A stretch of 64,000 nt of DNA from Synechococcaceae cyanobacterium (GTDB lineage: Bacteria; Cyanobacteriota; Cyanobacteriia; PCC-6307; Cyanobiaceae): assembly GCA_947378425.1 (NCBI GenBank), contig CANCJV010000016.1, positions 1 through 64,000 of the forward strand, written 5' to 3'. Positions 1 to 64,000 of the stretch are shown here, one piece after another. The notes below the pieces were generated by a model. That model did no database searches. It was not told the DNA's origin and saw only the letters and a list, made by a program, of their open reading frames with translations. The first letter of the stretch is position 1; each line of letters begins with the position of its first letter. Made by a program: the position numbers and the translations under genes.

Positions 1-2240
1 GTGAAGGTGAGGGATGAGGTGCCGCTGCCGGAGGTGTAGGAGGCGGTGCCGCCGCTGTTGAGGGCAAGGGTCGGGGTGCCTGTGACCGTGACCGCCTCGC
101 TGAGGGTGACGATCAGGGTGATCGTTTCGCCGGCGGCGATGGCGCCATCGTTGGTGCCATAGGCGATCGACGAGACCGTCGGTGCCGTCGTGTCACCCCC
201 ACTGATGGTGATGGCGTAGGTGGAATTGGGGACGGTGGCGCCCAGATTGCCGGCCTGATCGCCGACGCGGGACACAAAGGAGTAGGCGCCTGCAGGCAGG
301 GTGCCAGGGGTAAAGCTCCAGGTCCGAAGAGCGGTGCTGATGATCGTGGCCGTGCCCAGTAAGGTACTGCCGTTGAAAATCAAAATGGCGTCGCCGGCGG
401 CCAGCGCTCCGCTGTAGGTGCCGGTGAGGGTTGGGGTCTGGTCGTCGGTGGTGCCGTTGGGCGCCACCGTTCCAGTAACAGCGCCGAAATTATCGGCAAC
501 ACCGATGATCGTCGCCGTCGTGATGGGGGCTGCGGTGTCCACCGTCGCGGTGTAGGTCGCGCTGGCGATGCCGAGGTTGCCGTTGGCATCGGCCACCCTG
601 GCCGTATAGCTCAGGGCTGTGTTGTTGGCGAGGGTGCGGGTGTCGTTGTAGGTCCAGCTGGTGCCTGTGACCGTGGCCGTGCCGAGCAGGGTGGTGCCGC
701 TGTAGATACGAAGCTGTTCGCCGCTGACCAGGCCTGCGCTGACGGTGCCGCTCAGCGTCGGGGTGGTGTCGTCGGTACGGCCACCGCTGGCGACCACACC
801 CTGATAGAGACCAACGTTATCGATAAGGGCCGTGATCGTGGCCGTCTGGGTCGGGGCCAGGGTGTCGACTGTCACAGCATTGAAGCTGGCCACAACTCCG
901 CCGCCCGTGATGGTGCCGGTGAAGTTCACGGCACCGGTGGTGTTGGTCGGTGAGGCGGTCGAGTTGACGCGGAAGCCGCCGGTCGAGCCATTGCTCAGGT
1001 TGGCGGTGCCGTAGGTGATGGCCGGATTGGTGTTGTTGCCGGTGCCGTAGCTGCTACCGGCGGTTCCTTGCCACGCCCGGAAGCTGATGCCAACGGTTTC
1101 CACCTTGCTGAGATTGGCGGCAGCAAAGTTGAAGGTGCCGTTGTAGGTGGTGTTACTGAGGTTGGTGGTGCGGTTGACGACCTGCCAGCCGATCAGGGTG
1201 CCATTCGAGGTGTAGGCGGCCACCAGCAGGTCGGCGCCGTTGTTGGCTGTGTTGTTGATCGTGACCGAGTAGGCCTTGGATCCGGCGCTGCCCGTCAGGG
1301 TACCGCTGTTGATGGTGGAGATGGCACTGGCGGAGTTCTCGACGGCCACCTGCTGCCCGTTGACGCTGACAAAGCCGGCATCGTTCTCGCTGCCGATGGC
1401 GGCCAGCTGATCGGCTGTCAGCGCATCACCCAGCACCAGATGGGAGAAGAGCTCTCCCTCGTCACCGGCTGTATCACGGCTGCCGTTGAACAGATCATCG
1501 AAATGGTGACCGATCTCCTCGAGCAGCACCCTCTGCAGCACACCCGGATCGGCGCCGTCCGCCAGCAGATCAGCATTGAGATAGATGGTGGCTGTGCCGT
1601 CGGTGCCGCTGCGGCTGTAGCCGCCAAGGGCGTTGTTCATCTCCGTGGCGGAGAGCAGCTCAATGCTGACCCCTGGCTGGCTGCCAGCCAGGATCTGCTG
1701 GCGCAGGCTCTGGGCGGCGGAAGCGGTCGCGCCGAAGACGCGCTGGAGCAGGCCTTCGAAGGTGCTGCTGGTGGCGCTCTGGCGCAGGACTTGCCAGGCT
1801 TCTTCCAGTGGGGTGATCACCCTCCAGAGCAATTCGGCTGAGCCCCTGAGGTTTCCACCAAGCTCGCGAAGCGTGGGCAGCTGGTCCACGTCGATGGCGC
1901 CGCCAACGACGGCGGTCTTCAGCAGGACCAGAGCGGATCCCGAAGTCGTAGCCCCCGACATCGGCTGGAAGCGTCCGAGCCCCGCCGCAACCAGTTCCCT
2001 CAAAAGGGGGGGTGCACTGGCCTGGGTTACATCATCGGCGTCCAAGACCCCGTAACTCAGCGTAAGGGACGGCTGGTTCTCGAGGAGGCTCTTCAGGCGC
2101 TCAAGCACCGGTTCCGAGGGGCGGACGTAGGCTGGAACCGTGTCCAGGACAAGGATCTGGCTGATCCCGCAGCCGTTCACAACGTCCTGGAGGCTTGGCA
2201 GGCCAAGTGCTGAGAGAGACGTGACGAGCGTACGGGCCAT
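1..2240 (-). CDS. Large Ig-like repeat surface/adhesin-type protein, N-terminal part (runs off left edge)
   Basis: The minus-strand frame is open from an ATG at 2240 to base 1, about 746 codons, with no stop. The N-terminal part (about residues 1-200) is not a family I can name. At about residues 200-250 it carries LLEEIGHHFDDLFNGS, a segment typical of large cyanobacterial calcium-binding or hemolysin-like proteins; it is EExGH, not a true HExxH. Further on are at least two Ig-like repeats of about 110 residues, marked by TDDTTPTLSGT and TDDQTPTLTGT, each ending in an ANGNLG or QAGNLG motif, then the start of a SwmB/cadherin-like domain (SEAVTVTGTPTLALNSGG). Export is likely, but no signal peptide is visible; such proteins are usually secreted through a C-terminal signal, which would lie outside the window. 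No good Shine-Dalgarno precedes ATG 2240, so the start is uncertain; the frame is open back to a stop at 2430-2432. Confidence 0.8.
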   Translation of the reverse strand, partial: MARTLVTSLSALGLPSLQDVVNGCGISQILVLDTVPAYVRPSEPVLERLKSLLENQPSLTLSYGVLDADDVTQASAPPLLRELVAAGLGRFQPMSGATTSGSALVLLKTAVVGGAIDVDQLPTLRELGGNLRGSAELLWRVITPLEEAWQVLRQSATSSTFEGLLQRVFGATASAAQSLRQQILAGSQPGVSIELLSATEMNNALGGYSRSGTDGTATIYLNADLLADGADPGVLQRVLLEEIGHHFDDLFNGSRDTAGDEGELFSHLVLGDALTADQLAAIGSENDAGFVSVNGQQVAVENSASAISTINSGTLTGSAGSKAYSVTINNTANNGADLLVAAYTSNGTLIGWQVVNRTTNLSNTTYNGTFNFAAANLSKVETVGISFRAWQGTAGSSYGTGNNTNPAITYGTANLSNGSTGGFRVNSTASPTNTTGAVNFTGTITGGGVVASFNAVTVDTLAPTQTATITALIDNVGLYQGVVASGGRTDDTTPTLSGTVSAGLVSGEQLRIYSGTTLLGTATVTGTSWTYNDTRTLANNTALSYTARVADANGNLGIASATYTATVDTAAPITTATIIGVADNFGAVTGTVAPNGTTDDQTPTLTGTYSGALAAGDAILIFNGSTLLGTATIISTALRTWSFTPGTLPAGAYSFVSRVGDQAGNLGATVPNSTYAITISGGDTTAPTVSSIAYGTNDGAIAAGETITLIVTLSEAVTVTGTPTLALNSGGTASYTSGSGTSSLTF

Positions 2241-2432
2241 GCAGCTTTTGGGCAGCAAATTTTGCGCAATCTCGCAGCTCCAACTCAGTTGGCTACCCTT
2301 GACAAGTCGCAGTCGCTTACCCAAGCGTCCCTCCAGGGGCCTCGCAGGCCGTCTTGGGCGGGCCACGAATACGATGAGGTGGTATGCGGGCCAATCGTTC
2401 CACCGATCGCGGTGGAGAACTCCTGGTCTTCA

Positions 2433-2465
2433 GCAGCGTCCCGTGTAGTGGTGTAACTCAGGAGG
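2433..2465 (+). repeat. IS256 left terminal inverted repeat
   Basis: The inner 17 bases (2449-2465, TGGTGTAACTCAGGAGG) are exactly the reverse complement of 3562-3578. The match continues outward with mismatches to 2433, including an AGCG block. It marks the left end of the element. Confidence 0.85.
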
Positions 2466-2622
2466 AGCAGCCCCGATGTAGCCGGGCCTGACGGCTCGCT
2501 TCCCTCAGTTCTCGGTTGTGGCAATGGGTGGGCCGGTCTGTGACCCTGTTCGGAGCACTACCACCAAACCGAACACAGACCTTGACCCTCTCCCATCGTG
2601 GCGCCTCCGAGCTGAACCAGTC

Positions 2623-3403
2623 ATGGAGGGCACCAGCGCTGGCGCCCTGATCCCTGATCCCTGATCCCTGAGATCGTGCGCCGGGGCTTTCAGGTCCTGA
2701 TGGAGGCCGAGGTTTCCGCGCTCACCGGCGCCCAGCTCCACAAGCGTTGCTCCGATCAGCGCTCCACCCATCGCAACGGCTACCGCCAGCGGCTGCTCAC
2801 CACCCAGGTGGGTGATCTCATCCTGGCCATCCCCCTGGGCCGAAGGTCTTCCGCCTGGCACTCGGCTGGGGATCGCCGATGCCCACCTGGGGTTGACGTC
2901 GGCGATCAAGCGCATGTTCCAGGGCTGCTCCTGGCAGAGGTGCCGGGTGCATTTCCTGCGCACTCTGCTGAGCCATGTGCCCAAGGCTGGCCAGTATATG
3001 GCAGCGGCAGCCATGTAGACGCAGTCGGCCGAAGGCCATAAGCGGTGTTCGTGATTCAGGCGCCCGATCAGGTGCGGGCCCACTGGCAGCGGGTCAGAGA
3101 GATGCTGCGCAAACAGTTCCCCACCGCCGTGCCGGTGATGGAGGCCGTCCGTGATGCCGTGCTGGCGTTCCTGCACTTCCCGCAGTGATCAAGTGCCGTA
3201 CCAATGTCGTTGGCATCGTCCCCATTGACGCCGCGTTCGTGCGGTTGGTGGGAAGTCAGCTGCTGGAGCAGCAGGAGGAATGGCAGCTGGAGCGCCGCCG
3301 CTTCTTCTCCGAGGCCACCATGGCCAAGATCACCGCACTGGAGGAGCCACTCGAGTTCTCTCAGAGCCATCCAGCCGTAGCCATGACGCCAGCCATCAGC
3401 TGA
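2623..3403 (+). pseudogene. IS256-family transposase remnant
   Basis: Four in-order pieces of an IS256/mutator transposase lie in shifting frames. About 2623-2655 gives MEGTSAGALIP. About 2664-2850 gives IPEIVRRGFQVLMEAEV and RSTHRNGYRQRLL. About 2860-3015 gives IADAHLGL and SWQRCRVHF. About 3042-3185 gives DQVRAHWQRVREMLRKQFP and ends in a TGA. 3189-3403 gives TNVVGIVP and VRLVGSQLLEQQEEWQLERR. Compared with the family, two blocks are missing: the region between the N-terminal domain and DAH (roughly 120 codons, including the first catalytic Asp) and the NPLER region holding the catalytic Glu. It cannot encode an active enzyme. The first disruption is the tandem heptamer at 2647-2667. Confidence 0.9.
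2647..2667 (+). repeat. Three tandem copies of heptamer CTGATCC
   Basis: CTGATCC occurs three times in a row and is followed by CTGAG. One copy alone would read in frame as LIPE, the normal family sequence. Two extra copies add 14 bp and shift the frame, bringing TGA at 2655-2657 into the frame used downstream. Confidence 0.9.
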
Positions 3404-3561
3404 TCACACCTGAGCCAGTCGTTGATCACTAAGAATCCGTAATTGCTGAGTGGCGCATTCAGCGATCAGGGTGCATGGTGAATTAACGGAGCTGAGGAAT
3501 CAGCTTCTAGGCAATCATCCCCTGGCTGCTCCTGTTTCACCCTCCAGAGAGGGTCGCAGGA

Positions 3562-3594
3562 CCTCCTGAGTTACACCAGTCAAAGGGGCGCTAC
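3562..3594 (-). repeat. IS256 right terminal inverted repeat
   Basis: Reverse-complement partner of 2433-2465. It lies about 160 bases after the transposase remnant's stop codon. Confidence 0.85.
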
Positions 3595-3882
3595 CCCCCG
3601 GTTCGCATGGGCGATGGATGAGCTGGCAGTATCCATCGAGATTCTTGGCCTTTATCGTCTGCCGATCCAGTCTTCAGTGCTAGCAGTCCGCTCGCAGGCG
3701 ATGGTGGATCGTCGTGCAGGCAGCAAGGGCCCTCTGCCGGACTTCCCCGATCGGGTGTGCCCCATGAGAGTTCAGCCGACAGGGTTCCCGCCGCTTTCCG
3801 GCTGCATGGGTCAGGAAGAGAAGCCTGGGATCAAGGTGGGTCGTTCGGCTAAGTTGCCCCATCGCTCTCTTTCAGCGGATCC
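3595..3882. other. Intergenic region upstream of hemE
   Basis: There is no convincing gene here. A 90-codon plus-strand frame (3614-3886) has no recognisable domain and overlaps the hemE start. The stretch presumably contains the hemE promoter; I cannot place -35/-10 boxes with confidence. Confidence 0.5.
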
Positions 3883-4941
3883 ATGACTGACATCGCTCCC
3901 CTGCTGCTGCGCGCCGCCCGAGGTGAGCAGGTGGAGCGGCCACCGGTGTGGATGATGCGGCAGGCGGGCCGTTACATGAAGGTCTACCGGGATCTGCGCG
4001 ATCGCCATCCTGGATTTCGGGAGCGCTCGGAAAACCCCGATCTCTCCTATGAGATCTCGATGCAGCCCTTCCACGCCTTCGCCCCCGATGGCGTGATTCT
4101 GTTTTCCGACATCCTCACGCCCCTGCCGGGCATGGGCATCGACTTCGACATCATCGAGAGCAAGGGGCCGATCATCGAGCCCGCCATCCGCTCCCAGGCC
4201 CAGGTCGATGCGCTGCGGCCGCTCGATCCGGCCGAGGCTCTGCCCTTCGTCGGCGAAGTGCTGGGCCGGCTGCGCGCCGATGTGGGCAACGCCGCCACCG
4301 TGCTCGGGTTCGTCGGTGCCCCCTGGACCCTGGCCGCCTATGCGGTGGAGGGCAAGAGCTCCAAGACCTATTCGGTGATCAAGGCCATGGCCTTCCGGGA
4401 GCCGGCGCTGCTGCACCAGTTGCTGGGCCATCTGGCCGATTCGATCGCCACCTATGTGCGCTATCAGATCGATTCCGGTGCCCAGGTGGTGCAACTGTTC
4501 GACTCCTGGGCCGGCCAGCTCAGCCCGATCGACTACGACACCTTCGCTGCCCCGTATCAGAAACGGGTGATCGACCAGGTGAAGGCCACCCACCCCGACA
4601 CGCCGCTGATCCTCTACATCTCCGGCAGCGCCGGCGTGCTGGAGCGCATGGCCCGCACCGGCATCGACATCATCTCCCTGGACTGGACCGTGGACATGGC
4701 CGAGGGCATCGCCCGGCTGCCCGAGCACATCGGCGTGCAGGGCAACGTCGATCCGGGTTTGCTGTTCGGCACTCCCGAAGGCATCCGCGAGCGCATCCTC
4801 GACACGGTCCGCAAGGCCAGGGGCCGCCGCCACATCCTCAATCTCGGCCACGGCATCCTGCCCGGCACGCCTGAGGAGAACGCCCGCGTGTTCTTCGAAA
4901 CCGGCAAAGCCGTCAACGACCTGCTGGGGGCGGCCGTTTGA
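3883..4941 (+). CDS. hemE: Uroporphyrinogen decarboxylase
   Basis: HemE (352 aa, full length) removes four carboxyl groups from uroporphyrinogen III to give coproporphyrinogen III, the shared step to heme and chlorophyll, in the cytosol. The N-terminal signature RQAGRYM is at about residues 26-32, followed by the substrate-pocket region [23 protein letters not shown] lies near the C-terminus. The ATG at 3883 gives the normal N-terminus. Its TGA overlaps the TTG start of the next gene by 4 bases, so the two are probably translated together. Confidence 0.97.
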
Positions 4942-5966
4942 GCGGCCTCGGTGACGCCGGCCGGTCCCCGGCCCGCATCCTGATCACCGGAGCTGCCGGC
5001 TGTGTGGGGCAGTACACCGCCGAGCGGCTCTACCGCCACAGCGATGCCCACCTGCTGCTGCTGCTGCGCGATCCCGGCAAGCTCAGGGCCGTGCCGGCCG
5101 ATGACCCGCGCATCACCCTGCTGGTCGGCGATCTGCGCGACCTCGAGCCCCATGCGGAGGCGATCGCCAGCGCCACCCGCATCATCCACACCGCCACTGC
5201 CTGGGGCGATCCGGAGCGGGCGCACCAGGTGAATGTGGTGGCCGTCAAGGAGCTGCTGCGGCTCACCGATGCGGCGCGACTGGAGCAGGTGATCTACTTC
5301 TCCACCGCCAGCATTCTCGATCGCCAGCTGCGGCTGCTGCCCGAGGCGATGGCCTACGGCACCGAATACATCCAGACCAAGGCCCAGTGCCTGCAGGAGC
5401 TGGAGCAGCATCCGCTGGCGGAACGCATCGTGGCCGTCTTTCCCACCCTGGTGTTCGGCGGTCGGGTGCTGCCGGGAGATCCCCACCCCACCAGCTACCT
5501 CACCGCCGGGGTGAAGGAGGCGATCCCCTGGCTGTGGCTGGCCAAGTGGCTGCGCACCGACGCCAGCTTCCACTTCATCCACGCCGCCGACATCGCCACC
5601 GTCTGCGCTCACCTGGCCACGAACCCCCACCAGCCCAATCCGGAGCCGGGCCAGGGTGCGGTGCGGCGGTTGGTGCTGGGCCAGGCGCCGATCACGATCA
5701 ACCAGGCCGTGGCCACCCTGGTGCGCTGGCGGCGCGGCTGGCTGCCGCCCGTGGGCGTGGACCTGCAGGGCTGGTTGATCGAGGGACTGATCAAGCTGCT
5801 GCGCATCGAGGTGAACGCCTGGGATCGTTTCTCGATCCGCCAGCGCCATTTTGTCCATGAGCCGGTGAGCCCTCCGGAGCGCTTCGGCCTCACCAGCTAT
5901 GCCCCCAGCCTGGAGGCCGTTCTGGAGGCTGCGGGGATCCCCCATCGTGGCCGGGTGCCGGGCTGA
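4938..5966 (+). CDS. NAD(P)-dependent epimerase/dehydratase (extended SDR family)
   Basis: This 342-residue protein begins with a Rossmann nucleotide-binding motif, ITGAAGCVG, at about residues 16-24. A YFSTASIL segment and [12 protein letters not shown] (YxxxK-like) lie in the catalytic region, consistent with the extended SDR family that acts on nucleotide sugars or isoprenoid/flavonoid-like substrates. The substrate cannot be deduced. The likely start is TTG 4938, which overlaps the hemE stop and makes a two-gene operon. The position after hemE suggests a role linked to pigment metabolism, but that is inference only. Confidence 0.85.
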
Positions 5967-6182
5967 TCCGTTCTCAGCTGGGGGCGCTGTACGCCGCCAG
6001 CCGATGGCCACGCTGCACCCCTTGAAAGGGTGCCAACCCTTGCTGCGCTGCCGTCGCTTCCCGGAGCCGAGCTGTTCTTTGTGTCGATTGGACGTCGATT
6101 TTGTTGCAGTTGCACCCCGCGACCCCGACCGTGACCCGACGACCCCTAACTTGTTCGGGTTGACGTGCCCTGCTGCACCCCC

Positions 6183-6524
6183 ATGCGTCGTCTCCTTTCC
6201 CTGTTTGCCCTCTGCCTGGCGCTGCTGCTGGGTGCCGCCCCGAGCTTTGCCGCCGATGCGGCCCATGGCGGTCAGATCTTCTCGGCCAACTGCGCCGCCT
6301 GCCACATGGGTGGCGGCAACGTGGTCAATGCCCAGGCCACCCTCAAGAAAGATGCTCTTGAGTCCTATCTGGCCAATTACAGCGCCGGCCATGAAGCCGC
6401 CATCATCACCCAGGTGACGAACGGCAAGAACGCCATGCCCGCCTTCGGCGGCAAGCTCAGCGCCACCGACATCGAAGATGTGGCCGCCTACGTCGAATCC
6501 CAGGCCAACGCCGGCTGGTCCTGA
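6183..6524 (+). CDS. petJ: Cytochrome c6 (soluble thylakoid-lumen electron carrier)
   Basis: The precursor has 113 residues and carries electrons from cytochrome b6f to photosystem I (or to terminal oxidase) in the lumen. Residues 1-24 form a Sec signal peptide ending in PSFAADA. The mature protein of about 88 residues contains the heme attachment motif CAACH and the Met ligand in NAMPAFGG, both characteristic of cytochrome c6. I chose ATG 6183 over an in-frame codon at 6165 because it gives a compact signal peptide starting MRRLLSLF. A strong terminator follows at 6582, so the gene is probably monocistronic. In freshwater strains petJ can be copper-regulated; no recognisable site was found. 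Confidence 0.96.
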
Positions 6525-6581
6525 ACCCTGGCCCCTGGATCACCAGGATCCACAGGTTGGCCCAACAGCCTGAAATGACTG

Positions 6582-6608
6582 AAAGCCCTGGTCCAACCAG
6601 GGCTTTTT
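6582..6608 (+). terminator. Rho-independent terminator of petJ
   Basis: An 11-bp perfect stem (6582-6592 with 6596-6606) has a 3-base loop and the 3' arm runs into five T's (6604-6608). It lies 58 bases after the petJ stop. Confidence 0.9.
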
Positions 6609-6653
6609 GCTATGCATGATCCCTGGCCAGAGGATGCCATGCGGTCGCGGCCT

Positions 6654-6881
6654 TCAGGCGACGGAATCTTCAGCCAGCTGAGCGCGCCGCAGGGCCAGCA
6701 CCGCCAGATAGAGGTCCTCGGGTATGTCCCGGATGTCGTACTCCGAGGGGAGCACTCCATGTACATGTTGATGAACGGCCAGCCAGCAATTGCGTTCGGC
6801 GTCGTTGCTGGTGGCCTCAAAAGCCCGGGAGGCCTCGGCCAGCTGCTGCTGCAGCTGGGGGTCGGCGGCATCAAAGCTCAT
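6654..6881 (-). CDS. Small conserved-looking hypothetical protein
   Basis: The minus-strand product is 75 residues, starts MSFDAADPQLQ and ends LRRAQLAEDSVA. It is helical and acidic, with no membrane segment or Cys cluster. I do not recognise the family. Support comes from ordinary amino-acid composition and its neat fit between the petJ terminator and the next plus-strand gene. The start ATG 6881 is divergent from the gene at 6930, with about 48 bases between them. Confidence 0.65.
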   Translation of the reverse strand: MSFDAADPQLQQQLAEASRAFEATSNDAERNCWLAVHQHVHGVLPSEYDIRDIPEDLYLAVLALRRAQLAEDSVA

Positions 6882-6929
6882 GGGGAGGGGACAGACTGCC
6901 AGCGCGCATGTACCGCTGATCTCAACATC

Positions 6930-7283
6930 ATGGCTGGCCCCGATCGTCAGGCGACGCACCGCACCGCCACCGTGCTGGGGCTCCTGGCCATGGCGCTCAT
7001 GGCCGTGATCCTGGGTCACGCCCCCCCGGCACGGGCCCAATCGCTGTCCCCGAACCAGCCGGAAGCGATCCGGGTCAGGGGTATCCCGCCGCCGCCCTGC
7101 CCGCCGTTGGTGCCCCTCCAGGATGCGGCGCTGCAGCCCCTGCGAATTGCCCCCAATCAAGTGGCCAAGAAAAACAGCATGGGGTGCCTCTCGCCCGCCG
7201 ATGCGGCCCTTTACGGCCCTGATGGTTGCCCCGTGAAGCTCTGCAGATTGCCCCAGGGCACGGTGCCGATCAACCAGCCCTGA
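6930..7283 (+). CDS. Small secreted hypothetical protein
   Basis: The product has 117 residues and a clear N-terminal signal: basic start, hydrophobic stretch VLGLLAMALMAVILG, then an APPARAQS cleavage-like site near residue 36. The mature part is short, Pro- and Cys-containing (PPPPCPPL, MGCLSPADAA, DGCPVKLC), and probably sits in the periplasm or lumen. No known family is recognised. I chose ATG 6930 because it places the signal at the N-terminus; an upstream in-frame codon at 6612 would add about 106 unlikely residues. Confidence 0.65.
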   Translation: MAGPDRQATHRTATVLGLLAMALMAVILGHAPPARAQSLSPNQPEAIRVRGIPPPPCPPLVPLQDAALQPLRIAPNQVAKKNSMGCLSPADAALYGPDGCPVKLCRLPQGTVPINQP

Positions 7284-7454
7284 GCTGCATCGAGCAGTGC
7301 GTGACGCAAACGATCGGTTTGCACACCAAAACCGGACGGCGGGCCCAACCTGAAGGGTGAGGGCCGCACCGGCTGGTTCGGTGCTCCGCCGCAGCCGATC
7401 CGGCCAGCGGCCATACCGTTCCTTCACTGACTCCCCACCCCCGGAGGCATCCGC

Positions 7455-10100
7455 ATGCATCCCACCGCCGAACTGTTCACCGAAAAGGCCTGGGCCGCGA
7501 TCGTCGCCGCCCAACAGCTGGCGCAGCAGAAGCGCCAGCAGCAGATGGAAAGTGAACATCTGCTGTCGGCGTTGCTTGCCCAGCAGGGTCTGGCGAGCCG
7601 GATTCTGGAAAAAGCCGGCGTCGAGGTGGGCAGCCTGAGCCAGAAGGTCGAGGCCTACATCGCCGCCCAGGCTTCGCTCAGTTCTCCCCCTGACAACGTC
7701 TACCTGGGCAAGGGACTCGACCAGGTGCTGAACCAGGCCGATGCGCTGCGCAAGACCTACGAGGACAGTTACATCGCCATTGAGCACCTGGTGCTCGCCC
7801 TGGCGATCGACGACCGCTGCGCCAAGCAGCTGTTCTCCCAGGCCGGCACCAACGCCGACAAGCTCAGGGACGCGGTGCAGGCCGTGCGCGGCAGCCAGCG
7901 GGTCACTGATCAGAACCCCGAAGGCACCTATGAATCGCTGGAGAAATACGGCCGTGATCTCACCAAGGCGGCCCGCGACGGCAAGCTCGATCCGGTGATC
8001 GGCCGCGACGAGGAAATTCGCCGCACGATCCAGATTCTCTCGCGCCGCACCAAGAACAATCCCGTGCTGATCGGTGAGCCTGGGGTGGGCAAGACGGCGA
8101 TCGTCGAGGGGCTGGCCCAGCGCATCGTCAACGGCGATGTGCCCCAGGCGCTGCAGAACCGCCAGCTGATCGCCCTCGACATGGGCTCGTTGATCGCCGG
8201 AGCCAAGTACCGCGGCGAGTTTGAGGAACGGCTCAAGGCCGTGCTCAAGGAGGTGACCTCCTCCGAAGGCCAGATCGTGCTGTTCATCGATGAGATCCAC
8301 ACCGTGGTCGGCGCCGGTGCCACCGGCGGCGCCATGGATGCCAGCAACCTGCTCAAGCCGATGCTCGCCCGCGGCGAACTGCGCTGCATCGGTGCCACCA
8401 CCCTCGATGAACATCGCCAACACATCGAAAAAGATCCGGCTCTGGAGCGCCGCTTCCAGCAGGTGTTCGTCGACCAGCCCACGGTCGAGGACACCATCTC
8501 GATTCTGCGCGGCCTGAAGGAGCGCTACGAGGTGCACCATGGCGTCCGCATCGCCGACAACGCTCTGGTGGCGGCGGCGGTGCTCTCGAGCCGCTACATC
8601 GCTGATCGCTTCCTGCCGGACAAGGCGATCGATCTGATGGATGAATCGGCGGCACGGCTGAAGATGGAGATCACCTCCAAGCCCGAGCAGATCGATGAAC
8701 TCGATCGCCGCATCCTGCAGCTGGAGATGGAAAAACTCTCCCTGGGCCGCGAATCGGATCCGGCCAGCCGCGACCGCCTCGAAAAGCTGGAAAAGGAACT
8801 GGCCGATCTGTCCGAGCAGCAGAGCGCCCTCAACGCCCAGTGGCAGCAGGAGAAGGGAGCGATCGATGAACTCGGTGCCATCAAGGAGGAGATCGAGCAG
8901 GTGCAGTTGCAGGTGGAGCAGGCCAAGCGCAGCTACGACCTCAACAAGGCCGCCGAACTGGAGTACGGCACCCTGGCCGAACTCAACAAAAAGCTGGTGG
9001 CCAAGGAGGCGGAGTTCACCGGTGGCCATGGCGACAAGAGCCTGCTGCGTGAGGAGGTCACCGAAGAGGACATCGCTGAGGTGATCGCCAAATGGACCGG
9101 CATCCCGGTGGCGAAGCTGGTGCAGGGCGAAATGGAAAAACTGCTGCAGCTCGAATCCCAGCTGCACAGCCGCGTGATCGGCCAGGAGCAGGCTGTGACA
9201 GCCGTGGCCGATGCCATTCAGCGCTCCCGCGCCGGACTGAGTGATCCGAACCGGCCGATCGCCAGCTTCCTGTTCCTCGGCCCCACCGGTGTCGGCAAGA
9301 CGGAACTGAGCAAGGCTCTGGCGGCCCAGCTGTTCGATTCCGACGAGGCGATGGTGCGCATCGACATGAGTGAATACATGGAGAAGCACGCCGTCAGCCG
9401 CCTGATCGGAGCCCCTCCCGGCTATGTGGGCTATGAGGAAGGTGGCCAGCTCACCGAAGCGGTGCGGCGCCGGCCCTATGCGGTGATCCTGTTCGACGAG
9501 GTCGAAAAGGCCCATCCCGATGTGTTCAACGTGATGCTGCAGATCCTTGATGACGGCCGCGTCACCGATGGCCAGGGCCGCACGGTGGATTTCACCAACA
9601 CGGTGCTGATCCTGACCAGCAACATCGGCAGCACGGCGATTCTCGATCTGGCCGGCGATCCGGCTCGCCACAGTGAGATGGAGAGACGCGTCAACGAGGC
9701 CCTGCGCGGCCACTTCCGGCCCGAGTTCCTCAACCGGCTCGATGAATCGATCATCTTCCACAGCCTCAAGCAGGAGGAACTGCGCCAGATCGTCGAGCTG
9801 CAGGTCAAGCGCCTTGAGCGTCGCCTTGAGGAGCGCAAGCTGGGGCTGCGGCTGGAGCCGGCCGCTCTCGACTGGCTGGCGGCCGTGGGCTATGACCCGG
9901 TGTATGGCGCCCGTCCGCTCAAGCGGGCGATCCAGCGGCAATTGGAAACGCCGATCGCCAAGGCGATCCTGGCCGGCAGCTTCCCCGATGGCTCCACCAT
10001 CGCCGTGGATGTGGACGGCAATGGCGATGGCTCCCGGCTGCGCTTCCACAAGGCCGAAGCCGCCAACCTCAGCGGCCCCCTGCCGGCTTTGGTGAGCTGA
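7455..10100 (+). CDS. clpB: ATP-dependent disaggregase chaperone ClpB
   Basis: ClpB (881 aa) is a hexameric AAA+ chaperone that threads and resolubilises aggregated proteins together with DnaK. The order is: Clp N-domain double repeat (about 1-145); first AAA module with Walker A GEPGVGKT near residue 207 and Walker B FIDEIH; the coiled-coil middle domain (about 410-525) that separates ClpB from ClpA/ClpC; second AAA module with GPTGVGKT near residue 609; and the C-terminal D2-small domain. Full length, ATG start. No CIRCE-type operator was found upstream. An N-terminal [13 protein letters not shown] matches cyanobacterial ClpB1-like proteins. Confidence 0.97.
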
Positions 10101-10124
10101 AAATCCCCGGGGATCGCTCCGGAG

Positions 10125-10150
10125 CCAGGTCTGAGCTTGTTCAGGCCTGG
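10125..10150. terminator. Hairpin between convergent clpB and the Coq4-like gene
   Basis: A 10-bp stem (10125-10134 with 10141-10150, one T-G pair) has a 6-base loop. It is followed by a second small hairpin, GGCCTC/GAGGCC (10149-10154 with 10160-10165), right after the minus-strand gene's stop. There is no T-run, but the position between converging genes fits a bidirectional terminator. Confidence 0.55.
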
Positions 10151-10166
10151 CCTCGGCGAGAGGCCT

Positions 10167-10940
10167 TCAGGCCGCCAGTGCCGCGGCGATGGTGGGATTG
10201 GACTGCCAGCTCCAGGGGCCTTCCCTCACCGCCTCGATGCCGAGCTCGGCGCGCAGGTCCTCCAGATCCTCCCCGAAGCGCTCCTCCCAGATCACCGGGA
10301 AGAGCGGCTTGGCAGCCAGACCCATCTCCAGGCCGTGGCTGATGCGTCCAAAGGCATAGGCGGCCGTGCGCGCCTGTTCAGCCGCCGTTTCCAGTTCGTC
10401 GATCGGGGTGTCATTGCGGAACCAGTTGAGCAGCAGTGCCATCAGATCCGTGAAGGCCAGACCGGGGTGGGCGAATTGGGCAACGCTGATGCTGATCACA
10501 CCGAGTTCGCCAAAATTATCGAGGCTGAAGCCGCTGACGATGTGGTGAATGTCGTGGGTGGCATAAACGCGATAGTTAATATAATCAGCGTCACTCTCCA
10601 GATTGGCGTAGAAATCAGGTTTGGGAAAAAAATTGATGTCGTATCCCATGGTTGCCAGCACCGTGGCATAGGTATGACCCAGGCTGCCCTTCGGCAGGCC
10701 TCTGAGCACGTCCAGGTCATAGGGTCCGCAGAGGCGACGCGCTTCGATCAGGGCCTGACTTGCCGGATCCCGCTCCAGCACTGCCCGGCACACCTGCATC
10801 GGGTTCGATTGACGCAACCGATGTGAGAGCAGGAACACATTGCTGGCGGAGGCGCCGGCGCCGGCAGCCAGATCGGCAAGCTCGAGGAAGGAGCGAATGT
10901 TGCCCTCAGTTGCGATCCGATCGAGGTAGCGGAAGCCCAT
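10167..10940 (-). CDS. Coq4 family protein
   Basis: The 257-residue protein carries the exact metal motif of the Coq4 family, HDxxHx11E, in HDIHHIVSGF...GE at about residues 124-140. In proteobacteria and mitochondria Coq4 takes part in ubiquinone biosynthesis and, in recent work, ring C1 modification. Cyanobacteria make plastoquinone instead, so the role here is open, perhaps quinone or other prenyl-lipid metabolism. There is no signal peptide. It is 48 bases downstream-adjacent to the pterin dehydratase start on the same strand arrangement (10989-11276 lies upstream), so the two may be co-transcribed. Confidence 0.85.
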   Translation of the reverse strand: MGFRYLDRIATEGNIRSFLELADLAAGAGASASNVFLLSHRLRQSNPMQVCRAVLERDPASQALIEARRLCGPYDLDVLRGLPKGSLGHTYATVLATMGYDINFFPKPDFYANLESDADYINYRVYATHDIHHIVSGFSLDNFGELGVISISVAQFAHPGLAFTDLMALLLNWFRNDTPIDELETAAEQARTAAYAFGRISHGLEMGLAAKPLFPVIWEERFGEDLEDLRAELGIEAVREGPWSWQSNPTIAAALAA

Positions 10941-10988
10941 GGCTGAGTGTCAGTTCCAGCCAAGTTAGCGGGCCAATATCGGGCTGGC

Positions 10989-11276
10989 TCAGCCCAGCAA
11001 ACCATCGATTCTTCCGGCCAGGGCAACATCCAGGCTCGAGAGCCCACCGGTGTCGTGGGTGGTGAGCTCGATCACCACCCGGTTCCAGACATTGCTCCAC
11101 TCCGGATGGTGGCCGAGTTGCTCAGCCGCCAGCGCCACCCGGGCCATGAAGCCGAAGGCCTCGGAGAAGTCGGCGAAGCGCAGCTCCCGATGCAGCTTGC
11201 CGTTGACAAGGCTCCAGCTGGGCAGCTCAGTCGCCAGCTGATCAATCTGCGCCGCTGTCAGAGATTGGGCCGCCAT
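10989..11276 (-). CDS. phhB: 4a-hydroxytetrahydrobiopterin dehydratase (PCD/DCoH family)
   Basis: The 95-residue protein matches the pterin-4a-carbinolamine dehydratase family. [20 protein letters not shown] contains the conserved HHPEW motif, followed by [14 protein letters not shown] near the C-terminus. The enzyme dehydrates 4a-hydroxy-tetrahydropterin during pterin recycling. In cyanobacteria, which usually lack a matching aromatic hydroxylase, it may serve carbon-fixation or molybdopterin-related chemistry (inference from literature on PCD-like proteins). The ATG at 11276 gives the usual short N-terminus. Confidence 0.92.
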
Positions 11277-11444
11277 GGTGAGGTGATGTGCGACAGGTTG
11301 GAGCGGACAGTAACCACAGCCGCCGTCGTGTGGGGGGTGATCCGGCACGGTTGGCAGCGACTCCCCTCAGCCAATCGCTGCTGCCCATCTCCTCGCGAGC
11401 CAGGGCCAGCAACGGCCGCGCTGGGCTCGTCGCTGAGGTCGGCA

Positions 11445-11807
11445 TCACGGACCCTCGCTGGCAGCATCAGCCAGTTCATGGAGGCGATCGATCAGCAGAT
11501 CCACCTCGGTGTCAAGGTTCTGGCCCGAGTCGTCGTCGCCCTGGCCGGGGGCCGTGGCCAGGCGCCGGCGCAGCTCCTGCTGCAGGCGCTCGCCGTTGCA
11601 CCGTACCAGCAGGGTGGCCGCGGAGGGCTGGCGCCCGTGCTGCACGGGCGTGGCGGCAGGCTCACTCTCCGCCTGCAGCCGAGGCCCATCAGTCGCTGCC
11701 GGCTGGGCCAGGAAGCTCCGCAGTTCGGCCAGCTCCAGCCGCAGGGCCCGCAGCTCCAGCCAGATGTCTGCCAGAGCCGGCTGGGCAGGGTCGGAGTGGG
11801 TCGCCAT
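11445..11807 (-). CDS. Hypothetical protein with N-terminal coiled-coil
   Basis: The product has 120 residues from ATG 11807 (an in-frame ATG at 11840 would add 11). Residues 10-35 form a heptad-like helix (LRALRLELAELRSF). The C-terminal half is acidic and helical (DTEVDLLIDRLHELAD). No family is recognised. The reading frame's composition looks coding. The 168 bases between its stop and the pterin dehydratase start hold no gene I can support. Confidence 0.55.
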   Translation of the reverse strand: MATHSDPAQPALADIWLELRALRLELAELRSFLAQPAATDGPRLQAESEPAATPVQHGRQPSAATLLVRCNGERLQQELRRRLATAPGQGDDDSGQNLDTEVDLLIDRLHELADAASEGP

Positions 11808-11945
11808 GGACAGGACGGCAGTGGGGATGGGCCTGGCCAAGGTGAAACCAGGCAGGTTGCTCCCGCCAGGATCCGGCCTGAGCCCCAGACTTACTCCACT
11901 GATGGAACCGGCCCTGCAACAGGGGGCAACCCCGATGTGCGGCGG

Positions 11946-11985
11946 TCCTGAGCCGGTCCCAGCCCAGGCCAGGACCGGCTCAGGA
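11946..11985. terminator. Perfect 14-bp inverted repeat
   Basis: 11946-11959 is exactly complementary to 11972-11985 with a 12-base loop. It lies within an otherwise gene-free 374-base stretch (11808-12181), between the stop of the persulfide dioxygenase gene and the next minus-strand gene. There is no T-run on either side, so it may be a terminator of cyanobacterial type or another structured element. Confidence 0.5.
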
Positions 11986-12181
11986 TGGGCGTCCGACGTC
12001 TCAGCGTCCGTACAGCGGCTTCGGTCCCCTGCCTTGGTTCAGGCGATCGGCTGGCTCGAACTGCTGAATGGCCGATTGGCGCCGCAAGCCTGACCATCTC
12101 TGCGGCTCTGAATCAGCCCCGCTGAACCGACCCTTGGTGCCCTGCCTCGGAGCCGGGGACTCGGGCGGAGGCCCACGGAGC

Positions 12182-13315
12182 TCAGGCCGTTTCGGGGATG
12201 GATCTCTCCAGAGGCAATCCATGGGCTTTCCAGGCCTGCAGACCACCGCGAAGGTTGGCCACCTGAACCAGGCCAGCTTTCTGCAGCACCAGGGTGGCGA
12301 GGGCTGAGCGGCTGCCCGAATGGCAGAGCGCCACCACAGGTCGAGCGGTGGGAAGTTCAGCGAGGCGTGCCTCGAGTTCGGGCAGGGGAATCAACTGGCT
12401 GCCGGGCACATGGCCGTCCGGGCCGCCGTACTCCTCGAGTGAGCGCACATCCAGCAGGGTGAGCTGGTCCCGGTGCTCCGCCACCCAGTCGGGAGGCAGT
12501 TCCGGTAAGCCGGCATAGCTGCGCTGCAGCGGCGCCCAGGTGGTCCCGTCGTCGGTCACGTCCTGAAGCGGCTTGCCACAGCGCAGATTGGCGGGAAGCG
12601 CCTGGGCCAGGCGACCGGGATGGGGCAGTTTCAGCGACTCCATGTAGATGACGAAGTCGCGCTCGTTGGCCTCGCCGCCAAGGCGGGCATTGAAGACCTT
12701 TTCTTCGCTCACCGAACTGACATGGCGGCCGGCGTAGTCGTGGCCGGGGTAGAGCAGACAGGCAGCGGGCAGCGACAGGATCTGCTCGGTGATCGAGCGA
12801 TAGAGCGTGTGGGCGTTGCCTTGCTGGAAATCACAGCGACCACACCCCCGTACCAGTAGGGCATCCCCGGTGAAGGCCTTCGAGTGATCGTCAAGGACAT
12901 ACGTGAGGCAGCCATCGGTGTGGCCCGGTGTGGCCCGCACCTCAAGGTGGCGGCCACCGAAGGGGATGCGATCGCCATGGGAGAGGGGAAGGCTGACGTT
13001 CGCGGCACCGGCGCTGGCGGCCACGCCGATGACACAGCCGGTGGCTCGCTGCATCAACCAGCTGCCGGTGATGTGATCGGCATGGACATGGGTGTCGAGG
13101 CTGGCTGACAGCGTGATGCCCAGTTCGTTGATCAGAGCCAGATCGCGGCTGTGTCGCTCGAAGACCGGATCAATCACCAGGCCCCGGGCACTGGCGACGT
13201 CGGCGAGCAGGTAGGTGAAGGTGCCGGTATCGGCATCAAAAAGCTGGCGCAACAACAGATCGTCGCCGCCGGCGGCAGCTCTCAGGTCAACCGGCGCCGG
13301 CATCGCAGCAACCAT
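12182..13315 (-). CDS. Persulfide dioxygenase (ETHE1-like MBL fold) fused to rhodanese
   Basis: In this 377-residue two-domain protein residues 1-250 are a metallo-beta-lactamase fold with THVHADH, ATPGHTDGC, TGDALLVRGCGR and YPGHDY. The GD-x-L-x-RGCGR form is the hallmark of ETHE1 persulfide dioxygenases, which oxidise glutathione persulfide to sulfite. Residues 270-377 are a rhodanese domain with active-site loop CHSGSRS containing the sulfur-accepting Cys. The fusion couples persulfide oxidation and sulfur transfer in sulfide detoxification. I favour ATG 13315 (GAGGG lies about 10 bases upstream); ATG 13303 is an alternative four codons in. Confidence 0.92.
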   Translation of the reverse strand: MVAAMPAPVDLRAAAGGDDLLLRQLFDADTGTFTYLLADVASARGLVIDPVFERHSRDLALINELGITLSASLDTHVHADHITGSWLMQRATGCVIGVAASAGAANVSLPLSHGDRIPFGGRHLEVRATPGHTDGCLTYVLDDHSKAFTGDALLVRGCGRCDFQQGNAHTLYRSITEQILSLPAACLLYPGHDYAGRHVSSVSEEKVFNARLGGEANERDFVIYMESLKLPHPGRLAQALPANLRCGKPLQDVTDDGTTWAPLQRSYAGLPELPPDWVAEHRDQLTLLDVRSLEEYGGPDGHVPGSQLIPLPELEARLAELPTARPVVALCHSGSRSALATLVLQKAGLVQVANLRGGLQAWKAHGLPLERSIPETA

Positions 13316-13826
13316 GACTCGGGCCCTCGGGATGGACAGGACGATAAGCGCGGAATCTGTGCAGGGCATTGGACCATGGGCCGACGGACCGACGTTGGGT
13401 ACCTGTCATCGGCGGACTGCGCCGTGGCCCTCGGCCGCAATGGAATCAGCCCGCAACGCCTGCCGCGACGGCCCAGCTTCCACCGTGTTCAGCTGGGCCC
13501 CTGACCCCTGCTTGAGGTCAGGGATGGAGCGCCGACGGTGCAATGCAAGTTGAGCCATGAGGGTCACATCATCAGTTGGCATCAAATCCAACTCCTGGGT
13601 CTGCAGCATGCCCCAATTCTTCAGATCGAAGCTCTCAGCGAGCCAGCTGGACATGACCGCGGGACATCACAACCCCAAGGGCTTACGCAGTCGGCAAAGC
13701 CCCGCGACGCACCGTTCCGCCTCAGACGTTGACGATGGCACCTGGTTCGACAATTCGTTGTACTCGCGTCATGGCAGCAGCGACGTGCATGAAGGCGGCA
13801 TGGGATGGATTGGTCCGCCTCGTCGA
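13316..13826. other. Gap with no confidently supported gene
   Basis: A minus-strand frame at 13406-13654 could encode 82 residues starting MSSWLAESFDLKNW, but it has no recognisable domain or ribosome site and I do not count it as a gene. A small hairpin CTGACC/GGTCAG sits at 13501-13521. Confidence 0.4.
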
Positions 13827-14324
13827 TCACTCCCCGATCAGATGCAGGCTCAGCGTTCTCACACTGCCTTGGGCGCGGTGCTCCCAGAGATAGAGGGCCT
13901 GCCAGATCCCCAGCAGCAGCTGCCCCTCCTGAAATGACAGGCTCAGGCTCGTGCAGGTGAGGGCGGTGCGGATGTGGGCCGGCATGTCGTCCGGCCCTTC
14001 ATCCGCATGGCGGTAGGGGCGCAGTTCGCCGCGACCACTGATCGGCTTCACCCCCTCTTCTGGCACCAGGGCGCGCAGATAGGCGGCCAGATCCACCAAC
14101 ACCCGTGGATCGGCATTTTCGTTGATCGTCAGCGAGCAACTGGTATGGAGGCAGCTGATCACGGCCATGCCGGTGCTGAGACCACTGGCGGCAATCTCCC
14201 TGTGGATGCGAGCCGTCAGATCGGTGAACCCTTCCGCCGCCGTCGGCACCGACAACCGAGAGAGAAACTGGCGCAGCATTGCGAAACAGCTGGAGGGCTC
14301 GTTGGCTTGGGGATGAGTCTGCAT
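13827..14324 (-). CDS. YjbQ / UPF0047 family protein (secondary thiamine-phosphate synthase-like)
   Basis: The 165-residue product contains all signature blocks of the YjbQ family: HTSCSLTINENADP, YRHADEGPDDMPAHIRTAL and GIWQALYLWEHR. Family members are trimeric and have weak thiamine-phosphate synthase activity in E. coli; their main function is not settled. The start is set at ATG 14324; a later ATG in MLRQFLSRLS would give the compact family length of about 145. It is divergent from the DCC gene at 14472. Confidence 0.9.
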   Translation of the reverse strand: MQTHPQANEPSSCFAMLRQFLSRLSVPTAAEGFTDLTARIHREIAASGLSTGMAVISCLHTSCSLTINENADPRVLVDLAAYLRALVPEEGVKPISGRGELRPYRHADEGPDDMPAHIRTALTCTSLSLSFQEGQLLLGIWQALYLWEHRAQGSVRTLSLHLIGE

Positions 14325-14471
14325 GGTGGAGTTCGCCGTGCAAGGCAGCCTCCTGCGCACCGATCCCTGGGCCATCAAGGGGTGCCTGGGGGCCGAGCCA
14401 CCCCTTGATGCTCCTCCAAAGTCCCGTGCTGCGGGCCAGGATGGCGCCGCTGGCCAGCGACACCGTCCCCC

Positions 14472-14888
14472 ATGCCTGAACTCACGATTCTCTACGACGG
14501 CGCCTGCCCGCTCTGTGTGCGGGAGGTGCGCGTACTGCGGGGTCGCGATCCCCGGGGGGAACGTCTCGGCTTCGTCGACATCGATGCCAGCGAGTACGAA
14601 GCCGCCCGCCATGGCGGCATCGACTACCGCTCGGCGATGGCCAGGATCCATGGGATCACAGCCGAGGGCCAGGTGCTGCGCGATGTCGCCGTGTTTGCCC
14701 GCGCCTACGAGCTGGTGGGGCTCGGCTGGCTCTATGCCCCCAGCCGCTGGCCGGCGCTGGCGCCCCTGATCGATGGGATCTACGGGCTCTGGGCGGGGGC
14801 GCGCCTGCGACTCACCGGCCGTCCCGACCTGGAGCAGCTCTGCCAGGCCCGTGCAGCGCGCTGCGACAGCGGCCGTTGCCAGGCCTGA
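14472..14888 (+). CDS. DCC family thiol-disulfide oxidoreductase-like protein (DUF393)
   Basis: The 138-residue protein begins with the DCC motif YDGACPLC (residues 8-15), a thioredoxin-like CxxC redox site, followed by the FVDIDASEYE block typical of DUF393. The family is predicted to be cytosolic thiol-disulfide oxidoreductases; substrates are unknown. The C-terminus ends in CDSGRCQA, adding two further Cys. It is convergent with the DUF2721 gene, 52 bases away. Confidence 0.88.
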   Translation: MPELTILYDGACPLCVREVRVLRGRDPRGERLGFVDIDASEYEAARHGGIDYRSAMARIHGITAEGQVLRDVAVFARAYELVGLGWLYAPSRWPALAPLIDGIYGLWAGARLRLTGRPDLEQLCQARAARCDSGRCQA

Positions 14889-14940
14889 GGCCCCAGCCCC
14901 CTGGGAGCTACGACTCGGCGGACTGGATCAGGGGGAGTGA

Positions 14941-15447
14941 TCAATAAAATTCCAGAACCTGCCGGCCGAGCCTCACCTCCAGCAGCAACAGGATCACGGC
15001 CCCCATCAGGGCCCCCATCGCCAGGACGAACAAGGTGGCGACCACGGGGGTGAGGTTGAAGGGAATCAGCGTTCCCAGAAACAACGCTGCCACCACCGCG
15101 GCCACCAGCAGGAACGAGAGGGTGGCCAGGCCGATCGCCCGAGAGGATTGCTCCATGCGCCGGCGTTGCAACATCAATTGCCGGGCGAGGCGTCCCCGCT
15201 CCAGCCGCCCCTGATCGGGGGCCAGCCGCTTGATTTCCACCACCCGATCCACGATGCGCGCCATCCGGCTGGTCAGCACCCCCAACAGCCCGCTGATCGC
15301 CCCGAGCAGAAACACCGGTGTGACCGCCAGCTGAATCGCCCGTGCCAGGCCCTCCACCGGCGAGTGAATGGCCAAGGGGTTTGCCGCCGCGGACAAGGCC
15401 ACCGAGGGCAGCTCCAGCAGCTCCAGGATCGGCATCAGCTGCATCAT
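14941..15447 (-). CDS. DUF2721 family membrane protein
   Basis: The product has 168 residues and three predicted membrane segments: about 38-58 (LAVTPVFLLGAISGLLGVLT) and a pair at about 105-125 and 130-155 near the C-terminus. Between them is a basic cytosolic helix (RLERGRLARQLMLQRRRMEQ). This matches DUF2721, a cyanobacterial and proteobacterial membrane family without known function. The start is ATG 15447 (MMQLMP); upstream in-frame residues would be poor. Divergent from the OsmC gene. Confidence 0.85.
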   Translation of the reverse strand: MMQLMPILELLELPSVALSAAANPLAIHSPVEGLARAIQLAVTPVFLLGAISGLLGVLTSRMARIVDRVVEIKRLAPDQGRLERGRLARQLMLQRRRMEQSSRAIGLATLSFLLVAAVVAALFLGTLIPFNLTPVVATLFVLAMGALMGAVILLLLEVRLGRQVLEFY

Positions 15448-15542
15448 CGCGATCGAAGCAGCCCCGTCGACATCCAACCTAACGAGAGTCGCCCCGCCTG
15501 AAGCCAGGGGTAGAGGCCGACGCGGGGGCAGCATGGAGGTCG

Positions 15543-15959
15543 ATGCCGACCGCCACCATGACCTCGATGCAGTGCAGCTACAGGGGAGGCCTGCGTTGCC
15601 TTTCGGTCCATGAGAGCTCCGGCAGCCAGCTGATCACCGACGCCCCGCTCGACAACCAGGGCAAAGGTGAGTCCTTTTCTCCCACCGATCTGGTGGCCAC
15701 GGCTCTGGCCAGCTGCATCCTGACGATTCTGGGGATCGTGGCCGAACGCCACGGCATCGGCCTGGAGCCCTGCACGGCCCGGGTGGAGAAAACCATGACG
15801 GGCGAAGGCGTCCGCCGCATCGCCCTGCTGGAGGTGTGGATCAGCCTGCCGCCGGGTCTGGATGCGCAGCAGCGCCAGCTGCTGGAGCGGGCTGGTGAAG
15901 GCTGCCCGGTCAAGCTCAGCCTGGAGGGGGCCGTGCCGATGACCCTTCACTGGGACTGA
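15543..15959 (+). CDS. OsmC/Ohr family protein
   Basis: The 138-residue protein has the two conserved redox Cys of the OsmC family: in ATALASCILTIL (about residue 59) and EGCPVKLSL (about residue 121). Family members reduce organic or fatty-acid hydroperoxides, usually as homodimers with two shared active sites. The sequence is closer to the YhfA-like branch than to Ohr by its FSPTDLVATALASC block, but I cannot assign the exact subfamily. ATG 15543 is the only good start. Confidence 0.92.
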   Translation: MPTATMTSMQCSYRGGLRCLSVHESSGSQLITDAPLDNQGKGESFSPTDLVATALASCILTILGIVAERHGIGLEPCTARVEKTMTGEGVRRIALLEVWISLPPGLDAQQRQLLERAGEGCPVKLSLEGAVPMTLHWD

Positions 15960-16039
15960 GGTCGGGGCGAAGGGCTCCCAGCGCCGGTCCTGACGGCTGC
16001 GCCGATGGTCCCAGCCTGCTGAAGCCGTCGAAGCGGTCC

Positions 16040-16573
16040 CTAGGGGGTGCGGCCGTTGCGCTCCAGGAAGGCCGCACAGTTCTTGCGGAACAGGGCCAGC
16101 ACCAGCTCCGGGGTCTGCAGTTCCATCCAGAAGGCCTCCGCTTCCAGTCGCTGGTCGGAGCTGGGATAGCGGCTGCTCACCAACTTGGCGTAGTGGGGTG
16201 CCATCGTCTGCAGCTCCCGGTAGGTGCGTGGCATCCATTCATCGGCGATGGCCGTCGAGCCGGTGCAGGACTGCATGATGTGGGTGGATTCGTGGGCCAT
16301 CACCTCCCATACCGCCTCGAGATCACCGAGGTCGACATTGCGCTTGCAGATCACCAGCCGGTCAATCCCCTTGCCGTCATTTTCGTAGTAGCCGGCGTGA
16401 TCCGGCGGGCAATGGCTGGAGACCACCGTTTCACTGCCGCTGGCATTGATCAGATTTTCAAGCCTGCGAATATCCTCCAGACTGGTGGCCGCCGCTGGTC
16501 GCGCCAGGAGCGGCAGTCCCCACAGGCAAGCCGCCAGCACGGTGGCCCCGGCACGCAACATCGACACGGCCAT
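16040..16573 (-). CDS. Secreted HExxH-containing hypothetical protein
   Basis: The 177-residue product has a signal peptide (residues 1-29, hydrophobic stretch to LLARPAAATS) and the motif HESTH at residues 94-98, in EVMAHESTHIMQSC. HExxH is the zinc site of many metalloproteases, and its placement in a helix preceded by a hydrophobic residue is suitable, but I do not recognise the family and no third ligand can be assigned. Several Cys (CPP, CKR, SCTG, NCAA) suggest disulfides in the periplasm. It is divergent from the carboxypeptidase gene with 76 bases between the starts. Confidence 0.75.
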   Translation of the reverse strand: MAVSMLRAGATVLAACLWGLPLLARPAAATSLEDIRRLENLINASGSETVVSSHCPPDHAGYYENDGKGIDRLVICKRNVDLGDLEAVWEVMAHESTHIMQSCTGSTAIADEWMPRTYRELQTMAPHYAKLVSSRYPSSDQRLEAEAFWMELQTPELVLALFRKNCAAFLERNGRTP

Positions 16574-16649
16574 CTCGGGCACCGGCAACCAGCTCCAGCC
16601 TGGCCAGAGATGGCAGAGGCGGCCACGGCGCTCGAAGCTTCCCCCAGCG

Positions 16650-18176
16650 ATGCACCCCACTCCCATGGCTCCCCTGGACCAAACCTCCGCCCACGGGCGC
16701 CTGCGCTCCTATCTGCACACCAGCCAGCTGCTGGGATCGATCCACAGCACCCTCTACTACGACCAGAACACGGTGATGCCAGCCGCCGGGGCGCCGTGGC
16801 GGGGAGAGCAGCTGGCCCTGCTGGCCCGGCAGCTGCATGGCCGCCAGAGCTGCAGAGAATACAGCGACCTGGTGGCGGCGGCCGAGGCGGAATTGTCGGC
16901 AGACGCCGAAGCGGGCACCAGGCGCAATCTGGTCTTGCTGCGGCAGGACATGGAACGGCAGCAGCGGCTGGATCCGCAGCTCGTCGGTCAGATCGCCGAG
17001 GCCCAGGCCCGGGGCTATGCCCTCTGGCAGCAGGCCAAGGCCAGCCGGGACTATGGCCTCTTTGCGCCAGCCCTGGCCGAACTGGTGAGCCTGCGCCAGG
17101 AGCAGGCGCGCCAGCTGGCCGAACCCCGCAGCTGCTGGGAGAGCCTGGCCCAGACCTTCGAACCGGACATCAGCAAGCAGCGGCTGCAGGAGTTGTTCGA
17201 GCCCCTGCGCCAGCATTTGCCACAGCTGCTCGAGCAGGCCGCAGCCCTGCCACCGCTGCCCCCGGCCGACTGGGACCTGAGCGAAGCGGCCCAGGATCAG
17301 CTCTGCCAGACGCTGTTGCTGGAATGGGGCTATGACGACAGCCGCTGCCAGCGCTCCCGCTCACCCCATCCCTTTTCCACCACGATCGGACCGGCTGATT
17401 TCCGCATCACCACGCGCATCGTGCCCGGCATGCCCTTTTCGGCTTTCCTGGCCACGGCCCACGAGTGGGGCCATTCCCTCTATGAACAGGGTCTGCCCCG
17501 CAGCGGCGATCACTTCTTCCCCTGGCCCCTCGGGGAGGCCACCTCGATGGGGGTCCATGAGAGCCAGAGCCTGTTCTTCGAATGCCGCCTCGCCAGAAGC
17601 GCGGCCTTCGCGGAGCGCTGGTATCCCCGTTTTCGCTCAGCCCTGGGCCGGGATCCCTGGGGTGACAGCCGCCGCTTCTGGCGCGGCCTCAATCCGATGC
17701 GGGCCGGACTGACGCGGGTGGAGGCCGATGAACTCAGCTACTGCCTCCATATCGTGCTGCGCTTTGAACTGGAGCTGGCGCTGCTTGAAGAGGACCTGCC
17801 GGTCGCCGAGCTGCCCCAACGCTGGAACAGCGGCATGGAGCAATTGTTCGATCTGCGGCCGGGCCACGACGCCGAGGGTTGCCTTCAGGATGTGCACTGG
17901 AGCGAAGGGCTCTTCGGGTACTTCCCCTCCTATGCCCTGGGTCATCTGATCAGTGCCCAGTTGAGCGAAGCGATGGCGGCCGAGCTGGGGTCGATCGAGG
18001 ACCTGATCCGAGGCGGCAACGAAGCCGCGATCCTCGATTGGCTGGGGCGGAAGGTCTGGCCGCTGGGCCGCAGCGTCAACGCGGAGCAGCTGGTGGAGCA
18101 GGTCACGGGTCGGCCGCTGAGCGCGGAGGCCTTTCTGAACCATCTGCAGGACAAACTGGCCCGGTTTGCCGCTTGA
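16650..18176 (+). CDS. M32 family carboxypeptidase (thermostable carboxypeptidase Taq type)
   Basis: The enzyme (508 aa) is a cytosolic zinc metallocarboxypeptidase. Family M32 markers are in order: DQNTVMP in the N-terminal helices, HEWGHSLYEQGL (zinc HExxH with catalytic Glu), GVHESQSLFFE, and RVEADELSYCLHIVLRFELE. Full length for the family. The ATG at 16650 is the first in a sensible position; an upstream open frame back to 16446 lies over the divergent gene and is not credible. It probably helps recycle peptides. Confidence 0.95.
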   Translation: MHPTPMAPLDQTSAHGRLRSYLHTSQLLGSIHSTLYYDQNTVMPAAGAPWRGEQLALLARQLHGRQSCREYSDLVAAAEAELSADAEAGTRRNLVLLRQDMERQQRLDPQLVGQIAEAQARGYALWQQAKASRDYGLFAPALAELVSLRQEQARQLAEPRSCWESLAQTFEPDISKQRLQELFEPLRQHLPQLLEQAAALPPLPPADWDLSEAAQDQLCQTLLLEWGYDDSRCQRSRSPHPFSTTIGPADFRITTRIVPGMPFSAFLATAHEWGHSLYEQGLPRSGDHFFPWPLGEATSMGVHESQSLFFECRLARSAAFAERWYPRFRSALGRDPWGDSRRFWRGLNPMRAGLTRVEADELSYCLHIVLRFELELALLEEDLPVAELPQRWNSGMEQLFDLRPGHDAEGCLQDVHWSEGLFGYFPSYALGHLISAQLSEAMAAELGSIEDLIRGGNEAAILDWLGRKVWPLGRSVNAEQLVEQVTGRPLSAEAFLNHLQDKLARFAA

Positions 18177-18515
18177 TCAAGGCCGCCTGATCCGGGCCAC
18201 CGGAACAGGACCGCTTCGCCAGCGTCTGCAGGAAAGGACTTCAGGGAACTGCCAGCGGATCAGCAGAAGCGGTGATGGCCTCCCTGCAGCAGGCGGGCGA
18301 GGTCGGGTAGCGCGGGTGACGTGGTTGTCGTTGCTCTGGTGGCAGGATCCCGGCCATCGCCCAAGTGGTGCCAGCACTGCCTGAAATTGCAGGGCTGCCC
18401 CCTCAGGCGCCTGAGGGCGATCAGAAGTGCCGTGACCCTGGGCCAGATGGGGCGTTCGCGCCTTTGAGGGCTCGTGCGGGGGCCTCCTTAGGATGCCGCT
18501 GCGATTCCTGAGCCC
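18177..18515. other. Intergenic region upstream of ppa
   Basis: No gene or clear signal was found in this 339-base stretch. It presumably contains the ppa promoter. Confidence 0.45.
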
Positions 18516-19103
18516 ATGGCGAACATCGACCACGCACCGAGCCGCACGATGCTGAACCTCCTGCACGTGTTGCCCGCCTTTGCCGATGAGGCTGAACTGC
18601 GGCTGAATGCCATCGTGGAGCTCAACTCCAACACCATCAACAAATACGAGCTGATCACCGAAACCGGCCATCTCAAACTCGATCGGGTCGGTTACTCCTC
18701 CCTCGCCTACCCCTTTGCCTACGGCTGCATCCCCCGCACCTGGGACGAAGACGGAGATCCCCTCGACATCGAAATTGTCGGTGTGAGCGAGCCCCTGGTG
18801 CCGGGTTCGCTGGTGGAAGCCCGCATCATCGGCATCATGACGTTCGATGATGGTGGTGAAGTCGACGACAAGGTGATTGCCGTGCTCGCCGATGACAAGC
18901 GCATGGATCACATCAGCAGCTATGAGCAACTCGGAGCTCACTGGCTCAAGGAAACCCAGTACTACTGGGAGCACTACAAGGATCTCAAGAAGCCGGGCAC
19001 CTGCAAGGTGAATGGTTTCTTTGACAGCCAGGAAGCCGTCCGCATCATCAAGACGTGCGAACAGCGCTACCTCGACACCATCGACGCCAAGCTGGTCAAC
19101 TGA
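18516..19103 (+). CDS. ppa: Inorganic pyrophosphatase (family I)
   Basis: Ppa (195 aa) hydrolyses pyrophosphate to phosphate and so pulls biosynthetic reactions forward; it needs Mg2+. The family I signature DEDGDPLDIEI with the catalytic Asp residues is at about residues 78-88, followed by DDKVIAVLADD and the C-terminal region HYKDLK. The N-terminal KYELITETG is typical. Start ATG 18516. It lies 48 bases upstream of the L,D-transpeptidase gene. Confidence 0.97.
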   Translation: MANIDHAPSRTMLNLLHVLPAFADEAELRLNAIVELNSNTINKYELITETGHLKLDRVGYSSLAYPFAYGCIPRTWDEDGDPLDIEIVGVSEPLVPGSLVEARIIGIMTFDDGGEVDDKVIAVLADDKRMDHISSYEQLGAHWLKETQYYWEHYKDLKKPGTCKVNGFFDSQEAVRIIKTCEQRYLDTIDAKLVN

Positions 19104-19151
19104 AGCCCCGCCCGCTGCAACAGCAGCCTCCGTCCCCCTGCCGCCCCCGCC

Positions 19152-19817
19152 ATGTCCGCCACCATCTCCGTCTCGCCCAGCCAACGTCGCCATGCGGCCC
19201 GCTTCGCTGTCCTGACCCTGAGCTGCGGCACCCTGCTGGGCCTGGCGGGGGTACCAGCGCTGGCCATCGAGGCGCCGCCGGTCCTGCCGCCTTTACCCGC
19301 CGCCCAGGCCCCGACCCCGGGAGCCCCCGCCCTGCCGGCCTCAAGGCCGACCACCGCGTCCTCGGGGATCTCACCGATCAGCCTGCCAGCTCCCTCCACG
19401 GCAGCGATCACCAGCACCCGCCGCATCCTGCTCGAGCTGGGCCGCCGCACCATCAGCCTCTATGAAGGCGACAAGGTGCTCGGCAGCTGGCCCGTAGCGA
19501 TTGGCGACCCCGCCACTCCCACCCCCACCGGCAGCTTCAAGATCCGCAACAAGGTGATCAATCCCCAGTACCAGAGCACCAAGAGCGGCAAGAACAATCC
19601 CACCATCGGTCCCAATGGACCGCTCGGCGATCGCTGGATGGGCTTCCACACCACCGCCAGTGATCAGTTCGGCATCCACGGCACCCCACCGGCCTGGGCA
19701 TGGGCGGTGAACTCCAGAGCGGCGGTGTCCCACGGCTGCGTGCGCATGCTCAATCCCCACGTCCACGCCCTGTTCGATCAGGTGGAGGTGGGGACACCGG
19801 TGGTGGTCAGGAACTGA
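19152..19817 (+). CDS. L,D-transpeptidase (YkuD family)
   Basis: The 221-residue precursor has a signal-like N-terminus (hydrophobic LTLSCGTLLGLAGVPALA, about 20-38), a Pro/Ala-rich linker (40-85), then a YkuD domain with the catalytic motif SHGCVRM and the preceding FGIHGT. Such enzymes form 3-3 crosslinks in peptidoglycan or attach proteins to it, in the periplasm. Start ATG 19152, shortly after ppa; the two may share a transcript. Confidence 0.93.
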   Translation: MSATISVSPSQRRHAARFAVLTLSCGTLLGLAGVPALAIEAPPVLPPLPAAQAPTPGAPALPASRPTTASSGISPISLPAPSTAAITSTRRILLELGRRTISLYEGDKVLGSWPVAIGDPATPTPTGSFKIRNKVINPQYQSTKSGKNNPTIGPNGPLGDRWMGFHTTASDQFGIHGTPPAWAWAVNSRAAVSHGCVRMLNPHVHALFDQVEVGTPVVVRN

Positions 19818-20014
19818 GATCCGGGGCCGGCGCGGCTTCTGATGGTGACGGTTCAGGACAACTCCTGAGCTGAACGTGAGCCCGTGGCTGGCCAGCCGCC
19901 AGGACTCCCGAAGAGATTCTGCAGATCACCGTCCAACCCCTGGTGATGTCTGGGTACAAACACCTATGGTCAATCAACTGCTGCAGACGGCAGGCCGTTA
20001 TTGCCGTCATCTCC

Positions 20015-20179
20015 ATGGCCCAACCCCTTCAACACACCACCGACCAGCTCAACAGCACGGCCCTGAAATGGGGCCGGGACGGAGAACTCTCCGATCTCGA
20101 TCTGCAACGGATCCTCAACCTGCTGTCTCAGGCCGATCCAGTGGCTGAAGCGCTGGTCAGTTCCCGATCTGACGGCTGA
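20015..20179 (+). CDS. Small hypothetical protein
   Basis: The 54-residue product MAQPLQHTTDQ...LVSSRSDG is helical and mildly acidic, with no membrane segment. Its last 52 bases overlap the 3' end of the ClC gene on the other strand. The ATG at 20015 is one of two options; an earlier ATG at 19943 would add 24 unlikely residues. I do not recognise the family. Confidence 0.5.
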   Translation: MAQPLQHTTDQLNSTALKWGRDGELSDLDLQRILNLLSQADPVAEALVSSRSDG

Positions 20180-22155
20180 AGTCGAAATCTGGCAGCCAGG
20201 GCTCTGGCCATGCCATCCCGACTGGCCACGCCACGCAGGCTTGTGATCGGCAGCCCTGCCGAGGGCAACCCCTGGGGAAGGTAGCCCGCCCCGTGCTCCG
20301 GCATCTCGAAGATGGGGATCTGGCGCAGACCTTCGGGGGTGAGCTGGTCTTCCAATTGATCGAGCCTGGCAGAAAGGGGCAGCCAGACCAGATCGGTGCG
20401 CAGGCAGTCGATCAGGCGCAGGGGTGATCGGCCGCTGGCGATGGCCCCGGACAGAGCCCGCTGCAGATCCGCCAGGGTCACCAGCCCCACGGCCGCGCCC
20501 TGCTCCTGCACGATCAGGCAATGGCCGTGGGCCTCGATCAACAGGGCCAGGGCCTCGGCTGCGGGCAACTCGGCCATCAGCACCGGCGGCCGCCAGGGCT
20601 CAAGCGCTTCAGCAACCGACAACTGGGCCAATCGTTCGCGCCGTTCCTCCTCCAGGGGGTCGGGGCCCAGCAGACCGGGATCGCGGAAACCCTGCCAGCG
20701 CTCCACCAGGGCTGCACTCAGCCCCGCCGCGGCCATCAGCGGCAGCACGATGCGAATGTCGTGGGTGAGCTCAAACAGCAGCAACAGGGCGGTCAGGGGC
20801 GCCCGGGCGCTGCCGGCCAGCACAGCAGCCATCCCCACCATGGCGTAGGCGGGGGGTTCGGCCACCGGCAGGTGCAACCAACCCTCCCCGAGCAGCTGGC
20901 CGTAGCAACTGCCGAGCACGGCCCCCAGAAACAGGGAGGGGGCGAAGCCACCGCCGACAAAACCACTGGCATTGCTCACGGCGGTGGCCAGCAGCTTGAC
21001 CCCGATCAAGGCGAGCAGGGTGAGCAGGGGAATGCCCCCATCGCTGCCGAGCAAGGCCTCAATCGTGTCGTAGCCGACCCCAAGCACCTGGGGGAAGGCC
21101 AGGGCCATGCCCCCTACGGCAGCACCGCCGAGGGCCGGCGCCAGCCCCGGGGGCAGGCGATCCACCAGGGCCTGCATCCGCGGTCCCCGGCCTGCCGCCA
21201 TCAGGCTGACGAGCAGCCACGACATCAGACTGGCGAGCACCCCAAGCCCCAGATAGAGGGGCAACTCCAGTAGCGATCGCACCTCATAGGCCGGCAATCG
21301 CAGGATGGGGGCATCGCCCAGGCACAGCTGGGTGACCAGGGTGGAGGCCACCGCCGCCACCAACACCGCCCGCAGGCTGGGACGACCCGGGATGGCGCTG
21401 AAACTGCCTTCAAAGGCAAAGAAGACGCCGGCGATCGGCGCCTTGAACCCAGCGGCCAGGCCGGCCGCCACCCCCGCCGCCACCAGGGCTTTCTGGGACT
21501 GGGGCGAGAGCCGGGCCTTCCAGCCCACCCAGAGGCCGAGATTGGCGCCACTCTCCACACTCGGACCCTCGGGGCCCAGTGAGGCGCCACTGCCGAGACT
21601 GAGGGAAGCGGCCACCAGGCGCAGCAGCGGCAACCGCGGCGCAGCCTCCAGGGCGCCATCGGCCATGGCCATCAGGCTGGCCAGGCCGGGCCCGATCGTG
21701 CCGCCCAGCCAGCGCAACAGTCCCACCGCCAGGCCCCCCAGGGTCGGCACCACCACCACCGGCCAGAGCTCCAGCCAGTCGAAGCTGGCGGGCAGGGCGA
21801 TGGTCGCCGGTTCCGGTGGCGCCGGCGGTGGTGACGTCAGCAGGCCGATACCGCCAAGTCCCAGCTGCAGCAGGGCCTTGAGAGGTGTGCCGCCCTGATC
21901 CACCACCGGCGGCAGCTCAATCGTGGCCAGTTCGACGGGGCTGGTCGTGGACGAGGCCCTGCCGACTGCCAACAACCATTCAATGAAGGGGCCGTAGAGA
22001 AAGTTATTGATGAAGCCCAGCAGTTCGTGGAAGCCCACCACCGCCAGGCCGGTGAGTGTGCCCACCAGGGCAGCCCAGGCCAGCAGATTCCACTGGAAGG
22101 GCAGGGAACGGACCTCCGGGCTGGTTGGTTCAGGCTTCGGGCCGGACGCTTGCAA
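20128..22155 (-). CDS. ClC-type chloride channel / H+-Cl- antiporter with C-terminal CBS domain
   Basis: The 675-residue membrane protein has the ClC selectivity-filter motifs [16 protein letters not shown] (GSGxP-like and GxEGP) and [18 protein letters not shown]. About 10-12 hydrophobic helices fill residues 20-480. The C-terminal part (about 500-620) resembles a CBS pair ([32 protein letters not shown]). The proposed start is TTG 22155, preceded by GGAGGAG five bases away, which overlaps the hemC 3' end by 26 bases. An upstream ATG/GTG frame to 22245 lies wholly in hemC and is not credible. It probably moves chloride across plasma or thylakoid membranes. Confidence 0.9.
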
Positions 22156-23107
22156 AGATCTCCTCCAGGATCTCCCCGGCCCCCTGGGCCCTGAGGGAAT
22201 GGGCCAGGGCCAGGCCGATCGCCTCGGGATCGTCCTGGGGACCACGGACCTGGTCCCGGATCAGGCGCAGGCCGTCGAGGCTGGCCACCATGCCGGTGAG
22301 CACGAGCTCATCGGCTTCGAAGTGGGTGTTGACGCCGATGGGCACTTGACAGCCACCTTCCAGCTGGCGCAGGAAGGCCCGCTCCGCCAGGCAGCGCAGG
22401 GCCGTGGGCCGGTGCTCGAGCACCTTGATCTGTTCGAGCACCAGAGCGTCCCCCTGGCGGCATTCGATGCCCAGGGCACCCTGGCCGACGGCATGGAGCG
22501 AGATCGAAGGATCGATCAACTCGTGAATGCGATCACCCAGGCCAAGCCGCCCCAGGCCGGCCGCCGCCAGGATCAGGCAGTCGTACTCGCCGGCATCGAG
22601 CTTCTCCAGCCGCGTGATCACGTTGCCGCGCACATCCTTGAAGATCAGATGGGGATAGTGGTGGCGCAACTGGGCCAGGCGCCGCAGGGAACTGGTGCCG
22701 ACCACGCTGCCTTCAGGGAGGCTGGCCAGGCTCTTGTCCTGATGCCTCTGGTGGACGACCAGGGCATCGGCGGGATCCTCCCGCTCGGTGATGCAGCCCA
22801 GCATCAGTCCCTCGGGCAGGTTGGTGGGCAGATCCTTGAGGCTGTGGACGGCGATATCGGCCTGATCCACCAGCATCTGGGCCTCGAGTTCCTTGGTGAA
22901 CAGGCCCTTGTCGCCGATCTTGGCCAGGGCCACATCGAGGATCTTGTCCCCCTGGGTGGCCATGGCTTCGATGCGGATTTCCAGGCCTGGATGGGCCTTG
23001 ATCAGCTCATCGCGCACCCAGTGGGTCTGAACCATGGCCAGCTGGCTGCGGCGGGAGGCGATGCGCAGGGATGACGCGATCGCAGAACCGGAGGCTGGGC
23101 TGGACAT
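22130..23107 (-). CDS. hemC: Hydroxymethylbilane synthase (porphobilinogen deaminase)
   Basis: HemC (325 aa) joins four porphobilinogens into hydroxymethylbilane, an early common step of tetrapyrrole synthesis. Diagnostic segments are [33 protein letters not shown] and the cofactor-binding Cys in [11 protein letters not shown], to which dipyrromethane is attached. I chose ATG 23107 (MSSPASG); 14 further in-frame residues upstream are unlikely. It is translationally coupled to the ClC gene by overlap. hemE and hemH are elsewhere in this window, so the heme pathway is scattered here. Confidence 0.97.
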
Positions 23108-23176
23108 CGGCTGATTTTCGGCAGGATGGACTGCATCCGGTTCCAGCAACTGGAACGGCTGAGCTTCAGCGGCTCA

Positions 23177-23190
23177 GCCTAGGCCTAGGC
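23177..23190. repeat. 14-bp perfect palindrome
   Basis: GCCTAGGCCTAGGC is fully self-complementary and lies about 70 bases upstream of the hemC start codon. It could be a regulator site in the hemC promoter region; no family is assigned. Confidence 0.6.
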
Positions 23191-23255
23191 GGCAGGGGAG
23201 CCTTCGTGCCGACACGCGGTGGCACGCCCGAGGTGGATCCCCTCAGGGCAGCCTC

Positions 23256-23666
23256 TCAGGGAGCTGCGAACAGATCCAGAGGCAGGGGGCCCCAGGTGTC
23301 CTCCTGCTGGGGATCGGCGCTCTGATGACCGGTGATCAGCACCCCTTCCCCCAGCCCCGCTTCCGAGCGGATCCCATAGCCACCGTTGCGCTGATTGCCC
23401 TTGAGGAAGACGGCCACACCGCTTTCCAGCTCCTGCGGCAGTGGGCCCCGGGACTCCAGCGCCGGCCAGCCGAGGGCCGCTTCGGACTGCCGCAAGCTGT
23501 CCAGGGCAGCGGCGGCGCTGGGGGCCATCACACCGATGGTGAACCAGGCACAGGGGGCCATGGCCGCTTGCAACTCCTGGCGCAGCATCGAGCGCTCAGC
23601 CACCGAGAGCTGCGGTGCCGTGCGCAGGCCGCGCAGGCTGGCGAGGGTGGCGAAGTCTGAGGTCAT
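23256..23666 (-). CDS. DUF1824 family protein
   Basis: The 136-residue soluble protein (FATLASLRGL...GVMAPSAAAALDSLRQSEAAL...VFLKGNQ) matches DUF1824, a cyanobacterial family without known function. ATG 23666 overlaps the stop of the PAP2 gene in an ATGA, so it is the last gene of a coupled trio (glycosyltransferase, PAP2, DUF1824). Confidence 0.85.
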   Translation of the reverse strand: MTSDFATLASLRGLRTAPQLSVAERSMLRQELQAAMAPCAWFTIGVMAPSAAAALDSLRQSEAALGWPALESRGPLPQELESGVAVFLKGNQRNGGYGIRSEAGLGEGVLITGHQSADPQQEDTWGPLPLDLFAAP

Positions 23667-24298
23667 GGAGAAGGGGGCAGGGAGGGGGGCTGACGCCAGG
23701 TTGCGATACAGACGACCAGCCAGGCCAGGCCGACTCCGCCACCGGCTAGTAGATCGGTGGGCCAATGGGCTCGGGCGTAGAGGGTGCTCAGCCACACCAG
23801 CAGCACCCACAGCCCGGCGCCGATCGCCAGGGGGCGGCGCAGACGCGGATGATGGGCCGCCAGGATCACCACCATGGCGCCGTAGAAGGCCACGGCACCG
23901 GCGGCATGGCCACTGGGGAAGCTGCGCCCATCCACCTCCAGCAACTTTTCTGGCGGCCGGGCCCGGTCGAACAGGGGTTTGAGAATCAGATCGACGATCA
24001 CCAGGATGCCGCCGGTGGCCAGCACCAGGAGGCGCAGATCCAGCCACCAGCGCCGCATCACCACGTAGATCAGGGCCGCCAGCACCAGAAAGGCGGTGAA
24101 GTGAACGCCGCTGAGCCGGTAGACCAGCAGCAGAGCATCGCCGATCGGCCCGCGCAGATGGTCCCCCAGCCAATGGAGGACGGCCTCATCGAAGGTGGGC
24201 GGACGGCGTGGGTCGATCAGGACGGCCAGAACGGCCAGCAGGGCGGCGCAGACGCCGAGCACGACCCAGTCGCGTCGGTGGAAGGTGAAACGGATCAC
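23663..24298 (-). CDS. PAP2 superfamily phosphatase (membrane)
   Basis: The 211-residue membrane protein has the PAP2 signature in three parts: KPLFDRARP, PSGHAAG and STLYARAHWPTDLLAG, giving the conserved K-x6-RP, PSGH and SR-x5-H-x3-D elements. It dephosphorylates lipid phosphates such as undecaprenyl diphosphate or phosphatidate. I chose GTG 24298 because it overlaps the preceding gene's stop as GTGA. It lies directly after the GT39 gene, suggesting a lipid-linked sugar process. Confidence 0.93.
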   Translation of the reverse strand: MIRFTFHRRDWVVLGVCAALLAVLAVLIDPRRPPTFDEAVLHWLGDHLRGPIGDALLLVYRLSGVHFTAFLVLAALIYVVMRRWWLDLRLLVLATGGILVIVDLILKPLFDRARPPEKLLEVDGRSFPSGHAAGAVAFYGAMVVILAAHHPRLRRPLAIGAGLWVLLVWLSTLYARAHWPTDLLAGGGVGLAWLVVCIATWRQPPSLPPSP

Positions 24299-26073
24299 GG
24301 TTGGAGATCCTCGCGCCTGACGCGCCACAGCTGCTGCTGCCCGCGTTGATCGAGCCGTTGAACGGCCCGATCCGGCAGAGCGAGATCCTCAAGATCAGTC
24401 CGATCGCCGATCAGGCGAACCGAAACTGTGCCGGGCCTGAGGCCAAGGCTGCCGGGATCGTCCTTGAGGTGATCGTGAAGACTGCCCCTGTCGGAGAGAA
24501 ACACCGCCGTTTCGCCGCCATAGAACAGGATGCTGTAGCGCTTGGCGCCCACCACCCACAGGGGCTCATCCGCCAGGGCCTGGCGACGGGCCTGACGGGC
24601 CAGGTCCCGCAAGGGCAATTGACGCTGGCGATCCAGCAACGGGGCCAGGGGCGGCACCACCAGGGCGAGGATCGCCAGGAAGCCCAGCAGATTGGGCAGC
24701 CACAGCAACCGCTCACCCCGCCGCCCCAGTTGCAGGAACAGGGCCAGGGCGGTGGCGGCGAGGACGATCGCCAGCAGCAGGGGCAGACCGGAGCGCGTCA
24801 ACACCGTCGCCAGTTCAGGATGGGCCGGATCCGTGGCGGCCCAGCGCGGTGCGACCGCCGCCGCCGCCGCCAGCAGCGCCAACAGGGAGCCATTGAGCCA
24901 GCCGGTCCGGCGCAGCCAGGTGGATGGGGCTGGCCTCGCTGAGGGGAAGGGGCACCAGGCCAGGGCCACCAACAGGCTGCCCGCGGGCACCACCGGCAGG
25001 ATGTACCCCGGCAGCTTGGTCGCGGCGGCGGAGAAAAACGCCACCATCAGCACCAGCCAAAGCAACAGAAACAGGGGCAGCTCCAGGGCTGGATCGGCTG
25101 CAGCGCTCCGCCAGGAGCTCAGTCTCCAGAAGCCCAGCGGGGCGATGGCCGCCGGCAGGAACAGGGACCAGGGCAGCAGCAGCAGCAGCAGACAGGGCAG
25201 GTAGTACCAGAAAGGGCCTGGGTGGTGATACAGAACGCTGGTGAACCGCTGCACATTGCTGAAGGCCAGAAACCCTCCCAGGAAGGCCACCCCGTTGACG
25301 TGCGCCGCCGCCGCGTACCAGGGAATGGCCACGCCGAGGAACAGGGCCAGCATCGCCAGCAACGACCGTGGCCGCAGCCAGCGGCCCCACTGGCCCGTCA
25401 AGGTCAGGAAGACCACGATGACCAGGCCTGGCAGCACCAGTCCCACCGGACCCTTGGCCAGAACAGCCACTGCACAGAACAGGGCCAGCAGCACCCTGCC
25501 CAGCCTTGCCAGGACGGGATGGTGTTGATGGCGATGGCTCAGCAGAAAGCCATACAGCGCCAGGGTGATGGCGCTGGAGAGAAACATATCGGTGGTTGAG
25601 GTGCGTCCCCAGCCCACCCAGCCCGGGGTGGTGGCCAGAACGGAGGCGGCCAGCAGGCCCCGACCCCAGCGTGCAGCGCGCGCTTCCTCGGGCGGCGCCC
25701 AGCTGCACACCAGGGCGAAGGAGGCGACCACCACGGCCGAGGCCGCCAGAGCCACGGGCAGGCGGGCGGCCCACTCGGAAACACCGAACAGCTTGAAGGA
25801 GAGGGCCACCATCCAGTAGCCCCAGACCGGGTAATCAAAGAAGCGTTCACCGTTCCACCAGGGGGTCACCCAGTCCTGGCGCAGCAGCATCTGGTGGCCC
25901 ACCTCCACGAACAGGGCCTCGGTCTTGTCGGTGAGACCGAGGGAGCCGAGGCCTTGAAAGAAAGCCAACCAGCAGATCAGGGCCAACGCCAGGCCGACCA
26001 CCAGGGGGAATCTGCGGGCATGGCGCCGCCAGAACTCCGCCCAGGGGTCAATGGCCATGGAATCGGTGGCCAT
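24295..26073 (-). CDS. Glycosyltransferase family 39 (ArnT/PMT-like) membrane protein
   Basis: The 592-residue integral membrane protein has many transmembrane helices. In the first extracytoplasmic loop is DKTEALFVEVGHQML, the acidic lipid-sugar binding motif of the GT39/ArnT family, followed by DWVTPWWNGERFFDYPVWGYWM, another family hallmark. These enzymes use polyprenyl-phosphate sugars to glycosylate lipids or proteins outside the membrane. The acceptor is unknown. ATG 26073 is favoured over upstream in-frame codons lying in a non-coding-looking stretch. Coupled by GTGA overlap to the PAP2 gene. Confidence 0.92.
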   Translation of the reverse strand: MATDSMAIDPWAEFWRRHARRFPLVVGLALALICWLAFFQGLGSLGLTDKTEALFVEVGHQMLLRQDWVTPWWNGERFFDYPVWGYWMVALSFKLFGVSEWAARLPVALAASAVVVASFALVCSWAPPEEARAARWGRGLLAASVLATTPGWVGWGRTSTTDMFLSSAITLALYGFLLSHRHQHHPVLARLGRVLLALFCAVAVLAKGPVGLVLPGLVIVVFLTLTGQWGRWLRPRSLLAMLALFLGVAIPWYAAAAHVNGVAFLGGFLAFSNVQRFTSVLYHHPGPFWYYLPCLLLLLLPWSLFLPAAIAPLGFWRLSSWRSAAADPALELPLFLLLWLVLMVAFFSAAATKLPGYILPVVPAGSLLVALAWCPFPSARPAPSTWLRRTGWLNGSLLALLAAAAAVAPRWAATDPAHPELATVLTRSGLPLLLAIVLAATALALFLQLGRRGERLLWLPNLLGFLAILALVVPPLAPLLDRQRQLPLRDLARQARRQALADEPLWVVGAKRYSILFYGGETAVFLSDRGSLHDHLKDDPGSLGLRPGTVSVRLIGDRTDLEDLALPDRAVQRLDQRGQQQLWRVRREDLQP

Positions 26074-26721
26074 GGGGACGCTGCCCGTCTTACGACCTGG
26101 CAACTTAGGAGCCGGCCGAACGCAGACCGGTCGGCAACGTCCAAAGCTGGTTCCAGCGCTGCTGGCTCCAGCGATGTTGGTGGCCCTGAAGTCGTGGACG
26201 ATTGCGGCGCGGCGCGTCTGGGGCAGGATGACCCCACAGGCAAGCGCCAAGACTCGCAGACCGGAGCAGTGCCCTGGCGGGATCGGGGCAGCCTCCCTGG
26301 CAGCAGAGTGCAGCAGGCTCTAGATGCTGCCCAGGCCTGGGAAAGCCCGTGTGGCCCCCTGGGCCCGTGACGCTGGCGCTCACGAGGGCAGGGACGCAGA
26401 CGCTTCAGCTTGCTGCTGCCAGCAACAAGTTGCCTGTGGGATCAGACGGATCGGGGCGATGCCATCCGGAGCCCCGATCATCGGCCGCAGCTGGGGCAAT
26501 GGACGCCGCGATGGAACGGTTCCAGCTCGAGCCGCGGCACTGGTCAGGCCAGAAATGACCTGGAAAGAATCCGCTGCTGACGTCAGCCGGATGAGCATCT
26601 CCAGACTTGCGATGTCCTCGGTGAACCTGGGTGACAAGCAAGACCGCACTCAAAAGTGATATCTCCAGCCCTGCAGCCGGAAGCTGGGGCCAGGGATTTC
26701 AGATCTGAGCGGGAGCAGAAC
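26074..26721. other. Gene-free region between rpoD and the GT39 gene
   Basis: This 648-base stretch has only short frames without recognisable domains. It should contain the GT39 promoter and the rpoD terminator, but I cannot place either with confidence. Confidence 0.45.
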
Positions 26722-28107
26722 TTACTTGATGTACTCCTTGAGCACGCCATTGCGATTGGGATGGCGCAGCTTGCGCAGGGCCTTGGCCTCGATCTGACGA
26801 ATCCGCTCGCGGGTGACATCAAAAATCTGACCGATTTCCTCCAGCGTTTTCATGCGGCCGTCATCCAGGCCGTAACGCAGGCGCAGCACATCTCGCTCCC
26901 GTGGGCTGAGGGTTGCCAGGACCCCTTCGAGATCTTCTCGCAGAAGATTTTTGGCTACGTCTTGCTCGGGGTTCTCGATGTCAGCCTCAATGAAATCGCC
27001 AAGACGTGAATCTTCTTCCTTGCCAATCGGGGTTTCCAGAGAGATCGGTAACTGTGCCGACTTGGCGATGAAACGGAGTTTCTCGATCGTCATCTCCATG
27101 CTTTCGGCAATCTCCTCCTCCGTGGGCTTGCGCCCAAACTCCTGAGAGAGAGTCTTGGTGGTTTTCTTGATGCGGGAGATGGTTTCATAAAGGTGAACCG
27201 GCAGCCGGATCGTGCGGCTCTGATCAGCGATCGCCCGGGTGATTGCCTGACGGATCCACCAAGTGGCGTAGGTGGAGAACTTGTAACCTTTTTCGTGGTC
27301 AAACTTCTCAGCTGCCCGAATCAGGCCCAGGCTTCCTTCCTGAATGAGATCCTGAAAGGAGAGGCCACGGTTCATGTATTTCTTGGCAATCGAAACCACC
27401 AGACGCAGGTTCGATTGCACCATCTTTTCCTTGGCTCGCCGTCCCAGCATCAGCCGTCGCCGGAACTTGATCAGCGGCATATCAAAAATTGCCGCCCATT
27501 CCTTCGAGTCAGGGAAATGTCCTTTGTCCGCCTCGAAGTCGGCCGCTTTCTCCTCCAACTCCAACAGGTCGGCAATCTTGCGGGCCAGCTCAATCTCTTC
27601 ATCCGGCCTCAACAGGCGAATACGGCCGATTTCCTGGAGATACACCCGGATCGAATCCTCGGTGTACACCCCTTTCGGACCCACCTTGATGCTGGCCAGG
27701 GCCTTGGCTGATTTGGCGTCCTTCTTGTCAGCCCCGTCGCCGATGGCCAACTCAAGATCATCACCATCGCCATCGGCACCCGCCAGCAACTCATCAGCGG
27801 CGACCGTCAGATCCACGCCCTCAGCCGGCGCTGCGCCCTTGGCTGCAGCGGGCTTGCGGGCTTTGGTGGTCTTGGCCGTCTTCGCCTTGGTGGTCTTGGC
27901 GGCCTTGACGGCGGTTTCTGTCGTCGCGCTCTTGCGGGCCTTGGGCTTGGGGGCGGGCAACACCTCACCATCAGCCGTGACCGTCATCATGATTTCGGGA
28001 ACCACTTTGGCCGCAGGGGGAGTCTTGGCTGCCACTCCGCCCTTGCTCGCGGGACCTGCAGAGACGGTGGCATTGGCAGCCTTGACCTTGGCGGCGACGG
28101 AACTCAT
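26722..28107 (-). CDS. rpoD: Principal RNA polymerase sigma factor (RpoD1/SigA type)
   Basis: The sigma-70 factor has 461 residues. Residues 1-95 are rich in Ala, Lys and Thr ([18 protein letters not shown]), followed by an acidic linker ([20 protein letters not shown]). Region 1.2 is at [17 protein letters not shown], region 2 at [16 protein letters not shown] and [18 protein letters not shown], region 3 at the [16 protein letters not shown] helix, and region 4.2 at [20 protein letters not shown]. The complete set and the VRLYLQEIG-type start of region 1.2 make it the group 1 housekeeping factor. ATG 28107. A structured element lies 36-60 bases upstream. Confidence 0.95.
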
Positions 28108-28142
28108 AGCGGATGCGCGACGAAAACAGGGATCGGTAGATG

Positions 28143-28167
28143 ACGAAGCTTCGCTGCAACGAAGCTT
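28143..28167. promoter_or_regulatory. Inverted/direct repeat in the rpoD upstream region
   Basis: AAGCTTCG (28146-28153) pairs with CGAAGCTT (28160-28167) around a 6-base loop, and the 9-mer ACGAAGCTT is directly repeated at 28143-28151 and 28159-28167, spaced 16 bases. It lies in the rpoD leader or promoter and could be an operator or mRNA hairpin. The rest of 28168-28581 holds no gene I can support. Confidence 0.5.
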
Positions 28168-28581
28168 GTAAAGCCAGGAGCAGCACGAACTGCCGCGGCA
28201 AAAAACCTGGTGGAAGCGATGGACCGAATCAGCGCCCGATCAAAACGATCAAGCCCGGCGTCGGAATGGAAGGCGGGCTGGTGACTTGACCATCAGGACA
28301 TCTGGAGAGGGAGCGCCAGATGGGGGGAGATTTGGCGTGGGACGACCGGAGCCGAAGCAGTGCTGTCAGGGGTGGTCGCAGACCTGATGCCGGGAAGGGA
28401 GCTGAGCTCCCAGGCACTCGAACGGTCTTCCCGCTGGACGGAACTCTGCCTGGTTCCGACGGCAGCCTTAACGGCATGCCCAACACGCACATTCTAGGAA
28501 TCGGCTGAGACCTTTGCAAGACTGCCCTCAGCGTTCCGCACCCCCGTCCCCTCCACAGCGCCCCCCTGGCTGGACATCTGG

Positions 28582-30876
28582 GTGGAAGCCGGCCGTGAGG
28601 GCCAGGCTTTCACCTATGCCAACCCCGACGCTCTCCCCGTCGGCGTGGGTGATCTGGTGCAGGTGCCGCTCCAGGGACGGCGCCACGCCGGGCTGGTGCT
28701 CGCTTGCCACGATGCCCTCCCCGCTGGGTTGGAAGGCAAGCACATGCGGGCGGTGCAGTCCATCCTGCAGAGCGCAGCGGTGGATGGCCACTGGCAATCC
28801 ATCGTGCAGGCGGTGGCCGCGGCCTGCCACACCAGCAATTTCCGCACCCTCAAAAGTGCCCTGCCCACCGGTTGGTTGGGCCAGCGACCCCGGGGTCCCG
28901 GCGGCCGGCTGCTCTGCCAGATCCAGCGAATCGAGCCCGAGACGTCAGAGCCTGATCCTCCGCCGCCGCCCGAGTTGCCGACGGAGCTGAGTTCGCGCCA
29001 GCGCGCCCTGCTGCAGCATCTTGAGGCCCATGGCGGGCGGCGCCTGCTGCGGGACCTGCTGGGCGTCGATGGCTTCGGCCGCGGCCTGATCACGGGCCTG
29101 GAAGGGAAGGGGCTGCTGCGGCGAGCGATGATTCGAGGCCTTGCCGCCACCCGCAGCGGGGCCCAGGCTCCATTCGCCGCGGCAGCGCCACGGACGGGGC
29201 TGGAGCAGCCCATGGCCCTCGAGTCGCCCCAGGCTGCCAATGCCGCCCAGGCCGCGGCTGTCGAGGCGATCGACACAGCCGCTGCCGGCACCACCCTGCT
29301 GCTGTGGGGAGTGACCGGTGCGGGCAAGACGGAGGTCTACCTGCAGGCGGCGGCCCGGCAATTGCGGCAGGGGCGCAGCGTGTTGCTGCTGGCACCGGAA
29401 ATCGGCCTGATTCCCCAGCTGCTGGATCGCTGCCGGGCCCGACTCGGCCCCGGAGTGCTGGAGTATCACAGCGGCATGGGCGACGCGGAGCGGGTGGCGG
29501 TCTGGCGCCGCTGCCTGGACGCGGCAGCGGCGGCCGAACCGGTCGTGGCGATCGGCACCCGCTCGGCCATTTTCCTGCCCCTGGCCTCGCTGGGCCTGAT
29601 CGTGCTCGACGAGGAACACGACAGTTCCTACAAGCAGGAAAGCCCGATGCCCTGCTACCACGCCCGGGACGTGGCCCAACTCAGGGCCAGCCTGGGCGGT
29701 GCCCGCCTGCTGCTGGGCAGTGCCACCCCCTCGCTGGAAACCTGGAAGCGTGCCCGTTTGCCCCTGGGCGAAGGTGGAATTCGCCTGCTGCGACTGCCGG
29801 AGCGCATCGGCCAGCGGCCCCTGCCGCCCGTGCGCCTGGTGGACATGCGCCTGGAGCTCGCTGAAGGCCATCGGCGCCTGATCAGTCGGCCATTGATGGC
29901 CCGGCTGGAGCAGCTTCAGGCCAAGGGCGAACAGGCGGTGGTGCTGGTGCCGCGGCGGGGCTATCGCTCCTTCCTCAGTTGCCGCAGTTGCGGGGAGGCG
30001 GTGCAGTGCCCCCACTGCGACGTGACCCTCACCGTGCATCGCAGCAGCCGGGGCGGCAGCTCCAGCGAATGGCTGCGCTGCCACTGGTGCGATCACCGTC
30101 AGGAGATCGGCGAGCGCTGCGGCAAGTGCGGCTCCACCGCCTTCAAACCCTTCGGGGCCGGCACCCAGCGGGTGATGGAGCAGCTGGCGCTGGAACTGGA
30201 GGGCCTGAGGCTGCTGCGCTTCGACCAGGACACTACCCGCGGTCGCGATGGTCACCGCCGTCTGCTGGATCGCTTCGCCGCTGGCGAGGCCGATGTGCTG
30301 GTCGGCACCCAGATGCTGGCCAAGGGCATGGATCTGCCGCGGGTGACCCTGGCGGCCGTGCTGGCCGCGGACGGCCTGCTGCACCGCCCGGACCTGCGCT
30401 CCTCGGAGCACTGCCTGCAGCTGTTGCTGCAGCTGGCAGGACGGGCGGGCCGGGGTGAACTGCCGGGGGAAGTGCTGGTGCAGACCTATAGCCCCGAGCA
30501 TCCGGTGATCCGCCATCTGGTCGATGGCCGCTATGAGCGCTTCCTTGAGGAGGAGCTGCAGCTGCGGCGTCAGGCCGGCCTGGTGCCGTTCAGCCGGGCC
30601 TGCCTGCTGCGGCTGGCGGGTCCCTCGGCCAGCGCCACCGCCACGGCGGCCACCAGCCTGGTGGAACAGGTGCGCGCTCAGGTCGAGAGCCAGGGCTGGA
30701 TCGTGATCGGCCCGGCCCCAGCCCCTGTGGCCCGGGTGGCCGGACGCAGCCGCTGGCAGGTGTTGCTGCACGGACCGGAGGACGCAGCGATCCCCCTGCC
30801 GCCGGAAGCGGAGCTGCGGCGAATCCTGCCCCAGAGCGTCTCGCTGGCGATCGATCCCGATCCGCTGCAGCTCTGA
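28582..30876 (+). CDS. priA: Primosomal protein N' (replication restart helicase PriA)
   Basis: PriA restarts stalled forks by binding D-loops and loading the replicative helicase. The protein has at least 764 residues. Walker A GVTGAGKTEVY is near residue 245, the DEEHD Walker B near residue 345, then the zinc-binding Cys array (CRSCGEAVQCPHC; CHWCDHRQ; CGKCGS) at about 470-520, and helicase motifs including GTQMLAKGMD. The family N-terminus WLDIWVEAG starts about four codons before GTG 28582, yet no ATG, GTG or TTG lies between that codon and the in-frame TAG at 28495. The true start may therefore be non-canonical or GTG 28582. Confidence 0.93.
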   Translation: MEAGREGQAFTYANPDALPVGVGDLVQVPLQGRRHAGLVLACHDALPAGLEGKHMRAVQSILQSAAVDGHWQSIVQAVAAACHTSNFRTLKSALPTGWLGQRPRGPGGRLLCQIQRIEPETSEPDPPPPPELPTELSSRQRALLQHLEAHGGRRLLRDLLGVDGFGRGLITGLEGKGLLRRAMIRGLAATRSGAQAPFAAAAPRTGLEQPMALESPQAANAAQAAAVEAIDTAAAGTTLLLWGVTGAGKTEVYLQAAARQLRQGRSVLLLAPEIGLIPQLLDRCRARLGPGVLEYHSGMGDAERVAVWRRCLDAAAAAEPVVAIGTRSAIFLPLASLGLIVLDEEHDSSYKQESPMPCYHARDVAQLRASLGGARLLLGSATPSLETWKRARLPLGEGGIRLLRLPERIGQRPLPPVRLVDMRLELAEGHRRLISRPLMARLEQLQAKGEQAVVLVPRRGYRSFLSCRSCGEAVQCPHCDVTLTVHRSSRGGSSSEWLRCHWCDHRQEIGERCGKCGSTAFKPFGAGTQRVMEQLALELEGLRLLRFDQDTTRGRDGHRRLLDRFAAGEADVLVGTQMLAKGMDLPRVTLAAVLAADGLLHRPDLRSSEHCLQLLLQLAGRAGRGELPGEVLVQTYSPEHPVIRHLVDGRYERFLEEELQLRRQAGLVPFSRACLLRLAGPSASATATAATSLVEQVRAQVESQGWIVIGPAPAPVARVAGRSRWQVLLHGPEDAAIPLPPEAELRRILPQSVSLAIDPDPLQL

Positions 30877-30888
30877 AACCAGCGGGCC

Positions 30889-32043
30889 TCAGGCCGGCAG
30901 CTCCGGCAGGCCGAAGCCGAGGCTCAGCCGAATCCGCTGCAACAGTGACACCAGCACCAGGCCGGCGGCGATGGCGCAGGAGCCCAGGCCGAGGCGACTC
31001 CAGCGCCAGCAGCGCAACTCCAGGTGATTGAGCTGGCCGCTCTGCAGCGGCCAGCTCACCTGGGCTCCTCCCCCCCGTTGCCCCGCCCGGGAGCGCACGG
31101 GCAGGGGTTCCGCTGCCAGCACCGCCGCCGCGGAGACCGGCACCAGCCGCAGGCTGAGATCCACACCCCCCAGGGAAGGCAACGACGTGAGATCCACCAT
31201 CAGAGAGACGTTCTGGCGAACCCCCACCAACCAGTTGCTCTCCCGCCACTCCAGATCGGCCGCCGGCAGGCTCACCCCCGCCAGTTCGGCGGCGGCATCG
31301 AGGCTGCGCTGCAGGGCCGCGAGGGCCTGCTCGGCCGGCAGGACCTTCGTGGAGAGAAGCTGCACCTCCCCCTGCCGCTGGCTTTGGAAAGGAGCCGGAC
31401 CGGCCCTGAGCGCCTCGGCGAAACGTCGCTGCCAGGGCGTCAGCTGGCCGGAGTCGCTGCGCAGACGATGGCTCAGTTGCAGACGACCCGGGCCCTCGAA
31501 GCGCAGCTCACTGCTTACCTCCATGCAGCCCCCCAGCAACGGCAGCAGCAACAGCAACGACAACAAGACGACCACCAGAGCGGCAAAACCCACCGGAGCC
31601 GGGGTCGGCCCCACAGGCGGTGGTGGCTCCGGCGGCGGCCGCTGACGGCGGCGGTTGGCGAGCCCAGCGAGGCCGCCGCCATTGCCCTCGAGCAGCGCTC
31701 CCTGCTGAGTCAGATCGGGCAGGGTCAGGGACCAGTTGCGCGGACGCTGCAGAGCCGGGGCCTCCAGCACCGTCAGCAGATCGCGAGCCTGGGCGCGCAG
31801 GGTGGCGTCGACGCAGGCCTGGAGGCTGCGGCAGCAGTCGGCGGCCCGCTGGCTCTCGCCCTGACCCATCAAGGCTGTGACCATCAGCAGGCGTAGGCCC
31901 GCTCCGACCGCTGTCGCCGGTCCATGGGTGGATGCCAGCGGCTCCAGCAGGCGCAGACTCAGGCCATAATCACCGCGCTCGATCGCCTGGCGCGCCGAGG
32001 TGAGCGCCAGGCTGATCGCCGGATCCAGCGCCCGCTCAGCCAT
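30889..32043 (-). CDS. DUF3153 domain protein with N-terminal helical extension
   Basis: In this 384-residue protein residues 1-95 are helical and repeat-like (ALTSARQAIERGDYGLSLRL, resembling a TPR-type fold). A Pro-rich linker (about 135-150) follows, then a hydrophobic helix ending LLLLLPLLGGC at residue 173, then the DUF3153 domain, and a C-terminal membrane helix at about 350-372. The LGGC is like a lipobox, but it is internal. DUF3153 is a cyanobacterial family of unknown function usually found as a lipoprotein. It follows argB by 21 bases on the same strand. Confidence 0.8.
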   Translation of the reverse strand: MAERALDPAISLALTSARQAIERGDYGLSLRLLEPLASTHGPATAVGAGLRLLMVTALMGQGESQRAADCCRSLQACVDATLRAQARDLLTVLEAPALQRPRNWSLTLPDLTQQGALLEGNGGGLAGLANRRRQRPPPEPPPPVGPTPAPVGFAALVVVLLSLLLLLPLLGGCMEVSSELRFEGPGRLQLSHRLRSDSGQLTPWQRRFAEALRAGPAPFQSQRQGEVQLLSTKVLPAEQALAALQRSLDAAAELAGVSLPAADLEWRESNWLVGVRQNVSLMVDLTSLPSLGGVDLSLRLVPVSAAAVLAAEPLPVRSRAGQRGGGAQVSWPLQSGQLNHLELRCWRWSRLGLGSCAIAAGLVLVSLLQRIRLSLGFGLPELPA

Positions 32044-32064
32044 CGCCGGACCGCCGAGCTGCCA

Positions 32065-32967
32065 TCAGCCGTCGAGCTGGGCCCGGCTGCCCACCACCAT
32101 CGTGCCGATGCCGGCCTTGGTGAAGACCTCAAGCAGCAGGGCGTGGGGAATGCGGCCATCGACGATGTGGGCGGCGGCGACGCCCTGGGCCAGGGCCCTG
32201 ATGCAGCATTCGGTCTTGGGAATCATGCCGCCATTGACGATGCCGGACTGGATCAGATCCCGCGCCTCGGCCAGGGTGAGCTGGCCCAACAGCGAGTCGG
32301 GATCCTCGCGATCGCGCAGGATGCCGCAGGTGTCGGTGAGCAGAATCAGCTTCTCGGCCTCCAGGGCCGCGGCCAGTTCACCGGCCACCGTGTCGGCGTT
32401 GATGTTGTGGGTCCTGCCGTGGAGATCCGGAGCCACGCTGGAAATCACGGGGATGTAGCCGCCATCCAGCAGCGGCTTGATCACCGCGCAGTTCACCATC
32501 GCCACATCCCCGACCAGCCCCAGGCTGCCATCGCCGTGGGTACGGGCCTGCAGCAGGCTGCCGTCGCTGCCGCAGAGCCCGACCGCTCGGCCACCGACCT
32601 GATTGAGGCCATTGACGATCTGCTTGTTGACCTTGCCGACCAACACCATTTCGACCACTTCCATCGTGGCCTCATCAGTGATGCGCAGGCCATCGCGAAA
32701 GCGGGCTTCGATGCCGACACGGGAGAGCCAATGATTGATCTCGGGTCCACCCCCATGGACCACCACCGGCTGCACCCCGACGCAGGCCAGCAGGGCCAGA
32801 TCGCGGAAGACCGCATCGCGCAGGTCCTCACGCACCATGGCCGCTCCGCCGTACTTGACGACGATCGTGCGGCCGCTGAAGCGCTGAATGTAAGGAAGGG
32901 CCTCACTGAGGACGGAGACCCGCAGGCTGTCCTCGGGACTGACGTAGGGATCGGAACGCAAGGTCAT
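32065..32967 (-). CDS. argB: Acetylglutamate kinase
   Basis: ArgB (300 aa) phosphorylates N-acetylglutamate, the committed step of arginine synthesis, and in cyanobacteria is activated by the PII protein (GlnB). Family features are VVKYGGAAM (glycine-rich N-terminus), [22 protein letters not shown] and [13 protein letters not shown]. Full length; ATG 32967 overlaps the DUF2854 stop as ATGA, so translation is coupled. The order DUF2854-argB-DUF3153 on one strand suggests an operon. Confidence 0.97.
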
Positions 32968-33521
32968 TCAGCGGTGGGGGGGATGGCTTCCGTGACCAGG
33001 TCGAGGCTGAACGTTCCGGCCGAGCGTTGAACCAGTTCGGCCTTCAGGCCAGGTCCGAAGAACCGTCCAAGCCGATCCTGCCGTTCCTGCCAGCGTGAAA
33101 ACGGCACAGCGCCGCAGGCAAAGGCCAGACGCAGGCCATAGGAGCCGTCACGATCCAGTTCCTCAACCGACTCCAGCTGGGGTGGTTCGTCCTCATCCCA
33201 GAGCTTGAGGGCCTCCAGGGACGATTCCAGGTGCGCCTTCTGGCCGTAGCGCCAGCGGGTCACGTCGGCCAGCAGCTTGCGCAGGGGCTCGTTTTCGGGC
33301 AACTCCCGCAGCCTGCGGCAGGCCTGGGGTGGGCTGATCCTGGCCGCAGGGGGGAGCTCGGAGGACTTCAGCGCCAGGCCTCCCAGCAGGATCGGAATCC
33401 CGTAGAAGATGGTGGGCAGGCTGAGATTGGCGTTGTCGCCGAGATAGGCGATCGAGCCGATCACCGTGAGCACGGCTCCGGCCACTGTGACGAGACTGCC
33501 GGGGGAAAACAGGGCTTGCAT
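32964..33521 (-). CDS. DUF2854 family membrane protein
   Basis: The 185-residue protein has two N-terminal hydrophobic segments (about 8-28 and 37-52: [32 protein letters not shown]) and a soluble acidic C-terminal domain. It matches DUF2854, found in cyanobacteria and chloroplasts, with no defined function. I chose ATG 33521 (MQALFSPG), giving a short N-terminus before the first helix. Coupled to argB by ATGA overlap. Confidence 0.85.
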
Positions 33522-34205
33522 TGCCCCATCTTCCAGCAACAGGGGACCGGCAGGGGCAACGACTGGGCCGATTCCAGCGCTGCCGCCAACCACCAGCAGG
33601 CCTGTGGCCGTTTTCAGCCCCCTTCAGACTCCCCCCTTTGCGGCTGGGCCCCAGACACGGCCTTTGCCCAGCCATCCCTGGAGCAAGCCAAGTGACGTCA
33701 GGCCTGGCCTCGTAGCAGTCGCTGACTGTGGTCTGACCAAGGCCGTGGGCCGGCGGCGGCTGGGCCCTGCCATCGACACGGTGCCGACGAAGCTTTGACC
33801 CGGTTCCCGACTCGCACCTGGCCAACCAGGGTGGTGGCAGGCCAACCGGGGCCATCAGCATGGCCGGTACCGAGAGGCGTGGATGCACTGTCGGTGCCAT
33901 AGCCCATACCCGCGCGGTGGCGGCTGCATCGGCCGAGTTCCCTGGCTGCTGTGTGGCTACCCATGGCTGCGGGCAGGGACAGCAACGCTCAGCAGGCCTG
34001 CGGCGGCTTTTGCCTCAACAGTCAGCGTTTTCGGCGGCGTCAGCGTCCAGACTGGCCAGCAGATCCTGAGACCGCTTCCCAGTCGCGAGCTTCCTACCTG
34101 GAGCTCCCGAACTGGGGCTCCTGCCCAATCCAGGCGTATGAGCCTCTTTGTCGCGCGCCCGATCTCCTCACCTTCACTTCCGCTGCGCCGTTGCGCCCCA
34201 TCACG
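33522..34205. other. Gene-free region
   Basis: This 684-base stretch contains only frames without recognisable domains on either strand. Promoters for the divergent neighbours should be here; none can be placed. Confidence 0.45.
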
Positions 34206-34442
34206 ATGCGTTCCGAGCCATCCCAGGAGTTCTCCGATCCAGGAGTTCCGATCAACCCAGACGGCACGGCGGCAGAACCCGACATCGCCGCCCTGATCGA
34301 GCAACTGCGCCAGGACCGCCTCTGGCTCCTTCGCCAGATCGACAGTGGCCAGTGGGCCCAATGGCGTCTGGATCTGGCGGCCCTGGAGCGGGAGCTGGGC
34401 CAGCTCCTGGAGCAGGCCAGCGAGCGACTGATCGGTAGCTGA
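34206..34442 (+). CDS. Small hypothetical protein
   Basis: The product has 78 residues, MRSEPSQEFSD...SERLIGS, with an amphipathic C-terminal half (LIEQLRQDRLWLLRQID; LAALERELGQLLEQA) that may form a coiled coil. I do not recognise the family. It converges on ssb with 16 bases between the stops. ATG 34206 is clear; an earlier in-frame start at 33951 is unlikely. Confidence 0.6.
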   Translation: MRSEPSQEFSDPGVPINPDGTAAEPDIAALIEQLRQDRLWLLRQIDSGQWAQWRLDLAALERELGQLLEQASERLIGS

Positions 34443-34458
34443 GCCGATCAGCCGCGAT

Positions 34459-35016
34459 TCAGAACGGGATGTCGTCGTCGTCGGCGAACTCATCGGGGGG
34501 CACCAACGGCGCCGTGTTCCAGACGGCTGGAGCCTGGGCCGGTGCGCCAGCGGCAGCGCCAGGAGCGGGAGCCGGACGTCGTTGGGGGCTGGCGGGCGCT
34601 GGGCGGCCGACCGGATGCGGCGCTGCAGCCGCCTGGGGGCTCGCTTCGGCCATCGCCACAGCAGGGACGCCGGCAAACGGCCCCGGAGTTGCTGCGGTGG
34701 ACTGGGACTCCGATGGCGACAGGGGGTGGAGACGCGCCAGGGTGAGCTCAGCCCGCTTTTCTTTGACGCCGTCCTGGCGGGTGACGGTGTTCATGCGCAT
34801 CCGTCCCTCCAGCACCAGGCGCTGGCCCACCCGCACCCGGTTCTGCAGATCCTGGGCCAGATTGCCCCAGCCCACCACCTTCAGCTGTCCCGGCGGATCA
34901 TCGGGCCGCAAGCCATCCAGGCGCACGGTCATCTCCGCAACCGGTGTCTGGTTGTCCTGGGTGTAGCGAACCTGCGGCGCCTCCAGCACCTCAACTTCAA
35001 GCAGACAGTGATTCAA
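34459..35016 (-). CDS. ssb: Single-stranded DNA-binding protein
   Basis: The 185-residue SSB binds ssDNA during replication and repair. Residues 1-105 form the OB fold (NHCLLEVEVLEAPQVRYTQDNQTP, DDPPGQLKVVGWGNLAQ). A Pro/Ala-rich linker (about 110-170) leads to the acidic tip DDDDIPF, which recruits partner proteins. I chose TTG 35016 because the conserved N-terminus begins NHCLLEV right after it; upstream residues do not match and would overlap cobK. Divergent from cobK with 32 bases between starts. Confidence 0.9.
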   Translation of the reverse strand: MNHCLLEVEVLEAPQVRYTQDNQTPVAEMTVRLDGLRPDDPPGQLKVVGWGNLAQDLQNRVRVGQRLVLEGRMRMNTVTRQDGVKEKRAELTLARLHPLSPSESQSTAATPGPFAGVPAVAMAEASPQAAAAPHPVGRPAPASPQRRPAPAPGAAAGAPAQAPAVWNTAPLVPPDEFADDDDIPF

Positions 35017-35048
35017 GCCCCAACCCGCCGACGGCAGCACCCATCCTG

Positions 35049-35915
35049 ATGCACGCGCTCTCGTTTCACCAGAGCGCTGGCCCGGCCCGACCACAGGCAC
35101 CCCGGCTGTGGCTGATCGCTGGGACCGGCGAGGGTCCCCAACTGGCGGCGGCCCTGCTGAAGGCGGGTTGGCAGGTGCGTGTGAGCGTGGTCAGCCGGGC
35201 TGCCGCCCGGGCCTATGGGCCCCAGCCCGGCCTGCAGCTGATGGTGGGAGCGATCGGTTCCGGCAACGCCGAGGCCACGCCCCTGGCCGGCGTCAGGCAG
35301 GAGCTGGCGGGGGCCAGGGCCAGTGGCCAACCGTTCCACTGGGTCATCGATGCCAGCCATCCCTTCGCCAGCCGGATCACGGCGGCCCTGGTGCAGGGCT
35401 GTGGCGAGGCCCGGGTGCCGCTGTTGCGGCTCCAGCGTCCCGAACTCCCCGGTGGCACCGGGGAGTTCCTGGCGGATCTGGCCGATCTCGGCGGCCGGGC
35501 GCGCAGCGGTGAGCGCTGGTTGCTGGCGATCGGGGCCCGGCGCCTGGCGGAGGCCGTGGGCCAGACGCCAGGGGCTGTGCACCATGCCCGGATCCTGCCC
35601 CGCCCCCAGGCCTTGCAACAGGCCATGGCGGCGGGGCTGCCGGCTGCACGGGTGGCCTGCCTGCAGCCGCTGCCCAGCGGAGCGCAGCGGGCGACGGTGG
35701 AACAGGCACTCTGCCGGCGCTGGGGGATCGAAACGGTGCTCTGCCGCCGTTCCGGCGGCCCCGGGGAGGCGCACTGGCGCGCGATCTGCGGGGTGCTGGG
35801 CTTGCGCCTGCTGCTCCTGGAGCGGCCCGGGGAACCTGAAGCGTTGCTGACTCTGCCGCTGCAGCGCCTGCTGGAGCGGGTGGGAGTGGCGACGCAGGCA
35901 GATGGGGAACCCTGA
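35049..35915 (+). CDS. cobK: Precorrin-6A reductase / cobalt-precorrin-6A reductase
   Basis: The 288-residue product begins with LWLIAGTGEGPQLAAALL, the NADPH-binding start typical of CobK/CbiJ, and has DASHPFASRITAAL and LPSGAQRATVEQAL later. It reduces precorrin-6A in corrin ring (vitamin B12) synthesis. Start ATG 35049. cobO for the adenosyl step is elsewhere in the window (57787-58500). Confidence 0.92.
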   Translation: MHALSFHQSAGPARPQAPRLWLIAGTGEGPQLAAALLKAGWQVRVSVVSRAAARAYGPQPGLQLMVGAIGSGNAEATPLAGVRQELAGARASGQPFHWVIDASHPFASRITAALVQGCGEARVPLLRLQRPELPGGTGEFLADLADLGGRARSGERWLLAIGARRLAEAVGQTPGAVHHARILPRPQALQQAMAAGLPAARVACLQPLPSGAQRATVEQALCRRWGIETVLCRRSGGPGEAHWRAICGVLGLRLLLLERPGEPEALLTLPLQRLLERVGVATQADGEP

Positions 35916-36182
35916 AGGGTCAGCAGCCTCAGGAGCTTCAGGAGCCGGCTGAACAACCGCTCAAGAGAGCTGTCTCGCCTTGTTGCCACTGACCAGGAAG
36001 GCCGTGAATCCTGGATTGCCAGGTTCGCCCCAGCCGCAGTTCGGGCGGGCCTCGCCTCCGTTCCAACCCTGACATCCAGGCTGGTCCGGGGCCGCGCCAC
36101 TCGGCACTGGAGGCGCCAAGAGCATGGGGGGCAGATTGGCGGGACCTCGCTATCAGAAGGATCCCCTGCCAGCCCTTCCGCT

Positions 36183-36572
36183 ATGGCCCTGCCGGATGAG
36201 CCGACCTGCCGCCTCAGCCTGGTGCTGACCAGCGAGGGCACTGCCGAGCGGGCCGAGGCCCTGGCCCGGGAGCTGGTGCAGCGGCGCCTGGTGGCCTGTG
36301 CCAGCCTCTGGCCGGTTCGCTCCCACTACCTCTGGCAGGGAAAGCTGGAGAGCAGCGATGAAGTGAAACTGCTGCTCAAGACCAGCCCCGAGCAGCTGGC
36401 CGAGCTGCGAGGGGTCCTGATGGAGCTCCACAGCTACGAAACGCCGGAATGGATCAGCTGGGAGGCAGGCAGTCGCGGCGGCTACGGCCAGTGGTTGAGC
36501 GAGCAGCTCAGCCCAGGTGACGGGCCACCAGCTCCGCCAGGGAGCCTTGGGGACGGGGCCCCAGCTGGGTGA
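36183..36572 (+). CDS. cutA: Divalent cation tolerance protein CutA
   Basis: The 129-residue protein matches CutA1: LVLTSEGTAERAEALARELVQRRLVACASL, GKLESSDEVKLLLKT and ELHSYETPEWISWE (family HPYETPE). CutA1 is a stable trimer linked to copper/divalent cation tolerance and, in other organisms, to unrelated scaffolding roles. Its 3' end overlaps the adenosine kinase gene on the opposite strand by 65 bases, giving a C-terminal tail rich in Gly and Pro (GDGPPAPPGSLGDGAPAG). Confidence 0.9.
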   Translation: MALPDEPTCRLSLVLTSEGTAERAEALARELVQRRLVACASLWPVRSHYLWQGKLESSDEVKLLLKTSPEQLAELRGVLMELHSYETPEWISWEAGSRGGYGQWLSEQLSPGDGPPAPPGSLGDGAPAG

Positions 36573-37515
36573 CCACCTGGCCGGCACAGAGGGAACCGAG
36601 CTGGCCGCAGCGCTCGAGGCTCTCGCCGCGGGTGTAACCGAACAGGAAGCCGGCGGCATAGAGATCGCCGGCACCGGTGGTGTCCACCAGCTCACCCAGG
36701 TGGACGGGCGGCACCACAATCGTTTGGTCGCCGCTGAGCACCAGCGAACCCTGCTCGCTGCGGGTCAGGGCCGCCACCTTGCAGCGCCCACGCACCAGGT
36801 CGGCGGCCTCCTCAAAGCTGGCGGCCTTGTAGAGGGAGGTGATCTCCATCTCGTTGGCAAACAGCACATCGACATGACCATCGACCAGCTCCTGAAAGCT
36901 CTGGCGATGGCGATCGACACAGAAGGCATCGGAAAGCGACAGGGCCACCTGGCCGCCGCTGGCGCGGGCCGCCTCCGCGGCGGCGATGAAGGCCCGCTTG
37001 GCTTCGTCGCTGTCCCAGAGATAGCCCTCGAGGTAAAGCACCTGGGCCTGGCGCACCATCTCGAGATCGAGATCGGCCGGATCCAGGCCCACCGAGGCGC
37101 CGAGATAGGTGCACATCGTGCGCTGGGCATCCGCGGTCACCAGAATCAGGCAACGGGCCGTGGAGGCGCCGCTGCTGGCCGGGGGCGTCTCGAAGCGGGC
37201 TCCCACCGAGCGGATGTCGTGGCTGAAAATCGCCCCCAGCTGGTCATCTCTGACCCTGCCGATGAACCCGGCCCTGCCCCCCAGCTGGGCGATGCCGGCG
37301 AGGGTGTTGGCCGCCGAGCCGCCTGAGGTTTCCAGGCCAGGGCCAACGCTGGCGTAGAGCCGCTCGGCTTGCTGTTCATCGACCAGGGCCATGGTGCCCT
37401 TGGTGAGGCCATGGGCTTCGAGGAAGGTCTCATCGGCCTGGACCAGCACATCGACGATGGCGTTGCCGATGCCGACGACATCAAGGATCTTGGCTGCGAA
37501 CTCCGTGCTGGTCAT
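36508..37515 (-). CDS. PfkB family adenosine/sugar kinase (adenosine kinase-like)
   Basis: The kinase has 335 residues. The PfkB signatures are GGSAANTLAGIAQLGG near residue 60 and DTTGAGDLYAAGFLFG near residue 285, with catalytic Asp in GAGD. The N-terminal VGIGNAIVDVLVQ and ETSGGSAAN resemble bacterial adenosine kinase, which phosphorylates adenosine to AMP in purine salvage, but a ribo- or other sugar cannot be excluded. ATG 37515 is chosen over ATG 37533 (six codons more). Same strand as purA, 204 bases downstream. Confidence 0.87.
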   Translation of the reverse strand: MTSTEFAAKILDVVGIGNAIVDVLVQADETFLEAHGLTKGTMALVDEQQAERLYASVGPGLETSGGSAANTLAGIAQLGGRAGFIGRVRDDQLGAIFSHDIRSVGARFETPPASSGASTARCLILVTADAQRTMCTYLGASVGLDPADLDLEMVRQAQVLYLEGYLWDSDEAKRAFIAAAEAARASGGQVALSLSDAFCVDRHRQSFQELVDGHVDVLFANEMEITSLYKAASFEEAADLVRGRCKVAALTRSEQGSLVLSGDQTIVVPPVHLGELVDTTGAGDLYAAGFLFGYTRGESLERCGQLGSLCAGQVVTQLGPRPQGSLAELVARHLG

Positions 37516-37719
37516 CGGGGAAGGGGCGCTCAAGGGGAGAGGGAGACAGGCTGCGGCGGCTGGCGATCAGCAGCCGTAGGGAGCAGGGACGATCGCAAGC
37601 AGGCAGCGGGGGGGAAGCCTCAGGCGCGTTGGTTAAGTCCTTGGTCGATCCCTGGGACCGATCGCTGGGCGGCAGCGAAGCGGGGACCACTGGGCATTAG
37701 CACCAGCGGCCGGAGCTGC

Positions 37720-39039
37720 TCAGGCGCTCAGCAGGGCCCGCTTGGGACCATGAATGGGATCCTCGACCACGATGGTCTGATCCCGCTGGGCGCCGAGGGA
37801 GACGATGGCGATCGGCACCTCCATCAGCTCCGCCAGAAAGCGCAGATAGGAGCGGGCTGTGGCCGGCAGATCCTCGAGCTTGCGGCAGTCGGCGGTGGAG
37901 CACTGCCAGCCAGGCAGGGTCTCGAAGATGGGGCGGCAACGCGCGAAATCCTCCGAGCTGCTGGGGAAGTGATCGATGCGCTCGCCGTCGAGGTCATAGG
38001 CCACGCAGACCTGGATCTGATCCAGCTCATCGAGCACATCAAGCTTGGTGATCGCCAGACAGTCGAGGCCGTTGACCTGTACCGCATAGCGGCCGATCAC
38101 GCCGTCGAACCAGCCGCAGCGGCGGCGACGGCCCGTGGTGGTGCCGAACTCGCCACCCCGGTCGCAGAGGTGGTCATTGAGGCTTCCCCCCAGCTCGGTG
38201 GGGAAGGGGCCCTCGCCGACCCGGGTGGTGTAGGCCTTGGCGACGCCGATCACCCGGTCGATCAGGGTGGGGCCGACGCCGGCGCCGATGCAGGCCCCGC
38301 CCGAGACCGGATTGGAAGAGGTCACGAACGGGTAGGTGCCGTGGTCGAGGTCGAGCAGGGTGCCCTGAGCCCCTTCGAACAGGATGTTCTTGCGGGCCCG
38401 GGCCGCCTCGTGAATCGTGCGGGTGCAATCGACCACATGGGGAGCCAGGCGCTGGCCATAGCCCGCGTACTCCTCGATCACCGCGTCGGCGTCCAGGGGC
38501 TCCAGGCCATAGACCTTCTGCAGCAGCTCGTTCTTCTCAGCCAGGGGGCCACTGAGCCGATCGCGCAGGCGGGAGGCATCGAGCAGATCGAGCACCCGGA
38601 TGCCGTTGCGCTCCGATTTGTCGGCGTAGGTGGGGCCGATGCCACGGCCGGTGGTGCCGATGCGGCGGGCACCGCGGCGCTGCTCCATCGCCTGATCCAG
38701 AAGGCGGTGGTACGGCATGGTCACGTGGGCCGTGGAGGCCAGCTTCAGGCCCGCCACGTCGATGCCGTAGCCCAGAAGCATGTCCAGCTCACCGAGCATC
38801 ACCTTGGGATCGACCACGGTGCCGGACCCGATCAGACAGATGGTGTCGGCGTAGAGGATGCCGGAGGGAATCAGGTGGAGCTTCAGAACCCGGTCATCCA
38901 CGACGATCGTGTGACCGGCATTGACACCACCCTGGTAGCGGACCACGACATCAGCGGAACGGCTCAGCAGATCTGTGATCTTGCCTTTCCCTTCGTCACC
39001 CCATTGCGCACCGATGACGACGACGTTGGCCAAGGACAC
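37720..39039 (-). CDS. purA: Adenylosuccinate synthase
   Basis: PurA (439 aa) makes adenylosuccinate from IMP and aspartate with GTP, the first step of AMP synthesis. Family signature [14 protein letters not shown] is at the N-terminus, with GNAGHTIV-like region [18 protein letters not shown] and KLDVLDEL. I chose GTG 39039, which yields the typical [13 protein letters not shown] start. The arrangement proS-psb27-purA is typical of picocyanobacteria. Confidence 0.97.
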
Positions 39040-39126
39040 AGCGGCCCGGAGCCGCTTCAAAGCACAACGTGAGAGCTTCTCAGATCGCGTGCCGTTTCGT
39101 CAAAAGACTCGACCCGGATCCCGGCT

Positions 39127-39543
39127 TCAGGCGCCCCGAACGGCGCCGCTCTCGGCCATCTTCAGCTCCTTCTCCAGGCGGCTGCGCAGGGCGTCGGGCA
39201 GGGGACGGTTGGCATAGGCGGTGTAGTAGGCCGCCAGGGAGTTAAGAGCCGTCTGCATCGTCGTGAAGGAGCCGAGGCCGTTGACATCCCGGCGGGGACG
39301 GTAGCGGGCGACGTAGTCCTTGATCAGGCTGCTGGCCTGGGTTTCGGCCTCCTGGCGGCTGGGATCGTCCTGGGCGATGCTGATGGTGCTGAGCAGGCTG
39401 TGGGCCACGCTCACGGTGTCATCGACATAGTTGCCGCTGAGGCTACTGGCGCCGCTGCAGGCGGTGAGGCTGAAGCCGAGGGCCAGCGCCAGACAGAGCG
39501 AGAGCAGGGGACGGAGGAGGTTCCGGCGCAGGAAAGCAACCAT
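39127..39543 (-). CDS. psb27: Photosystem II assembly lipoprotein Psb27
   Basis: The 138-residue precursor has a lipoprotein signal (LALALGFSLTACSGAS; lipobox LTAC at about residues 26-29) and a four-helix mature domain (YVDDTVSVAHSLLSTI; ETQASSLIKDYVARYRPRRD; LGSFTTMQTALNSLAAYYTAY). Psb27 binds CP43 in assembling or damaged photosystem II on the lumenal side and keeps the Mn cluster site open. It sits between purA and proS on the same strand, matching the picocyanobacterial order. Confidence 0.95.
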   Translation of the reverse strand: MVAFLRRNLLRPLLSLCLALALGFSLTACSGASSLSGNYVDDTVSVAHSLLSTISIAQDDPSRQEAETQASSLIKDYVARYRPRRDVNGLGSFTTMQTALNSLAAYYTAYANRPLPDALRSRLEKELKMAESGAVRGA

Positions 39544-39628
39544 GGCGGCTGAAAGGAAGTGGCTCGAATCCTAGGGGTGGCTCCTGGGGCCGCTCCAGGA
39601 GCCATCCCCAGGGCCGCACCTCGCGGGC

Positions 39629-41527
39629 TCAGGCCTCGGGTGGCATGCCGGTCCGGCCACGAACGATCTCGGCTTCCAGGGCGGCCCGCACGGCGCTGGC
39701 GTCCAGTTCGAGTTTTTCGCCGCCGGCGCGCCGCACCAGTTCCACCCGGGCTGCGGCCGCCCCGCGGCCCACCACCACACGCCAGGGGATCCCGATCAGG
39801 TCCGCATCCTTGAATTTCACCCCAGCCCGCTCGGAGCGGTCATCGAGCAGCACCTCAAGGCCGGCGGCACTCAGTTCGGCGTACAGGGCTTCGGCCAGCT
39901 CCACCTGCGCCGCTTCCTGCGTGTTGGCGATCACCACGATCACCTCGAAGGGGGCAATCGCCACCGGCCAGCAGATGCCATCGGCGTCATGGTGTTGCTC
40001 CACAGCGGCCTGGGCCAGCCGCGAGACACCGATGCCGTAGCAGCCCATCCAGAGGGCCTCTTCAGCGCCGCTCTCATTGGTGAAGCGGGCCTCGAGGGCT
40101 TCGGAATACTTGCGGCCGAGCTGGAAGATGTGACCCACTTCGATGCCCCGTGCCGCTTGCAGGCACTGGTCGGAATCGTGGAGGCAGCGATCACCGCTCT
40201 GGGCGGCGCGCAGGTCCAGTGGTTCGGGCCGCAGGCCGAGGCCTGCCCAGCTGGCGCCGACGCGGTGGCCGTCCTGGGCATTGGCGCCGCAGACGAAGGC
40301 CGCCAGTTCGGTGGCGGTGGCATCCGTCAGGCGCAGGAAGCGGCGGACCAGCTGGGTTCCGGTCCCTGAGAGCTGGACTCCAGCCCCCCCGGCGCCAGTC
40401 CTGATCGACGGGGCACCGGCGAGCACCTCATCGGCCAGATCCGGGCCGAGATAGCCGAAGGGGATCGGCGTGAGATCAAGGGGCAGCTTGTCGTTGCGCA
40501 CGAGATCGGGCGTGAGCGGATCGATCGACAGCAAGGCGCCATGGGTCTCGGCCAGCTGGGCGGAGACCGCATTGGACAGTTTCACCTCATTGAGCTGTTG
40601 ATCCCCCCGCAGGCTGACCAGCAGGGGCTGGAGCTGGCCATCGGCGAAGCGGGCCAGCAGCAGCAGCACCTTGACCAGCTGGCTGGCATCAAAGCCATGG
40701 GCACTGCACAGGTGCTCGATCGTGCTCTGGCCAGGAGTATGGAGGGACTCGCCCGCGCCGCCGGCCTCCGGACCCCTGAGCAGCGGAACAGCGTCAGGAG
40801 GAAGGGAGACGGCCCGCTCCTGGTTGGCGGCGTAGCGACCGTCGGCGCTGGTGAGAATCAGGTCTTCGCCGGCTTCGGCGGTGACCATGAACTCCTGACT
40901 GGCCGAACCACCGATGGCACCGCTGTCGGCTTCCACCGCCACGGTCCGCAGGCCGCAGCGCTGGAAGATGCGCCGATAGGCAAGATCCATCTCGGCGTAG
41001 GTCTGCCGGAGCGATTCCTCGTCCCCGTGGAAGGAATAGGCATCCTTCATGATGAACTCCCGTCCCCGCATCAGGCCGAACCGCGGACGGATCTCATCGC
41101 GGAATTTGGTCTGAATCTGGTAGAGATTCACCGGCAGCTGGCGGTAGGAGCGCAGCAGGTCGGCCGCCAGGGTGGTGATCACCTCCTCATGGGTGGGCCC
41201 CAGTCCCAGCTCCCGTCCCTGGCGGTCGGTGAGGTGAAACATGATGCCTTCCCCGGCCGTGTATCCCGCCCAGCGACCGCTGCGTTCCCACAGATCAGCG
41301 GGCTGGAGCTGAGGCAGCAGCGTCTCCAGGGCTCCGGTGCCATCCATCTCCTGGCGGACGATCGCCGTGATCTTCTGCAGCACGCGCCAGAGCAGCGGCA
41401 GGTAGGCATAAATGCCGGAGGAGAGGCGGCGGATGTAGCCGGCTCGCAACAGCAACTTGTGGGAGATGATCTCCGCCTCCGCGGGAGTTTCGCGAAGCGT
41501 CACCAGCATCAGGCGGGAGACGCGCAT
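39629..41527 (-). CDS. proS: Prolyl-tRNA synthetase
   Basis: ProS (632 aa) charges tRNA-Pro. It is the bacterial class II type with an inserted editing domain: motif 1 region SSGIYAYLPLL near the N-terminus, RGREFIMKDAYSFH, the INS/YbaK-like insertion in the middle (about 230-390), and GCYGIGVSRLAQAAVEQHHD (motif 3) followed by the anticodon-binding domain. ATG 41527 is preferred to GTG 41563 because it matches the family start MRVSRLMLVTLRETP. A strong hairpin lies 56-96 bases upstream. Confidence 0.97.
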   Translation of the reverse strand: MRVSRLMLVTLRETPAEAEIISHKLLLRAGYIRRLSSGIYAYLPLLWRVLQKITAIVRQEMDGTGALETLLPQLQPADLWERSGRWAGYTAGEGIMFHLTDRQGRELGLGPTHEEVITTLAADLLRSYRQLPVNLYQIQTKFRDEIRPRFGLMRGREFIMKDAYSFHGDEESLRQTYAEMDLAYRRIFQRCGLRTVAVEADSGAIGGSASQEFMVTAEAGEDLILTSADGRYAANQERAVSLPPDAVPLLRGPEAGGAGESLHTPGQSTIEHLCSAHGFDASQLVKVLLLLARFADGQLQPLLVSLRGDQQLNEVKLSNAVSAQLAETHGALLSIDPLTPDLVRNDKLPLDLTPIPFGYLGPDLADEVLAGAPSIRTGAGGAGVQLSGTGTQLVRRFLRLTDATATELAAFVCGANAQDGHRVGASWAGLGLRPEPLDLRAAQSGDRCLHDSDQCLQAARGIEVGHIFQLGRKYSEALEARFTNESGAEEALWMGCYGIGVSRLAQAAVEQHHDADGICWPVAIAPFEVIVVIANTQEAAQVELAEALYAELSAAGLEVLLDDRSERAGVKFKDADLIGIPWRVVVGRGAAAARVELVRRAGGEKLELDASAVRAALEAEIVRGRTGMPPEA

Positions 41528-41582
41528 GGAGGCACCGGCAAACACAGGGGCGGACGTTATCACCGACTCCTTGAGCAGGCCA

Positions 41583-41623
41583 CAGAGGTGTCCTGGGCAA
41601 ACAATGAGGCCCAGGGACCTCTG
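41583..41623. other. Long imperfect hairpin in the proS / DNA-binding-protein intergenic region
   Basis: 41583-41598 pairs with 41609-41623 (one bulge) around a 10-base loop. It is in the 137-base gap between the divergent starts of proS and the gene at 41665, so it may be part of the proS 5' leader or an operator. Confidence 0.55.
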
Positions 41624-41664
41624 CTAACGTCCCGGCCTGATCCAATCCGTCCCACCTCTGTCTC

Positions 41665-42165
41665 ATGCTTCCTCCCGCTGCTGCGACCCACCCCGCCCCG
41701 GTCGGCCAGTCAGAAGCGCAGGACCATGCAGGGACAGCTGAGTTGCTGGCAGGTCTGCTGAGCAGTGACAGCCAGGACAGTGGCGATCCCCTGATCGGCA
41801 TCGACGATGTCCAGAAATCTCTCAACCGCTCGAGGGCTTCGGTCTACCGCTACACCAATACCGATCCCCGCAATCTCAATCCTCCTTTCAACCCCCGCAA
41901 ACTCAACCCCGAATACCGCAGCGACCAGAAAGAGCCCCTGCTGTTCCATCCCAATGAGGTGGCCCGCTTCGCCAGAGATGTGCTGCGCATCAAGGAGGTC
42001 ACCGTTGAGGTGCTCAACTCCCCCTCCACCGCTACCCAAGAACTGCTGAGCTCGATCCTGGAGGAACTGCGGGCGATTCGCCAACGGCTTGATGGCATGG
42101 AGGCCGCTCCCACCAACATCAACATTCACAGGCAACAGCACAGTCATGCCCGCCCGGCCGCCTGA
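41665..42165 (+). CDS. Putative DNA-binding protein (helix-turn-helix-like), cyanobacterial unknown
   Basis: The 166-residue protein has a segment IGIDDVQKSLNRSRASVYRYTN (about residues 44-65) that resembles the helix-turn-helix of AlpA/MerR-like regulators, followed by a basic stretch and VARFARDVLRIKEVTVEVL. No further domain is recognised. It is divergent from proS. Its partner and targets are unknown. Support: normal composition, clear ATG, and the HTH-like pattern; the HTH assignment is inference. Confidence 0.7.
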   Translation: MLPPAAATHPAPVGQSEAQDHAGTAELLAGLLSSDSQDSGDPLIGIDDVQKSLNRSRASVYRYTNTDPRNLNPPFNPRKLNPEYRSDQKEPLLFHPNEVARFARDVLRIKEVTVEVLNSPSTATQELLSSILEELRAIRQRLDGMEAAPTNINIHRQQHSHARPAA

Positions 42166-42252
42166 TTTGTCACCAGACCAGGGCAATCAGCTGGCCTTGG
42201 CTGGTCAGACGGCTCAAATGATGCCATAATCGACATTCTTACTTTATCTGTT

Positions 42253-42816
42253 TTGAGAGGTGAAGCCCATCAGCGGCATCACCAACGCATGGAGCACGCC
42301 CTAACCCATCCTTCCCGCCTCAGTCAAGGCACAGCGGTGAGCCGCCCACCAGTGATCCCGTTCGATCGTCAAGGTGCCCCGGGCAACTCATCTTCAGGCT
42401 GGTCTGCAGTCCTGGCCAACTCCTCTTCCTGCGGCGCTGAAGGGCCAGCCGCCGCAGGCGGAAGCACCGATTCATCCCCCGGTGGCAAGCCTGCTGTTCT
42501 GGCAGCTTCCGCTGCCGACTGGGGCCATGACGCCGAGGCCCATGGCGGCGATGATGAAGCGCACCAGGAAGAAGAGCCCGCTCGAAGTCCTCTGCGCCAT
42601 GGCGCTGCCCGAGACCTGGCCTTCCAGGAGCCTCTCAACCGGGAGCTGTTGGCCGGCGGCAGCGATCCGCTGGGCGATGGCCTGGGATTGCTGGCCGGCA
42701 TTGCCATTGGCCTGCTGACCCTCGTGGTGCCCGTGCTGAGTGTGATCTCGGATCGCACCCCTGGCAGTGGCTTCAGCGTCGACACCAACTCAGGCAGCGG
42801 CCGCCTGCTGCGCTGA
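42253..42816 (+). CDS. Hypothetical protein with one C-terminal membrane helix
   Basis: The frame encodes 187 residues from TTG 42253, or 175 from ATG 42289. The first 125 residues are low-complexity, polar and acidic. Residues about 145-167 (GLGLLAGIAIGLLTLVVPVLSVI) form a membrane helix, followed by a short polar tail. I do not recognise the family. An opposite-strand frame over the same bases has Ser/Ala/Arg-rich composition, so I take the plus strand as coding. Start uncertain. Confidence 0.55.
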   Translation: MRGEAHQRHHQRMEHALTHPSRLSQGTAVSRPPVIPFDRQGAPGNSSSGWSAVLANSSSCGAEGPAAAGGSTDSSPGGKPAVLAASAADWGHDAEAHGGDDEAHQEEEPARSPLRHGAARDLAFQEPLNRELLAGGSDPLGDGLGLLAGIAIGLLTLVVPVLSVISDRTPGSGFSVDTNSGSGRLLR

Positions 42817-42956
42817 GGCGATCGCTCCGTGCCGCAAGCCCCAGGATCCACAAACGTCGCAGAGCGCTGGGATGGCAACCGGCAGCCTGATCGGGTTCCC
42901 AGGGGTTGAGAACCTCCCGAACCGGACCAGGGCCAGGCAATACGGGTAAGGGTGAT

Positions 42957-43646
42957 CTAGGCCCGCCGCTGCAGCAGGAACCCCTCCACATCCAGAGCTT
43001 TGAACACGAGCGCCGGATCACTGAAGCCGGCGGCATTGACCAGGGCGGTGAGCCTGGCGAGACCAATCGGATGGAGGCCCTGGCTGAGGGCATCCAGGGC
43101 CTCGGCTGCGGCGGTGAGCCCACTGGCCCGCTGAAAGCCCAGCCAGGCCTGTTCGACCTGCGCCTGGAGGGGCGATCGCTCCGAGCGCATCAGATCAACG
43201 AGCACCAGCTGACCGCCGGGCCGCAGGCTGCGCGCCAGGGCCGTGAGGAAGGCCAGTTTGGCGCCGTCATCCGGAAGGGACTGCAGCACAAGGACCGAAA
43301 GGGCGCCGTCAAAGGCCCCCTGGGCGTCCAGCTCCTCGACGCTGGACTGGTGCCAGCTGATCGCCCCGGCCGCGGCCGACGAACCATCGAGTTCCGCCTG
43401 CCCCAGCCGCTGCTGAGCCACCGCCAGCATCTCGGCGGCAGGGTCGATGGCCGTCAGCTGCCAGTCGGGCCGCTGGGCACGGGCCTCCAGCAGTTCAGCC
43501 CCGGTGCCGCAGCCAGCCACCAGCACCGCCGAACCCGTGGCGGAAGCCAGGGGCGATGCCGCCAGCAGCGACACGGCAAGCCGCGCCAGGCTGGCGTAGC
43601 CGGGGATCAGTTGCTGGACAACCAGGTCGTAGCTGGAGTGGGTCAA
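42957..43646 (-). CDS. Class I SAM-dependent methyltransferase
   Basis: The product has about 229 residues. LVAGCGTGAELLEARA is the SAM-binding motif I, AIDPAAEMLAVAQQRL is the post-I region, and LRPGGQLVLVDLM is motif III. The substrate is unknown. The frame is open well beyond 43646; TTG 43646 puts a short N-terminus before THSSYDLVVQQLIPGYASLARLAV, which is the sort of start seen in such enzymes. It is divergent from the ferredoxin gene. Confidence 0.85.
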   Translation of the reverse strand: MTHSSYDLVVQQLIPGYASLARLAVSLLAASPLASATGSAVLVAGCGTGAELLEARAQRPDWQLTAIDPAAEMLAVAQQRLGQAELDGSSAAAGAISWHQSSVEELDAQGAFDGALSVLVLQSLPDDGAKLAFLTALARSLRPGGQLVLVDLMRSERSPLQAQVEQAWLGFQRASGLTAAAEALDALSQGLHPIGLARLTALVNAAGFSDPALVFKALDVEGFLLQRRA

Positions 43647-43782
43647 GGATGCGGCGCCACGCAGACCGGATGCTAAGCATTCCGGCCGCCGGGGCCTGCA
43701 GAGCGGTGCACCGGAAGCCGGTGAGAGCAGCGGGGGCCGCAGGTGGCGTAAGTTGGGCGGCGCCCTCTCTCCCGGATCGACC

Positions 43783-44145
43783 GTGCCCACCATTCGCTTC
43801 GAACGTGAAGGACAGCAGGTCGGATGCATTGAGGGCGCGAATCTTCGCAAGGCTGCCCTCGACGCCGGAATCAACCCCTACACGGGCCTCAACAATTTCA
43901 ACAATTGTGGTGGTATCGGCCAGTGCGGCACCTGTGTGGTCGAAGTGCTGGAAGGGGCCCGCAATCTCTCGCCCCGCAGTGATGTGGAAGAGGTGTATCT
44001 GTCGGATCGTCCCGCCAGCTATCGCCTCAGCTGCCGCACCACCGTCAACGGTGACGTCACCGTGCGCACCCGCCCCTCCAACGCCGTTGGCAAGGGTTCC
44101 AACAGTCTGCTGGGGGCCCTCAAGTCCCTGGTCGGCAAGAAGTAG
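43783..44145 (+). CDS. 2Fe-2S ferredoxin, adrenodoxin-like Cys spacing
   Basis: This 120-residue ferredoxin coordinates a [2Fe-2S] cluster through C42, C48, C51 and C84: C-x5-C-x2-C-x32-C (FNNCGGIGQCGTCVVEV, LSCRT). Plant-type photosynthetic ferredoxins have C-x4-C-x2-C; x5 is the adrenodoxin/ISC-Fdx spacing. The C-terminal part (about 95-120: GKGSNSLLGALKSLVGKK) is a basic tail beyond the usual domain. It is probably not the main PetF. Start GTG 43783. A hairpin follows at 44163. Confidence 0.9.
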   Translation: MPTIRFEREGQQVGCIEGANLRKAALDAGINPYTGLNNFNNCGGIGQCGTCVVEVLEGARNLSPRSDVEEVYLSDRPASYRLSCRTTVNGDVTVRTRPSNAVGKGSNSLLGALKSLVGKK

Positions 44146-44162
44146 GACCTCGTCCAGCCCCT

Positions 44163-44197
44163 CCCGGGGCACGGGGCTGTGCCCGGCGCCCCCCGGG
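44163..44197 (+). terminator. Strong G+C-rich hairpin after ferredoxin
   Basis: Outer arms 44163-44169 (CCCGGGG) and 44191-44197 (CCCCGGG) and inner arms 44167-44172 and 44179-44184 give two alternative or nested stems. No T-run follows. Located between the ferredoxin stop and the next start. Confidence 0.5.
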
Positions 44198-44232
44198 TCC
44201 ACCTCACCTGACTCCTGTCGTCACGAACTCCC

Positions 44233-44613
44233 GTGCCCCAGCCCCAGGGCAAGCCACGCCTTTACAGCTATGGCGCCTGCAGCACCTGCCGCAAGGCACT
44301 CACCTGGCTGAAGCAGCAGGGCTTCGACGTTGACGTCATCGACATCACGACCCAGACACCCAGCCACTTGGAGCTGGTATCGGCCCTGGAGCAACTGGGG
44401 CGCTCCAGGCTTTTCAACACCAGTGGCCAGAGCTACCGGGCCCTGGGTGCTGCGGTGGTCAAGTCCCTCAGTGATGGGGAAGCCCTGCAGGCCCTGGCCG
44501 CCGACGGCAGGCTGATCAAACGGCCGTTCCTGGTAACGGCAAGCGGGCGGATCAGCACCGGCTTCAAGCCCCAGGACTGGACGACTCTTCTGGCCCAGGA
44601 CCCTTCACCATGA
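44233..44613 (+). CDS. Spx/ArsC/YffB family thioredoxin-like protein
   Basis: The 126-residue protein has CSTC near residue 16 (YGACSTCRKALTWLKQQG), an ArsC/Spx-type fold, and IKRPFLVTASGRISTGF in the C-terminal part, a typical family block. Members are arsenate reductases, Spx transcription regulators or YffB-like proteins. The CxxC form favours Spx/YffB rather than a true arsenate reductase, but a choice is not possible. GTG 44233. Its last 50 bases overlap the membrane protein gene on the other strand. Confidence 0.85.
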   Translation: MPQPQGKPRLYSYGACSTCRKALTWLKQQGFDVDVIDITTQTPSHLELVSALEQLGRSRLFNTSGQSYRALGAAVVKSLSDGEALQALAADGRLIKRPFLVTASGRISTGFKPQDWTTLLAQDPSP

Positions 44614-46084
44614 GCTGATCGAGTTCGGCGATCAGTCCCTCGATGCCTGAGCGATTGATCTGGCTCACATAGGTGCCCTTGAACTCCTCCAGGAAGGTGC
44701 ACAGGAGTTGCTGGGAGCGCTCCAGGGCAGGGCCACTCTCCAGAGCCGCCGCCAGTTCCTCCCAGAACCGATCAACGAAGCGCTGCAGAAGCTCCAGCTG
44801 CTGATCGTCACGGCGGCCCAGCCGCTCCCCTGTGGTGCGGGTCAGATCGATCAGGCTGTCGACCACCCCGGCCGCCAGCTGACGGCTGAACCCCTTCTCC
44901 ACCTGCATCAGGGGCTGCAGCTGGCGCAGAGGTGGCGGCACCATCGTGTTCTGCAAGCTCTGCTGCAGGGCATGGCCGAGCACCCCCTGCAGTTCCGGGG
45001 CCAGCCTTGGGGCCACCTGCACCAGCAGCAGAGGGGCCCAGATGCGCACCAGTTCCACCAGCTCACGCTCGTCGTGGTTGACGACGGTCTGATGACTCCG
45101 CAACGCCCGAATCCGGTTCGGCCAGCGTTGGGAGCGAATCAGTCCCTGAATGCCATCGATCAGCTGCAGGGCGAGCACCTCGAACAGCTCCACCGCCAGC
45201 AGGGCCACCACGGCCCGGCTGATCACCGCCCGCAGCGGCTCCAGATTGATCAGGCCGCTGGACTGCAGCCGTTGCACCACGGGCGCCAGCCGCAACCAGC
45301 GCCAGAAGGGCAGCAGCAGGGGCAGGTCGATCCAGCGCCGCAGCAGGGCCTGGCCCCAGCTCAGCCCGGGCAGGAGGCGCCGCAGGCGGATCACCCGCAG
45401 CAGGATGTCGAGGGCGAAGACGCTCTGGAACAGCAGCAGGTCGTAGCGCCAGAAATGATCGGTGGGCCGGCCGTTGTCATCGATGGAGCGCCAGTAGTTG
45501 GTGGCCACCAGTGGCAACACCTGCTCCCGCCAGAACCGGCGCTCCTGGGCCCAGGACACCCTGCTCAGGCGGCCTGGATCGAGCAGATCGGCGGCGGCCT
45601 GACGGGCGGAATCGCGGTTGGCCCGCTGCCGCAGTCGGTTCTTGATCTTCTCGAGGGTGCCTGAGGCGCCTGTGGCCTCAAAGGGATTGCCGTCGATCAG
45701 CTGGCCGGTGAGTTGCACCTGGCGATGCAGCAGCTGGGTCAGCGACGCGCCCATGGCCACCCCGACGGGCTGCTGCTGCAGAGCGGCATCGAGCTGCTCA
45801 AAGGCTCGGCGGTAGGCCTCGGTTTCGCGATGGGGCTCGATGCCCTTGATCGGATCCACCCAGGGGGTGATGTCGGGAATGGCGTGCAGCGGCAGCACCA
45901 GAGGCACCGACGGCATCGGATAGAGATTGCGCTGCAACCAGAAGGTGCGCAGCGGCACATAGGTGAGGTCGAAGCCGACCCAGAGAAGATTGATCGTGGC
46001 CCAGACGGCCACAAACCGGTCCCAATTCCGCCCCAGGCGGTTTCCTGGCCTGGGTAGGGCCTGATGCCAGCGAGGGCGTGCCAT
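44564..46084 (-). CDS. Large cyanobacterial membrane-associated protein of unknown function
   Basis: The product has 506 residues. Hydrophobic segments lie near residues 25-43 (FVAVWATINLLWVGFDLTY), about 215-235 (LLLFQSVFALDILL) and about 290-310 (AVISRAVVALLAVELFEVLAL); the C-terminal 200 residues are helical and polar. Many Arg and Leu. I do not recognise the family. Start ATG 46084 (MARPRWHQALP). It is divergent from lepB and overlaps the Spx-like gene at its 3' end. Confidence 0.75.
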   Translation of the reverse strand: MARPRWHQALPRPGNRLGRNWDRFVAVWATINLLWVGFDLTYVPLRTFWLQRNLYPMPSVPLVLPLHAIPDITPWVDPIKGIEPHRETEAYRRAFEQLDAALQQQPVGVAMGASLTQLLHRQVQLTGQLIDGNPFEATGASGTLEKIKNRLRQRANRDSARQAAADLLDPGRLSRVSWAQERRFWREQVLPLVATNYWRSIDDNGRPTDHFWRYDLLLFQSVFALDILLRVIRLRRLLPGLSWGQALLRRWIDLPLLLPFWRWLRLAPVVQRLQSSGLINLEPLRAVISRAVVALLAVELFEVLALQLIDGIQGLIRSQRWPNRIRALRSHQTVVNHDERELVELVRIWAPLLLVQVAPRLAPELQGVLGHALQQSLQNTMVPPPLRQLQPLMQVEKGFSRQLAAGVVDSLIDLTRTTGERLGRRDDQQLELLQRFVDRFWEELAAALESGPALERSQQLLCTFLEEFKGTYVSQINRSGIEGLIAELDQLMVKGPGPEESSSPGA

Positions 46085-46106
46085 CGGGTACGCGACCGGC
46101 GGATGC

Positions 46107-46883
46107 GTGCCTAATCTGCCTGCCGATCACGGTCCCTGCCGCACGAGTGCCTTGAGTCCAACGGAACCCCAGCGCAACGACGAGTCCGCAAGGCCGATCC
46201 AATCCAGCAGCAGCCCGAAGGCGGAAAGCCCCTGGGTGTTCTGGCGCAGTGTGCTGATCACCCTGGGCGTGGCCCTGGGAATCCGTCAGTTCCTGCTGGA
46301 AGCCCGTTACATCCCGTCGGGCTCGATGCTGCCGGGCCTGCAGATCCAGGATCGGCTGCTGGTCGAAAAAGTCACCTATCGCGGCCGGGCGCCGCAGCGC
46401 GGCGAGATCGTGGTGTTCCACGCCCCCCATCACTTCGATCCGGTGCTGATCAGCCAGGGCGGTGGCGCCGGTCCGCTGCAGTGCCTGCTGGTGAATCTGC
46501 CCCTGATCGGAGCCCTTCCCGACGTGCAGCGACCGGCCTGTGATGCCTTCATCAAACGGGTGATCGGCGTGCCGGGCGAGCACGTGGTCGTCGATCCGCT
46601 GGGCCGCGTCAGGATCAACGGCCACGCGATCAACGAGCCCTACGTCAGGAACTATTGCCCGGTCGACAGCCGCGGCATGGGACCCTGCCGCACCCTCGAC
46701 GCCGTCGTGCCTCCCGGCCATGTGCTCGTGCTCGGCGACAACCGAGGCAACAGCTGGGATGGTCGCTTCTGGCCCGGGGGCCATTTTCTGCCCCAGAGCG
46801 AAATCATCGGTCGCGCCTTCTGGCGTTTCTACCCGTTCAATACCTGGGGAAGCCTGCTGCCCACCAGCCCCCGGACCCCCTGA
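46107..46883 (+). CDS. lepB: Signal peptidase I (leader peptidase)
   Basis: LepB is a membrane serine peptidase that removes signal peptides, with its active site on the periplasmic/lumenal side. Here it has 258 residues, or 243 from TTG 46152. One N-terminal membrane helix (VFWRSVLITLGVALGI), the catalytic Ser in IPSGSMLPGLQ, the general-base Lys in FIKRVIGVPGE, and GDNRGNSWDGR complete the S26 set. Start ambiguous: GTG 46107 or TTG 46152. Its 3' end overlaps the dihydroorotase-like gene by 47 bases. Confidence 0.95.
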   Translation: MPNLPADHGPCRTSALSPTEPQRNDESARPIQSSSSPKAESPWVFWRSVLITLGVALGIRQFLLEARYIPSGSMLPGLQIQDRLLVEKVTYRGRAPQRGEIVVFHAPHHFDPVLISQGGGAGPLQCLLVNLPLIGALPDVQRPACDAFIKRVIGVPGEHVVVDPLGRVRINGHAINEPYVRNYCPVDSRGMGPCRTLDAVVPPGHVLVLGDNRGNSWDGRFWPGGHFLPQSEIIGRAFWRFYPFNTWGSLLPTSPRTP

Positions 46884-48240
46884 GCCCCGAGGCCACCAGG
46901 GCTCCCCGGCCGCTGCCGAGCTGGGGGGGGAGATTGGCAGCCAGGGATCCCGAGCGCCGATCAGCCGCCGCCGCCGGGGCCGTGGGATCAAACAGGATCC
47001 AGCGCCGGCTCGGGGCCCGCAGGCTGGGCGGATCCAGTCCGAGGAACGCGGCGGGACCCCAGCAGAGGACCTGCCAGAGCTGTTCGGGTCGCCAGCCGTT
47101 CTCCACCACCAGCACCTGCCAGAGCAGCGGCAACACCCGGCCATGGCCCGCCAGACCGGCTCGCCGCTGATCGAGGGGCAGCAACTGCTCCTCGGCATCC
47201 AGGGCCTGGTGATGAACCGCCACCGCCTGAATCAGCCCATCGGCGAGGGCGCCGATCAGGGCCTGCCGGTCTTCGGGGCCTCCGAGGGAGGGCACGGTGC
47301 GCCAGCCGCCATCGGCTGGATCGAGTCGACTGCTGTCGGCCAGCAGATGCCACCAGTGGACACTGGCCGGTGGTGGGGCCGGTTGACGCGCCAGCCGCTG
47401 CACCGCCTCCCGGGTGGAGACATTCATCAGCCGCAGCGGCGCCGCCGGCAGCAACTCACTCAGCCCCAGGATCAGCTCCAGGGGCAGAGCTTCACTGGCG
47501 ACCGGGTCCACAGGCCAGCCGGCCCGCAGCGCCTGCACCCGCTCGCGTACGAAGCCTTGCTGACAGAGCGAACCCTCCCGCGGCGGCAGCAGCAGCGGCC
47601 GCTCCCCCATCTCCGCCAGCCGCAGGCCCCGCTCCAGCAGGGACAGGGGCGGCAGCTGGTCGCCGCAGGCCAGGCCAATGGCGCCCGCAGCGATCTGATC
47701 GCCATGGCAGGCGAGCTCCTGATCGGCACCGCCCTGGCTGAAGCTGCCCCAGAGCAACAGCTGCAGCGGCTCCGGCCAGCTCAGGGACAGCCGGTCGGGG
47801 CGATCCCGCCAATCGCAGCCCCAGGGCAGCAGGGCCACGCTGCCGTATCCGCCGGCGCTGGCGGCCGCCGCCAGGCTTGCCAGGGTTTCCGAGCGGCCCA
47901 GCAGGGGATCTTCGAGGCTGCTGTGGGGATCCACCAACGGGGGCCCCAGCCAGAGCGTCGCCGCATCGATCAGCTCAGCAGCGCCAGGGGCCAGGGCTGC
48001 CTGGAGCGCCTCCGAGCTCGGATCGGCAGCCGCTGCCTCAAGGGCCTGAAGAAGCTCGGCCGTCTCGGCTGAGCCGGTTGGATGGAGCGGCTCAGCTGGC
48101 GCTCCGCTCCCCGACGAGCAGGGCGCGATCCACTCGAGCACGTCACCGCGGATCAGCACATCGGCCCGGCGCGGCGGCATGCCCCCAGCCTCGAGCAGAT
48201 TCACCCCCCGCAACAGGCGCAAGGGAGTGGAGAGCGTCAC
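46837..48240 (-). CDS. Dihydroorotase-like protein without the metal HxH
   Basis: This 467-residue protein is an amidohydrolase-superfamily member resembling dihydroorotase (PyrC) of the long type: VLIRGDVLEWI at the N-terminus and a C-terminal region ILFDPTAPA. Where active enzymes have DxHxHxRxP, this has DPHSSLEDP at residues 104-112: the second His of HxH is Ser. This matches the pseudo-dihydroorotases (PyrX type) that pair with aspartate carbamoyltransferase. Start GTG 48240 overlaps the stop of the phosphatase gene as GTGA, so it is downstream-coupled to it. Function therefore uncertain. Confidence 0.8.
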   Translation of the reverse strand: MTLSTPLRLLRGVNLLEAGGMPPRRADVLIRGDVLEWIAPCSSGSGAPAEPLHPTGSAETAELLQALEAAAADPSSEALQAALAPGAAELIDAATLWLGPPLVDPHSSLEDPLLGRSETLASLAAAASAGGYGSVALLPWGCDWRDRPDRLSLSWPEPLQLLLWGSFSQGGADQELACHGDQIAAGAIGLACGDQLPPLSLLERGLRLAEMGERPLLLPPREGSLCQQGFVRERVQALRAGWPVDPVASEALPLELILGLSELLPAAPLRLMNVSTREAVQRLARQPAPPPASVHWWHLLADSSRLDPADGGWRTVPSLGGPEDRQALIGALADGLIQAVAVHHQALDAEEQLLPLDQRRAGLAGHGRVLPLLWQVLVVENGWRPEQLWQVLCWGPAAFLGLDPPSLRAPSRRWILFDPTAPAAAADRRSGSLAANLPPQLGSGRGALVASGLRGSGGWWAAGFPRY

Positions 48241-49580
48241 AGCGCTCCGGCGGCGGTGCGATCCAGCACGCCCCCGAGATGGGCCGTCAGGTTCATGCAG
48301 GTGAGCACGGGCCTGGCGTCGGCCCCCTGGGGGTAATCGACCACCGTGACGCCGCCATTTCCCTGCTTGATCGCCCAGAAGTCCTCCGGACCCAGGCCCA
48401 GCAGCTCACAGAGGATCATCTTGTTGACGGCGTCATGGGCCACCACCAGGGCCGTTTCGGCCGGATCGAGGCTGCGGGCGATCCTCAGCCAGGTGGTCAG
48501 GGAGCGATCACAGACGTCCTGCAGCGTTTCCCCCTCGGGCATCTGCACGGTGTGGGGCTGGCTCTTCCAGTGGGCGAGCAGCTCGGGCCAGGTGGCGCCG
48601 ATCTCCTTCTCCAGCTGGCCTTCCCAGAGGCCATGGCCAATCTCCAGCAGGCCCGTGGTGCTGGTGAGGGGAACACCGGGGTGATCCAGCAGGATCCGCT
48701 CGGCGGTCTGGCGAGGTCGGGCCATGGAGCTGGTGTAGGCCCTCTGGATCGGCACCGGCGCCAGAAAGCGACGGGCCGCCTCCGCCTGGGCCAGACCGTT
48801 GGCATTGAGGGGGATATCGATCTGGCCCTGGAAGCGCCCTTCCCGGTTCCAGTCCGTTTCGCCGTGGCGCACCAGCAACAGCCGCGGCCCGTCGCCCTTG
48901 CCGGGCAGGGGTTCACCGAGGTGGCTGGTGCCGTTGATCGACTCGATCTGAACCTGGGTGCGGCCGCTGCCATCGCGATCGAGGTTGAGCACCGAAATCG
49001 AGGCGTTGTCGAGCCGCAGCCGGCGGAAGCCGCTGGCCGGCAACCCCAGGGCCTGCAGCACCAGGGCGCGCAGGATGGCGTTGTGGGCCACCACCAGCAC
49101 GGTGGCCTGGCCGCCGCTGGCGAGGGCCTGACCATGGCTCTCCAGCAGCTGATCCAGAAAGCGCTGGGCCTGCTCCATCAGCTCGGGCAGCGGCCGGTAG
49201 AGCCCGCCGTCCTGCCGCTGCAGTTCCAGGGTTTCAGGCGCCTGCCGCCAGATCCGTTCCTGCTCCGGATAGCGCTGCCGCACCTCACGGCGCAGCAGGC
49301 CGCTCCAGGGGGCGAGATCGATCTCGAGCAGATCGTCGTCGACGTGGGGCGATAACGGCTGGCCGTGGGCTTCCAGCAGCAGGCGCGTGGTGTCCAGGGC
49401 CCGGCTCAGGGGGGAGCTGTAGACCGCCGTCAGGGGCACCTCAGCCAGGGCCTGGCCGGCGGCGCGCGCCTGGCTGGCCCCTTGCTCAAGCAGCGAGGAC
49501 AGATCATCCCGGCCCTGAAAGCGCTGATCGAGATTGAAGCTGCTGAGCCCGTGGCGGACCAGCACGATGCGAAGGGGCAC
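48237..49580 (-). CDS. Duplicated histidine phosphatase (phosphoglycerate mutase-like) protein
   Basis: The 447-residue protein has two tandem histidine phosphatase domains. Domain 1 has RHG at residues 9-11 (LVRHGLSSFN) and VVAHNAILRA; domain 2 has RHG at 238-240 (LVRHGETDWNREGRF), LLEIGHGLWEGQ and VVAHDAVNKM. Both halves keep the catalytic His and the second His. Substrate unknown; cyanobacterial paralogues are often annotated GpmB. Start GTG 49580 (VPLRIVLVRHG); upstream residues are not conserved. Same strand as the dihydroorotase-like gene, with a 4-base overlap. Confidence 0.9.
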   Translation of the reverse strand: MPLRIVLVRHGLSSFNLDQRFQGRDDLSSLLEQGASQARAAGQALAEVPLTAVYSSPLSRALDTTRLLLEAHGQPLSPHVDDDLLEIDLAPWSGLLRREVRQRYPEQERIWRQAPETLELQRQDGGLYRPLPELMEQAQRFLDQLLESHGQALASGGQATVLVVAHNAILRALVLQALGLPASGFRRLRLDNASISVLNLDRDGSGRTQVQIESINGTSHLGEPLPGKGDGPRLLLVRHGETDWNREGRFQGQIDIPLNANGLAQAEAARRFLAPVPIQRAYTSSMARPRQTAERILLDHPGVPLTSTTGLLEIGHGLWEGQLEKEIGATWPELLAHWKSQPHTVQMPEGETLQDVCDRSLTTWLRIARSLDPAETALVVAHDAVNKMILCELLGLGPEDFWAIKQGNGGVTVVDYPQGADARPVLTCMNLTAHLGGVLDRTAAGAL

Positions 49581-49706
49581 AGGCCTTGCGCCACAGGCGA
49601 AGCCATCGTATGGGAGCACGCCTGGGCCCCAGAGCGCTGGCGCTCCGCGAACGGGGCGAGCCGCCAGGGAGAATCGGTTCGAATTCCGTCCCGATGAGGC
49701 CCCCGC

Positions 49707-51107
49707 TTGCGTGGCACCCCCCTCCCCACCCCGGCCCCCGGTGCGGAACCTGGCTGGAAGGTGCTGCTGGCGCTGATCAGCCTCTCCCTCAGCTTGCTGC
49801 TGTGGCTCAACGGACTGGTGGACAGCCTGGCGCGGCCGTCCGTGGGCGAGGCCCTCAACCTGCATCAGCTCGAGCTGACAGCCCTTGCCGGCGAGCTGCT
49901 CCCCCCCTCCTTGCAGGAGCCCCTGGTCGGCAAGGATCCGCGGGCCGAGCTGGCCCGGGAGTTGCAGCGGCAGATCGCCGCATCAGCCTTGCCGGCACCG
50001 GCGGTGCAGCGTCTCGAATTGATCCTGTTGCAACGGGGCAGCGAGCCCCTGGCGATGGCGAGGGAATTGCGCGAACTCACCGACATGGTGGAGGTCCCGC
50101 GTCGCCCCTTGCTGGAAGCCCTGCGTGCAGGCAAGCGGGCCGATGCGGCTGAGCTGGAGCGCTGGCTCAAACCCTGGCGAGCCCCCACCCTGGTGGCCCA
50201 GCTCAGCTGCGAGCAGCTCGATGCCCCCGAGAGCGCCTGCCCCGCGACCCGATGGCGGCGGCGCCTGCTGCTGCAGCTGGTGGGGGTGAGTCTGGTGCCC
50301 TTGCTCCTGCTCGTTCTCGGCAGCGGCCTGCTGTTGCGTCTGGCCTGGCTGGCCTGGCGCCAACGGCTGCCGGCTGCCCCCCCCCTGGTCGGTCCACCCC
50401 TGAGCCTGGTTGATGTGACGCTGCTGGTGGCCGGCGGTTTCGTGCTGCTGGGGGAAGTGATCCTGCCCCAGCTGCTCCAGGCGAGGCTGACGGCGATCGT
50501 GCTGCGGCTGCCGCTGGAAGAAGCGCTGGCTCAGGGGGTGCAGGTGCTGCTGCTCTATCTGGCGCTGATGGCGGCACCCCTTCTGATCCTGATCCTGATG
50601 CTGCACGGCCGGGGCGAGCGACCCAGCCAGGGCTGGTTGCAGTGGCGTTGGCGGCCCTGGCGCTCCAGTGCCGCGCCGGCAGCCGCCCTGGTGGTGATGG
50701 TGTTGCCCGCCGTCTCCCTGTGCGGCTGGCTGATCGATCACTTCTGGCATGATCCGGGCGGCAGCAATCCGATGCTGGATCTGGTGCTCAGCAGCCCCGA
50801 TCCCCGGGCGCTGGCCTGTTTCGCCCTGACTGCCATCGTGCTGGCACCCCTGTTTGAGGAGGCCCTGTTCCGCGGCGTGCTGTTGCCCGTCGTCGGCAGC
50901 CGCTGGGGAGGGGGGGCGGCGGTTCTGATCAGTGCGGCTGTGTTTGCACTTGCCCATCTGAGCCTGAGCGAACTGGTGCCCCTGTTCGTGCTGGGCATGG
51001 GGCTCGGCTGGCTGCGCTGGCGCAGTGGCCGACTGGGGGCATCGGTGCTGATGCATGCTCTCTGGAACAGCCTCACCTTCCTCAACCTGATCGTGCTTGG
51101 CGGCTGA
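49707..51107 (+). CDS. CPBP family intramembrane metalloprotease
   Basis: The 466-residue membrane protein has an N-terminal hydrophobic segment (about 18-38), two helices around 190-260, then the CPBP (CAAX protease/Abi) domain: PLFEEALFRGVLLP (motif EExxxR near residue 390), FALAHLSLSELVPLF (FxxxH-like) and HALWNS. Substrates unknown; family members act in membrane protein processing and bacteriocin self-immunity. TTG 49707 is preceded by GATGAGG about 8 bases away. Confidence 0.88.
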   Translation: MRGTPLPTPAPGAEPGWKVLLALISLSLSLLLWLNGLVDSLARPSVGEALNLHQLELTALAGELLPPSLQEPLVGKDPRAELARELQRQIAASALPAPAVQRLELILLQRGSEPLAMARELRELTDMVEVPRRPLLEALRAGKRADAAELERWLKPWRAPTLVAQLSCEQLDAPESACPATRWRRRLLLQLVGVSLVPLLLLVLGSGLLLRLAWLAWRQRLPAAPPLVGPPLSLVDVTLLVAGGFVLLGEVILPQLLQARLTAIVLRLPLEEALAQGVQVLLLYLALMAAPLLILILMLHGRGERPSQGWLQWRWRPWRSSAAPAAALVVMVLPAVSLCGWLIDHFWHDPGGSNPMLDLVLSSPDPRALACFALTAIVLAPLFEEALFRGVLLPVVGSRWGGGAAVLISAAVFALAHLSLSELVPLFVLGMGLGWLRWRSGRLGASVLMHALWNSLTFLNLIVLGG

Positions 51108-51149
51108 TCCCGCACGGGCGCTTGCAGGGCCCGGGGATGGGTGGTTCAC

Positions 51150-51623
51150 TTGCGCCATGTTGAATCGGCAGCCTTGGTCGCCACCGTCGCCAGTCCCTCC
51201 CGCCAAGCCTCGCAACGCCAGCAGGAATCCCGATCCCTGCAGTTGATCGAGGACTCCCTTTCCGCTCGACGGATTGAACGTCAGTCTGCCTGGCTGGCTG
51301 GCCTGCACCGGATCAGCAGCGGTGCCCTGGCCGGGCTCGGGTTCTCCGTGCTCGCCCTCAGCGCCCTCACCCTGCACTGGCAGAACGAGTGGGCACGCAG
51401 TTACTCGGAGCTGGAGGCATCCAAATCGCTGGAGCATCGCCTGCAGGAATCGGCGGCCCTGCTGGAGCAACACCATCTCGGCGTAATGCACAGACCCGCA
51501 GAGCTGGTGCCCACCAGCAGCACCAAACTCATCCATCTGCCTGAACCCCAGGGCCTGACCACCCACACACCTTTGCCCGTGCTTGACGGCATCCAGTTGC
51601 AGCAGATCCCCGCGGGGTACTGA
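51150..51623 (+). CDS. FtsL-like division protein upstream of ftsI
   Basis: The product has 157 residues from TTG 51150, with one membrane helix at about 55-75 (SSGALAGLGFSVLALSALTL) preceded by basic residues, then a periplasmic coiled-coil-like stretch (ELEASKSLEHRLQESAALLEQHH). The layout and position immediately before ftsI (stop TGA 51621-51623, ATG 51624) fit an FtsL-type protein. The start is uncertain; GTG 51141 is three codons upstream. The assignment is by position and topology, not by sequence identity. Confidence 0.7.
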   Translation: MRHVESAALVATVASPSRQASQRQQESRSLQLIEDSLSARRIERQSAWLAGLHRISSGALAGLGFSVLALSALTLHWQNEWARSYSELEASKSLEHRLQESAALLEQHHLGVMHRPAELVPTSSTKLIHLPEPQGLTTHTPLPVLDGIQLQQIPAGY

Positions 51624-53477
51624 ATGTCCCGAGCCTCCACCCGACGGCATCCGCCGAGCGGTCCCCGCAAGGTCAGTGCTCCGGCTGTGGCGGGTCGTGC
51701 AGTTGCCGGCCGCCGTCATCCCCTGCTGGAGATCAAGCCCCTCTCCAGCCGGCGCATGCTGGCGGTGTATCTGGTGCTGGCTTCGGCCTTGGGGGGCCTG
51801 GCGGTGCGGCTGGCCTGGCTTCAGGTTGTCGATGGCCAGCGTCTGCAGGCCCGGGCCCGGGCGATCCAGACCCACTCGGTCACACCGATGGGACTGCGCC
51901 GCACGATCGTCGACCGGATGGGCCAGTTGGTGGCCCTCGACGAAGAGCGTTTCACCCTCTGGGCCCATCCCCGCTACTTCAATCTCCCCGGAGACGATCC
52001 CCAATCGGTGCGTCCGCCTGAGGATGTGGTGGCGCGTCTGGCGGTGGTGCTGGCCCGGCCCAAGGACGAGCTGCTGCGAACCATCGGCAAGCTCAGGAGC
52101 GGTGTCAAGCTCGCCACCGGTCTGGACTCGGACACCGCCCAGCACGTGCGGGAGCTCGGCATCAGTGGTCTTGACCTCGAGGGCTATCCCCAGCGCATCT
52201 ATCCCCAGGGACAGCTGTTCGCCAATGTGGTGGGCTTCCTCAACCTGGAGCGGGTGCCCCAGGCCGGCCTGGAGCAGAGCCGCAACCGGGACCTGCTGCG
52301 CCAGGAAACCACCTTCACGATGCGGCGCGGGGCCGACGGGACCCCCTTGCCCGACGGCATCCAGGCCGGCTCCCTCTATGGCGATGATCTGCGCCTGCAG
52401 CTCACTCTCGACGCCCGCCTGCAACAGGTGGCCCAGCAGGCCCTGGTCCGTCAGGTCAAGCAATGGCATGCCAAGCGCGGTGCGGCCCTGGTGATGGATG
52501 CCCGCACCGGCGAGATGCTGGCCCTGGCCTCCACCCCCACCTACGACCCCAACCGCTTCTGGAGCTACAACCCGGGCCTGTTCCGCGAATGGTCGGTGCA
52601 GGATCTCTATGAACCCGGCTCCACCTTCAAGCCGATCAACCTGGCCATGGCCCTGCAGGAGAAGGCGATTGACCCCCACGGCACGGTCAACGATGTCGGC
52701 CAGCTCAGCATCGGTGGCTGGCCGATCTTCAACAATGACCACAGCGCCCACGGTGTGATCGATTTCCCAACCGTGCTCCAGGTCTCGAGCAATGTCGGCA
52801 TGGTGCAGGCGATGAGTCGCGTCAAGCACGACCATTTCTGGAAATGGCTGCACACGATCGGCATCGATGATGTGCCCGACACCGATCTTCCCGGTGCCGT
52901 GGCCGGCCAGCTCAAGACCAAGGCGGAATTCGTCGGCAGTCCGATCGAACCCGCCACCGCCGCCTTCGGCCAGGGATTCTCGCTGACGCCGCTGAAGCTG
53001 CTGCAACTGCACGCGATGCTGGCCAATGGCGGCAAGTTGGTCAGTCCCCACATCACCAGCGGCCTGCGTTCCGGCGATGCCCTCAGCGGCGATCGCGATG
53101 TCCGCGGTGTCCAGCTGCTCGACCCCAAGATCACCGGCATCGTGATCAAGTGGATGGAAACCGTGGTCCAGAAAGGCAGCGGCAAGGGTCTGCAGATCCC
53201 CGGCTATCGCCTCGGCGGCAAGACGGGCACCGCCCAGAAGGCCCTCAATGGCGTTTACATCCCCGGTGCCCGGATCTGCAGCTTCGTGGCGGTGCTGCCG
53301 GTGGAAAACCCCCGCTACGTGGTGCTGGTGGTGGTCGATGAGCCTCAGGGCGGCAATGCCTACGGCTCTACGGTGGCGGTGCCGGTGGCCAAGCAGATCG
53401 TCGAGGCCCTGCTGGTGATCGAGAAAGTCGCCCCGAGCCTGCCGATCGCCTCCAGGCCGCCCAAGCTTTCCCACTGA
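51624..53477 (+). CDS. ftsI: Septal peptidoglycan transpeptidase (PBP3/FtsI)
   Basis: FtsI (617 aa) crosslinks peptidoglycan at the septum. One N-terminal membrane helix (about residues 47-67), the non-catalytic pedestal domain, then the transpeptidase domain with SxxK as STFK at 333-336, SxN as SSN at 388-390 and KTG at 533-535. Full length. ATG 51624 immediately follows the FtsL-like stop. Confidence 0.95.
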   Translation: MSRASTRRHPPSGPRKVSAPAVAGRAVAGRRHPLLEIKPLSSRRMLAVYLVLASALGGLAVRLAWLQVVDGQRLQARARAIQTHSVTPMGLRRTIVDRMGQLVALDEERFTLWAHPRYFNLPGDDPQSVRPPEDVVARLAVVLARPKDELLRTIGKLRSGVKLATGLDSDTAQHVRELGISGLDLEGYPQRIYPQGQLFANVVGFLNLERVPQAGLEQSRNRDLLRQETTFTMRRGADGTPLPDGIQAGSLYGDDLRLQLTLDARLQQVAQQALVRQVKQWHAKRGAALVMDARTGEMLALASTPTYDPNRFWSYNPGLFREWSVQDLYEPGSTFKPINLAMALQEKAIDPHGTVNDVGQLSIGGWPIFNNDHSAHGVIDFPTVLQVSSNVGMVQAMSRVKHDHFWKWLHTIGIDDVPDTDLPGAVAGQLKTKAEFVGSPIEPATAAFGQGFSLTPLKLLQLHAMLANGGKLVSPHITSGLRSGDALSGDRDVRGVQLLDPKITGIVIKWMETVVQKGSGKGLQIPGYRLGGKTGTAQKALNGVYIPGARICSFVAVLPVENPRYVVLVVVDEPQGGNAYGSTVAVPVAKQIVEALLVIEKVAPSLPIASRPPKLSH

Positions 53478-53581
53478 GGCGCTGTGCGAATTCCCACAAG
53501 CGGCAGCTCGAAGGCCTCGGCTGCAGCGGCATGGCTGGCTAGCTTTGATCCAACGACTGCTCCCAGGCGAGCTTCTGACTG

Positions 53582-54751
53582 ATGGCGAATCTGCTCGATC
53601 AACTTGCCGCCATGACCGTGGTGGTAGCCGATACCGGCGACATCGATGCCATCCGGCAGTTCACGCCTCGCGATGCCACCACCAACCCTTCGCTGATCCT
53701 GGCGGCCGCCCAGATCTCCACTTACCAGGAGCTGATTGATCGCTCTCTGCGCGAATCGCGCCAGGCGATCGGTGCCGCCGCCGGCGCTGATGCAGTGGTC
53801 AGCGAAGCCCTTGATGAAATCAGTGTCACCTTCGGTAAGGAGATTCTCAAGATCGTGCCCGGTCGGGTCTCGACTGAAGTCGATGCCCGCCTCAGCTACG
53901 ACACTGCCGCCACGATCGCCAAAGCCCACAAACTGATCGGCCTCTATGACGCCGCCGGCATCGGCAAGGAGCGGGTGCTGATCAAGATTGCCTCCACCTG
54001 GGAGGGCATCCAGGCGGCTGAGCAACTGGAGAAGGATGGAATCCACTGCAATCTCACCCTGCTGTTCGGCTTCGCCCAGGCCGTGGCCTGCGCTGAGGCG
54101 GGCGTCACCCTGATCTCGCCGTTTGTCGGGCGCATCCTGGACTGGTACAAGAAATCAACCGGCCGGGCCAGCTATCCCGGGCCGGAGGATCCCGGTGTGA
54201 TCTCGGTGACCGAGATCTTCAACTACTTCAAGACCTACGGCTACAAGACCGAGGTGATGGGGGCCAGCTTCCGCAACATCGAGGAGATCCTCGAACTGGC
54301 CGGCTGCGATCTGCTCACCATCTCGCCGGCTCTGATGGATCAGCTGCGCTCCAGCGACGGCGAACTGGATCGCCGGCTCAATGCCTTTGACCCGGGTGCC
54401 ACCCAGGAGCAGATCCATCTCGACGAATCGGCCTTCCGGTCGATGATGGACGGCGATGCGATGGCCAGCGAGAAACTGGATGAAGGCATCCGCGGTTTCT
54501 GCAAGGCGATTGAAACCCTCGAAGCTCAGCTGGCCCACCGGCTGGCCGAGCTTGAGGGGGGTGCCGCCTTTGGTCATGCCGTGCATGAGATCTTCCTGCT
54601 CAACGATCTCGATGGCGATGGCTGCATCACCCGCGAAGAATGGCTGGGCAGCGACGCCGTCTTCGATGCCCTCGACACCGACAAGGATGGTCGGCTGGCT
54701 CCGGAAGATGTACGCGGCGGCCTCGGGGCGGCCCTGGCCATCAGCCGCTGA
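53582..54751 (+). CDS. tal: Transaldolase fused to two C-terminal EF-hands
   Basis: Transaldolase of the bacterial long type exchanges dihydroxyacetone units in the pentose phosphate pathway. The Schiff-base Lys is K135 in [21 protein letters not shown] and [12 protein letters not shown] are family motifs. The core ends near residue 325, as in E. coli TalB. Residues 338-389 add two canonical EF-hand loops: D342-x-D344-x-D346-G ([14 protein letters not shown]) and D365-x-D367-x-D369-G ([15 protein letters not shown]). Such a fusion suggests Ca2+ control or a Ca2+-stabilised tail. Total 389 residues, ATG 53582. Confidence 0.95.
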
Positions 54752-54761
54752 GTCTTAACGT

Positions 54762-54792
54762 GCCGATCAGCCCCGTTGCAGGGCTGATCGGC
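54762..54792. terminator. Perfect 12-bp hairpin after transaldolase
   Basis: 54762-54773 (GCCGATCAGCCC) is exactly complementary to 54781-54792 with a 7-base loop. It begins 10 bases after the tal stop. There is no T-run. It could end tal transcription or shape the leader of the next gene. Confidence 0.6.
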
Positions 54793-54825
54793 GACACTGA
54801 AGGGCCGACCTGCGATCGATCCTCC

Positions 54826-55203
54826 GTGAATGCTCTCGACACGATGCGAGCCCTGGCCAGCAAGGGCGAGGTTCAGTCCATCGCTGCAGGCGAAACCATC
54901 TTCCGCTCCGGCGAACCGGGCGACTGCATGTTCGGCCTGCTGGAGGGCGTCGTTGAGCTCAGCTGGAATGGCGATGCCGCCCATGAAACGATCCAGGCCG
55001 GTGATGTCTTCGGTGCCGGTGCCCTGGTCACCCATGACCATCGACGCTATGGCAATGCCCGGGCGCTGACGGCTTGCCGGCTGCTGGTGATGAACCGCGA
55101 GAAGTTCCTGTTCGCCGTGCAGGAATCGCCGATGTTTGCCATCGAACTGCTCGGATCGATCGATCAACGCCTGCGCGATCTCAAGGACTGCACCCGTAAC
55201 TGA
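54826..55203 (+). CDS. Single-domain cyclic-nucleotide-binding protein
   Basis: The 125-residue protein is only a cNMP-binding (Crp-type) beta-roll: GETIFRSGEPGDCMFGLLEG and GDVFGAGALV. There is no C-terminal helix-turn-helix, so it is not a DNA-binding Crp regulator by itself. It may respond to a nucleotide in complex with another protein. GTG 54826 gives the natural N-terminus; a longer upstream frame overlaps tal. It converges on the reductase gene, 24 bases away. Confidence 0.85.
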   Translation: MNALDTMRALASKGEVQSIAAGETIFRSGEPGDCMFGLLEGVVELSWNGDAAHETIQAGDVFGAGALVTHDHRRYGNARALTACRLLVMNREKFLFAVQESPMFAIELLGSIDQRLRDLKDCTRN

Positions 55204-55227
55204 TCCCAACCAGCGCTGGGGGGTGGC

Positions 55228-56370
55228 TCAGCCGCGCTGGAACATCAGCCGGCGAATCACCCGCTGGGCGATGTCGCCGTAGCCCATCTCCCCCGAGAGG
55301 ATCTGGGCGATGCGCTGCGGGGCCGTGGGCCGCTTGATGCCCAGTTGATAGCCCACCTTGGGCAATCGGTAGAACACCTGGGCCATGCGCTTGCCCCAGG
55401 CCATTGATTCGCCCCAGTCGGCCCGCAGGCGGCGGCTGTAGAGCGCCAGGGCCTCCTGCTCGCCATCCAGCCAACCGTCGAAGGCTTCGGCCGCCCGGCA
55501 GCCACTCATCAGCGCCGGGCGCAGGCCCTCCGCCAGGAAGGGGTCACAGAGCGAGGCGGCATCGCCGGCCACCAACAGTCCCTCGGCGGCTGCTCCGCGG
55601 CCATGCAGCGGATGATGGCCATCCCAGATCCGCAGGCGGCCGTGCTGGCGCCGGCCGGCATCGGGAGGCAGGCCAAGGCTGGGCAACAGGGCCGCCAGCA
55701 CCGCCTCGGAATCGGCCTCCTGCTGGCCGATGAACGTGCCCACACCGATGCTCCAACCCCCCTGCCGCGGAAAGGCCCAGCAGAAGCCGTGGTGCACCAG
55801 ACCGAACTCAAAACGGGCCGTATCCGGCTGGGCGAGGCTGGCCTCCACCTCCACCGACACCGTGGCGGCATAGCGGGGACGGGGTGAACCGAGCCCATGG
55901 GAGCTGGCCAGGGTGGAGCCGGAACCATCGGCGATCAGTACCGCGGCGGCGCTGAGCGTCTGGCCGTCCCTGAGGCCCACCCGCCAGAGCCCCTCGCGCC
56001 GTTCCAGCCCGACGACATCCATCCCATGGCGCAGCTCGGCACCGGCCTCGATCGCCCGATCCGCCAGGAACTGATCCAGCACCGCCCGGCGAACGATCCA
56101 GAACGGTGCATCCCCCGGCAGCTCCGCCACGACGGGATCCCCTAGACACCAGGTGAAACACACTCGCCGGATCACCTGGTCGACGGCGGGGCTCAGATCA
56201 AAGGGAAACCAGCGCTGCACCGAGGCCGCCATGCCACCGCCGCAGGGTTTCGAGCGCCCAGGGGGCTGGCGCTCCAGCAGCAACACCCGCCGGCCCCGCT
56301 GGGCCAGGTGAAAGGCGGCCGACGCACCGGCGGCTCCCGCACCGACAACAATGACGTCGTGCTCAGCCAT
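55228..56370 (-). CDS. Geranylgeranyl reductase family FAD protein
   Basis: The protein has 380 residues. The FAD-binding GxGxxG start is HDVIVVGAGAAGASAAFHLAQRG; GDAASLCDPFLAEGLRPAL is the second flavin motif; CGGG near residue 44 is characteristic of the geranylgeranyl reductase group. ChlP of this family reduces the phytyl chain of chlorophyll and tocopherol; this could be ChlP or a paralogue. The family member cannot be fixed without a tree. ATG 56370. It is the last gene of a minus-strand run with frr and pyrH, 22 bases after frr. Confidence 0.88.
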   Translation of the reverse strand: MAEHDVIVVGAGAAGASAAFHLAQRGRRVLLLERQPPGRSKPCGGGMAASVQRWFPFDLSPAVDQVIRRVCFTWCLGDPVVAELPGDAPFWIVRRAVLDQFLADRAIEAGAELRHGMDVVGLERREGLWRVGLRDGQTLSAAAVLIADGSGSTLASSHGLGSPRPRYAATVSVEVEASLAQPDTARFEFGLVHHGFCWAFPRQGGWSIGVGTFIGQQEADSEAVLAALLPSLGLPPDAGRRQHGRLRIWDGHHPLHGRGAAAEGLLVAGDAASLCDPFLAEGLRPALMSGCRAAEAFDGWLDGEQEALALYSRRLRADWGESMAWGKRMAQVFYRLPKVGYQLGIKRPTAPQRIAQILSGEMGYGDIAQRVIRRLMFQRG

Positions 56371-56392
56371 CGCAGGGCGACTTCAAAACAGC

Positions 56393-56932
56393 TCAGACCT
56401 TGAGGATGTCGACTTCCTTCTCGGCCAGATGCTTGTCCAGCTCGGCGATGAAGCGATCGGTGAGTTTCTGGATCTTGTCCTGTTCGTCGCGGCTCTGATC
56501 CTCGGACAACTCGCCGTCCTTTTCCTGCTTCTTGATGCGGTCGATGCCATCGCGGCGGATGTTGCGCAGCGCCACCTTGCCCTCCTCGGCGTATCGGGCG
56601 GCGAGCTTGCAGAAATCCTTGCGCCGCTCCTCGGTCAGCGGCGGGATGTTGATGCGAATCACCCGGCCGTCGTTGTTGGGGGTGAGACCGAGATCGCTCA
56701 GGGAGATCGCCTTCTCGATCAGGCCGATCGAGCCGCCATCAAAAGGCTGGATCTGGATCGTCTGGGCATCGGGCGTGGAGATCGTCGCCAGGGACTTGAG
56801 CTGGGTTTCGGCGCCGTAGTACTCGACGTTGATCTTGTCCAGCAGGGAGGGATTGGCGCGGCCGGTGCGAATGGTGTTGAAGGTGCGCTGGGTGGCTTCC
56901 ACCGATTTGCGCATGCTGGCTTCGATGTCCAT
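56393..56932 (-). CDS. frr: Ribosome-recycling factor
   Basis: RRF (179 aa) splits post-termination ribosomes with EF-G. Family blocks are [50 protein letters not shown] and [17 protein letters not shown]. It is about 3-6 residues shorter than E. coli RRF at the N-terminus, starting MDIEASMRK from ATG 56932. It lies 52 bases after pyrH, the conserved bacterial pair. Confidence 0.97.
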
Positions 56933-56984
56933 GGCGGTAGCGGCTGGCAGGGAAAAAGGAAAGGGGGGGAAACGAACGCCGATT

Positions 56985-57701
56985 TCAGCGGGCCGGCACG
57001 ATGCTGGTACCGATCGGCTCACCGAAGACGGCGCGACCGATGTTGCCCTTGCCGAACAGGTCGAACACCACGATCGGAATGGCGTTGTCCTTGCACAGGG
57101 CGATGGCCGTGCTGTCCATCACCTCCAGTTCACCGCTGAGCACCTCCAGGAACGTGAGGCTCTCGTAGCGGACCGCATCGGCATGTTTGGCGGGATCCTT
57201 GTCGTAGACCCCATCCACCTTGGTGGCCTTGAAGACCACGTCGGCACCGATCTCGGCGGCCCGCAGCGCAGCCGTGGTGTCCGTGGTGAAGAAGGGGTTG
57301 CCGCAGCCGGCGCCGAAAATCACCACCCTCCCCTTCTCGAGATGGCGAATGGCCTTGCGGCGGATGTAGGGCTCGGCCACCTCCTGCATTGAAATCGCGC
57401 TCTGCACCCGGGTGGGGATGCCGGTCCGCTCCAGGCCGTCCTGCAGGGTGATGGCATTCATCACGGTGGCGAGCATGCCGACGTAATCGGCTGTGGCCCG
57501 GTCCATGCCGGCGGCCGAGCCCTTGAGGCCCCGGAAGATGTTGCCACCCCCGACCACGATCGCCAGCTGGGTGCCGCTGGCCACAACCTCAGCCACATCG
57601 GTGGCGATCGACTGAACAATGGCGGGATCGATTCCGTAACCCTGCTCACCCATCAGCGCTTCTCCGCTGAGCTTGAGGAGGACGCGCTTGTAAGCCATCA
57701 T
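56985..57701 (-). CDS. pyrH: Uridylate kinase (UMP kinase)
   Basis: PyrH (237-238 aa) phosphorylates UMP to UDP; bacterial type, hexameric, UTP-inhibited and GTP-activated. Motifs: LLKLSGEAL at the N-terminus, [18 protein letters not shown], and [14 protein letters not shown]. Two in-frame ATG codons start at 57701 and 57698. Preceded by cobO 85 bases upstream and followed by frr. Confidence 0.97.
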
Positions 57702-57786
57702 TACCTGCTATCCGGCGAACAGTAGCAAGCCCTCCCACCAGTGTCCCTGCCGCAGTGGCCGGGTGGCGGGGCGCTGCGCCACCGGC

Positions 57787-58500
57787 TCAGTATTCGATGC
57801 CGGCCTGGGCCCTGACCCCCTGCTCGCGGAAGGGATGGCGCACCAGTTTCATCTCGGTGACCAGATCGGCCCGCTCCAGCAGCGCCGGCGGGGCGCCGCG
57901 ACCGGTGAGCGCCACATGGGTGAGGGGCGGCCTGAGGCTGAGCCCTTCCAGCACCTGGTCGGCATCGAGATAGCCGAGCTTCAGTGCCACGTTCACCTCA
58001 TCCAGCACCACCAGCTTGCGATCGGCGGCCGCCAGATAGGTGAGCGAGCGCTGCCAGGCCAGCTGGACGAGCTCCCGGTCGCGATCGCGATCCTGGGTTT
58101 CCCAGGTGAAGCCCTCGCCGAGGGCATGCCAGTCGAGGGCGTCGCCGAACAGCTCCAGGGCCCTGGCTTCGCCCGGCTGCCAGCCCCCCTTGATGAACTG
58201 CACCACCGCCACCCGCTCGCCGTGGCCGAGGGTGCGCAGCACCAGGCCCAGGGCTGCCGTGGTCTTGCCCTTGCCATCGCCGGTGAAGACCAGCACCAGA
58301 CCTTTTTCGAGATTGCGCTCCCCCACCCGCTGGCGCTGCACTTCGCGGCGGCGCTCCATGCGGCGGCGATAGCCCTGCTGATCGGTCTCGGGGGCCAGGT
58401 CACCGCCCATGCCGAGGTCGCTGGCGGCCTGATCCAGGTCCGCGCCGGGTTCAGGCGCGATGGGCTGCGGAGGGTTGGCGGAACTGGGAAGCGGGCTCAC
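57787..58500 (-). CDS. cobO: Cob(I)yrinic acid a,c-diamide adenosyltransferase (CobA/CobO type)
   Basis: CobO (237 aa) attaches the adenosyl group to cobalt in the corrin. P-loop FTGDGKGKTTAALG is near residue 72; VVQFIKGGW, LVVLDEVN and HVALTGRGAP follow, all in the family order. The N-terminal 50 residues are a disordered polar region before the conserved basic helix. Start GTG 58500 (VSPLPSSANPP) was chosen because residues upstream look non-coding. It is downstream of the recombinase on the same strand. Confidence 0.95.
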   Translation of the reverse strand: MSPLPSSANPPQPIAPEPGADLDQAASDLGMGGDLAPETDQQGYRRRMERRREVQRQRVGERNLEKGLVLVFTGDGKGKTTAALGLVLRTLGHGERVAVVQFIKGGWQPGEARALELFGDALDWHALGEGFTWETQDRDRDRELVQLAWQRSLTYLAAADRKLVVLDEVNVALKLGYLDADQVLEGLSLRPPLTHVALTGRGAPPALLERADLVTEMKLVRHPFREQGVRAQAGIEY

Positions 58501-58573
58501 TGGGGCAGCTCGGGGAGAGCGCCACTCTGGCCGCTGGCGCGGCCGGAGTGGCGCCTGGCACGGGGCGCCTGGC

Positions 58574-59854
58574 TCAGGCCGCCCGCATCCGGGCCAGGGC
58601 CGCATCGACAGCTTGCTGCTGGTCGCGGCGGGTGATCCAGTGGTGATAAGTGCGGGTATGAATCATCACCGAGTGGCCCATCATCCGCGCCGCCACCGTG
58701 TCGGGGAGGCCGATGTGGATCGTGCGCACCGCCCAGGCATGGCGCAGGTCGTAGGGCGTGATCGGCAGGTCGTAGCGGCGGAACTGCTCGGCCACCCGGC
58801 GCCCCACCTGCTGCAGGGTGGTACGGCGCAGATCGGTGCAGACCCTGGGCAGGGCGCCGGCTTCCCGGCCCAGTCGCTCCAGTTCAAAGCGCTCCACCCA
58901 CTCGGGCTGAAAGGGCCAGACCTGATGCTCGCCGGTCTTGCTGGTGGGCAGCACCCGCAACACCCGATCTCCGCCGGGAGCCAGGGCCGAGAGATCACAG
59001 AAAAACACCTCGTGATTGCGCAGGCCGTAGGCCGCCATCAGGCCATAGGCCAGCCGCCAGCCGGGATTGGGGATGCGCTCCACCAGCTCGACGATGGCTC
59101 CATCCAGCGGCAGCTGGCGGAAGCGGGCCGCATGCAGGCCGTAGCCACCGCTGCGCTCGCGCCAGTCCCCGGGTAGGGGGATGGCCCTGTGGGCGGCCAG
59201 GGCCGCCAGGGCGATGCCGCATTGCTGGCGGCTGCGACTGGCCAGGGCATAGCTCTCGAGCACCTGCACCAGCAGGGCCTCGGACAGCTGGGGTTGACCC
59301 GCCGCCATCAGCAGCAAGCGCCGCAGGTAGGGCCGGTAGGCCGCTCGCCAGGTGGAACGGCTGCCGGCGATCTGGCGGCGGCGGCGGGGATCGGCGAAGA
59401 AGGCCTGCTCAAATCCATCCAGCTCCGCCTGCAGGTCAAGGGGAGGGATATCCAGGGTCGTGGTGCCAGCCGGGTGGCCGGCCCCCGAGCCGGGATCCGG
59501 TGGCACCGCAGCAAACCTTGGTGCTGCCGGTGCTGATGCCGATGGGCCGGGGGCCAGCGACTCGGCAGGCGGCGAGGCCGCCGCTGGCTGTGGCCGTGGT
59601 TGCTGCCAGTCGAAACGTCCCGCGGCCAGCTGGCCCTGCAGTTGCAGCAGCTGCGCCTCGGCTTCGATCAGGCCGGCGGGCGTGGCCGGCAGGCCGAGGC
59701 TGAGGCGCTGGACCTTGAGGCCGCCATGGTCACCGCGGTCGCTGCGACAGGGCAGGGGGCCCCGCAGGCCGAGGCAACCACCCCGTCGTTCCAGACGCAG
59801 GCGCACCCCTGAGGCCGCCAGGGCGGCGTTGCGAGAACGCAACAGATCGTCCAT
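58574..59854 (-). CDS. Tyrosine recombinase / integrase-family protein
   Basis: This 426-residue protein is of the tyrosine recombinase superfamily. The N-terminal 130 residues are a Pro/Ala-rich region with no core-binding homology that I recognise. C-terminal catalytic box: GLRNHEVFF (first Arg), a Lys-bearing TSKTGEHQ loop, YDLRHAWAVR (residues 368-377) where the usual HxxR His is Tyr, GHSVMIH (H394) and Tyr403 in HTRTYHHW. Whether it is active is unclear. No att sites or phage genes are nearby. It heads the cobO-pyrH-frr-reductase run, suggesting a fixed chromosomal role. Confidence 0.85.
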   Translation of the reverse strand: MDDLLRSRNAALAASGVRLRLERRGGCLGLRGPLPCRSDRGDHGGLKVQRLSLGLPATPAGLIEAEAQLLQLQGQLAAGRFDWQQPRPQPAAASPPAESLAPGPSASAPAAPRFAAVPPDPGSGAGHPAGTTTLDIPPLDLQAELDGFEQAFFADPRRRRQIAGSRSTWRAAYRPYLRRLLLMAAGQPQLSEALLVQVLESYALASRSRQQCGIALAALAAHRAIPLPGDWRERSGGYGLHAARFRQLPLDGAIVELVERIPNPGWRLAYGLMAAYGLRNHEVFFCDLSALAPGGDRVLRVLPTSKTGEHQVWPFQPEWVERFELERLGREAGALPRVCTDLRRTTLQQVGRRVAEQFRRYDLPITPYDLRHAWAVRTIHIGLPDTVAARMMGHSVMIHTRTYHHWITRRDQQQAVDAALARMRAA

Positions 59855-60000
59855 GCCAGCGGCGCTGACCTCAGCGGATTCGGAGCTCAGAGCGATCGTG
59901 CCGGCACTCGGGCGGACCCTATCGAGCCCTCCCGACGCTCGCCAGGGTCAACGCCTGGAGGAAGGTGGCGTTACGCTCAGCGTTTTCAAGGCACTCGGGC

Positions 60001-61176
60001 ATGGCCAGGGTCGGCGTGCTGCTGCTGAACCTCGGCGGTCCCGAGCGGATTGAGGATGTGGGGCCCTTCCTCTACAACCTGTTCGCCGACCCGGAGATCA
60101 TCCGGCTGCCGATCCCGGCCCTGCAGAAGCCGCTGGCCTGGTTGATCAGCACCCTGCGCAGCGGCAAATCCCAGGCGGCCTACCGGGCGATCGGCGGCGG
60201 TTCTCCGCTGCGGCGTATCACCGAGCAGCAGGCGCGCGAACTGCAGAGCACCCTGCGCCAACGGGGAGTGGAAGCCACCAGTTATGTGGCGATGCGCTAC
60301 TGGCATCCCTTCACCGAATCGGCGGTGGCCGATATCAAGGCCGATGGCATCGAGGAGGTGGTGGTTCTCCCCCTTTACCCCCACTTTTCGATCAGCACCA
60401 GTGGTTCGAGCTTCCGCGAGTTGCAGCGGCTGCGCCAGGCTGATCCGGCCTTCAGCGCCATGCCGATCCGCTGCATCCGCAGCTGGTTTGACCACCCCGG
60501 CTACATCGACGCCATGGCCGGTCTGATCGCGCGTCAGATCGAGGCGGCCGAAGTGCCGGAACAGGCCCACATCTTCTTCAGCGCCCACGGGGTGCCCAAG
60601 AGCTATGTGGAGGAGGCCGGCGATCCCTATCAGCGACAGATCGAGGCCTGCAGCGAGCTGATCATGCAGCGGCTGGAGCAGCGGCTGGGGCATTCCAATC
60701 CCCACACCCTCGCCTACCAGAGCCGGGTGGGCCCGGTGGAGTGGCTCAGGCCCTACACCGAGGATGCGCTCGAGGAGCTGGGAGCCGCCGGCGTCAACGA
60801 CCTGGTGGTGGTGCCGATCAGCTTCGTCAGTGAACACATCGAAACGCTCGAGGAAATCGACATCGAATATCGGGAGATCGCCACTGAGGCCGGGGTGCGC
60901 CATTTCCTGCGGGTGCCGGCCCTCGACACCGATCCCACCTTCATCGCCGGTCTCGCCGATCTGGTGCAACAGGCCCTGGGGGGGCCGGAGGTGAATCTCG
61001 ATCAGGCCGCCGAGCTGCCCACCAAGGTGAAGCTCTATCCCCAGGACAAGTGGGCCTGGGGCTGGAACAACAGCTCCGAGGTCTGGAACGGTCGCCTGGC
61101 GATGATCGGTTTTTCCGCTTTCCTGCTGGAACTGCTCAGCGGTCGAGGCCCCCTCCATGCCCTCGGTCTTCTCTGA
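60001..61176 (+). CDS. hemH: Ferrochelatase with C-terminal CAB (chlorophyll a/b-binding-like) segment
   Basis: HemH inserts Fe2+ into protoporphyrin IX to make heme; membrane-associated. Here 391 residues. The core runs [20 protein letters not shown] to [17 protein letters not shown], with the active-site His in [13 protein letters not shown] and Glu in EHIETLEE. A linker leads to the CAB domain [12 protein letters not shown] from about residue 360. CAB tails in cyanobacterial HemH bind pigment and help dimerise and balance heme versus chlorophyll synthesis. ATG 60001. Confidence 0.97.
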
Positions 61177-61777
61177 TCCGGTCCCTGCGCGCTTGCGCTG
61201 GCCCAGCCCCCTGCTGGCCCTGGGGGCTGGGCTGCTGCTGCTGGCCGTGCCCTCCCCTCCCGCCGCCGCCCTCAGCCGTGGCACCTGGTTGAGCGGCACC
61301 TTTCCGGTGGTCAGCTTCGCCGGCTTCACCAGCGGTTTCGGCATGCGCGTCCATCCCCTCGGCGGCGATCTGCGGCCCCATTACGGCGTCGACATCGCCG
61401 CGCCCCTGGGCTCCGACGTGCGCAGCTGGTGGTCAGGGCGGGTGAGTGAGGTGATCCGCGATGGCGGCTGCGGCAATGGCCTGGTGATCCGCTCCGGCGA
61501 CTACGAACATATTTATTGCCATCTGGCCGGCCGTGTGGAGGGCGGCAGCTACCGCAGCGGCGCCCTTAGCCTGGTGGTCGGTCAGCCGGTGCGCAGCGGC
61601 CAGCCGATCGCCCATGTGGGCCTCAGCGGCAGCAGCACCGGACCCCATCTGCACTGGGGCATGCGCTTTCGCGGCCAGTGGCTCGATCCGGCCCGGATTC
61701 TGCGGGCCATGGCTGACAGCCGCCGCCGTCAACCGCTCGCCAGCGCCAGGGCCCCTAATGTTGTCGCATTCCGCTGA
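61157..61777 (+). CDS. M23 family metallopeptidase (LytM-like)
   Basis: This 206-residue secreted protein has a hydrophobic N-terminal segment ([20 protein letters not shown]). The peptidase domain contains [17 protein letters not shown] (H-x3-D zinc ligands) and GPHLHWGM (HxH). Family enzymes cut peptidoglycan crosslinks in the periplasm or activate amidases. It overlaps hemH by 20 bases and probably shares its transcript; no functional link is known. Confidence 0.93.
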
Positions 61778-61833
61778 AGGGGGATCCGCCGCTCCCATCA
61801 GCCCATCGGTTCCCCTCCTCACCCTCTGCAGCC

Positions 61834-63720
61834 GTGACGCTCACGCCCCTCACTCCTGCCCAGGCCGCCAGTTTCGTCCAGGCGGCCAACGGCTCCAACC
61901 CCCAGGCGCTGGCGGCCCCCCAGCGGGTCAGTGGCGCCTATGCCCTGATGGATGCGCTGCATCGCCACGGGGTGAAGCACATCTTCGGCTACCCGGGCGG
62001 CGCGATCCTGCCGATCTACGACGAGCTGTACAAGGCTGAGGAGCGGGGCTGGCTGAAGCACATCCTGGTGCGCCACGAACAGGGGGGCACCCACGCCGCC
62101 GATGCCTACGCCAGGGCCACCGGGCAGGTGGGTGTCTGCTTCGGCACCTCCGGGCCCGGAGCCACCAATCTGGTCACGGGCATCGCCACGGCCCAGATGG
62201 ATTCGGTGCCGATGGTGGTGATCACCGGCCAGGTGCCTCGGGCGGCGATCGGCACTGATGCCTTCCAGGAAACCGACATCTTCGGCATCACGCTGCCGAT
62301 CGTGAAGCACTCCTGGGTGGTGCGCAATCCCGCCGACATCGGCCGGATCGTGGCGGAGGCGTTTCTGATCGCCGCCAGCGGCCGCCCGGGGCCTGTGCTG
62401 ATCGATGTGCCCAAGGATGTCGGCACCGAAGAGTTCGATTACACCCCGGTGGAACCCGGCACGGCCGTGCCTCCCGGCTTCGGCCATTCGCCCCTGCCCC
62501 ATCCCGAGGCGATTGAAAAGGCCCTGGAGCTGATCCGCCATTCCCACCGGCCGTTGCTCTATGTGGGCGGCGGCAGTATCAGTTCGGCGGCCCATGAGGC
62601 GATCCGGCTCCTGGCCGAGCGCTTCCGGATTCCGGTCACCACCACCTTGATGGGCAAGGGATGCTTCGACGAGCGCCATCCCCTGGCCGTGGGCATGCTG
62701 GGCATGCACGGCACGGCCTATGCCAACTTCGCCGTCACCGAGTGTGATCTGCTGATCGCCGCCGGTGCCCGTTTCGACGACCGGGTGACGGGGCGGCTCG
62801 ACAGCTTCGCCCCCAGGGCCCGGGTGATCCACATCGACATCGACGCCGCCGAGGTGGGCAAGAACCGGGTGCCGGAAGTGCCGGTTGTCGCCGATGTCCG
62901 AACGGCCATCGAAGCGTTGCTGCGCATCTCCACTGCCGACGATTCCGCCGGCCGCACCGAGTCCTGGCTGAAGCGGATCGAGGGCTGGAAACAGCACTAT
63001 CCCCTGGTGGTGCCAGCCCCCGAAGGGAAGATCGCCCCCCAGGAGGTGATGGTGGCCCTGCGCCAGCTGGCACCGGAGGCCTACGTCACCACCGATGTGG
63101 GGCAGCATCAGATGTGGGCGGCTCAGTTTCTCAACACCGGCCCCCGCCGCTGGATCAGCAGCGCCGGCCTGGGCACCATGGGTTTCGGCATGCCCGCGGC
63201 CATGGGGGTGCAGATGGCCTTCCCCGGCGAGCAGGTCATCTGCGTCGCCGGTGATGCCAGCATCCTGATGAACATCCAGGAACTCGGCACCCTGGCCCAG
63301 TACCAGCTGCCGGTGAAGGTGGTGGTGATCAACAATGGCTGGCAGGGCATGGTGCGCCAGTGGCAGGAGAGCTTCTACGAAGAGCGCTACTCCAATTCCG
63401 AAATGACGGGCGGCATGCCCGACTTCCCCGCCCTCGCTGAAGCCTTCGGCGTGCGCGGCTATCGCATCACCGAACGGCACGATCTGCTGCCGCGCCTGAG
63501 CGAGGCCCTGGCCCACCCCGGCCCAGCCTTCATCGATGTGCAGGTGCGGCGCAACGAAAACTGCTATCCAATGGTGCCCCCCGGGGCCAGCAACGCCCAG
63601 ATGGTGGGCCTGCCCAGCCATCCGGAGTTGGCCATCGACACCGTGCGCCACTGCAGTGCCTGTGGGGCCACCACCGCCAGCGCCCATCTCTATTGCCCCA
63701 GTTGCGGTTCCAAGCTCTGA
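61834..63720 (+). CDS. ilvB: Acetolactate synthase large subunit with C-terminal zinc-ribbon tail
   Basis: IlvB (628 aa) condenses two pyruvates to acetolactate (or pyruvate and 2-oxobutyrate) using ThDP and FAD, in valine, leucine and isoleucine synthesis. Catalytic Glu is E82 in [38 protein letters not shown] and the ThDP motif [12 protein letters not shown] are in order. The last 22 residues add C607-x2-C610 and C621-x2-C624 ([17 protein letters not shown]), a zinc-ribbon-like element not part of the enzyme core. Start GTG 61834. The small regulatory subunit IlvH is not in this window. Confidence 0.96.
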
Positions 63721-64000
63721 ACAGCCCGATCGCCTCACTCCTGGCCCTGGTGCTGGGCCTGCTGCTGGCCTGGCCCGGATCCGCACTGGCGGCCGAAGTG
63801 CTGCAGGTGCGGAGGGCCACGTTGCTGCAGATCGGCGATGGCAATCGCAACTACGCCGTCGAGCTGGCCTGCATCGGCGTTGAACCGGCGGATCAGGCCG
63901 CAGCCATGGCCTGGCTGCGCCAGGAGTTGCCGCGGCGCACCCGGGTCAATCTGCGCCCCTATGGCGAAAGGAGTGGCCTGCTGCTGGCCAGGGTCAGCCG
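63702..64000 (+). CDS. Small secreted SNase-like protein, N-terminal part (runs off right edge)
   Basis: From TTG 63702 the frame gives [20 protein letters not shown] followed by [13 protein letters not shown], a good signal peptide with a cleavage site after ALA. The mature part so far has [44 protein letters not shown], resembling the thermonuclease (SNase) fold (DG...LACI...A...L...V.V) but lacking clear active-site Arg/Glu yet. It overlaps the ilvB stop by 19 bases. No better start is present. The identity is tentative. Confidence 0.55.

Follow-up and report, generated by a model that had tools for sequence, protein, structure and literature searches.

A TPR-like/DUF3153 gene fusion in Cyanobiaceae with an internal lipobox that may serve as a cleavage site

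The locus analysed here raises the question of what a lipoprotein signal does in the middle of a protein chain. Within the window, i.e. the whole 64,000-nucleotide stretch of cyanobacterial DNA that was analysed, a 384-residue open reading frame carries the segment LLLLLPLLGGC at residues 163–173. Lipoprotein signals are normally N-terminal and 16–26 residues long on average, according to the accessible text of PMC8689077, whereas the cysteine of this segment is residue 173 and about 150 residues precede the hydrophobic helix. The first-pass annotation had offered two explanations, namely a domain fused in front of a former lipoprotein or a merger of two genes. The fused frame and its surroundings comprise the following features, with residue numbers referring to the 384-residue protein.

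32964–33593, minus strand: DUF2854 gene (Pfam), beyond argB on the upstream side here and in the unfused locus L254
32065–32967, minus strand: argB (TIGR00761), neighbour on the upstream side; in 3 of 3 genomes examined (G391, G235, G239) it also immediately precedes the unfused pair
30889–32043, minus strand: whole fused reading frame, 384 residues, ATG start, from the ORF call; both parts share a frame at 154 of the 158 family loci
31711–32004, minus strand: N-terminal TPR-like domain (N-domain), residues 14–111, a separate gene in other cyanobacteria; from N-domain profile matches, AlphaFold2 helices within 8–94 and TPR folds
31594–31710, minus strand: proline-rich linker, residues 112–150; low model confidence, coding, dN/dS about 0.33
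31585–31620, minus strand: conserved motif PP[TV]GPTxxxxGF, residues 142–153, with no changes at G145 and G152; largely retained upon loss of DUF3153
31528–31593, minus strand: shared hydrophobic helix, residues 151–172, putative tail anchor of the TPR part and putative signal peptide of the lipoprotein part
31525–31536, minus strand: internal lipobox L170-G-G-C173, where LspA is predicted to cut between G and C; present in all 141 distinct fused proteins, G and C being unchanged
30922–31509, minus strand: DUF3153 domain, residues 179–374, LppM-like fold (Pfam and structure match to 2nc8)
30922–30996, minus strand: C-terminal hydrophobic helix, residues 350–374 (AlphaFold2)
28582–30876, plus strand: priA (TIGR00595), convergent neighbour

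The DUF3153 domain (PF11353) was recognised with an E-value of 8e-43 and 146.8 bits, against a gathering score of 21.4, and is encoded once in the window's own genome. Residues 1–173 matched no Pfam family at E ≤ 10 and hence no Pfam TPR profile. The AlphaFold2 model, computed with 43 family sequences (mean pLDDT 86.9), comprised N-terminal helices at residues 8–22, 26–39, 45–61, 64–76 and 80–94, a low-confidence linker with pLDDT below 50 at residues 117–135, and a helix at 151–170 that leads into a mainly beta domain at 174–348, followed by the last helix at 350–374. In a structural search, the best matches of the N-terminal part were TPR domains with Z-scores up to 13.2, a level that helical repeats reach easily. 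The reading frame, Pfam, the model and these structural matches bear out the initial description of an internal LLLLLPLLGGC behind a helical, TPR-like N-terminus. The nearly invariant motif at residues 142–153 would lie just inside the membrane.

The DUF3153 domain of the window protein was also modelled alone (pLDDT 94.6) and matched LppM (PDB 2nc8) with a Foldseek E-value of 6.3e-7 and a Z-score of 11.8 (rmsd 4.1, 151 of 171 residues aligned), the next entry having a Z-score of 7.3. In the model the aligned range begins at C173, in LppM at residue 25. As modelled, the domain matches the pseudo beta-barrel fold of LppM. LppM was not among the three PDB sequences that matched the DUF3153 sequence profile at E ≤ 10, and therefore a shared fold is claimed rather than membership. 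The accessible part of PMC6151718 describes LppM as a known lipoprotein that can bind phosphatidylinositol mannoside; for DUF3153, binding of a lipid is no more than a lead.

Separate genes and the fused frame

An N-domain profile (44 rows) was run on 244 genomes of the phylum, of which 25 came from the window's family, which we take to be Cyanobiaceae in GTDB terms, and 219 from elsewhere. Among the latter, DUF3153 was found in 88 genomes, the N-domain at E ≤ 1.2e-14 in 89 (E-values of 1.2e-14 to 9e-26, with five weak matches at 6e-6 to 0.01 left out), and both in 85. The two genes followed each other in the order N-domain–DUF3153, on the same strand and within 1 kb, in 38 of these 85 genomes, and lay within 12 kb in 6 and apart in 41. 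Four genomes outside the family had the N-domain alone, and three had DUF3153 with no N-domain match at E ≤ 1e-14, two of these three having weak matches. The two halves are thus loosely coupled, given their separation in 41 of 85 genomes and the genomes with one half alone. Whether the N-terminus exists as a separate gene elsewhere was the check proposed in the first-pass annotation, and the 89 of 219 genomes answer it in the affirmative; its suggestion that two genes had merged is right, the N-domain gene being separate, and collinear with DUF3153 within 1 kb in 38 of the 85.

No fused frame was found among the N-domain loci outside the family whose frames were read; around the best N-domain matches there, no open frame was longer than 307 residues, and in the genome with that frame the two genes are on different contigs. 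All 26 separate N-domain proteins that were read end 0–4 residues after a terminal hydrophobic window of their own, at 54–66 residues from the domain to the stop (median 62), and a cysteine occurs within the last 28 residues in two of them, at different places. In one unfused locus (L156, genome G235), argB is followed by the N-domain gene, a single stop codon, 27 nucleotides and the GTG start of DUF3153, and the two genes share a frame; argB also precedes the unfused pair in G391 and G239. The order of DUF2854 and argB recurs in the unfused locus L254, which makes this gene order probably old. As a separate observation, a gene for an AI-2E-family transporter lies near DUF3153 in two distant genomes (L255:5670–6701 and L257:7499–8596); neither this gene nor argB points to a testable function, and no function is claimed on this basis.

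An N-domain tree set 29 separate rows (26 of them different) apart from 54 fused, 5 truncated and 2 frame-broken ones with a branch support of 100. As this tree is small (quick method, 98 columns, 44 open forks), only the split between separate and family sequences was used. It is near certain that the reading frame of the window is a fusion of two genes, each of which is separate and often adjacent to the other in other cyanobacteria.

DUF3153 scored above the cut-off in 189 of 200 genomes drawn from the order, all from the window's family. A total of 158 family loci were read, 78 and 80 from two genome sets that have some genomes in common, and in 154 of them, corresponding to 141 distinct proteins, the N-domain and DUF3153 lie in one frame. 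Carriers include Cyanobium, Synechococcus, Vulcanococcus and Prochlorococcus. Two loci (L007 and L092) in which a frame break in the linker puts the N-domain and DUF3153, both still encoded, into separate frames were excluded from the fused count, and two loci of a single strain, Synechococcus sp. CS-1332 (L061 and L248), were set aside. In these, unrelated sequence precedes the proline-rich linker near a contig end, which suggests a misassembly within the proline repeat. The dN/dS ratio, calculated as mean dN over mean dS from 56 non-overlapping pairs chosen by the dS of DUF3153, was 0.27 for the N-domain (55 pairs, one lacking a usable dS), 0.33 for the linker, 0.24 for the helix and 0.47 for DUF3153. 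Purifying selection acts across the linker. In several genomes of group g9, G014, G021 and G041 among them, the DUF3153 match is split into two pieces (about 1–126, and 141 or 150 to 189), which suggests a lineage-specific deletion within the domain.

DUF3153 is missing from 11 of the 200 family genomes, of which five (G005, G028, G039, G077 and G087) retain the N-domain and six drafts have neither part. The five keep the domain, the helix and a recognisable linker motif (TGPT in four, TGTT in G039), and therefore the TPR part and its helix can exist on their own. Their chains end 0–8 residues after the hydrophobic window, 54–60 residues from the domain, so that they stop at or just past the lipobox position, and have no cysteine in the last 28 residues. 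Given this absence, the cysteine is seen only where DUF3153 follows. A decayed DUF3153 C-terminus lies downstream in G028 (L166_14, profile E-value 2.5e-11), and a similar remnant with a stop was seen by eye in G005. In both the N-domain and the argB trees the five truncated genomes nest inside the fused group, and in the argB tree a single clade of the five was not rejected (p-AU 0.54). The six drafts with neither part (G115, G192, G195, G196, G199 of group g21, and G179) reflect either loss or missing contigs.

Conservation of the internal lipobox

The pattern [LM][GSANT]GC was present in all 141 distinct fused proteins, 139 of which were found by script and two, L023 (MAGC) and L091 (LSGC), whose DUF3153 matches start late, were read by eye. 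Position −3 is L in 139 proteins and M in two, and position −2 is G, S, A, N or T. Fitch changes were counted on a FastTree tree of the 141 proteins (total length 50.7), from which the linker and the helix were excluded. There were no changes at G172 and C173, two at L170 and 16 at position 171, the median per column being 19.5 in the helix, 16.5 in the N-domain and 30 in DUF3153. Among the counted columns 154–173, only G172 and C173 never change; columns with no changes, however, also occur in both domains, so that invariance alone is not unique to the lipobox. Ahead of the helix, G145 and G152 likewise show no changes. The codons of the lipobox do vary synonymously, with TGC in 119 and TGT in 22 proteins for the cysteine and four codons for the glycine.

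C173 is the only invariant cysteine in the 141 proteins. As a control, the second segment of the window protein that resembles a lipobox, LGSC at residues 353–356 in the second helix, is not conserved, with cysteine in 5 of 141. All 141 proteins have a net positive charge ahead of the helix, and the best 18-residue hydropathy before the cysteine is at least 2.12. Both lspA and lgt are present in the window's genome. A looser lipobox pattern, used beside the strict consensus, matched 140 of the 141. The strict consensus itself, [LV][ASTVI][GAS]C as given in the accessible text of PMC8689077, matched only 55 of 141, because most proteins, that of the window included, have G at −2. With no changes at G172 and C173 on the tree, the lipobox is conserved far beyond chance and is under selection, and it is likely to be active. 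Since it is fully conserved, DUF3153 is probably still a lipoprotein, and the term "former lipoprotein" applied to it at first is probably wrong.

Readings of the fused product

The fusion would go back to a pair of genes behind argB, that of a TPR-like tail-anchored protein followed by that of a DUF3153 lipoprotein, which would have become one reading frame in the ancestor of the family. A tail anchor and a signal peptide would both be oriented with the N-terminus inside and the C-terminus outside, and one helix could therefore have replaced the two and taken both roles. The product would be a membrane polyprotein comprising a cytosolic TPR domain, the helix at 151–172, DUF3153 outside and the second helix. 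Such a topology, with a cytosolic N-terminus and a lumenal or periplasmic DUF3153, fits the sequence. Lgt would add diacylglycerol to C173 and LspA would cut between G172 and C173, releasing a DUF3153 lipoprotein with its C-terminal helix and a tail-anchored TPR protein held in the membrane by what had been the signal peptide, i.e. the two ancestral proteins. In the fusions, the distance from the domain to the cysteine is 50–61 residues (median 55), which places the cysteine about where the ancestral TPR protein ended; given the 54–66 residues from domain to stop in the separate proteins, the cut would restore about the ancestral length.

Re-splitting of the fusion by Lgt and LspA is, in our judgement, the most likely single mechanism and rather more likely than not, with lipidation and cleavage predicted from the sequence. 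Weighing against it are the usual N-terminal place of lipoprotein signals, the match to the strict consensus in only 55 of 141 proteins, the loose coupling of the two genes and the two family loci with a broken linker frame. We lean slightly towards the wider reading that joins two statements: that this is a lineage-wide polyprotein re-split by the lipoprotein pathway, with a folded cytosolic domain of 150 residues as n-region and a spent signal peptide as lasting anchor, and that marine and freshwater picocyanobacteria inherited the fusion from an ancestor in which it had become fixed, and undo it at the protein level. The fusion and the gene order further suggest that a cytosolic TPR adaptor and an outward LppM-fold lipoprotein may serve the same membrane site, although the genes lie apart in 41 of 85 genomes.

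The main rival is an uncut two-pass membrane protein, in which the helix would be a plain signal anchor. C173 would then be lipidated by Lgt but left uncleaved, or be conserved on other grounds, and the TPR and DUF3153 domains would remain connected through the membrane and act as one scaffolding or signalling unit. Gene fusion often unites partners that benefit from being linked, and in the AlphaFold2 model the helix at 151–170 passes with hardly a bend into the beta domain. Selective constraint on the TPR domain, the linker and the helix is no weaker than on DUF3153 (0.27, 0.33 and 0.24 vs 0.47), and an invariant lipobox would also be expected if Lgt acts and LspA does not. A plain anchor, however, needs no L-small-G-C sequence without a single change at G and C, the cysteine is absent from the five genomes without DUF3153, and the DUF3153 side offers no conserved cysteine as disulphide partner, the best being C345 in 71 of 141 proteins. 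On these grounds we regard the uncut protein as possible but rather unlikely. That the lipobox is instead a relic of an inherited signal peptide that no longer works would follow naturally from the descent of the fusion from a lipoprotein gene, yet a relic would decay, and with helix columns changing a median of 19.5 times while G172 and C173 never do, this explanation is very unlikely.

Two further explanations, both named in the first-pass annotation as grounds on which its fusion proposal would fall, concern the reading frame itself. A second translation start before the helix or in its first turns would yield a short lipoprotein, either alongside the fusion or in its place. The reading frame of the window has in-frame GTG codons at −29, −22 and −16 from the cysteine, so that the window taken alone leaves room for such a start, and across the family start-type codons are commonest at −15 (47 of 141) and −16 (37 of 141). 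Both of these positions, however, are inside the helix, where initiation would give a very short signal without upstream charge. Between −45 and −15 codons, 28 of 141 sequences have no ATG, GTG or TTG, 17 have an ATG and 13 a Shine–Dalgarno-like core; in the stretch upstream of the helix (−45 to −22), ATG, GTG and TTG are all missing from 57 of 141, an ATG occurs in 16, and any one position is shared by at most 24. A conserved internal start was not found among the 141 distinct fused proteins, and internal initiation is very unlikely. As for a sequencing or assembly frameshift that joined two genes on paper, L007 and L092 do show a frame break in the linker, but 154 of 158 loci are in one frame, dN/dS is 0.24–0.33 over the domain, linker and helix, and conserved residues span the join. 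A frameshift is excluded by the family-wide frame together with purifying selection across the linker, and its probability is accordingly negligible.

Signal peptides are generally regarded as brief N-terminal tags that are discarded after use. Should LspA cut the fused protein as proposed in the re-splitting mechanism, a signal peptide can bear an entire folded domain and remain as its anchor, and a gene fusion can be undone post-translationally; signal predictors limited to N-termini would then miss such proteins. The fusion links the TPR-like protein with DUF3153, both of them uncharacterised families that are widely conserved in cyanobacteria; DUF3153 is placed in the LppM fold by its model. 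The host organisms are abundant in oceans and lakes.

Comparison with known systems

Searches of the open-access literature found nothing on DUF3153 by name and nothing under "internal lipobox". PMC12636315 had been considered as a precedent on account of its title and was rejected, as the lipobox in its accessible text lies in an ordinary N-terminal signal. The same literature provided no example of an LspA cleavage site preceded by a folded domain of 150 residues, no relevant report combining signal peptidase II, polyprotein and lipobox, nothing useful on polyproteins of the fbcH type, and no useful cyanobacterial N-terminal data among the matches listed. LPA1 presumably belongs to a different Pfam family, DUF3493. 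As one of the plant and algal TPR proteins of photosystem II assembly (LPA1/REP27; PMC4754418), it was considered as an example of the same architecture and dropped, since no result of the analysis links LPA1 to DUF3153.

LppM (Rv2171, PDB 2nc8) resembles the DUF3153 part in its fold and in its status as a lipoprotein, the latter from the accessible part of PMC6151718. A sequence match between the two was not found with the DUF3153 profile. To our knowledge, no TPR domain is fused in front of LppM, and we know of no cyanobacterium that makes the mycobacterial mannoside lipid bound by it.

The closest relatives are the two sets of unfused cyanobacterial proteins. Other DUF3153 (PF11353) lipoproteins share the domain; all 39 of the short forms that were scanned have a lipobox ahead of it, and the one that was aligned (L042) has a hydrophobic C-terminal stretch as here. 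They start at the signal peptide, whereas about 150 residues of another protein precede it in the fusion. The separate TPR-like tail-anchored proteins, for which no family name was found, have the same N-domain and a terminal helix at about the same distance, but stop after the helix and have no conserved lipobox (cysteine in 2 of 26 tails). For the proposed processing, the nearest parallel is the fbcH cytochrome b/c1 polyprotein of Bradyrhizobium, in which two membrane proteins are reportedly made as one chain and split by signal peptidase. Both chains would be re-split at an internal signal, by an ordinary signal peptidase in fbcH and, as proposed here, by the lipoprotein pathway in the TPR-like/DUF3153 fusion.
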